Virus record (IMG/VR): IMGVR_UViG_3300038421_000138
Location: 1-27,667 of that record
Length of the DNA stretch: 27,667 nucleotides
From: a virus
Direction: 5' to 3' (one strand)
The notes below the pieces were generated by a model. That model made no database searches, was not told the DNA's origin, and saw only the letters and a list, made by a program, of their open reading frames with translations. Of the stretch, positions 1 through 27,667 are shown piece by piece (positions within the stretch are counted from its first letter, which is position 1; each line of letters begins with the position of its first letter). A program made the position numbers and the translations under genes.

Positions 1-283
1 ACCGCGGCTTGGCGCCCGATCCGATGATCGCAGCGCGAGCCTTGCCGATGCGCTCGATGCTGCGCTGGCTTTCCTGCCGCTCGGCCTCCAGCTCCTCCGC
101 CGTCGGCAAGGCGAAGTGCTCGCAGGTGAACGCCTTGACCGCGTGCTCGACAAAGCAGGGCGTGCGGATCAGCCAATCGAGATCGGAGCCGCCGACATGC
201 TTACGCACCTCGACGCCGGCGGCACAGCGCCCGCCAAGGCAGACGTCGCCGCTGTAGTGCTTGCACCTGTTGTCGCGCATCAT
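1..283 (-). CDS. Cys-rich hypothetical phage protein (3' end outside window)
   Basis: This leftward reading frame is open from an ATG at 283 to the window edge, giving at least 94 residues without a stop. The start overlaps the stop of the upstream gene (TGATG), as expected in a tightly packed phage operon. The first 55 residues contain Cys7, Cys15 and Cys20 (CKHYSGDVCLGGRC), Cys42 and Cys54 followed by HF, a spacing that could hold a metal ion. A Glu/Arg-rich helix follows (about residues 60-83). No family was recognised, so no function is assigned. It is the last visible gene of the leftward early operon. Confidence 0.6.
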   Translation of the reverse strand, partial: MMRDNRCKHYSGDVCLGGRCAAGVEVRKHVGGSDLDWLIRTPCFVEHAVKAFTCEHFALPTAEELEAERQESQRSIERIGKARAAIIGSGAKPR

Positions 284-672
284 CAGTTGCTCAGCTCCGG
301 GTCGAAGTCCTGGCCGCCCTTGTGCTCGATCTCGAAGTGCTGCTCCAGCATCCCGCAGACCCCGTCCATGCTCTTGAACGTCAACGCCCCCAGATCACGC
401 AGCTGGTAGATGACGTGGGTGGACAGCGTGACAGCTTCCTTCTGCGCTTCCAGGCTCGGGAAGTCCTCGCGCTTGGACTTGAACTGGATGCCGAGCTGAC
501 TGCCGCTCTCGACCAGGCTGACGACACCCCAGGTCGGGAAGTGGTACTTCCACATGCTGCGCTCCTTGCTGACGATCAGCATGGCGCCGGCCATGTCGTA
601 TTTCTTGAGCACGCCGATCAGCTCGGCCATGCAGTCCCGATAGGGCTTGTCCTGCCGCTCACCCCAGCCCAT
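283..672 (-). CDS. Hypothetical early phage protein, 129 aa
   Basis: The frame is open much further upstream, but that part is the shadow of the KGG-repeat gene. The ATG at 672 (MGWGERQDK...) lies 14 bases inside the end of that gene and is the sensible start. The protein mixes helices with beta stretches (AMLIVSKERSMWKYHF, WGVVSLVESGS, LGIQFKS) and ends in an acidic helix; it has no membrane segment. Its stop shares a base with the next ATG. The family was not recognised. Its place downstream of the exonuclease and regulator genes suggests an early accessory role, which is inference. Confidence 0.6.
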   Translation of the reverse strand: MGWGERQDKPYRDCMAELIGVLKKYDMAGAMLIVSKERSMWKYHFPTWGVVSLVESGSQLGIQFKSKREDFPSLEAQKEAVTLSTHVIYQLRDLGALTFKSMDGVCGMLEQHFEIEHKGGQDFDPELSN

Positions 673-925
673 CGGACGACTCCTTCGCCTTCCCGCGCCT
701 GGACGCCCGGCCGCCCTTGCGTCCGGCCTCGCGCGCCAGCTCCGGATCGCGCGAGAACGACCGGCTCTCCGGCGGCACCATGCGCCCGCCCTTGCGGCCG
801 GACTCCCTGGCCAGCTCGCGGTTCTGGGAGTAGGCCCGCTGCTCCGGCCGCAGCGCCGCACCGCCTCGCGCGGCGATCTTCCTGACCGTCGCTCCCGACA
901 TGCCGGCAAACCCGCGCCTGCTCAC
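659..925 (-). CDS. KGG-repeat (stress-induced, GsiB/Con-10-like) small protein
   Basis: The protein has 88 residues, is very basic and hydrophilic, and carries two near-copies of a module of about 25 residues: NRELARESGRKGGR (about 35-48) and DPELAREAGRKGGR (about 60-73). The G-R-K-G-G core matches the KGG motif of the GsiB/Con-10 stress-induced repeat family, whose members are mostly disordered. In a phage, nucleic-acid binding or protection is a possible role, but that is inference. The ATG at 925 overlaps the stop of the upstream regulator gene by four bases (ATGA), so translation is probably coupled. Confidence 0.65.
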   Translation of the reverse strand: MSRRGFAGMSGATVRKIAARGGAALRPEQRAYSQNRELARESGRKGGRMVPPESRSFSRDPELAREAGRKGGRASRRGKAKESSDGLG

Positions 926-1272
926 AACTCGTCTCCGTCGTCCAGGATGTTGTCGATCATGCCCTCGTCCAACGCCGTCTCGACGATGCGGCGCACCAGC
1001 TCCTGCGGCGTGATCCCGCGCTTCTGCGCCTGGGGCTCCAGCATGGCGATGGTGCCAACCGGAAAGGCCACAAACTGCCTGCCGCCATTCCGATGCAGAC
1101 CGGGAGGACGTCGCCGCGCCTTGCCCGCCCTCTTGTAGACGTGGCAGAGCAGGGAGCTGACGTTCTTCGACGTGAGACCGGTCTTCTGCGCGATATCGCG
1201 CACGCGCAGGCCCTGGGCGTCCAGTGCCGATACGGCCTCGATTCGCGAGCGGTATTCGAGCGTCGGCTTCAC
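922..1272 (-). CDS. Putative regulator with N-terminal HTH and C-terminal ribbon-helix-helix-like segment
   Basis: The start chosen is the GTG at 1272, which overlaps the stop of the exonuclease gene as GTGA; the longer upstream frame is an exonuclease shadow. The product has 116 residues. Residues 11-47 (EAVSALDAQGLRVRDIAQKT...VSSLLCHVYKR) look like a LuxR/sigma-region-4-type helix-turn-helix. Residues 50-65 are Arg-rich. Residues 67-104 (strand QFVAFPV, then helix, GITPQE turn, helix RRIVETALDE) resemble an Arc/MetJ-type ribbon-helix-helix. The tail is acidic (DDGDEL). A DNA-binding regulator of early genes is likely. The target is unknown, and the RHH call is by eye only. Confidence 0.6.
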   Translation of the reverse strand: MKPTLEYRSRIEAVSALDAQGLRVRDIAQKTGLTSKNVSSLLCHVYKRAGKARRRPPGLHRNGGRQFVAFPVGTIAMLEPQAQKRGITPQELVRRIVETALDEGMIDNILDDGDEL

Positions 1273-2060
1273 CCCGCCATCCTCGCCATCTGGGCGTCGG
1301 TCGGGACCTGACGCATCCACCGGTCGAACATCACCAGCTGACGCCACGCCTGCTTGGCCGCGATCGTGTGATAGGGGCCCCGCACCGCTGGCGTGCACTT
1401 GCCGGTCTTCTTGGAGAGGTGCACGGCGCGGTGCCAGATGGGCTCGTGCTCCGGGATCCCCAGCTCCTCGCGCAGGGCGATCTCATAAGCCGCCATCTGC
1501 ACCCAGGTCTCCGGGTAAATTCGGTCCCCGCCCGACTTGTAGTCGAGCACCGAGAGCTGTCCGTTGATGACGCCGAAGCAGTCGCACCGGCCGGCGTACA
1601 TCAGCTCGCGGCTCATGACCTTGCGCTCCAGGTCGGCCTCGGCGAACGTCTGCTCGGCCAGCCATTCCTTCAGCGCGATGGCGCAGTTGCTGGCGATCAG
1701 CTGGCTCTCGGCCGGCAGCTTCTCCATCGCCTTCCGGTCCGGCTCGACGCCGCGCTGCACGGCCTCGGCAACGTCGTGCAGCACCGTGCCGATGTCGCCG
1801 GCGGAGCGCTTGATCCTGTCGTGAGCCTTGCGGGCGTCCTCCCAGATCGTTGCATCGTGCAGCACGGCCTTGTTCCGCCCCCAGGCCGCTCGAAGATGCT
1901 TGACTGCCTCCTCCGCCGCCCACCAGACGAGGCCGGGCTTGTCGAGGCGGCCGATAATCGTGGTGACGCTGGGCACGGGTTGGCCACCCCAGAAGTACAT
2001 GTGCCGCGGCTCGTTGAAGGTGAGCGGCTTGCCGTAGAAGATCGGGTGCTCAGTCGACAC
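1269..2060 (-). CDS. PD-(D/E)XK exonuclease (Cas4/RecB-like phage exonuclease)
   Basis: The start is a GTG at 2060 preceded by a strong ribosome binding site (GGAGGAGGG, five bases away). It lies 11 bases inside the upstream gene. The 263-residue protein has the phage RecB-family pattern: GTVLHD (91-96), RCDCF (158-162), LDYKSG (172-177) with the catalytic D-x-K, and QMAAYE (188-193). Such nucleases resect double-stranded DNA ends to give single strands for an annealing protein. The Rad52-like gene two genes upstream is the natural partner. The N-terminal stretch before residue 30 is too beta-rich for a helicase, and no helicase domain is present. The product probably acts in recombination during replication. 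Confidence 0.82.
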   Translation of the reverse strand: MSTEHPIFYGKPLTFNEPRHMYFWGGQPVPSVTTIIGRLDKPGLVWWAAEEAVKHLRAAWGRNKAVLHDATIWEDARKAHDRIKRSAGDIGTVLHDVAEAVQRGVEPDRKAMEKLPAESQLIASNCAIALKEWLAEQTFAEADLERKVMSRELMYAGRCDCFGVINGQLSVLDYKSGGDRIYPETWVQMAAYEIALREELGIPEHEPIWHRAVHLSKKTGKCTPAVRGPYHTIAAKQAWRQLVMFDRWMRQVPTDAQMARMAG

Positions 2061-2319
2061 TGTTGCCCTCCTCCGCGACGTAGCGGCCGTTCTCGCCGCG
2101 CGGCGGGTAGACGACGCCCTCGCCGTACTTCCACTCGAAGTTGGTGAAGTCGCCGCCGTCGGTGATGATGACCCGCCGCGTGGTGCCGATCCTGGCGCCG
2201 ACGCTGTTGCAGTAGTGGTGCGCGGCCGTGACCGCTTCCTCGGCATCGACGCCCTGGCGCACACGCTCCCAGGAGCCGTCCGGGAAGAACTGGTAGACGG
2301 AGAACTCGCCCGTGCTCAT
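2050..2319 (-). CDS. Small hypothetical protein between Rad52-like and exonuclease genes
   Basis: The protein has 89 residues. The ATG at 2319 overlaps the end of the Rad52-like gene (ATGA), so the long upstream extension of this frame is discarded. It is beta-rich and aromatic (FSVYQFFPDGSWERV, RRVIITDGGDFTNFEWKYG), with an alanine helix in the middle, and has no Cys or membrane segment. No family was recognised. The position, with overlaps on both sides within a recombination cassette, suggests an accessory to annealing or resection, but nothing in the sequence proves this. Confidence 0.6.
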   Translation of the reverse strand: MSTGEFSVYQFFPDGSWERVRQGVDAEEAVTAAHHYCNSVGARIGTTRRVIITDGGDFTNFEWKYGEGVVYPPRGENGRYVAEEGNSVD

Positions 2320-3131
2320 GCGCGGCTCTCCCTCTGGTCCTGCAGTGGCGCCTGACTGGCCGCACGAGCCTTGCGGGGATCGTCGCCCTCCAGCTTCGCC
2401 TTGCAGGCGTCCTTCTCCTCCGTGGCCGCCTCGATCCACCGGTCGGGCCACTGCTTGATGGTCTCCTGCGCGTCCTTCCAGACCCCGAACAACGCTTTCA
2501 GCGTCTTCGCCTCGCGCAGCGCCGTCTCCAGGCGGCTGTAGTCGCCGTCCTTGTGGGCCTGCCGGGCGCTCTTGGGCGGCGCACCGTTGCGGGCGAGCAG
2601 CGCGGCGAGCTTGGTGTGCTCCGCCTGCGGTATCTGCCATTTCTGGTCGAGCTCCACCCACGGCGCCTTGATGGCGTAGAGGTAGCGGCCGATGCCAAAC
2701 AGCACGCCGGCTCGCTTGAAGGCGTCGGAGTAGGCGCCCTTCTCCGCCATCTCCCGCTCGTCGGCCTTGCCGGTGTCGCCGGTGGCACCGGCACCGTTGG
2801 CCTTCCATATCCAATCCGGGAAGATCTGCGTGCCTTCCGCGAGGCCGGCCAAACGGTAGTCCCCGCGCCGGATACCGATGCGGCAGCAGGTCGTGCCGTT
2901 GGGCATGGGGGTGTACTCACACTGCCACCCATCCGGACCCAGCACCTCATCGAGGCGGTCCATCACCATGCGGGCGTCGATGTAGCAGAGCGGCAGCCCC
3001 CAACGCTTGGGCTTGTTGTTGTCCGGCGCACGCTCCCAGGCGCGCTTGTTGGTCGAGCCAACGCGCCACTCGACCTCGTCCGGCGGGAACGGTGCGGCGA
3101 GGCGTGCGAAGATGTCGCTCGAACCCGACAC
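2316..3131 (-). CDS. Rad52/Rad22-family single-strand annealing protein (Sak-like)
   Basis: The 271-residue protein has the Rad52-type core. An N-terminal segment leads into CYIDARMVMDRLDEVLG-DGW (49-69), beta strands follow (WQCEY, CRIGIR), and then KGAYSDAFKRAGVLFGIGRY (131-150), the hallmark of phage Rad52-like annealing proteins. The C-terminal part (from about 175) is charged and helical, variable in this family. It would coat single-stranded DNA and pair complementary strands using ends made by the exonuclease encoded downstream. No good Shine-Dalgarno sequence is obvious before the ATG at 3131, and it follows the upstream gene after only a few bases, so coupling is likely. Confidence 0.85.
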   Translation of the reverse strand: MSGSSDIFARLAAPFPPDEVEWRVGSTNKRAWERAPDNNKPKRWGLPLCYIDARMVMDRLDEVLGPDGWQCEYTPMPNGTTCCRIGIRRGDYRLAGLAEGTQIFPDWIWKANGAGATGDTGKADEREMAEKGAYSDAFKRAGVLFGIGRYLYAIKAPWVELDQKWQIPQAEHTKLAALLARNGAPPKSARQAHKDGDYSRLETALREAKTLKALFGVWKDAQETIKQWPDRWIEAATEEKDACKAKLEGDDPRKARAASQAPLQDQRESRA

Positions 3132-3135
3132 GGCG

Positions 3136-3531
3136 TCACCTCTTCTCGTGCATCGTCGCCGCGAAGCCGGACTCGTCGAGCATCCGCAGCGAAAACTCCT
3201 TGCTCATCATGTTGCCCAGAACGCCCGCCGCCATGACCCGCTTCGGACCGGGCTCGAAAGAGCCCATCGCCACCCGGGCACAGACGGTCGCCATGTTCTG
3301 CAGGAACGTCATCAGCAGGTCGCTGTACGCTTGCCGCTGCTCCAGCGTCATGGGGGAGCCGGGCAAGCCGGGACCCATGATCCGGCGCTGCTCCTCGCCG
3401 TACCAGCGCACGACCGCGATCAGACAATCGCGGACCATCCGTGCACGCATGGCAACCATGGGGTCCTTGTCCACGAGGTACTTCAAGACATCCTCGTGCA
3501 TCTGCAGGGCTATCTGCTCGGGCGTCTCCAT
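3136..3531 (-). CDS. Hypothetical helical protein, 131 aa
   Basis: The ATG at 3531 overlaps the stop of the upstream gene (ATGA); the longer open frame above it is a shadow. The protein is almost entirely alpha-helical (METPEQIALQMHEDVLKYLV..., then MVRDCLIAVVRWYGEEQRR) and Met-rich, with a helix of about 20 residues around SDLLMTFLQNMATVCARVAM and no predicted membrane segment. No family was recognised. It lies directly before the Rad52-like gene, so a part in replication or recombination is possible but unproven. Confidence 0.6.
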   Translation of the reverse strand: METPEQIALQMHEDVLKYLVDKDPMVAMRARMVRDCLIAVVRWYGEEQRRIMGPGLPGSPMTLEQRQAYSDLLMTFLQNMATVCARVAMGSFEPGPKRVMAAGVLGNMMSKEFSLRMLDESGFAATMHEKR

Positions 3532-4094
3532 CAGAAGGGAACCTCCGGGTCGAGCGCCGCCACCAGCCCCGCCTCGGGACCCGCTGCGACGGGGAATTGC
3601 GGGGACGTGTAGGTGGGCGGCTCGATGCGCTTGAGCACGTACTGCCGCTCGGTGGTGACGCGATCCATCTCGGTCACTTCCACATCGGGCAGGCCCTCCT
3701 TGGGGATGTGCACCGTGAGGTAGATTGTCTTGCTGAAGCCGTCGATGTTCCAGACGTAGGCGACGGATGGCGCATGGCCACCCATGCTGACAGCCGGCTC
3801 CGGATCGTTCCGGAGATCTGCCGCGCACAGACGCTCGCCGAGCGCCTTCACCACGGGTGCGAAGCTGTCGAGACGATCGGCCGGGCCGGCGGTGACGTGG
3901 ACGAAGATGTAGCTCGAGGACACGCTGATGTCCTGCTCCTGCGGAAGCCGGGCCTCCTCCATCGTGTCCTTGACGATGTTGTAGAGCCGCTCCATGCCCC
4001 GCAGCTGCTCGATCTCCTTCTGGACGGCGGCGACGCGCTGCTCGAGAACCTTGATGAACAGCTCGTAGCGGTAGGCCGGCAGGTTCTTTTTCAC
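3531..4094 (-). CDS. Hypothetical protein with N-terminal coiled coil, 187 aa
   Basis: The frame can be opened with a TTG at 4112, but a GTG at 4094 has AAAGG eight bases upstream and gives a cleaner N-terminus (MKKNLPAYRYE). Residues 10-45 form a charged heptad-like helix (LFIKVLEQRVAAVQKEIEQL). The rest is beta-rich (SVSSSYIFVHVTAG, KTIYLTVHIPKEG), followed by a Pro-rich tail. No family was recognised. It is the second gene of the leftward early operon, separated from the first by about 136 bases that include a GGCCGG/CCGGCC hairpin. Confidence 0.58.
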   Translation of the reverse strand: MKKNLPAYRYELFIKVLEQRVAAVQKEIEQLRGMERLYNIVKDTMEEARLPQEQDISVSSSYIFVHVTAGPADRLDSFAPVVKALGERLCAADLRNDPEPAVSMGGHAPSVAYVWNIDGFSKTIYLTVHIPKEGLPDVEVTEMDRVTTERQYVLKRIEPPTYTSPQFPVAAGPEAGLVAALDPEVPF

Positions 4095-4126
4095 GACGCA
4101 TACCTTTCTCAAAAGCTGGAGGCGGG

Positions 4127-4147
4127 GGCCGGCCGCTCACACCGGCC
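4127..4147 (-). other. GC hairpin ahead of the 187-aa gene
   Basis: The arms GGCCGG (4127-4132) and CCGGCC (4142-4147) flank a nine-base loop, 33 bases before the GTG start of the next leftward gene. It resembles the other intergenic hairpins in this window (4745-4782, 12923-12956, 13230-13251, 14392-14417). There is no T-run, so it is not a classical terminator. Confidence 0.4.
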
Positions 4148-4230
4148 AAGGACGGGTGCACGAGGGAAAGGTGCGCCTGTCCAAGCGCCCCACGGAGGAA
4201 ACGGGCGCCCCGCCATAACCGCCAACAGGA

Positions 4231-4719
4231 TCAGCCCGCCTGCGGCGGCTGCTCGGCATCCAGCATGCGCTGGGCCGCGCCCAGCTCGCGCGAGAGGATG
4301 GCCTTGGTGTTGCCGTCGAGATCGCCGGGTTGCAGATAGGCCAGAGCCCGCGTCATGCCGGAAACCAGGGTCGCGCATCCCACCAGCAGCATGGTAGCCA
4401 TGTTCTGCACGCGTATGGTCCTGTCGGAATATTCCAGGATGGCGCCTCTGACGGCCTCCTTCACGAAAGCCGCCAGCGGCTCGGGCTTCTCCCGCTCGGG
4501 AGGCCGCGGCGGCGCCGGAGCGTCCCCTGGCTCGCCGGGGAACGGGTTGGGCGGGGCAACGGGCCTCGGCGCATCGGCCGGAACCGGCGGGTCGGGCTCG
4601 GGGTCCGGCTCGGGCGGCGTGCCGCCGTTGTGGCCGGAGATGTCCGAAGCGAACGGGAAGCGATCGGCGGAGACGTGGTGCTTGAGCTTGTCCCAATGCT
4701 CGTCGCTGGTTGGCGGCAT
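4231..4719 (-). CDS. Pro-rich protein with one C-terminal hydrophobic segment; first gene of leftward early operon
   Basis: The ATG at 4719 has GAGGAG seven bases upstream. The 162-residue product has a polar N-terminus (MPPTSDEHWDKLKHHVSADR), a Pro/Glu/Asp-rich disordered section (about 35-78), a helix (LAAFVKEAVRGAILEYSDR), a hydrophobic stretch MATMLLVGCATLVSGM (about 108-123), and a helical tail. The segment could be one weak transmembrane helix. It is the first gene after the operator-bearing promoter at 4837-4866, with a leader of about 110 bases carrying a strong hairpin. No family was recognised; early accessory function is inferred from position. Confidence 0.58.
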   Translation of the reverse strand: MPPTSDEHWDKLKHHVSADRFPFASDISGHNGGTPPEPDPEPDPPVPADAPRPVAPPNPFPGEPGDAPAPPRPPEREKPEPLAAFVKEAVRGAILEYSDRTIRVQNMATMLLVGCATLVSGMTRALAYLQPGDLDGNTKAILSRELGAAQRMLDAEQPPQAG

Positions 4720-4744
4720 GACGCTGCTCCTCGGGTTGCAACGG

Positions 4745-4782
4745 CCCGGCCGGGTACTCGCGTACCGTGGGACCCGGCCGGG
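4745..4782 (-). other. Leader hairpin of the leftward early operon
   Basis: This is a perfect 11-base inverted repeat: CCCGGCCGGGT (4745-4755) and ACCCGGCCGGG (4772-4782) with a 16-base loop. It lies in the untranslated leader between the leftward promoter (-10 at 4837-4842) and the ATG at 4719. No T-run follows on the minus strand, so simple termination is unlikely. RNA stabilisation, processing or an antitermination target are options. Confidence 0.55.
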
Positions 4783-4836
4783 GCAGCCGCCGCGCCCCCG
4801 GGGAAGACTTGAAAGGCAACGACGGCCACGGGGAGC

Positions 4837-4866
4837 ACGATAGTTCAAACAGTTTGAACGTGTCAA
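4837..4866 (-). promoter_or_regulatory. Leftward early promoter with operator in the spacer
   Basis: On the minus strand, TTGACA (4866-4861) is followed by an 18-base spacer and TATCGT (4842-4837). The spacer is occupied by the perfect palindrome GTTCAAACAGTTTGAAC (4843-4859), so a bound repressor would exclude RNA polymerase. The same architecture is seen rightward at 5414-5443. The promoter would start a transcript near 4830 that reads the recombination operon. Confidence 0.7.
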
Positions 4867-4912
4867 CACATATCTTCAAACTATTTGGATTGGACGTTCA
4901 AACCAGAACCGC
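4843..4912. promoter_or_regulatory. Operator cluster A (three sites)
   Basis: Site 1 is GTTCAAACAGTTTGAAC at 4843-4859, a perfect 17-base palindrome with one central base. Site 2 is CTTCAAACTATTTGGAT at 4874-4890, an imperfect copy. At 4896-4903 there is a lone half site, GTTCAAAC. A strong site over the promoter and weaker ones beside it recall the multi-site operators of lambdoid phages. The adjacent XRE gene is the obvious candidate for the binding protein. Confidence 0.7.
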
Positions 4913-4985
4913 CCAATGCGGCGCGGAGGTGCCGCCGGCACCTGCATCGATTCGGGACGGGTGGTCTGGCTGCCCTCCGCCGGGG

Positions 4986-5360
4986 CTAGGCGGTCCGGCG
5001 GCGGCGCTTGATGGTAACGACCTTCGCGCTGGGGATCGGCGAAGGCGCGGGCTCGGCCTTCTTCGCGGCGCAGGCGTCCTTGAGGTCGCGGGCCAGGCCG
5101 TGCGGCAGCCCGTCGAACTTGCCCAGGTAGATGTAGTCGAGGCTCAACCCGTAGGTCTTGACGAGCTTCAGGGCGTTCTCGAGCTGGGGACGGCTGATGC
5201 CCCGCTCGTAATTGTTGTAGAGCGGCGCATTGAGACCGGCATCCAGCGCGAATTGCGCCTGCGTGACCCGCCCCCTGCCGGCGGTCAGCACCGCACGCGC
5301 CAGCTGCAGGCGCAACCCGATCGCCTTGTGCGATTCCTTGCGGTCATCCTCAAACGGCAT
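4986..5360 (-). CDS. XRE-family phage repressor (no S24 peptidase domain)
   Basis: The ATG at 5360 (MPFEDDRKESHKAIG...) gives 124 residues; the longer open frame runs into the operator region and is rejected. Residues 15-75 form a Cro/C1-type helix-turn-helix: RLQLARAVLTAGRGRVTQAQ, FALDAGLNAPLYNNYERG and PQLENALKLVKTYGLSLDYI. The ending SLDYIYLGKFDGLPHGLA is typical of short XRE regulators in Rhizobiales. The C-terminus is Ala/Pro-rich and ends in a basic cluster (KRRRRTA). It lacks a LexA-like self-cleaving domain, so induction probably does not work by RecA-stimulated autoproteolysis. Its gene lies between the two operator clusters, the classical position of an immunity repressor. No convincing ribosome binding site precedes the start. 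Confidence 0.75.
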   Translation of the reverse strand: MPFEDDRKESHKAIGLRLQLARAVLTAGRGRVTQAQFALDAGLNAPLYNNYERGISRPQLENALKLVKTYGLSLDYIYLGKFDGLPHGLARDLKDACAAKKAEPAPSPIPSAKVVTIKRRRRTA

Positions 5361-5395
5361 GAGTGCACAGATACCCGATTTCCGGGCCTGCAGCC

Positions 5396-5437
5396 ATTCA
5401 AACGTTGTCAGGATTGACGCGTTCAAACTGCTTGGAT
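5396..5437. promoter_or_regulatory. Operator cluster B
   Basis: ATTCAAAC (5396-5403) is a half site. GTTCAAACTGCTTGGAT (5421-5437) is an imperfect copy of the 17-base operator and fills the spacer of the rightward promoter. The pair lies between the divergent repressor and Cro-like genes, so binding could control both directions. Confidence 0.65.
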
Positions 5438-5443
5438 TATGGT
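5414..5443 (+). promoter_or_regulatory. Rightward early promoter with operator in the spacer
   Basis: TTGACG (5414-5419), an 18-base spacer containing operator copy B2, and TATGGT (5438-5443) match the leftward promoter at 4837-4866 almost box for box. The expected transcription start (about 5450-5451) coincides with the ATG of the Cro-like gene. Confidence 0.65.
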
Positions 5444-5450
5444 CGGCAGC

Positions 5451-5696
5451 ATGTCCCATCGCAAGAAGACCCTCGGCTCTGTGCGCGCCGTGGTGGATGC
5501 CCTCGGCGGCACCACGGCCGTTACCGATCTGTTGGATGTCGGCCCAACCGCCGTCTGGAACTGGCTTTCTCTCAATGTGATCCCGCCCAGATGGTTCTTC
5601 GCTATCGACGATGCCCTCGGCGCGCTCGGCTACGAAGCCGACCGCGCTCTGTTCCGTGAGCTTCCGCGCACAGCGAGGACCGCGAATGCAGACTAG
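5451..5696 (+). CDS. Cro/YdaS-like small DNA-binding protein
   Basis: The frame opens with an ATG at 5439, but that ATG lies inside the -10 box of the rightward promoter. The second ATG (5451, MSHRKKTLG...) falls at the expected transcript start and is preferred; translation may be leaderless. The 81-residue protein carries a compact helix-turn-helix, VRAVVDALGGTTAVTDLLDV with GPTAVWNWLSLNVIPPRWFF, in which the G-G-T..AV..LL.V...AV..W....IP pattern matches YdaS/Cro-type prophage regulators. Transcribed divergently from the repressor, it is the likely Cro analogue that turns down immunity during lytic growth. Confidence 0.72.
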   Translation: MSHRKKTLGSVRAVVDALGGTTAVTDLLDVGPTAVWNWLSLNVIPPRWFFAIDDALGALGYEADRALFRELPRTARTANAD

Positions 5697-5883
5697 AGTT
5701 CAAAAAACTCGGCTGCAACTGGTAGTCGGCAGCGGACGTGACCGAATCTGTCAGCCTGCGCACGCTGGAGCCGGCGATCTCGTGCTCTGCCCCAGATGCA
5801 AGGGCGACAAGAAAATCAAAGACGAAAACGGCAACGTGGTCGACTGCCCCCGCTGCAACGGGACGGGGCTAGTCATCGAATGA
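5686..5883 (+). CDS. Small zinc-ribbon protein (DnaJ-type CxxCxG repeats)
   Basis: The ATG at 5686 overlaps the end of the Cro-like gene; the earlier part of the frame is its shadow. The 65-residue product has an unremarkable N-terminus and a C-terminal pair of motifs, CPRCKG (about 40-45) and CPRCNGTG (about 55-62), separated by KDENGNVVD. This is the CxxCxGxG layout of the DnaJ cysteine-rich domain and should bind one zinc ion. Such isolated zinc ribbons are common in phages, where their partner is unknown. Its stop overlaps the RusA start (ATGA), suggesting coupled translation. Confidence 0.62.
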   Translation: MQTRVQKTRLQLVVGSGRDRICQPAHAGAGDLVLCPRCKGDKKIKDENGNVVDCPRCNGTGLVIE

Positions 5884-6389
5884 CCCTCGTCACCATCGAG
5901 CTCGCCGGCAAGCCCAGAGGTAAAGGCCGCCCCCGCTCCAGAATCATGCGCAAGGGCAAGGGGCCCGGCGCCTCCACGTTCATCCATACGTACACCCCGC
6001 CCGAAACGCAATCATACGAGGCCGCGCTGCGCTACGCCGCCCAGGAGGCCATGGCCGGCCGCCCGCTACTCGAGGGTGCCGTCGTCCTCACTCTGGAGGC
6101 CTGGATGCCGATTCCGGCCTCATGGTCCGGCAAGCGCCGCCGCATGGCCCAGCTCAGCCTGCTCCGGCCGACCACGCGTCCCGACTTCGACAACCTCAAC
6201 AAAACGCTCGACGCCCTCAACAAAGTCGTCTGGCGCGACGACGCGCAGGTGGTCTCGTGGTCCGGCTTCAAGCGCTACGACAGCCGGCCGCGGCTCGTCA
6301 TCACCGCGCGCCAGCTCGATCCAGCCGACACGCTCGGCATCACTGCAAGAACTGAGAAGGGGGCCCAACCGGCTGCAGCCGCAGCCTGA
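5880..6389 (+). CDS. rusA: RusA-family Holliday junction resolvase
   Basis: The ATG at 5880 shares four bases with the stop of the zinc-ribbon gene. The 169-residue protein starts with a strand and the basic KPRGKGRPR motif (11-19) typical of RusA. The acidic catalytic block RPDFDNLNKTLDALNKVVWRDD lies at 100-121, with Asp102, Asp104, Asp111 and Asp120/121. A final strand (RPRLVITA) precedes an Ala-rich tail that is longer than usual. RusA dimers cut four-way DNA junctions symmetrically, here probably resolving recombination intermediates made with the Rad52-like system before packaging. Confidence 0.85.
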   Translation: MTLVTIELAGKPRGKGRPRSRIMRKGKGPGASTFIHTYTPPETQSYEAALRYAAQEAMAGRPLLEGAVVLTLEAWMPIPASWSGKRRRMAQLSLLRPTTRPDFDNLNKTLDALNKVVWRDDAQVVSWSGFKRYDSRPRLVITARQLDPADTLGITARTEKGAQPAAAAA

Positions 6390-6403
6390 AGGGAGTTTGC
6401 GTC

Positions 6404-7597
6404 GTGCGTCTCGTGACCATGCTGGGGATCGTCTTCCTCGGTGTCGGCGTGCTGTTCGCCGCCATCGACAGCCAGATCCTCTATCGCGGCTGGGCCGCCT
6501 ACGGCCTCGACGAATGGGACAAGCTCTCCTATGGGACCGCCGCGGCGTCGGTCCCGTGGGTGGTGATCGGCTTTCCGTTCGTGTGGTGGGTCTTGTGGCT
6601 GCGCGGGCGCTGGCGGGCCATCCTGCCGCTCGCCGTAGCCGGCGCCGTCTATGCGGTGCTGATCGTCTACTCGCTGATCGGCGCCATGGGCTCGATCGCC
6701 ACGCAGCGCGGGCAGGTGATCGCCGGCCGCCAGGAGGCCCGCGAGTCCGTCGACACCTTGAAGGACCAGCGCGCCCGCTACCGCACGGAGCTGGGCTGGA
6801 TCCCCAAGCACCGCCCGCCCGGCCAGGTCACAGCCCTGCTCGAGGCCGAGCGGATAAAGCGGCAGTGGCAATGGACCGACGAATGCCGCGATATCCGCAC
6901 GGCGTCGCACCGCGCCTACTGCACGGGCGTGTCCGCGCTGGCGGGCGAGCTGGCCGCGGCGAGGAAGTCGGAGGACCTGCAGCGCAAGATCGGCGAGCTG
7001 ACACAGCGCATCGACGGCCGCGCCCCGGTGGGCGAGAAGGCCGACCCGATGGCCGCGACGCTCGCCTCGTGGCTCGGCCTGGACGAGGGCTCCACCACGG
7101 CGCGGCTGCCGCTGGCGACGCCGCTGGTGCTGTTGATCGGCGAGATGACATTCGTGTACCTCGGAATGCTGCTGCTCGGCATCGGGCACCGGCAGATGGT
7201 TTCCCACGGCGTGGCTGGTAGCTCAGACGTGGGGAAGCCGGGGGAGGCGGGCCGACTTACCCTGCCGCCTCCCCTGGTCACTACCGGAGAGGCAGACGTG
7301 GGGCCGGTTCTGGCGGGTCAGTCTCCGCCGCCTCTCCGGACCACCCTTACCCGCCAACGCGAGCTGGCGGAGGATTTCTTCCGGCGCTGCGTGCGGCCGG
7401 CACCGGACGGGCAGCTGCCCGAGGCGGTCTGGTACCAGCACTATTGCGACGTGTGCGAGCGTTCCGCCGACCAGCCGCTGCCGGTCGAGGCGTTCCGCCG
7501 GCTGGCCACGCACTTCATACCGACGATCAGGGAGATCGGGGGGACGACGTACTACCTGCACGTCCTGCCGCTGCTGCCGAAGGAAAACGCAGCCTGA
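6404..7597 (+). CDS. Polytopic membrane protein with coiled-coil loop and soluble C-terminal domain
   Basis: The GTG at 6404 has GAAGGGAG about eight bases upstream. The 397-residue product has four likely membrane helices (about 4-21, 49-66, 73-95 and 236-260). A charged helical region (105-205) with two Cys (161, 173) lies between helices 3 and 4. The C-terminal part (315-390; FFRRCV...WYQHYCDVCER...PVEAFRRLA) looks like a compact helical, possibly winged-helix, domain. The linker at 270-315 is Pro/Gly-rich and encoded by two palindromic hairpin elements (7241-7274 and 7284-7339). No family was recognised with confidence. Anchoring a replication or regulatory complex to the membrane is only a guess from its neighbours. 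Confidence 0.65.
   Translation: MRLVTMLGIVFLGVGVLFAAIDSQILYRGWAAYGLDEWDKLSYGTAAASVPWVVIGFPFVWWVLWLRGRWRAILPLAVAGAVYAVLIVYSLIGAMGSIATQRGQVIAGRQEARESVDTLKDQRARYRTELGWIPKHRPPGQVTALLEAERIKRQWQWTDECRDIRTASHRAYCTGVSALAGELAAARKSEDLQRKIGELTQRIDGRAPVGEKADPMAATLASWLGLDEGSTTARLPLATPLVLLIGEMTFVYLGMLLLGIGHRQMVSHGVAGSSDVGKPGEAGRLTLPPPLVTTGEADVGPVLAGQSPPPLRTTLTRQRELAEDFFRRCVRPAPDGQLPEAVWYQHYCDVCERSADQPLPVEAFRRLATHFIPTIREIGGTTYYLHVLPLLPKENAA
7241..7339. repeat. Two palindromic elements inside the coding linker
   Basis: Element 1 is GGGGAGGCGG (7241-7250) paired with CCGCCTCCCC (7265-7274). Element 2 is CCGGAGAGGC (7284-7293) paired with GCCTCTCCGG (7330-7339). The string CAGACGTGGGG occurs just before element 1 and again inside element 2. 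Both keep the reading frame open and encode only a flexible Pro/Gly/Thr linker, which suggests insertion of a mobile palindromic element. Confidence 0.55.
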
Positions 7598-7603
7598 AAA
7601 GCA

Positions 7604-7641
7604 GAGAGGCCGGGCGTCCCTCAGCAAGGACCCGGCCTCTC
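7604..7641 (+). other. Intergenic hairpin between membrane protein and triple-HTH genes
   Basis: This is a perfect 11-base inverted repeat, GAGAGGCCGGG (7604-7614) and CCCGGCCTCTC (7631-7641), with a 16-base loop. It starts just after the TGA at 7597 and ends 16 bases before the next ATG. No T-run follows, so it is a weak terminator or an RNA stability element. Confidence 0.5.
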
Positions 7642-7657
7642 ATCGCGACGGCAACCC

Positions 7658-8155
7658 ATGGAAAGTAGCGTCGTGCTTCACGTAGGAAAATCAGAGCGCG
7701 GTGTCAAGACGGCGGGGGGCTATCTGACCTGCTCCGCGGTCAACGAGATCGTCGAGCTGCGCCGCTCCGGCTGGACGCGCGCGATGATCGCCGACGCCAT
7801 GGACTGTCACGTATCCACGGTCGGCAACTGGCTGAAACGGCGCGGTCTCGTGTGCCTGCGCAAATGGGGCCCCGCTCAGGACAAAGCCTTCCTCGAGCTG
7901 CAACCGCTAGGGCTCAGCGCCTGCGAGATCGCCAGAGAAATCGGGTTTAGCGCTGGCGCCGTTCGCCATCACGGTATCCGCCTTGGGCACCCCGTCAGGC
8001 GAAAGAGGATTCCCGACAGCCGCCGGCTGGAAACCGAGCGCCTGCGCGCCGCGGGGCTCACGTACCGAGAGATCGCCAGCAGACAGGCCGTCAGCAGAGG
8101 CGCTGTCGCCGGGCTGGTCCGGCAGATCAAGAAGCGGAAGGCGGCGCGATGCTGA
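7658..8155 (+). CDS. Protein with three tandem helix-turn-helix units
   Basis: The 165-residue protein contains three similar HTH blocks: residues 28-62 (VNEIVELRRSGWTRAMIADA with VSTVGNWLKRRGL), 75-110 (LELQPLGLSACEIAREIGFS with AVRHHGIRLG) and 122-158 (RLETERLRAAGLTYREIASR with AVSRGAVAGLVRQIKKRK). Each has the phi..L...G.s..EIA..........V pattern of sigma-region-4 or resolvase-type HTHs. No catalytic domain is present. It is probably a transcription regulator or origin-binding protein; being directly upstream of the primase and ATPase genes makes origin binding attractive but unproven. Its end overlaps the primase start by seven bases. The Shine-Dalgarno sequence is weak. Confidence 0.65.
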   Translation: MESSVVLHVGKSERGVKTAGGYLTCSAVNEIVELRRSGWTRAMIADAMDCHVSTVGNWLKRRGLVCLRKWGPAQDKAFLELQPLGLSACEIAREIGFSAGAVRHHGIRLGHPVRRKRIPDSRRLETERLRAAGLTYREIASRQAVSRGAVAGLVRQIKKRKAARC

Positions 8156-9039
8156 CGCCGTCCCTCGACTTCCACGCGCTCACCGGCCTCGCCGGCTTCG
8201 GCGACCGGGTCGACGCACCCTGCCCGCTGTGCGGGCCCCGCTGCCGCACGCGCGCGAACGCCAACAAGCGGGTGCTGCGCATCTGGCGCGGACGGCCTGA
8301 CTTCGCCACCTACTCGTGCGCGCGCTGCGGCGAGCACGGCTGGGCGTCGGACCGGCGGGCCAAGCCTCTCGACCGGGCCGAGATCGCCCGGCGCATGCAG
8401 GAGGCCGCCGCGCACCACGAGGCCGAGGCCGCGGCGCGCAAGGCCAAGGCGCGGTGGCTGTGGGCCAAGGGCGTGCCCGCCGGGGGAACCGTTGTCGCCC
8501 GCTACCTCGCCGGCCGGGGCATCCCCACCGTGCCGCCGGCGTTGCGCCTCCTGCCGGCGCGCGGGGATCACGCACCGGCCATGATGGCCGCCTTCGGCCC
8601 GCCGGAGGAAACCGAGCCCGGGCACTACGGGCTCGATCCGGAGCGGATCACGGCGGTGCACCTGACGCGCCTGCGGCCGGACGGCAGCGGCAAGGCGCCG
8701 GACGGCGAGGGGCGCACGAAGATCATGATCGGCCGCACCGAGGGCTGGCCGATCGCGCTCTGGCCGCCCAACGACGGCGGCGCGCTCTGCGTGGCCGAGG
8801 GCATCGAGAACGCGCTGTCTGTCAACGCCGCCACCGGCACGGGCGCCTGGGCCGCCGGCGCGGCGGTGCGGCTGCCGATGCTGGCGCCGCTGCTGGCATC
8901 ATCCGGGATCGAGCACCTGACCGTCATGATGGACGACGACAGGGACGGCCGGGCCAGGGCGCTCGAGCTGGCGGCCAGGCTCGCTCGCGCCCCGTTCGGC
9001 ATCGTCGTTGTGGACTCGGGAGGCCATCGTGCCGCCTGA
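8149..9039 (+). CDS. DNA primase-like protein: zinc finger plus Toprim domain
   Basis: The 296-residue protein begins with a zinc-binding region, CPLC (25-28) and CARCGEHG (57-64), as in CHC2-type primases. A helical linker follows, and then a Toprim fold: the first acidic motif is CVAEGIENALSV (214-225) with the conserved Glu, and the second is DDDRDG (262-267). Such proteins lay down RNA primers and work with the helicase encoded next. The gene overlaps the ATPase gene by 11 bases, so the two are made together, as in plasmid and phage primase-helicase pairs. It lacks a helicase domain of its own. The length fits short phage Toprim primases. Confidence 0.82.
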   Translation: MLTPSLDFHALTGLAGFGDRVDAPCPLCGPRCRTRANANKRVLRIWRGRPDFATYSCARCGEHGWASDRRAKPLDRAEIARRMQEAAAHHEAEAAARKAKARWLWAKGVPAGGTVVARYLAGRGIPTVPPALRLLPARGDHAPAMMAAFGPPEETEPGHYGLDPERITAVHLTRLRPDGSGKAPDGEGRTKIMIGRTEGWPIALWPPNDGGALCVAEGIENALSVNAATGTGAWAAGAAVRLPMLAPLLASSGIEHLTVMMDDDRDGRARALELAARLARAPFGIVVVDSGGHRAA

Positions 9040-10051
9040 CGCCAACGACATCCTGCGCGCGAACGGATCGGCGGAGCTGCGCCGGCGCCTGGACCAGGGC
9101 ACGAGCGAGCCGGCGCCGGAAGGCGAGGCGCCGCCGCGGCCGACGATCCTGCCGGAGTTCATGGCCATGCAGTTTCCGCCGCTCGAGATGGTGCTGTCGC
9201 CGATCATCCCGGTCAAAGGCATCGTCATGATCTACGCCCGCCGCGGCATCGGCAAAACGCACGTGGCGCTCGGCTGCTCCTACGCGGCGGCGACCGGAGG
9301 CCGGTTCCTGCACTGGCAGTCGCCGCGGCCGCACCGGGTCCTGCACATCGACGGCGAGATGCAGGCGGCGGCGCTGCAGGAGCGCTGGCGCTGGACCATG
9401 AACGGCGGGCCGTGCCCAGCCAACCTCGAGATGCTGAGCAGCGACGCGGCCGGCATCAGCTTCAATTTGTCGGCGCTGGAGACGCAGACCTGGGTCGATG
9501 GCCTGCTCGACGGGGTCGAGCTCATGGTGCTCGACAACCTGTCGAGCCTCACGAACGCCGCGGAGAACGACGCCGAGGGCTGGGCGACCATCCAGGACTG
9601 GCTTCTGCGGCTGCGGCGCCGGGGCGTTGCCGTGCTCATGATCCACCACGCCGGCAAGGGCGGGGAGCAGCGCGGCACCAGCCGGCGCGAGGACGTGCTG
9701 GATACCTCGATCGCGCTCCTGCACCCGGCCGACTACCGGCCGGAGCAGGGCGCCAGGTTCGAGGTGCACTACAAAAAGTCCCGCCGCGCCCTGGGCGAGG
9801 ACGTGAAGCCGTTCGAGGCCCAGCTGACCACCAACGGGCTCGAGGCCTGCTGGACCATGAGCGACCTGGAGGACGTCGAGGACCGGAGAATTGCCGAGCT
9901 GTCACAGAACGGCTTGTCGGTCCGGGACATCGCCGCCGAAACCGGTCTCTCCAAGTCGCAGATCCACCGAATCCAGAAGCGCATCCAGGAGAAAGAGGAC
10001 CAGGAAAGAAATTCCAGGCTGTGGGGTAATCAGGCCGCTCCTGTAGAATAA
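9029..10051 (+). CDS. RepA/DnaB-type AAA ATPase (replicative helicase-like) with C-terminal HTH
   Basis: The GTG at 9029 has GGGAGG five bases upstream, better than the TTG at 9008. The 340-residue product has a RecA-like core: Walker A RRGIGKTH (71-78), IDGEM (107-111), Walker B ELMVLDN (164-170) and the IHHAGKG sensor block (205-211). This matches RepA-type hexameric helicases (AAA_25 family). Residues 286-320 (RRIAELSQNGLSVRDIAAET with SKSQIHRIQKRI) form an added HTH, so the protein may also recognise a DNA site, for example the repeats just downstream. It should unwind DNA or load the replication complex together with the upstream primase. Confidence 0.8.
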   Translation: MPPDANDILRANGSAELRRRLDQGTSEPAPEGEAPPRPTILPEFMAMQFPPLEMVLSPIIPVKGIVMIYARRGIGKTHVALGCSYAAATGGRFLHWQSPRPHRVLHIDGEMQAAALQERWRWTMNGGPCPANLEMLSSDAAGISFNLSALETQTWVDGLLDGVELMVLDNLSSLTNAAENDAEGWATIQDWLLRLRRRGVAVLMIHHAGKGGEQRGTSRREDVLDTSIALLHPADYRPEQGARFEVHYKKSRRALGEDVKPFEAQLTTNGLEACWTMSDLEDVEDRRIAELSQNGLSVRDIAAETGLSKSQIHRIQKRIQEKEDQERNSRLWGNQAAPVE

Positions 10052-10068
10052 TTTGCCTCGCAGACTGC

Positions 10069-10110
10069 TGTCCCATGTCCCACGACCCTAGTGTCCCGGG
10101 ACATGGGACA
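10069..10110. repeat. 13-base perfect inverted repeat of TGTCCC units
   Basis: TGTCCCATGTCCC at 10069-10081 and its exact complement at 10098-10110 flank a 16-base loop that itself ends in TGTCCC. Each arm contains two copies of the hexamer, so the element gives five hexamer copies counting both strands. Confidence 0.7.
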
Positions 10111-10135
10111 GACAAAATTTGCGCAAAGCCGTTCC

Positions 10136-10187
10136 CCTTCATTCCTGGGAAGGAATGAAGGAAGGGGAGGCTGCGTTGCTATTTTTT
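10136..10187 (+). terminator. Possible terminator: hairpin followed by distant T-run
   Basis: The 10-base perfect stem (10136-10145 / 10152-10161, loop TGGGAA) stands downstream of the primase-ATPase genes. T6 at 10182-10187 lies 20 bases beyond the stem, too far for a textbook intrinsic terminator, so the call is weak. Confidence 0.3.
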
Positions 10188-10344
10188 GTCCCATCTCTGA
10201 ATCCTCGCGCACGCGCGTAGCATCGACCATGCCGGTTTCTGTTGCTCTTTGGCAACATCCACGCCGATGCTCTTTGGGGTATGGGTGGATGGGGGCCCGG
10301 CCGGCGGCTGGAAGGGACTGCCGGCGAAGGGAACGGGGTTGGGG

Positions 10345-10812
10345 ATGAGCAACAGGCGTCGTGCCGCGGCCGATGCGCCCGGCGGGTCGATGGCCGATGT
10401 CTTCGAGGATTTGCGGGCGGAGGGACACCTCACGGGGCGGCAGCACCAGGCCGTGATCCGGTTCCTGGCCGAATTGCAAACCCACCACGGGCGGTCCGAC
10501 GGGATCGTGGGCCAGATCGCGGAGAGGGTGCAGACGAGCGTCAGGGCCAGGCTGTGGCCGCCCGGTGGGCCATCGGGCAATCTCGGCTCGCTCGATGCCC
10601 GGCTGAACCGGCTTCGTGGTCATGAGCGCCGGCTGATGGCGTATCTCATCAAGCACCGCGAGCTGACCCGCGGCAGCCTGCGGGACTTCGGGCGGGTGCA
10701 TTCGGCCTACACCAAGCGCGAGACGGCGCGGGCCTACGCGGTGGGCAGGATTGCGGCGCTGGCGGAAACGCTGGCGGACGAATATTTGGGCCCGATTGAG
10801 TCGGAAGCTTGA
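10345..10812 (+). CDS. Hypothetical phage protein, 155 aa
   Basis: The frame is open from further upstream, but the ATG at 10345 (MSNRRRAAADAPGG...) is the first start that gives protein-like sequence. The product is helical and basic: MADVFEDLRAEGHLTGRQHQ, AVIRFLAELQTHHG, RLMAYLIKHRELTRGSLRDF and RETARAYAVGRIAALAETLADEYL. It has no membrane segment and no Cys. The helical C-terminus resembles DNA-binding regulators seen near the ends of phage early operons, so an antiterminator or late regulator is possible. This is inference only. Confidence 0.55.
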   Translation: MSNRRRAAADAPGGSMADVFEDLRAEGHLTGRQHQAVIRFLAELQTHHGRSDGIVGQIAERVQTSVRARLWPPGGPSGNLGSLDARLNRLRGHERRLMAYLIKHRELTRGSLRDFGRVHSAYTKRETARAYAVGRIAALAETLADEYLGPIESEA

Positions 10813-10864
10813 CAAGTGCGCGCTCAAAAGTCACAGATAGGGCAGGATTGAGACAATGCGCCCT

Positions 10865-10888
10865 GCCCCGGAGACCCCGCGGCGGGGC
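10865..10888 (+). terminator. Possible terminator hairpin
   Basis: GCCCCG (10865-10870) pairs with CGGGGC (10883-10888); an alternative nested stem is CCCC (10875-10878) with GGGG (10884-10887). GTTTGCGTT follows. The T-rich stretch is short, so termination would be partial. The position is between the last early gene and the accessory zone. Confidence 0.35.
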
Positions 10889-10921
10889 GTTTGCGTTCCG
10901 GGATGTGCGATGTGCTGAGCA

Positions 10922-11161
10922 ATGGACAATCTGGAGCGCCGCGTCATTCGCCTCGAGGAGCAGCTGAGGGCCGAGAGGGAGCTGATCGACTGGCGCTTCG
11001 CGGACGTCTACCGCCGGCTCCAGGAGCGGAGCAGCCCGAAGATTCCGCTGGGCAGCCCGAGCAAGATCGCGCTGGCCATAGCACTTCCCTTGCTCGTGCT
11101 GCTGGGTACGGGCGACTTGCGCAAGGTGGTGCAGGCGATCCGCCTGCTGGTGGGTGGCTAG
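10922..11161 (+). CDS. Small coiled-coil protein with one transmembrane segment (XhlA/holin-accessory-like)
   Basis: The 79-residue protein begins with a charged helix (MDNLERRVIRLEEQLRAERE, DWRFADVYRRLQER; about 1-36), then a short Pro/Ser linker, then a hydrophobic helix IALAIALPLLVLLGTG (about 49-64) and a basic tail. The plan of an N-terminal coil followed by one membrane helix is that of XhlA-type lysis accessory proteins, but the family match is by eye and weak. The frame immediately after the TAG, shifted by -1, continues for 34 codons with another hydrophobic stretch (see findings). It is followed by the barrel protein and tRNA. Confidence 0.5.
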   Translation: MDNLERRVIRLEEQLRAERELIDWRFADVYRRLQERSSPKIPLGSPSKIALAIALPLLVLLGTGDLRKVVQAIRLLVGG

Positions 11162-11294
11162 ACGACCTGGCCAACGCCCGCACCCTGGCCGACAGGCTGC
11201 TGCTCAGCTCGATGCTCCTGACGGCCCTGATCCTCGGGGCCAAGCTGGGCGGCCTCTAGGAAGGGCGCGGAGGCATCAAGGACCGCGTTCAATT

Positions 11295-11329
11295 CTTTCC
11301 GGGTGTCTGGACTCGTCCGGACCGGAAAG
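11295..11329 (+). other. Inverted repeat upstream of the outer-membrane protein gene
   Basis: CTTTCCGG (11295-11302) and CCGGAAAG (11322-11329) form a perfect eight-base stem with a 19-base loop, 63 bases before the ATG of the barrel gene. It may belong to its leader or to the end of the preceding unit. The rest of 11162-11392 shows no convincing gene with its own start. Confidence 0.4.
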
Positions 11330-11392
11330 TGAACGTAGGGGCTCCAAAACGCGAATCCGGGCGTTTCGACTGAAAACCTGAAAGGACAGTGC

Positions 11393-12052
11393 ATGCGAGC
11401 CAAGCTGCTCGCCGCCCTGCTGGCGGCGTTTGTGATTCCGGCTGCCCTGGCGGGCGAGCTGCCGGGCAGGGGCAAGATCGTCGCGCCGGCCAAGGCGGAC
11501 GAGGCGCCGCAGTGGAACCGTCCCGGCATGTACGTCGGCATTCTCGGCGGCTACGACGTGGCGGTGCTGTCGGCCGAGGGCTTCGACCTGGCCAACGGCA
11601 AGCTCAATGGCACCGGGGTGCTCGGCTGGAACTGGCGGGTGGCGCCCAACATCGTCTTCGGCGTCGAGGGCGACTGGACATTCACCGGGATCTCCGGCGC
11701 CACGGGCGAGGACGACTTCGTGCTCAAGGCCTCGACCAACCACATCCTGACGTTGCGCGGCCGCGCCGGCATGACGGCCGGGCCGGCGCTGCTCTATCTG
11801 ACCGGCGGCGCGGCTTGGCAAAGCGTGCGGCTTACGGCGGGCGGGGGCGACGAGGTGGCGAGCGAGCGCGAGTGGCAATTCGGCTACGTGGCCGGCGGTG
11901 GAGCCGAGGTGGAGCTCAGCCGCGGGCTGGCGGTGCGGCTCGAGGCGCTGCACTACATCTTCCCCGAGGACGGGGCCCCGCTTTCGTCCGTTCTCGACAG
12001 CGAGCACCAGCACACGATGGTGCGCGCCGGAGTGATCTTCAAGCTGAACTAG
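11393..12052 (+). CDS. Outer-membrane beta-barrel protein (Omp25/31-like), phage-borne
   Basis: The ATG at 11393 has AAAGGA six bases upstream. The 219-residue product starts with a clear signal peptide (MRAKLLAALLAAFVIPAALA, cleavage before GELPG). The mature part shows the alternating strands of eight-stranded Omp25/31-type barrels: MYVGILGGYDVAV, GTGVLGWNWRVAPNIVFGVE, HILTLRGRAGM, LLYLTGGAAW, QFGYVAGGGAEVEL and the final HTMVRAGVIFKLN. These proteins are abundant in Rhizobiales outer membranes. It is flanked by phage genes and a tRNA, so it is best seen as a moron expressed from the prophage, perhaps changing receptor exposure or excluding other phages. That role is inference. Confidence 0.78.
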   Translation: MRAKLLAALLAAFVIPAALAGELPGRGKIVAPAKADEAPQWNRPGMYVGILGGYDVAVLSAEGFDLANGKLNGTGVLGWNWRVAPNIVFGVEGDWTFTGISGATGEDDFVLKASTNHILTLRGRAGMTAGPALLYLTGGAAWQSVRLTAGGGDEVASEREWQFGYVAGGGAEVELSRGLAVRLEALHYIFPEDGAPLSSVLDSEHQHTMVRAGVIFKLN

Positions 12053-12061
12053 TCAGCTTTC

Positions 12062-12138
12062 TGAGGGGTAGAGCAGTCAGGTAGCTCGTCAGGCTCATAA
12101 CCTGGAGGTCCCCGGTTCGAATCCGGGCCCCTCGACCA
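12062..12138 (+). tRNA. tRNA-Met(CAT), initiator-like, with encoded CCA
   Basis: The 77-base cloverleaf folds fully: acceptor TGAGGGG/CCCCTCG, D stem GAGC/GCTC, anticodon stem TCAGG/CCTGG with loop CTCATAA (anticodon CAT), T stem CCCGG/CCGGG with TTCGAAT, discriminator A, and CCA encoded. Initiator features are the A11:T24 pair in the D stem, the D-loop AGTCAGGTA with the extra base, the weak 1:72 pair (T.G instead of the usual C.A mismatch) and two of the three G:C pairs above the anticodon loop. One G:C (29:41) is A:T. Elongator Met or lysidine-type Ile tRNAs have the opposite 11:24 pair. It lies between the barrel gene and two tiny genes. Confidence 0.88.
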
Positions 12139-12163
12139 AAATCGACCAGAAAGGGACAATGCG

Positions 12164-12367
12164 ATGCGTAACGATTATCACGGCGAGGTCGCTAGGCAGG
12201 AAGCGAACATTCCGACGAACCGGCCGACGGAGGCGGAGTTGGCCAGGAAGGACCGCTTGCAGTGCTTGCACATGGCAGTGGACATCTATCGGGCGGTCGG
12301 TGTGCCGTCCGATGAAGTCATCAAGGCGGCGGAAGCATTCTACCGGTTTCTGAAGGCAGACCGGTAG
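12164..12367 (+). CDS. Small hypothetical protein, 67 aa
   Basis: The ATG at 12164 (MRNDYHGEVARQE...) is preceded by AAAGGGACA about six bases away. A competing ATG at 12159 in another frame gives Arg-rich, unlikely protein. The product is soluble: a polar N-terminus (to about 24), then helices ELARKDRLQCLHMAVDIYRA and DEVIKAAEAFYRFLKAD. The final helix looks like those of small phage regulators or SSB-like adaptors, but the family was not recognised. It starts 26 bases after the tRNA. Confidence 0.55.
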   Translation: MRNDYHGEVARQEANIPTNRPTEAELARKDRLQCLHMAVDIYRAVGVPSDEVIKAAEAFYRFLKADR

Positions 12368-12479
12368 CCCCGTCGGGGCAGAGCGAGATCGGCGGGTCGC
12401 TTGCTCCCGCCGGTGCACCGAGGTCCGGCTTCCCTCCGACGTTTGCTTTCCCGTCGTGCTGCGGCCCCTGGTGCTGCCT

Positions 12480-12513
12480 GGGGATGCGGGCTAGTGCCCC
12501 CGCCCGCATCCCC
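12480..12513 (+). other. Perfect 12-base hairpin in 12368-12540 gap
   Basis: GGGGATGCGGGC (12480-12491) and GCCCGCATCCCC (12502-12513) form a perfect stem with a ten-base loop, immediately followed by the tRNA-end copy at 12517-12528. The gap also has the short palindrome GCCCCGTCGGGGC right after the upstream stop. No T-run follows either, so function is open. Confidence 0.5.
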
Positions 12514-12540
12514 ATTCCCTCGACCAAATGAGGCGACCAG

Positions 12541-12666
12541 ATGGACTTTCTGCCCGTGATCGCCGTGCTCACCGTGCTCGGCGTGGTGCTGATCCTGTCG
12601 GATCGGGTGTGGGACTGGATTTACGCGGCGTGCGACCGGCTGGCGGATCGCTGGTGGCGCTCTTAG
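12541..12666 (+). CDS. Tiny single-span membrane protein, 41 aa
   Basis: The ATG at 12541 has TGAGG seven bases upstream. The product is one hydrophobic helix, MDFLPVIAVLTVLGVVLILS (1-20), followed by an amphipathic Trp-rich tail (DRVWDWIYAACDRLADRWWRS). The clean membrane profile and the ribosome binding site make it a believable micro-protein, perhaps a lysis or host-membrane effector. It overlaps the 3' part of the convergent leftward gene by 98 bases, which lowers confidence in one of the two ends. Confidence 0.5.
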   Translation: MDFLPVIAVLTVLGVVLILSDRVWDWIYAACDRLADRWWRS

Positions 12667-12898
12667 CCAACTCGACCAGATCGGCTTGCAGGTGATCGCT
12701 GCCGAACAGGCCGATGTCGCACGGCTCGGCCAGCAGCCGGCGGCGCTCCGCCTTGCGCCGCAGCTTGGCCTTGTGCTCCAGCAGGGCGTGGTTTTTCGGC
12801 TCGGGCAGGAACGAGGTTTGCTTTGTCATTGCGCGGGCCTCTGCGCGACGGCTCTTGCCACGCGCATGCAACGAGCCGTGTGAGTTGTCCAAGGTCAC
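12569..12898 (-). CDS. Basic hypothetical protein, 109 aa; last gene of leftward accessory operon
   Basis: The GTG at 12898 has CCAGGAGCAGCGACC upstream, the same ribosome-binding block as other genes of this operon. An alternative start is the ATG of MTKQTSFLPEPKNHALL within the frame, which begins the most protein-like part. That core (about 31-82) is highly charged: LEHKAKLRRKAERRRLLAEP, CDIGLFGSDHLQADLVELAK. The C-terminus is Pro/Arg-rich and overlaps the convergent 41-aa gene, so the real protein may matter mainly up to about residue 85. No family was recognised. Confidence 0.45.
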   Translation of the reverse strand: MTLDNSHGSLHARGKSRRAEARAMTKQTSFLPEPKNHALLEHKAKLRRKAERRRLLAEPCDIGLFGSDHLQADLVELAKSATSDPPAGRTPRKSSPTPDPTGSAPRRAR

Positions 12899-12922
12899 GG
12901 TCGCTGCTCCTGGAACGGTGAA

Positions 12923-12956
12923 GGCCCGGCCGGCCTCCGGAAAGACCAGCCGGGCC
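12923..12956 (-). other. Leader hairpin ahead of the 109-aa gene
   Basis: GGCCCGGC (12923-12930) pairs with GCCGGGCC (12949-12956). On the transcribed strand it ends in GGGCCTTC and is followed by the block CCAGGAGCAGCGACC and the GTG start, the same order seen at 13230-13251 and 14392-14417. Confidence 0.5.
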
Positions 12957-12973
12957 CCATGCCGCGGCGTGCG

Positions 12974-12994
12974 GGGTTGCCGCCGCGGCAACCC
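12974..12994 (-). terminator. Terminator-like hairpin after the 68-aa gene
   Basis: GGGTTGCC (12974-12981) and GGCAACCC (12987-12994) form a perfect eight-base stem with a five-base loop, two bases after the TAA of the leftward 68-aa gene. No T-run follows, so termination would be weak or factor-assisted. Confidence 0.4.
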
Positions 12995-12996
12995 GG

Positions 12997-13203
12997 TTAG
13001 GTTCTCAGGTGGTCAAGTGCGGCCAGCAGGTCATCGGCGGCGGCGCTGACGACATCGTGGGCGGCCATGTATCGCTTGAACAGTTTCGGGTGTGAGTCCT
13101 CCTCGCTGGCTTCCTCCATCTTGAAGAACAGCGAGTCGAGCTTGGCCTTGATCAATTCGACCTCGGCGTAAGCGGCCTTCATGGACCTGACGTCGACAAC
13201 CAT
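12997..13203 (-). CDS. Small helical protein, 68 aa
   Basis: The ATG at 13203 has GAGGAG about seven bases upstream (CCGAGGAGCACGACA). The product is an acidic, almost fully helical protein: SMKAAYAEVELIKAKLDSLF, KMEEASEEDSHPKLFKRYMA and VVSAAADDLLAALDHL. It has the look of a small helical-bundle adaptor or inhibitor. No family was recognised. It is separated from the DUF932 gene upstream by a 56-base gap with a GC hairpin. Confidence 0.6.
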   Translation of the reverse strand: MVVDVRSMKAAYAEVELIKAKLDSLFFKMEEASEEDSHPKLFKRYMAAHDVVSAAADDLLAALDHLRT

Positions 13204-13229
13204 TGTCGTGCTCCTCGGGAGTGGTGGAA

Positions 13230-13251
13230 GGCGCGGGCCGCACACCGCGCC
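13230..13251 (-). other. Leader hairpin ahead of the 68-aa gene
   Basis: GGCGCGG (13230-13236) pairs with CCGCGCC (13245-13251). On the minus strand the stem ends in GCGCCTTCC and is followed by CCCGAGGAGCACGACA-ATG, matching the neighbouring leader modules. Confidence 0.45.
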
Positions 13252-13259
13252 CTGGTGGA

Positions 13260-14354
13260 TCAGGCGGCCATCTTCAGGAGCTTGCCCGCCTCGCGCTCGA
13301 TCTCGACTCGCTTGTCCTGGTGCTCCAGGCCGCGCGCGTAGGCCGTGGCGGCCGTGGCCACGTCCCACAGGCTCTCGATGGGTCGGCCTTCCTCCGCCTC
13401 GTGCACGGCCTTGATGGGCGTTACCAGCCGCTTGCCGAAGCGCTGCCCCAGGAATTCGTCCAGCTTGTCGTCCACCCGCTTCTGGCGTGCGTTCTCAATG
13501 GCCAGCGTGATGTTGCTGGCGCTGGCGCTGGCGTAGGCTTTGAGCGCCGGAGTCATCTCCGAGAGGAACTTGTCGGGCGCCGATGCCGTGTGACGGATTC
13601 TCACCTCGGCATACTGCTCGGCTCCCCACACGATCCGGTTGCAGCATACGAAGTCGAACAGGAACGTTCCCAGGCCGAAGGTTTTGTCCCCCACCTCACT
13701 GTTCCAGACGAAGAACCCGCGAGCGAGGGAGCCGGGTTGGCCGTTGCGGCGTGCGGGCATCTCGATTCGGTTCTCCTCGTCGGCGAGGAAAACGAACATG
13801 TCGCGGTCGGACGCATAGAGCGTGGTGTTGGCCTTGGTCACGTCCACGGCCTTGCCGAACTCGCCCGGTACCTTCCAGGGTCCGGTGCGGCCGTCGCCGA
13901 AGCGACCCACCAGGGCGCCGACGACGTCGGCGTTCCAGATGCGGCCGTAACGGGGCCCCGTGGCGGCGCGCAGGGTATCGGCGCCGCTGTTCTGCACCAG
14001 GATCCCCACGTCCTCGATCCCCCGCTTGAACTGCAGGCCGTAGTTGATGCAGTCGGCGGCGAGCGGCGATGGCAGGGTGCGCAGGAAGCCGGCCGGCGCC
14101 TCGGCGAGGGTGGCGAGCTGCCCGAAGGCGTGGTGCGTGGGCGCGAGCTGGCCGTAGGCCGAGTCGTCGATCTCCACCGTCAGGCCCTTGTTGTCGTCCG
14201 ACGGCAGTGCGTGCAGCCGGCGCGAGGGAATGACGCTCTGGCGCGACTCGTCGCGGATGCGGCGGAAGTGCGCGAGCATGGAGTCGAGCGAGGTAAACCG
14301 CTCGTCGTCGGGGCGGCTCGCCCACTGGCGGTGCGCCTGGAAAAGCTCTGACAT
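13260..14354 (-). CDS. DUF932 (phage/plasmid-like, TIGR03299-type) protein
   Basis: The ATG at 14354 has CCGGAG eight bases upstream. The 364-residue length and the pattern match DUF932 proteins of phages and plasmids: an N-terminal helix, AYGQLAPTHHAFGQLATLAE, INYGLQFK, a stretch with DVTKANTTLYASDRDMFVFL, then GFFVWNSEVGDKTFGLGTFL with the following FDFVCCNRIVWG, and a helical C-terminus (ITLAIENARQKRVDDKL...). The conserved F.V.NSE.G....G...F....C.N....G block is typical. The biochemical function of the family is not settled. It is the largest gene of the repressor-linked leftward operon and may act in replication takeover or defence evasion (inference). Confidence 0.8.
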   Translation of the reverse strand: MSELFQAHRQWASRPDDERFTSLDSMLAHFRRIRDESRQSVIPSRRLHALPSDDNKGLTVEIDDSAYGQLAPTHHAFGQLATLAEAPAGFLRTLPSPLAADCINYGLQFKRGIEDVGILVQNSGADTLRAATGPRYGRIWNADVVGALVGRFGDGRTGPWKVPGEFGKAVDVTKANTTLYASDRDMFVFLADEENRIEMPARRNGQPGSLARGFFVWNSEVGDKTFGLGTFLFDFVCCNRIVWGAEQYAEVRIRHTASAPDKFLSEMTPALKAYASASASNITLAIENARQKRVDDKLDEFLGQRFGKRLVTPIKAVHEAEEGRPIESLWDVATAATAYARGLEHQDKRVEIEREAGKLLKMAA

Positions 14355-14391
14355 GGGTTCTACTCCGGAACGTGTTGCGGGATGAGGGAAG

Positions 14392-14417
14392 GCCCGGCGG
14401 CGGGATTGCCGCCGGGC
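14392..14417 (-). other. Leader hairpin ahead of the DUF932 gene
   Basis: This is a perfect ten-base stem, GCCCGGCGGC (14392-14401) with GCCGCCGGGC (14408-14417), loop GGGATT. On the minus strand it ends in CCGGGCCTTCCC and is followed by CCGGAGTAGAACCC-ATG. It lies between the 113-aa and DUF932 genes. Confidence 0.55.
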
Positions 14418-14430
14418 AAGCGGGCGGGGC

Positions 14431-14772
14431 TCAGCGCTTGCGGCAGTGGGCGCGTGCGCTGCTCTTGTGGGCGGCGCCGTCGCGCCTCTTGGTCTCGCCG
14501 GCCCGGCGCTCGGGCACCCATCGGCAGGCGGCGTTGCTGTCGCACTGCGCCTTGGCGAGGCCCTTGCACTGCGAGGGCTGGGCGCCGGCGGCGCCGATGC
14601 CGGCGGCGATCAGGACGGCGGTGACGCCGACGACGCGGGCCGCGCCCTTGACGCGCTCGATGGGCATGTAGGCCCAATAGTCGACGGCCTCGGGGTGCTG
14701 GTTGGCCTTGGCCGCCATCTCGTCCCACTGCCGCTCGATCTCTGCGAGGGCCTGGGCTTCGGTCCTGGGCAT
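14431..14772 (-). CDS. Small protein with one hydrophobic segment and Cys-rich tail, 113 aa
   Basis: The ATG at 14772 has CCGGAGTAGCGAC upstream, the operon's usual start block. Residues 1-40 are charged and helical (MPRTEAQALAEIERQWDEMA). A hydrophobic run ARVVGVTAVLIAAGIGAAGA (about 44-63) could span the membrane or be an internal signal, as the following AQPSQCKGLAKAQCDSNAAC carries three Cys of a type seen in exported proteins. The tail is very basic (ETKRRDGAAHKSSARAHCRKR). If exported, the Cys region would lie in the periplasm. No family was recognised. Confidence 0.55.
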   Translation of the reverse strand: MPRTEAQALAEIERQWDEMAAKANQHPEAVDYWAYMPIERVKGAARVVGVTAVLIAAGIGAAGAQPSQCKGLAKAQCDSNAACRWVPERRAGETKRRDGAAHKSSARAHCRKR

Positions 14773-14817
14773 GTCGCTACTCCGGTTGTGGCGGCGTCCT
14801 GGCGATTGGAGCAACGG

Positions 14818-14973
14818 CTAGGGTTTGGCTTCGTGGTTTTCCGAGAAGGTACTGGCCACCAGCTGAGCGGTTGACCCCGGTTCGGCGCGTTGGCTGACGA
14901 CGCGTTCAAATCCGACTCCGTCCGGATGGGAGACCCCGTCGCGCCATTGCTCCAATCGGCAGAACGCCACCAT
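14818..14973 (-). CDS. Possible short leader ORF, 51 aa
   Basis: The ATG at 14973 opens a frame of 51 residues (MVAFCRLEQWRDGVSHPDGV...). It lies just after the expected start of the leftward transcript from the promoter at 14999-15027. It lacks a Shine-Dalgarno sequence and a recognisable family. It could be a short translated leader or simply open by chance. Confidence 0.3.
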   Translation of the reverse strand: MVAFCRLEQWRDGVSHPDGVGFERVVSQRAEPGSTAQLVASTFSENHEAKP

Positions 14974-14998
14974 CGCGACCACATCGGCCGCAGTAGGC

Positions 14999-15027
14999 AG
15001 ACTATTCAAACCGTTTGAATTCGTCAA
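14999..15027 (-). promoter_or_regulatory. Leftward promoter of the accessory operon with operator in the spacer
   Basis: On the minus strand, TTGACG (15027-15022), a 17-base spacer and TAGTCT (15004-14999) form a promoter. The spacer is filled by the palindrome at 15004-15020, the same design as the immunity-region promoters ten kilobases away. It would transcribe the 113-aa, DUF932, 68-aa and 109-aa genes. Confidence 0.62.
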
Positions 15028-15050
15028 CAAGAAATTCAAGCGGCTTGAAT
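15004..15050. promoter_or_regulatory. Operator cluster C (two palindromes)
   Basis: ATTCAAACCGTTTGAAT (15004-15020) and ATTCAAGCGGCTTGAAT (15034-15050) are both perfect 17-base palindromes with one central base. The first has the same TTCAAAC-N-GTTTGAA core as operator A1 at 4843-4859; the second has one change in each arm. The 30-base centre-to-centre spacing is close to the 31 bases between A1 and A2. The second site is 18 bases before the small-terminase start, so it could influence that gene too. Confidence 0.72.
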
Positions 15051-15067
15051 GAAACAGGGGAAAGCAG

Positions 15068-15700
15068 GTGCAGCAATCCAGGCCTCTCGACGGCGAGCTG
15101 ATCCCTCCCGGCCAGGACACCAGGTCCCCCGCCCCCAAGGCCCGCACCGACGCCGATATCGTGCTGGAGGAGCTCGGCGAGCAGAACGGCCGCATGGCGC
15201 TCGATGTCTGCGACCGCATCGCCTGCGAGCCACTCGGGTTGGAGGCAATCGCCGGGGATGTCTGCGGGATGGAGGACGGCGCCTCGGCAGCCCGCAAGTT
15301 CTACCGTTGGAGGATGCGCAGCAGCGCACTGCGTCGGATGTACGCGCACGCATGCGCCAGCCGCGCCCACGTCCTCGTCAACCGCATGATGGACGTCATC
15401 GAAGCCGAGCCCGACCCGCACCGGGCCCGTGTCAAGATGGACGCTCTCAAATGGATGGCCGGCAAGCTCAACCGCGCCGACTTCGGCGATGAGCCGCAGC
15501 AAGGTGTGAGCGTCACCATCAACAACGATCGCGGCCAGGCCGCGCTCGATATCATCCGCGAGCGCATCGAGCGCAAGAGGAAAAGCATGCTTACCCAGAC
15601 GGGGGGCAGGGTTGAGGACAGGGGGGAGGGGGAGGGGGACGTGTCCACCATGCCTCCCGCGCTACCCTCGCGTACGCGAGAAGGGGGTAGTGGTGTGTAG
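15068..15700 (+). CDS. terS: Terminase small subunit
   Basis: The GTG at 15068 is preceded by GGGGAAAG a few bases upstream. The 210-residue protein has the layout of Sf6-type small terminases. The N-terminal helix-turn-helix region covers VLEELGEQNGRMALDVCDRI and AAARKFYRWRMRSSALRRMY. An oligomerisation helix region contains VLVNRMMDVIEAEPDPHRAR and the signature KMDALKWMAGKLNRADFGDE (about 124-143). It binds the packaging start site and hands DNA to the large subunit. The last 35 residues or so are low-complexity, encoded by a G-rich stretch and a palindromic element (15646-15695), and probably not functional. Confidence 0.78.
   Translation: MQQSRPLDGELIPPGQDTRSPAPKARTDADIVLEELGEQNGRMALDVCDRIACEPLGLEAIAGDVCGMEDGASAARKFYRWRMRSSALRRMYAHACASRAHVLVNRMMDVIEAEPDPHRARVKMDALKWMAGKLNRADFGDEPQQGVSVTINNDRGQAALDIIRERIERKRKSMLTQTGGRVEDRGEGEGDVSTMPPALPSRTREGGSGV
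15646..15695. repeat. Palindromic element in the 3' end of terS
   Basis: The core palindrome CTCGCGTACGCGAG is at 15667-15680. Outer arms CTACCC (15662-15667) with GGGTAG (15685-15690) and CACCA (15646-15650) with TGGTG (15691-15695) extend it. It is in frame and encodes only the Pro/Ser/Thr/Gly tail of the small terminase. A G-rich run (15601-15639) precedes it. Confidence 0.5.
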
Positions 15701-15759
15701 CTCCCGACCGCGCAGCAGGCATTGTAGCGCAGCAAGCGCAGCTTGGCCTTCTTGTCACA

Positions 15760-15788
15760 TTGGGTGTCAAGATGGAAAACACTGTATA
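15760..15788 (+). promoter_or_regulatory. Possible promoter for the late operon
   Basis: TTGGGT (15760-15765), a 17-base spacer and TGTATA (15783-15788) stand in the unusually AT-rich gap between terS and the next gene. The -35 box is poor, so this is a candidate only. Confidence 0.3.
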
Positions 15789-15813
15789 GAAACAATCCGT
15801 AACAAGAGTTGAC

Positions 15814-16101
15814 ATGGCCAATCTCTGGGTGAGTGAGTACAGCTGGCCTGCGAAGGGTGAGCCGATAGCGCACGAGCCGGCGTTCCGGACCACGCGGGTG
15901 GTGTTCACGACGGCTACGCAATCGCCGGTGTTCCTGGACGACACGCATTGCGTGCGGCTGGTGGCCGACGCGGACTGTCATGTGCTGTTCGGGCGCAATC
16001 CGACGGCTGTGGTGCAGAGCCAGCGCATTCCGGCCGGCGCCGTGGAGTGGCGGCAGGTGACGCCAGGCGACCGGCTGTCGGTATACGACGGGGTGTCGTG
16101 A
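15814..16101 (+). CDS. Small beta-rich protein of the packaging/head region, 95 aa
   Basis: The product is 95 residues, dominated by beta strands (TTRVVFTTATQSPVFL, HCVRLVADADCHVLFG, AVVQSQRIPAGAVEWRQVTP, DRLSVYD). It has no signal peptide. Small beta-sandwich proteins of this kind are found near terminase genes in many phages and may decorate the head or tail; the exact family was not recognised. It ends with GTGA, overlapping the start of the next gene. The ATG at 15814 has only a weak ribosome binding site. Confidence 0.6.
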   Translation: MANLWVSEYSWPAKGEPIAHEPAFRTTRVVFTTATQSPVFLDDTHCVRLVADADCHVLFGRNPTAVVQSQRIPAGAVEWRQVTPGDRLSVYDGVS

Positions 16102-16826
16102 CGCTGGGGCTGGGGTTGGGGTTGCCGGCGGGCAGGAGGAAGCTGACGGGGCCGCTGGCTGATCTGCTGTCCCTGTCGCCCACGTCCCTGTGGCTGCCGT
16201 TCCAGCAGTACCTCGGCGAGGAGGAGGACGGCACGGGCTCGGTCGACCCGACCGACGCGGCGGGGTTCGCGCGGAACCTCGGCAGTGTCGGGTCCGCGGG
16301 CAATCTTCTGGAGGGGGTGGCTGACCGCCGGCCGGTCTGGCAGGCCGGCGGCGGGCTGCGCTGGCTGGAGTTCGACGGGACCAACGATTCGCTGTCCGCC
16401 GCGCCGTTCGCGACGCCGCAGGGGTTCGACATCCTGCTGGCGGTGCGCCCGACGTCCGTGGACGGCAACGAGCGGGTGCTGGCGACGCTGGGGACGGGCG
16501 GGCGCGCCATCTTCCACACCGCCGCCGGGCAGCTTTCTATGTTCTTCGGCGCGTCGTTGACGGGGCCTGTGCTGGCGGACGACACCGACATCGTCGTCAC
16601 GGCGCGCGTCAACGGCGTGAGCAGCCGCATCGCCGTCGACAACGGCGCATACACGAACGGCGCTGCCGGCAGCAGCAGCGGCACCGCCGCGCAGATCATG
16701 GGGGACGGCCTGGGCGGCTTTTCCGCCGGACGCATCTACGGCTATGGGGTGTTTCCGCTCCTGACCGACGGTCAGACCGCGCTCGGGCGCGCGGCGATGG
16801 GTGCGCTGCAGGGGCGGGTGCTATGA
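16098..16826 (+). CDS. LamG/concanavalin-like structural protein, 242 aa
   Basis: The GTG at 16098 overlaps the previous stop (GTGA). After a short N-terminus (GLGLGLPAGRRKLTGPLADL), the protein shows the beta-sandwich pattern of LamG-type lectin domains: LRWLEFDGTNDSLSAAPF, GFDILLAVRPTSVDGNERVL, RAIFHTAAGQLSMFFG, TDIVVTARVNGVSSRIAVDN and the closing GRIYGYGVFPLLT. In phages these domains serve as adhesion or decoration modules, binding sugars on the host or stabilising the particle. Location between the two terminase genes is unusual. A structural role is inferred from fold and context. Confidence 0.62.
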   Translation: MTLGLGLGLPAGRRKLTGPLADLLSLSPTSLWLPFQQYLGEEEDGTGSVDPTDAAGFARNLGSVGSAGNLLEGVADRRPVWQAGGGLRWLEFDGTNDSLSAAPFATPQGFDILLAVRPTSVDGNERVLATLGTGGRAIFHTAAGQLSMFFGASLTGPVLADDTDIVVTARVNGVSSRIAVDNGAYTNGAAGSSSGTAAQIMGDGLGGFSAGRIYGYGVFPLLTDGQTALGRAAMGALQGRVL

Positions 16827-16897
16827 GCCTGGCGAAGGACCTGGTGGCCCTCGGCCAGGCCGAGGCGGAGGAGGTGCTTTATGCGCACGTGGGATGA
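16823..16897 (+). pseudogene. Duplicated 5' fragment of the large terminase gene
   Basis: The ATG at 16823 overlaps the previous stop (ATGA) and reads MSLAKDLVALGQAEAEEVL, then stops after 24 codons. The first 58 bases (16823-16880) match the start of the large terminase gene (17183-17240) at 49 positions, and the proteins agree almost residue for residue (SLAKxLxALGxxEAxEVL). It is a remnant of a terL start left behind when the gene at 16881-17186 came to lie between the two copies. Confidence 0.75.
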
Positions 16898-17186
16898 GCC
16901 GCCCGAGGTGCGTGGCACGGGGCGCACGACGGATCAGATGCTCCTGATGGAGCGCGGGTCGTTGTTCATCACGCTGCCCCACGCCACGAGTTATGCGCGC
17001 GACCTGCAGCGGCATCTGGGGCGCGAGGGGTTCTTCGAGATTGCCGGGCCCGATGTGCTCAAGGACGGCTGGCACCGGCAGTTTGTCGGGCGGCGCTACA
17101 GCCAGATCGAGGTCGACCACGCGGCGTGCCTCGACGAGCTGGAGGCGGAGAAGCTGGCTCGTGCGCGCGCGGTCTGCTGCCGGTGA
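16881..17186 (+). CDS. Small inserted protein with P-loop-like motif, 101 aa
   Basis: The ATG at 16881 uses a ribosome binding site (GGCGGAGGAGG) that lies inside the duplicated terL fragment. The product has a Walker-A-like GTGRTTDQML near its N-terminus (about 12-21), then a strand GSLFITLPH, a helix YARDLQRHL, and a closing VGRRYSQIEVDHA. There is no Walker B motif of the usual form. Its stop overlaps the terL start (GTGA). Small proteins with an RGTGRTT motif occur near phage packaging genes, but a function was not recognised. A P-loop fold is suggested, not shown. Confidence 0.6.
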   Translation: MRTWDEPPEVRGTGRTTDQMLLMERGSLFITLPHATSYARDLQRHLGREGFFEIAGPDVLKDGWHRQFVGRRYSQIEVDHAACLDELEAEKLARARAVCCR

Positions 17187-18574
17187 GCCTGGCGAAGGAG
17201 CTGGCCGCGCTCGGCAGGACCGAGGCGGACGAGGTGCTTTCCTCGCTCACGCCGGAGGAGCTGGACGATCTCGTCTACAGCTGGCCGACGTGGGCGCGCC
17301 CCGAGCAGCTTGCCCCGGCCTTCGGCAACGACGGCACGCCCTGGAACACGTGGGTCTATCTGGCCGGCCGCGGCACGGGCAAGACGCGCTCCGGGGTGGA
17401 GTGGCTGCGCGGCCAGGTGTGCGGGGGAACGCCGCTCGCCGGCGGGCTCAGGAAGCGCATCGCCATCATCGGCGAGACCTCCAAGGACGTGAGGGATGTG
17501 CTGATCGAGGGCGAGTCGGGTCTGATGGCCGTGCACCCCAAGGACTTCCGGCCGGCTTACGAGCCCAGCAAGGCGCGGCTGACGTGGCCGAACGGGGCGA
17601 TCGCGACGCTCTACAACGGCACCGAGCCGGACCAGCTCAGGGGCCCGCAGTTCGACGGCGCGCTGGTGGACGAGCTTGCCAAGTACCGCTACGCCCAGGA
17701 CACCTGGGACATGCTGCAGTTCGGGCTCCGGCTCGGCAGGCACCCCCGGGCGATGGTGACGACGACGCCGCGGCCGATCCCGGTCCTGAAGGCCATTCTC
17801 GTCGACCCGAAGACGGCGGTGACGCGCGGCAAGACCTACGACAACGCGGAGAACCTGGCCGAGAGCTTCCTGCGCCAGGTGAAGGCCAGGTACGCCGGCA
17901 CCCGGCTCGGCCGGCAGGAGCTGGATGCCGAGCTGCTGGACGACGTGCCGGGTGCGCTCTGGCGGCGGGCGGTGCTGGACGAGTACCGGCGCACCTTCAA
18001 GCAGGTGCCGGACATGCGCCGCATCGTGGTGGCGGTGGACCCCGCGGCGAAGGCCAAGGAGAGCCAGCGCGGCGAGCACGGCGCCGAGACCGGCATCGTG
18101 ACGTGCGGGCTGGGCGCCGACGGGCGGGGCTACGTGCTGAGCGATTCCTCCACGTCGGAGGGCCCGGACAAGTGGGGCCGGTTGGCGGTGGCGGCCTACG
18201 ACCTCCACAACGCCGACGCGATCGTGGCGGAGGTGAACAACGGCGGCGACATGGTGCCGTTCGTGATCCGCTCGGTCAGGCCCACGATCAAGGTGATCGT
18301 GGTGACGGCCTCGAGGGGCAAGTTCACGCGCGCGGAGCCGGTCAGCGCGCTCTACGAGCAGGGCCGGGTGAGCCATGTGGGCTGCTTTCCCCAGCTCGAG
18401 GACCAGATGTGCTCGTTCAACCCGACCGACGCGGAGGACGACACGATCACGCTGAAGGACCGGCTGGACGCGTGCGTGTGGGGGCTGACGGAGCTGTTTC
18501 CGCAGCTGGTGCAGGTGAAGCGCAAGAAGTGGATCGACAAATGGGCGGGACGGCGCGGCTCGTGGATGGGGTGA
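17183..18574 (+). CDS. terL: Terminase large subunit (ATPase-nuclease)
   Basis: The GTG at 17183 gives 463 residues. The ATPase half has Walker A GRGTGKTR (62-69), Walker B ALVDE (160-164) and the coupling motif MVTTTPRP (191-198). The nuclease half starts with IVVAVDPAA (281-289, catalytic Asp286), followed by AEVNNGGD (349-356) and LKDRLDACVWG (424-434, Asp429). This is the order of headful-type large terminases (Terminase_6/COG5323 group). It pumps DNA into the prohead through the portal and cuts it. It overlaps the upstream small gene by four bases. Its first 58 bases also occur at 16823-16880. Confidence 0.9.
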   Translation: MSLAKELAALGRTEADEVLSSLTPEELDDLVYSWPTWARPEQLAPAFGNDGTPWNTWVYLAGRGTGKTRSGVEWLRGQVCGGTPLAGGLRKRIAIIGETSKDVRDVLIEGESGLMAVHPKDFRPAYEPSKARLTWPNGAIATLYNGTEPDQLRGPQFDGALVDELAKYRYAQDTWDMLQFGLRLGRHPRAMVTTTPRPIPVLKAILVDPKTAVTRGKTYDNAENLAESFLRQVKARYAGTRLGRQELDAELLDDVPGALWRRAVLDEYRRTFKQVPDMRRIVVAVDPAAKAKESQRGEHGAETGIVTCGLGADGRGYVLSDSSTSEGPDKWGRLAVAAYDLHNADAIVAEVNNGGDMVPFVIRSVRPTIKVIVVTASRGKFTRAEPVSALYEQGRVSHVGCFPQLEDQMCSFNPTDAEDDTITLKDRLDACVWGLTELFPQLVQVKRKKWIDKWAGRRGSWMG

Positions 18575-18577
18575 GGC

Positions 18578-20728
18578 TTGGCCTACGCTGCCGTCTCGCG
18601 TGACCGCCTGCGTGGCGCCGACGAGCTGGTCAAGGAGGCGGTCGAGGCGGCCGAGACCAACTACAACTACGACCGCGAGAACCGGCTGGAGGGCATCCGC
18701 GACCTGCAATTCCTGGCCGGCGACCAGTGGGACCCCCGCGACCGGCGCCAGCGCGAGGCCGACGACAGGCCGGTCCTGACGGTCAACCGGCTGATCCAGC
18801 CGGTGAAGCTCGTTGCCAACCAGATTCGCTTCTCGGTGCCGGCGGTCAGGACGGTTCCGGTCAACCGGGAGGCCGATGCCGGCACGGCCTGGGTGCTGGG
18901 CGGGCTGCTGCGCCAGATCCAGCGCCAGAGCATGGCGACCTGGGTGTACTCGGTCGCCACCGGGCACGCCGCGGCCTGTGGCATCGGGCATTTCCGCATC
19001 CTGACCGAGTACGTCGACGACGACGTGTTCGAGCAGGAGATATGGATCAAGCTGATCCAGCACCCGTTCGCGGTGCTGTGGGACGCCGGCGCCCAGGAGC
19101 CCGACCGGTCGGACGCCATGCACTGCCTGGTGCTGGAGTTCGTGCCGACGCAGCAGTTCAAGAAGCGCTATCCGGGCGCGGCGCCGGTGGATTTCCAGGG
19201 CTCGCAGACCTTCAACCCAGGCGGCAACTTCCAGTGGTTCCGGCCGGACCATGTGATCGTGGCGGAGTTCTGGAAGAAGGTGCCCTACCAGAGGAAGCTG
19301 GGGCAGCTCGCCGACGGCCGGGTGATCGACCTGACCAACATCGTCGAGCTCCACCCCTCCATGCAGGTGGTCCGCGAGCGCGAGGTCACGTCCTATTGCG
19401 TCGAGCAGTCGCTGGTGTCGGGGCGCGAGGTCTTGAAGGGCCCGCACAAGTGGGCCGGCAAGTACATTCCGATCGTGCCGATCATCGGCAACGAGATTCC
19501 GCAGGAGCACAGCGTCGTCAGGCACGGTGTCGTGCGCTACGCCCGCGACCCGCAGAAAATGTACAACTACTGGCGGTCGCAGAGCGCGGAATGGATCGGG
19601 CAGGCCGCCAAGAGCCCGTGGCTCGCCGCGGCCGAGCAGATCGGCAACTACAAGGACATGTGGGACACGGCGAACACGATGCCGCGGCCCTACCTTCTGT
19701 ACGACCTTCTGCCGGAGAACCCGCAGCTGCGCCCCGAGCGCCTGCGCGCCCCCGAGCCGCCGCAGGCCCTGTGGCAGGAAGGCTCGATATCGGGCGACGA
19801 GATCAAGGCCACCACGGGCATGCAGGACGCCTCCCTGGGCGCGGCCGGCAACGAGGTGTCGGGCCGGGGCATCGAGGCCCGGCAGCGCCAGGGCGAGATG
19901 GGCAACTACGAGTACGTGCACAACCTCGGCATCAGCCTGAACCACACCGGCCGTATCCTGATCGACTTGGCTCCGAAGATCTACGACACCAGCCGCACCG
20001 TCAAGATCCTCGACGAGTACGAGAAGGAGCACTTCGTTCCGATCAACTCGGTGGCGTACACGGAGGACGGCGAGGCGGTGCTGGTGCACGACCTGACCAG
20101 CGGCAAGTACGACACCGTCGTCAAGCTGGGGCCGTCGTTCCTGACACGGCGGGAGCAGTCGGCGGCGCAGATGGTGGAGTTCCTGAAGCTCAACCCCGAT
20201 GCGTTCCAGCTGATCGGCGACATCGTGGCCGAGGAGCAGGACTGGCCGGGCGCGGCCAAGATCGGCAAGCGGCTGAAGCGCGCCGTGCCGCCGGACATCC
20301 TGGGCGACGACGCGGACGAGCCGCCCAAGCCGCCCGACCCGCTCCTGCAGGAGGGCGCCAAGGAGGAGGTGCGCGAGAAGAAGGCCTCCGCCGACAAGAA
20401 GCAGGCCGAGGCCAGGGAGGCGGACGCCCGCGCCCGGCTGGCCGAGGCGCAGGCCGCCAAGGCCCTCGCGGAGGCCGGCCAGGGCAACGAGGGCGAGCAG
20501 ATGCTTGCGAAGGCCAAGGCCGAGGGCGAGTACACCAAGGCGGCCGGACGGGCGGAGATCGACCGGGCCAAGGCCGAGACCGAGCGGGCGAAGGCCGAGG
20601 GCGAGCGCCGGAAGGCCGAGGGCGAGGACGAGATCAGGGCCTCGAAGGCCATGCGCGAGCGCATAGGGGCGCGTGTCGACGTGCACAAGGCGACGAAGCC
20701 GGAGCCGAACGGGCGGGACGGCTCCTGA
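18578..20728 (+). CDS. Portal protein (P22 gp1-like)
   Basis: The start is a TTG at 18578, three bases after the terL stop, with GGGGTGAGG ahead; no ATG or GTG gives the full N-terminus. The 716-residue protein shows the P22-type portal pattern: NRLEGIRDLQFLAGDQWD (27-44), PVLTVNRLIQPVKLVANQIR (about 64-83), and the central PIVPIIGNEIPQEHSVVRHG with YARDPQKMYNYWRSQSAEWI. A long Ala/Glu/Lys coiled tail (about 595-690, KAEGE-type repeats) would form the barrel. Twelve copies sit at the head vertex, serve as packaging channel, and hold the tail. Confidence 0.9.
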   Translation: MAYAAVSRDRLRGADELVKEAVEAAETNYNYDRENRLEGIRDLQFLAGDQWDPRDRRQREADDRPVLTVNRLIQPVKLVANQIRFSVPAVRTVPVNREADAGTAWVLGGLLRQIQRQSMATWVYSVATGHAAACGIGHFRILTEYVDDDVFEQEIWIKLIQHPFAVLWDAGAQEPDRSDAMHCLVLEFVPTQQFKKRYPGAAPVDFQGSQTFNPGGNFQWFRPDHVIVAEFWKKVPYQRKLGQLADGRVIDLTNIVELHPSMQVVREREVTSYCVEQSLVSGREVLKGPHKWAGKYIPIVPIIGNEIPQEHSVVRHGVVRYARDPQKMYNYWRSQSAEWIGQAAKSPWLAAAEQIGNYKDMWDTANTMPRPYLLYDLLPENPQLRPERLRAPEPPQALWQEGSISGDEIKATTGMQDASLGAAGNEVSGRGIEARQRQGEMGNYEYVHNLGISLNHTGRILIDLAPKIYDTSRTVKILDEYEKEHFVPINSVAYTEDGEAVLVHDLTSGKYDTVVKLGPSFLTRREQSAAQMVEFLKLNPDAFQLIGDIVAEEQDWPGAAKIGKRLKRAVPPDILGDDADEPPKPPDPLLQEGAKEEVREKKASADKKQAEAREADARARLAEAQAAKALAEAGQGNEGEQMLAKAKAEGEYTKAAGRAEIDRAKAETERAKAEGERRKAEGEDEIRASKAMRERIGARVDVHKATKPEPNGRDGS

Positions 20729-21015
20729 TGCCGACCGGCCGCGACCTGATGCTCCTGCCGCCCCGGCTGCGCGGTCTGACCGACCAGCGCCACGAGCTGA
20801 TGTGGCTGCGCGATCCGCGGACGGGCCTGATCGAGCCGGTTCCCTTCGGCAGCGACCCCGGCCCCGAGGAGCTGATGCGCAGGGGCTGGACCCGTCACGA
20901 GCGGCGGCGCGAGCCGGAGCCGTCCTACGAGGAGATGCTGCGCGCGTTGCAGCTGAGGGCGCAGGCCGAGAGGCTGCGCCGGGAGCAGGAAGGACGATCA
21001 TGGCCGGACGAATGA
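20728..21015 (+). CDS. Small hypothetical protein after portal, 95 aa
   Basis: The ATG at 20728 shares a base with the portal stop (TGATG). The product is short and charged: MPTGRDLMLLPPRLRGLTDQ, RDPRTGLIEPVPFGSD and a final helix SYEEMLRALQLRAQAERLRR. It has no membrane segment and no Cys. Genes of this size between portal and scaffold are common in P22-like phages and usually lack a known role. It overlaps the next gene by 16 bases. Confidence 0.58.
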   Translation: MPTGRDLMLLPPRLRGLTDQRHELMWLRDPRTGLIEPVPFGSDPGPEELMRRGWTRHERRREPEPSYEEMLRALQLRAQAERLRREQEGRSWPDE

Positions 21016-21476
21016 TGACGGGCGCGGACCTCGCCGGCATGGGCGGGCGGACGATGGGCCAGCCCCGGCCGCCCGGCCGCCCGACCGGAGCCGATCTCGG
21101 CAATCCGCCGATGCCCGGCGATCCGCAGGGCATGGAGCAAGGGGCTACCGAGCTGGACCAGGCGATCAGGGATGTGGTCGCGCTGGCCCAGAGCCAGGGC
21201 TTCCAGCTGCCGCAGGGCCAGGTGCCGCCGGAGCAGATGCCGCAGGTCTATGCCGAGCTGCTGGCGGCGGCGGCCAAGGCGCCGCAGGCGCAGACCGATG
21301 GCGGCATCGCCATGATCGAGCGGCTGGCACAGACCCTGGGCGTGCCGTCGCCCTTCGGCGGCGGCGACCCCGGCGCGCAGGACTACGTCTTCGGCGGCGA
21401 GCAGCCACAGCCGATGGAAGGCATGGGCGGCCGCGGCATGGAGCAGCTGGACCCGGGGCGCTACCGACCCAGGTGA
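21000..21476 (+). CDS. Gly/Pro/Met-rich hypothetical protein, 158 aa
   Basis: The ATG at 21000 has GGAAGGA five bases upstream. The long upstream part of this frame is a portal shadow. The protein is low-complexity at both ends (Met, Gly, Pro, Gln) with a helical middle: ATELDQAIRDVVALAQSQGF, EQMPQVYAELLAAAAKAP and IAMIERLAQTLGV. It resembles disordered scaffold-accessory proteins but no family was recognised. It ends 27 bases before an intrinsic terminator. Confidence 0.55.
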   Translation: MAGRMMTGADLAGMGGRTMGQPRPPGRPTGADLGNPPMPGDPQGMEQGATELDQAIRDVVALAQSQGFQLPQGQVPPEQMPQVYAELLAAAAKAPQAQTDGGIAMIERLAQTLGVPSPFGGGDPGAQDYVFGGEQPQPMEGMGGRGMEQLDPGRYRPR

Positions 21477-21503
21477 TTTCGACCCGAAAGGGGAACGTGA
21501 GAG

Positions 21504-21526
21504 CCCGCCCTTCAGGCGGGTTTTTT
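21504..21526 (+). terminator. Intrinsic terminator inside the late operon
   Basis: CCCGCC (21504-21509), loop CTTCA, GGCGGG (21515-21520) and T6 (21521-21526) form a textbook rho-independent terminator. The ribosome binding site of the scaffold-like gene (GGAGTGAG) starts four bases after the T-run, so termination here would divide the portal genes from the scaffold and coat genes. Confidence 0.85.
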
Positions 21527-21539
21527 GTTGGAGTGAGCC

Positions 21540-22370
21540 TTGCCAGACGATCGCGCCGCGCCGGCCGACGTAACTGCCGGCATTCCGCAGACCCCTGCCG
21601 ACCCCGGAGACAGGGATCCCGCGCTCGAAAGAACACCGGAGCAGGCCGACCAGCGTCTCGAGCCCGGCGAGGGCGGGGAGGACGGACGGCCTGACGGGAG
21701 GTCCGCGCCCGATCCGGCGGACAAGCAGGTTGCGAAAGAGCCAGAGCAGCGCAAGTCGCGTTCCCATCGCCGCATCGAGACGCTGACCCGCGAGCGGGAC
21801 TCCGCTGTCAGGCGCGCCGACTACTACCGCCAGCAGGCGGAGAAGTCCGGCCGGCTGCAGGAGCTGCACCCGAGCGCGTTCGACAGCGACGCCGACTACC
21901 AGCGTGCCGTCATCAAGCAGGCCTCGCGCGAGAGCCGCGCGGAGTTCGCGAGAGGCGAGGCGCAGGCCGCCGCCGAGCAGGCGGCGCTTGCCGAGCACCA
22001 GATCTGGGAATCGCGCGTCGCCGAGTACGAGGAGCAGGTGCCCGACTTCCGTCAGGTCGCCTACTCCGACCAGGTCCAGTATTCCCAGCACGGCATGCAC
22101 ATCCTGAAGCAGATGCCGGAGGGTGCGCGCATCGCCTACTGGCTGGGCAAGAACCAGGCCGAGGCTCTGAGGCTTTCGCAGCTTTCACCGCTGGAGACGG
22201 CAGTCGAGCTGGGGCGCATCGCGCAGCGGCTCACGGGCCCGCCCAAGAAGGCCGTTTCCCAGGCACCCAACCCCGTTCCCACCGTGCAGGGGCGTTCCGC
22301 CGCCACCGGCTATCGTCCGGATAGCGACGATATGGACGCCTACCACGCATGGAGGGACAAGCTGCAATAG
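21540..22370 (+). CDS. Scaffold-like protein
   Basis: The start is TTG at 21540 with GGAGTGAG ahead. The 276-residue protein is acidic and disordered at the N-terminus (PADVTAGIPQTPADPGDRDP; up to about residue 70). It then has long charged helices: HRRIETLTRERDSAVRRADY, ADYQRAVIKQASRESRAEFA and LAEHQIWESRVAEYEEQVPD. It ends with a basic/Pro section and a short helix (DMDAYHAWRDKLQ). Placement right before the coat gene and this helical, disordered make-up are those of P22 gp8-type scaffolds, which shape the prohead and then leave. Assignment rests on position and composition. Confidence 0.68.
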   Translation: MPDDRAAPADVTAGIPQTPADPGDRDPALERTPEQADQRLEPGEGGEDGRPDGRSAPDPADKQVAKEPEQRKSRSHRRIETLTRERDSAVRRADYYRQQAEKSGRLQELHPSAFDSDADYQRAVIKQASRESRAEFARGEAQAAAEQAALAEHQIWESRVAEYEEQVPDFRQVAYSDQVQYSQHGMHILKQMPEGARIAYWLGKNQAEALRLSQLSPLETAVELGRIAQRLTGPPKKAVSQAPNPVPTVQGRSAATGYRPDSDDMDAYHAWRDKLQ

Positions 22371-22381
22371 GCTGATCCCAC

Positions 22382-23653
22382 ATGCCCAACGACTTCAACG
22401 TCCACTCGATAGTGGCGAACGAGGCCCTTTACTGGTTCGAGAACGAGCTGGTGATGGGCAACCTGTGCTGGCGCGGCTACGAGAAGGAATGGCGCACGAT
22501 CAACGGTCACAAGATCGGCGACACCGTCTCGATCGACCGCCCCGCGCGCTTCGTCTCCGTCGACGGTCCCGACATCACCGGCGTGGTGCAGGATGTCGTC
22601 TACGGCAAGAAGGACATCAAGCTCAACATCCAGAAGACGGTGCCCTTCCAGTTCGACGCCCGCGGACTGACGACGGAGGCCGACATCCGCCGCGTCGGCG
22701 AGGAATCGATCCGGGCGGCGGCCTCGCGGCTGGCGCAGGACGTGGAGACCGCGATCTCCGGCATCTACTGGCAGTTCGCCAACGTCTACGGCACGCCCGG
22801 CACGCCGGCGACCGTGACCAAGGTGCTCGGCCAGGGCGGGGCGATCCTCACCAATCTCGCGGTGGAGCTGCCGGGACGCTCGGCCGTCGTCAACCCCGAC
22901 ATGAAGGTGGAGTTCGCCGACCAGATCAAGTCGCTCGCCAACACCGGCAAGGAGCGCGCCGCATTGGAGCGCACCAAGCTCGGCCCCTTGCACAACTTCG
23001 ACACCTACGAGTCGCCGTCGCTGGTGACGCACACGGCCGGCGACTGGCAGGGCACGGTGCTGGTGATGGGCGCGGGGCAGGCCAGCACCTACGCCAACGT
23101 CAAGGACACGTGGGTGCAGAACCTCGCCCTCGACGGCTTCACGACGGCGACGGCCGCCCTGAAGCGCGGGGATGTCTTCACCATCGCCGGCTGCTTCGAG
23201 GTCAACCCCGGCACGCTGCTGTCGACCGGGCGGCTGCGGCGCTTCACGGTGCAGGCGAACGTGGCGGCCGTGGCCAGCGCGGCGACGGTGTCGATCACCC
23301 CGCCGATCATTCCGCTCACGTCCTCGACGGCGGCCGACAAGGCGAACGCGACGGTAACGGCGGCGCCGGCGGACAACGCGGCGATCACGCCGATCTTCGG
23401 GGGCACGGCGCAGACCGTGGGCGTGCAGTACCGCCAGAACCTGCTCTTCCACAGGAAGGCGCTGAGCCTCATCATGAAGCCCCTGCAGAAGCTGGAGAGC
23501 TTCACGGTATGGGAGCAGCGCAACCGCAAGGGCCTGTCGCTCACCCTCTCCAAGGGCGGGGACATCTACAAGCACAGCGAGGTGTGGCGCCTCGACATCC
23601 TGTTCGGTGTCGACGTGCTGCACACCGACCTCGGGCTCAGGCTGACCGACTGA
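22382..23653 (+). CDS. Major coat protein (P22 gp5-like)
   Basis: The 423-residue protein matches the P22 coat family: it opens with NDFNVHSIVANEALYWFENE, has the N-arm and E-loop region (DTVSIDRPARFVSVDGPDIT), the spine helix region (RVGEESIRAAASRLAQDVET), an inserted domain around 220-340 rich in Thr/Ala strands, and returns to the HK97-type fold at the C-terminus (LLFHRKALSLIMKPLQKLES). It assembles the icosahedral shell. The coat gene begins 11 bases after the scaffold stop, with only a modest ribosome binding site (AGGCTGA). Confidence 0.88.
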   Translation: MPNDFNVHSIVANEALYWFENELVMGNLCWRGYEKEWRTINGHKIGDTVSIDRPARFVSVDGPDITGVVQDVVYGKKDIKLNIQKTVPFQFDARGLTTEADIRRVGEESIRAAASRLAQDVETAISGIYWQFANVYGTPGTPATVTKVLGQGGAILTNLAVELPGRSAVVNPDMKVEFADQIKSLANTGKERAALERTKLGPLHNFDTYESPSLVTHTAGDWQGTVLVMGAGQASTYANVKDTWVQNLALDGFTTATAALKRGDVFTIAGCFEVNPGTLLSTGRLRRFTVQANVAAVASAATVSITPPIIPLTSSTAADKANATVTAAPADNAAITPIFGGTAQTVGVQYRQNLLFHRKALSLIMKPLQKLESFTVWEQRNRKGLSLTLSKGGDIYKHSEVWRLDILFGVDVLHTDLGLRLTD

Positions 23654-23661
23654 GAGGCACC

Positions 23662-24159
23662 ATGACCGCCACAGTCCCGACATGGGGCTACCGCAAAGGT
23701 GAGTCCCGCATCTTCGAGCTGCCGGCGGGCGCGGGCCTGCCCGAGGGCTGGTACGACAGCCCGATGAGGATCCCGGCCGCGGAGCCGGGTACAGGGGGGG
23801 AACGCCAGTCGGGGAGCCCGCACCCTCCGTCTGGCGTCTCCCCTCCGCCAGCCGCCACCATCGACGATCAGGAGCGCGCGGAGTACGTTCGCGCCGTCGC
23901 CGAGAACACGCTGCTGAAGGAGCGCATCGCGGAGCTGGAAGCGAGGCTCGCCCTGTATGAGCCGGAGCCGCAACCGCCCATCGGCGACCTGCCGCCGCCG
24001 CCCGCCGGCGAGCAGCCGCGCATCGGCGAGGTGCTGAGCAATCTGGACCTTGGCGCTCTGAGGCAGCGCGCCACCGAGCTCGGCATCAAGGTCGACATGC
24101 GCTGGGGCGCGCATCGGCTGCAGCAGGAGATCGAGGCCGCCGGCAAGGCTGACCGGTGA
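23662..24159 (+). CDS. Hypothetical head-region protein with coiled coil and SAP-like C-terminus, 165 aa
   Basis: The ATG at 23662 has GAGAGG four bases upstream. A globular N-terminus (TATVPTWGYRKGESRIFELP, GLPEGWYDSP) leads into a low-complexity linker (about 40-70) that is encoded by a palindromic element at 23797-23843. A helix follows (AVAENTLLKERIAELEARLA), then a Pro-rich spacer and a C-terminal unit LGALRQRATELGIKVDMRWG plus AHRLQQEIEAA that looks like a SAP or Rho-N-type small fold. The next gene overlaps by four bases (GTGA). The family was not recognised; head completion is suggested by position. Confidence 0.58.
   Translation: MTATVPTWGYRKGESRIFELPAGAGLPEGWYDSPMRIPAAEPGTGGERQSGSPHPPSGVSPPPAATIDDQERAEYVRAVAENTLLKERIAELEARLALYEPEPQPPIGDLPPPPAGEQPRIGEVLSNLDLGALRQRATELGIKVDMRWGAHRLQQEIEAAGKADR
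23797..23843. repeat. Palindromic element in a coding linker
   Basis: GGGGA+ACGCCAG (23797-23808) pairs with CTGGCGT+TCCCC (23831-23843, one bulged C). It encodes only the Gly/Ser/Pro linker of the 165-aa protein, as do the elements at 7241-7339 and 15646-15695 in their genes. Confidence 0.5.
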
Positions 24160-24728
24160 CGACGGACACCGAGATCGTGACCGCCGCCTACCGGGCGCTG
24201 CAGGCCACCGACATCAACGAGCTGCCGAGCCCGAACGAGACCAAGATCGGCCTCGACACGCTGCCGCGCATGATCGCCGAATGGGCCACGCGCAACCTGA
24301 ACGTGGTCGATCAGGCGCTTTCCGGCACCACGACGCTCGACTCGCCCGTCGTGACCGGCATCGAGACGGAAGCGCTGGCCAAGGGCTTCAACGTGTCGGG
24401 CGGCGGCATCCCCGCCGCTACGCGCATCGCGAGCCTCGATCATCGCAACCGGACCATCACGCTGACCGCCAACGCCACGGCGAGCGCGACGGTGACGCTC
24501 ACCTTCACGCTGTTGCCACTCGAGACCAGATACGAGCAGGGCCTGATCGCGATGCTCGCCATGCAGCTCGCCCCGCAGCTCGGCATGGACAACATCCCGG
24601 CCGTGGTGACGCGCAACGCCTATTGGGGGTGGAAGGCGATCCTCGGCAACTTCTTCCGCGTGCCGGTGGCCAAGTCCGATCTGCCGCGGCCGGAGCGCGT
24701 GTCGATCCTGAGAGAGGACAATGGCTAG
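24156..24728 (+). CDS. P22 gp4-like tail accessory / head completion protein
   Basis: The GTG at 24156 overlaps the previous stop (GTGA). The 190-residue protein begins with the gp4-type helix pattern (TEIVTAAYRALQATDINELP, PRMIAEWATRN) and, after a beta-rich insertion (residues 50-115), ends with LETRYEQGLIAMLAMQLAPQ and AYWGWKAILGNFFRVP. P22 gp4 joins the portal first and stabilises packaged DNA. Length and order (after coat, before gp10-like protein) agree. The inserted beta region is larger than expected for the family, so the match is good but not certain. Confidence 0.75.
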   Translation: MTTDTEIVTAAYRALQATDINELPSPNETKIGLDTLPRMIAEWATRNLNVVDQALSGTTTLDSPVVTGIETEALAKGFNVSGGGIPAATRIASLDHRNRTITLTANATASATVTLTFTLLPLETRYEQGLIAMLAMQLAPQLGMDNIPAVVTRNAYWGWKAILGNFFRVPVAKSDLPRPERVSILREDNG

Positions 24729-26181
24729 GCCGCCGCAGCCGATCTCGTTCGGCAAGGGGTCGGATGTCGGCCGCACCGGGCAGGAGGGCATCGCCGAGTT
24801 CACCAACGCCTACCTGCACCGGCGCGGCGAGGCCGGCAAGGCGCCATTCGTCGCCTACGCCAGCAACGGGCTTACCGAGTTCGCGACGCTCGGCAGCGAC
24901 CCCAACGACTTCGTGCGCGCCATGCTCGATCTGGATACCGAGCTGCTGACTGTCGCTGGCAGGCGGCTATTCGTCTCCAATGCCGCCGGCGGGCCGGCGG
25001 TGCTGGCGGGCGGCATTCCGGCCGACGGCATCGTGACGATGGCGGCCAACCGCAAGTTCCCGGACCGGCAGGTGGCCATCGTCTGCGACGGGTTCTACTT
25101 CATCTACGAGAACGGCACCGTGGTGCAGGGCGCCGACCCCGACCTGCCGCCGCCGGTGGCGGTGATCGAGAAGGGCGGGTTCCTGATCTTCCTGATCGGC
25201 GACGGGCGGGTGTTCTTCACCGCCGTGAACGACATCACCGTCGACGCGCTCGACCTGATCGAGGCCAATGTCAACGCCGACGGTCTGGTGATGGGGACGG
25301 TGAGGGGCCCCGATGCGATCTTCGCCGGGCCGAAGAGCCTCGAGTTCTGGCAGCTCGGCGGCGGCGAGGTGCCGTTCTCGCGCGGGCATTCCATCGACAT
25401 GGGCTGCTACGCCGCCGGCTCGATGCAGAAGATCACCGCGCTCGTGAACGAGAAGCTGGTCGACTCGGTGATCTGGGCGGCGACCGACCACAAGGGCCAG
25501 TTCGCCGGGGTGTACCTGCTCGACGGGTTCACGCCCCTGAAGGTGTCGACGGACGAGGTCGACCGGCTGGTGGAGGGCGAGGCGGACGCCCGCAACATCC
25601 GCTCCGCCGCCTGGACCGAGGATGCGCACACGTTCTACTCGATCTCGGGGAGCGGCTGGACGCGGGTCTATGACAGCTCGATCGCGCCGGGCGAGTGGCA
25701 CACGCGGCGGAGCTTCGGCCGCGACAAGTGGCGCTGCGGGGCGCATGCCTACTTCGCCAAGATGACGATCTTCGGCGATCACGCGACCAACAAGCTGTAC
25801 GTGTCGAAGCGGACCGTCCTCGACGAGGTGGGCGACCCGATCATCTGGAAGATCGTCACCCCGCCGATCCACATGTGGCCGCAGAAGTTCCAGGTGAACG
25901 CGGTGCATCTCGACGTGCTGACGGGTGTCGGCGTCAACAGCGAGGACCCCGAGCAGGCCAACCCGATCCTGTTCTTCGACTACACGCGCGATGGCGGCCT
26001 GGCGTGGGCGGCGCAGCGCCAGCTCCGGCTCGGCGGGCAGAGCCAGCGCTGGGTCAGGGTGCCGCCGATCCGCGCGCTCGGCAGGTTCGACCACAACGGG
26101 TTCAGCCTGCGGTTGTCGGCCTACGCCAGCGTCGTGAAGGGCATTCAGGGCTCGGCCATCGAGGCCGTGCCGCTCAGGTAG
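24721..26181 (+). CDS. P22 gp10-like packaged-DNA stabilisation protein (tail hub)
   Basis: The ATG at 24721 has GAGAGGACA upstream and overlaps the gp4-like gene by eight bases. The 486-residue protein has the gp10-type propeller pattern: repeated strand blocks such as VAIVCDGFYFIYENGTVVQG, GFLIFLIGDGRVFFTAVND, SLEFWQLGGGEVPFSRGHSI, DSVIWAATDHKGQFAGVYLL, AHTFYSISGSGWTRVYDSSI and KLYVSKRTVLDEVGDPIIWK. The final Trp-rich section resembles the family end. Six copies of gp10 close the portal channel and hold the tail spikes or fibres in P22. Confidence 0.82.
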   Translation: MARPPQPISFGKGSDVGRTGQEGIAEFTNAYLHRRGEAGKAPFVAYASNGLTEFATLGSDPNDFVRAMLDLDTELLTVAGRRLFVSNAAGGPAVLAGGIPADGIVTMAANRKFPDRQVAIVCDGFYFIYENGTVVQGADPDLPPPVAVIEKGGFLIFLIGDGRVFFTAVNDITVDALDLIEANVNADGLVMGTVRGPDAIFAGPKSLEFWQLGGGEVPFSRGHSIDMGCYAAGSMQKITALVNEKLVDSVIWAATDHKGQFAGVYLLDGFTPLKVSTDEVDRLVEGEADARNIRSAAWTEDAHTFYSISGSGWTRVYDSSIAPGEWHTRRSFGRDKWRCGAHAYFAKMTIFGDHATNKLYVSKRTVLDEVGDPIIWKIVTPPIHMWPQKFQVNAVHLDVLTGVGVNSEDPEQANPILFFDYTRDGGLAWAAQRQLRLGGQSQRWVRVPPIRALGRFDHNGFSLRLSAYASVVKGIQGSAIEAVPLR

Positions 26182-26182
26182 C

Positions 26183-26644
26183 ATGGCCGACCCGCTCTCG
26201 ATCCCGAACGCGGCCGAGGCGCTGGTCGACGACGTGCGCAAGCCCACGAGCTCGTGGTACCGGATTTTCCAGCGGCTGATCGCGGCGTTCAACCAGACCG
26301 CGGCCGACACCGCCGGCAAGTCGGCGAAGGAGCAGGCATGGCAGGACGCCGTGCTGATCGAGTTCGCCGACAACAAGACCTACCGATTCGTGAGCTGGGC
26401 CTTCCCCTGGACGATCACCAGCGTCGTCACCCGCTCGCTCTCTGGAACGTGCACGCTGACGGTTGCCATCAACGGCACACCGCTCGGAGGCAGCGCCAAC
26501 AGCGTGTCGGCCTCCGAGGAGACGCAGGCGCATTCCAGCGCCAACGCGGTGGCGGCCGGCGACGATATCGAGCTGACGGTCAGCGCCAACGCGGGGGCGG
26601 AGGGGGTGTCGGTGACGCTGAAGGGCACGCGCGCGCTCGCATGA
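26183..26644 (+). CDS. Tail-associated protein with helical N-terminus and beta domain, 153 aa
   Basis: The ATG at 26183 follows the gp10-like stop after one base. Residues 1-50 are helical (AAEALVDDVRKPTSSWYRIF, LIAAFNQTAADTAG), and residues 55-150 are a beta sandwich (FADNKTYRFVSWAFPWTITS, GTCTLTVAINGTPLGGSANS, GDDIELTVSANAGAEGVSVT). The pattern is that of small fibre or collar proteins that occur after gp10 in P22-like phages of Rhizobiales. Specific family not recognised. It overlaps the next gene by four bases (ATGA). Confidence 0.62.
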   Translation: MADPLSIPNAAEALVDDVRKPTSSWYRIFQRLIAAFNQTAADTAGKSAKEQAWQDAVLIEFADNKTYRFVSWAFPWTITSVVTRSLSGTCTLTVAINGTPLGGSANSVSASEETQAHSSANAVAAGDDIELTVSANAGAEGVSVTLKGTRALA

Positions 26645-27318
26645 TAATCGTCGGTGGGCGGACGGCCAGCATCGCCTTCGCGGCGCACGCCTCCAACAGC
26701 TCGAGCCCGCTCAACACCTTGAACATGGTGGGCGTGAGCTTCGGGCCGGAATCGCCGAAGCGGCAGATGCTGGTGCTGACGTACGCGATCAACGCCGGCT
26801 TCGTGTCCGACACCAACTACGTCACCAGCGTCACCATCGGCGGCGTGGCGGCGACCCGCATCCACAACCCTCCGGGCGCGGCCAACACGTACCGCACGGC
26901 CTGGATGACGCCCCGCACGGCGGACGGCGGACCCGCCGGCGCCAGCGGCAACATCGCGGTCACGCGCTCGACCGGCAGCGGGTTCAACACCATCGCCGCG
27001 GCCGTCTTCGCGCTCGACAGCTTGCGCGACCCCTCGCTCGCCTACTTCGACGCCAAGGAGGGGACCGGCAACCCGACGGCCGCCATCGCGCTCGGCGTGC
27101 CGGGTGGCGGGGTGGCGGCGGCGCAGGCGTGGGGCGGCAACGTGGCCGCGCACACCTGGACCGGGCTTTCGGAGGTCTATGACGTGACGGGCGGCGTCGG
27201 CGGCACCCAGCGCTTCAGTGGCGCGATGGCGCAGAAGCTGGCGGCGTCCGGCGGGTTGGCGATCACGGCGGGAAACGGAGTGTCCGGCATGTGGGTTCTC
27301 GGGCTGAGCTTCAAGTAG
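26641..27318 (+). CDS. Beta-rich tail/fibre-like protein, 225 aa
   Basis: The ATG at 26641 shares four bases with the preceding stop. The 225-residue protein is a chain of beta strands and Gly/Ser/Thr-rich loops: LNMVGVSFGPESPKRQMLVL, YVTSVTIGGVAATRIHNPPG, GNIAVTRSTGSGFNTIAAAV, and the final SGMWVLGLSFK. Such make-up is common in phage decoration or receptor-binding proteins with an Ig-like or jelly-roll fold. No catalytic motif was seen. The position after gp10-like gene supports a tail role; the target is unknown. Confidence 0.62.
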   Translation: MIIVGGRTASIAFAAHASNSSSPLNTLNMVGVSFGPESPKRQMLVLTYAINAGFVSDTNYVTSVTIGGVAATRIHNPPGAANTYRTAWMTPRTADGGPAGASGNIAVTRSTGSGFNTIAAAVFALDSLRDPSLAYFDAKEGTGNPTAAIALGVPGGGVAAAQAWGGNVAAHTWTGLSEVYDVTGGVGGTQRFSGAMAQKLAASGGLAITAGNGVSGMWVLGLSFK

Positions 27319-27324
27319 GAGCCG

Positions 27325-27667
27325 ATGGGCTTTCTCGAAGATTTCACCGGCGCGTCCCAGCGCCGCGACATCACCCGTGGCCGCGCGGCCTCGCGCGGCG
27401 AGGTTCTGGCGGGGCAGGCCGGCGCGCTCGAGGAGTACGGGCGCGCGGAAGGCTATTTCCAGCCGTGGATGGAAAGCGGCGAGGCCTCCAACCGCTTCTG
27501 GGCCGATCTCATGGGGATCAACGGCGAGGAAGCGCGCGCCCGGGCGCAGGGCATCTACATGTCCGACCCGATCCACCGGCAGCTGGCCGACCGGGCGGTG
27601 CAAGGTGTGTCCCGCAACGTCGCGGCGTCGGGCCTCACGGGAGCGGGCTATCGGGCGGCGACCGAAG
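27325..27667 (+). CDS. DNA-ejection/injection-type protein (start only, cut by window end)
   Basis: The ATG at 27325 has AGGAG three bases upstream. The visible 114 residues are helical and Ala/Arg/Gly-rich: MGFLEDFTGASQRRDITRGR, EEYGRAEGYFQPWMESGEAS, DLMGINGEEARARAQGIYMS, then repeated small residues. The start pattern MGFL..FTG.....D...G.A is typical of P22-like internal (gp7/gp16/gp20-type) ejection proteins. These travel with the DNA into the host at infection. The C-terminal part is outside the window, so the exact class cannot be given. Confidence 0.6.
   Translation, partial: MGFLEDFTGASQRRDITRGRAASRGEVLAGQAGALEEYGRAEGYFQPWMESGEASNRFWADLMGINGEEARARAQGIYMSDPIHRQLADRAVQGVSRNVAASGLTGAGYRAATE

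Follow-up and report, generated by a model that had tools for sequence, protein, structure and literature searches.

A diverged duplicate of the terL start beside a small orphan gene, a probable recombination scar in a P22-coat-like phage

Most phage mosaic joints keep no trace of their formation, and most leave no duplicate of the downstream gene start. The locus described here resembles a moron or accessory-gene insertion in that a small orphan gene lies between two conserved structural-module genes, is absent from syntenic relatives and is probably coupled into the operon by stop/start overlaps; it differs in carrying a diverged second copy, 58 bp long, of the downstream gene start, seemingly reused as a ribosome-binding site. 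Phage mosaic junctions have been attributed to short boundary homologies or to illegitimate recombination (PMC3029335). The present locus shares with such events a low-homology joint at a gene border, but the joint appears to lie inside terL at a Shine-Dalgarno-like stretch, and its history is thus partly readable. Like the MPME elements of mycobacteriophages, the unit is a few hundred bases long, holds a single short frame and is inserted close to the 5' end of a gene; unlike them, it shows no inverted repeats, repeated copies or homologues, and the target gene is represented on its flanks as a long direct repeat. A short literature search found no published case with exactly such a scar. In our view the locus neatly illustrates the mosaicism already known in phages and is not a new system.

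The window (the whole stretch of DNA analysed, 27,667 bases of record IMGVR_UViG_3300038421_000138) is a fragment of a phage from an uncultured virus, and its structural genes, assigned with Pfam and PHROGs, include an Sf6-like terS, a TerL with a T4-type domain, and a P22-type portal and coat. From terS to terL, the order is p95, a 242-aa gene, the short frame opened by the first copy of the terL start (copy 1), and a 101-aa gene (Table 1). Each of these overlaps the next: p95 and the 242-aa gene as GTGA (16098-16101), the 242-aa gene and the copy-1 frame as ATGA (16823-16826), the copy-1 frame and the 101-aa gene over 16881-16897, so that the frame ends inside that gene, and the 101-aa gene and terL as GTGA (17183-17186). 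As the 101-aa gene overlaps both of its neighbours, it is unlikely to be an independent transcription unit.

Table 1. Features of the terS-terL interval and terL, in window coordinates
Feature	Positions	Strand	Basis
terS, small terminase subunit	15068..15700	+	Pfam Sf6_terminase E 1.5e-16; PHROG terminase small subunit
p95 (95-aa gene)	15814..16101	+	53% identity over 87 aa to L005:2784-3071
242-aa orphan gene	16098..16826	+	coding by codon usage
terL copy 1 (58 bases of 5' end)	16823..16880	+	49/58 identical to 17183-17240
24-codon open frame formed by copy 1	16823..16897	+	stop TGA 16895-16897
Predicted Shine-Dalgarno AGGAGGTG within copy 1	16869..16876	+	anti-SD duplex energy
101-aa orphan gene, probably inserted	16881..17186	+	codon-position GC and codon score phage-like
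Copy 2, real terL 5' end	17183..17240	+	GTGA overlap with 101-aa gene
terL, large terminase subunit	17183..18574	+	Pfam Terminase_6N E 4.9e-27 and Terminase_6C; 79-85% identical to L002-L005

An earlier note on this DNA had claimed that the first 58 bases of terL are repeated upstream with 49 identities and that the frame of this first copy stops after 24 codons; both claims were reproduced, the match being ungapped and unique in the window. It is the sole diagonal with at least 42 identities among 379,570,128 ungapped 58-mer pairs, where the bulk of independent pairs ends at about 41. No comparable upstream copy of the terL start was found in 233 related loci (2.5 kb upstream in each; best 34/58). 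Thus, we conclude that the repeat is real and rare. Its left edge coincides exactly with the two start codons. Four bases are common to copies 1 and 2 and absent from the four nearest relatives (positions 31, 39, 46 and 57), which makes the copies sister sequences and mutually closest kin; these shared derived bases and the uniqueness of the match among 3.8e8 pairs place homology to the terL start beyond chance. Additionally, 2.1 Mb of related loci were scanned for other gene-start duplications. Some local 58-bp repeat occurs in 22 loci, the window included, mostly in tandem or within a gene, and no clear second case of a duplicated gene start was seen among those of the 22 that were inspected. 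The arrangement is known from one contig only.

The four near relatives (viral contigs L002-L005, TerL 79-85% identical to that of the window) each have a single terL start, with neither the 101-aa nor the 242-aa gene. The 101-aa gene is absent also from L084 (TerL 68% identical), where terL and portal are syntenic. As far as the relatives' loci extend, synteny holds for portal, coat and most of the other downstream genes tested, and terS is syntenic in L002, L004, L005 and L084, the locus of L003 possibly being too short upstream. These single terL starts without the 101-aa gene, with synteny on both sides, lend good support to the earlier reading of the locus as the footprint of a gene insertion. 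The same note had expected the gene upstream of the repeat, which it called LamG-type, to run straight into the single terL start of relatives. That gene occurs in no relative, and in L005 a homologue of p95 (53%), the only gene in the interval, instead meets terL directly as TGATG. A relative in which the copy-1 segment is conserved as an independent gene unrelated to terL was not seen.

Both orphan frames are coding as judged by codon-position GC and by a codon log-odds score for which ten window genes served as the training set, and the GC of the 101-aa gene by codon position (0.71/0.48/0.89) fits phage genes. The 101-aa protein has no homologues in phages, plasmids, viral contigs, Pfam, PHROGs or NCBIfam, nor in 385 + 369 (754) bacterial genomes of two classes in a search run without a positive control. 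For the 242-aa protein, no family or homologue appeared in any library or collection tried, and the label LamG-type is unsupported, as no family was found at E<0.1 (Pfam, PHROGs) or E<1 (NCBIfam). A weak match of the 101-aa protein in L191 (40.7% over 59 aa) is antisense inside terL and was attributed to chance; a weak match in G001 (E 0.02) and matches in the PDB at E ~0.5 were likewise set aside. Structures modelled from single sequences were unusable (pLDDT 41, and 33 for the 242-aa protein).

Copy 1 appears to serve now as the ribosome-binding site of the 101-aa gene, as the earlier note had proposed. The predicted Shine-Dalgarno sequence AGGAGGTG places GGAGG 6 nt before the ATG at 16881, and its anti-SD duplex has a computed energy of -13.4 kcal/mol; the corresponding bases of the real terL give -7.3, and those of the relatives -6.6 to -8.0 kcal/mol. 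Copy 1 owes this extra strength to a substitution of its own, a G at 16870. The Shine-Dalgarno sequence of terL itself is almost absent in the window (-2.4 kcal/mol), and L002, L003 and L004 likewise have an equally weak one or none, making it plausible that terL relies on coupling from upstream. Stop/start overlaps and Shine-Dalgarno strength together suggest translational coupling on both sides of the 101-aa gene.

The copies differ at 9 of 58 positions (15.5%). Two of these bases are found only in copy 1 (positions 23 and 48) and two only in copy 2 (35 and 37), and the other five differences are unassignable to either. Over the same stretch, terL of the window differs from that of L002 at 11 of 58 positions, and over 1260 bases by 16.1%. 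The comparison with phage divergence proposed in the earlier note thus places the copies about as far apart as the terL genes of neighbouring phages, a value that fits both a duplication within the genome and a joint between two phages. The copies may accordingly represent either an old duplication or DNA joined from two related phages, a choice that nine differences cannot decide. The equal change in both would slightly favour the two-phage joint, since a useless remnant is expected to change faster than a working gene start. Sliding identity gave no recombination breakpoint inside terL; at the 5' end, identity to every relative falls in step. No donor or intermediate, whether a 101-aa gene before terL or a 242-aa gene running into terL, was found in viral contigs, phages or plasmids.

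We consider it probable that an accessory gene, on entering the terS-terL interval of a P22-coat-like phage, left this arrangement behind as a recombination scar. Copy 1 would be what remains of a junction between a gene and terL. A joint with little or no homology would have cut it off at about codon 19, at or near the Shine-Dalgarno-like GAGGTG of terL codons 17-18, and linked it to the beginning of the 101-aa gene. Copy 2 would have arrived with the 101-aa gene or would be the other half of a duplication. The 24-codon frame would receive ribosomes from the upstream gene through ATGA, the strong Shine-Dalgarno sequence in copy 1 would drive the 101-aa gene, and this gene would pass ribosomes on to terL through GTGA. 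Copy 1 may have been kept because its frame receives upstream ribosomes and its Shine-Dalgarno sequence drives the new gene.

A possible but fairly unlikely course is two steps in one lineage, with a tandem duplication of the terL 5' end followed by entry or origin of the 101-aa gene between the copies. An origin within the genome predicts that the copies are mutually closest kin, as seen, yet this course requires two events, the tandem duplicate is absent in relatives, and each copy has 2 unique bases, where the dispensable remnant should have changed faster than the working gene. Quite unlikely, in our estimate, is that copy 1 is a functional leader, regulating either the 101-aa gene or terL through a translated 24-codon peptide or an RNA hairpin. 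The intact frame, its ATGA coupling and its termination just inside the 101-aa gene would suit such a role, as would a 7-bp stem (GCCTGGC/GCCAGGC) that can form in copy 1 alone. However, the frame stays open in 82% of simulations with nine random changes, the amino-acid changes are no more conservative than chance (P 0.20), folding around the 101-aa start is ordinary (z -0.86), and there is one example only.

It is very improbable that the locus is an assembly chimera of two co-occurring related phages, even though it comes from a single metagenomic contig and its two terL starts resemble two strains. Assemblers join sequences at exact shared words, and the stretch shared with terL around the joint (16870-16881) is only about 10 bases; the frames and the Shine-Dalgarno sequence also fit functionally. 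Least credible of all is that the 360-bp unit represents an MPME-type ultra-small mobile element regenerating its target gene. Its small size, single short frame and place at a gene start, which recalls an MPME1 insertion close to the 5' end of a gene (PMC3029335), would fit. However, its ends lack terminal inverted repeats, neither the window nor the relatives contain another copy, searches of phages, plasmids, viral contigs and the 754 bacterial genomes gave no homologue, and its flanking repeat is 58 bp long and diverged.

If the recombination scar is the right reading, a remnant with measurable divergence has survived at this locus, and the leftover start would supply the signal that the new gene needs, suggesting why it was tolerated. 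It is conceivable, though on balance unlikely, that phages can gain genes more generally through joints at Shine-Dalgarno-like stretches in the first codons of a gene, the broken start becoming a ribosome-binding leader for the incoming gene and coupling being kept on both sides. Were this so, the locus would be a readable example of such a route of gene acquisition. As one example, it leaves the general picture of phage mosaicism unchanged.

The terS-terL interval differs from one relative to the next. A small family of 88-101 aa proteins beginning MALGDTTYRG lies there in three of them (L002:4353-4658, L003:181-447 and L004:4717-4986); it is unrelated to anything in the window, and in its place L005 and the window have the 95-aa family, which is not related to it. 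Additionally, an extra gene is present in L002 (6397-6627) and L003 (near 2200-2430) between terL and portal, two genes with nothing between them in the window. In L002 its product matches the Pfam family Tad2-like (Thoeris anti-defence 2-like) at E 1.1e-24, and the L003 counterpart was recognized by eye only. The varied small genes in the one slot and the extra gene in the other suggest that these borders gain genes repeatedly.

A non-coding element 3' of terS (window 15724-15772; L002 4233-4283; L004 4105-4160; L005 2672-2720) is kept in the relatives despite the different genes that follow it, with the pattern AGCGC.GCAAGCG..GCTTG. It may be a terminator, a promoter or a packaging-related site, and in three of the loci a TGTCACATTGGGTGTCAAG-like stretch comes next.
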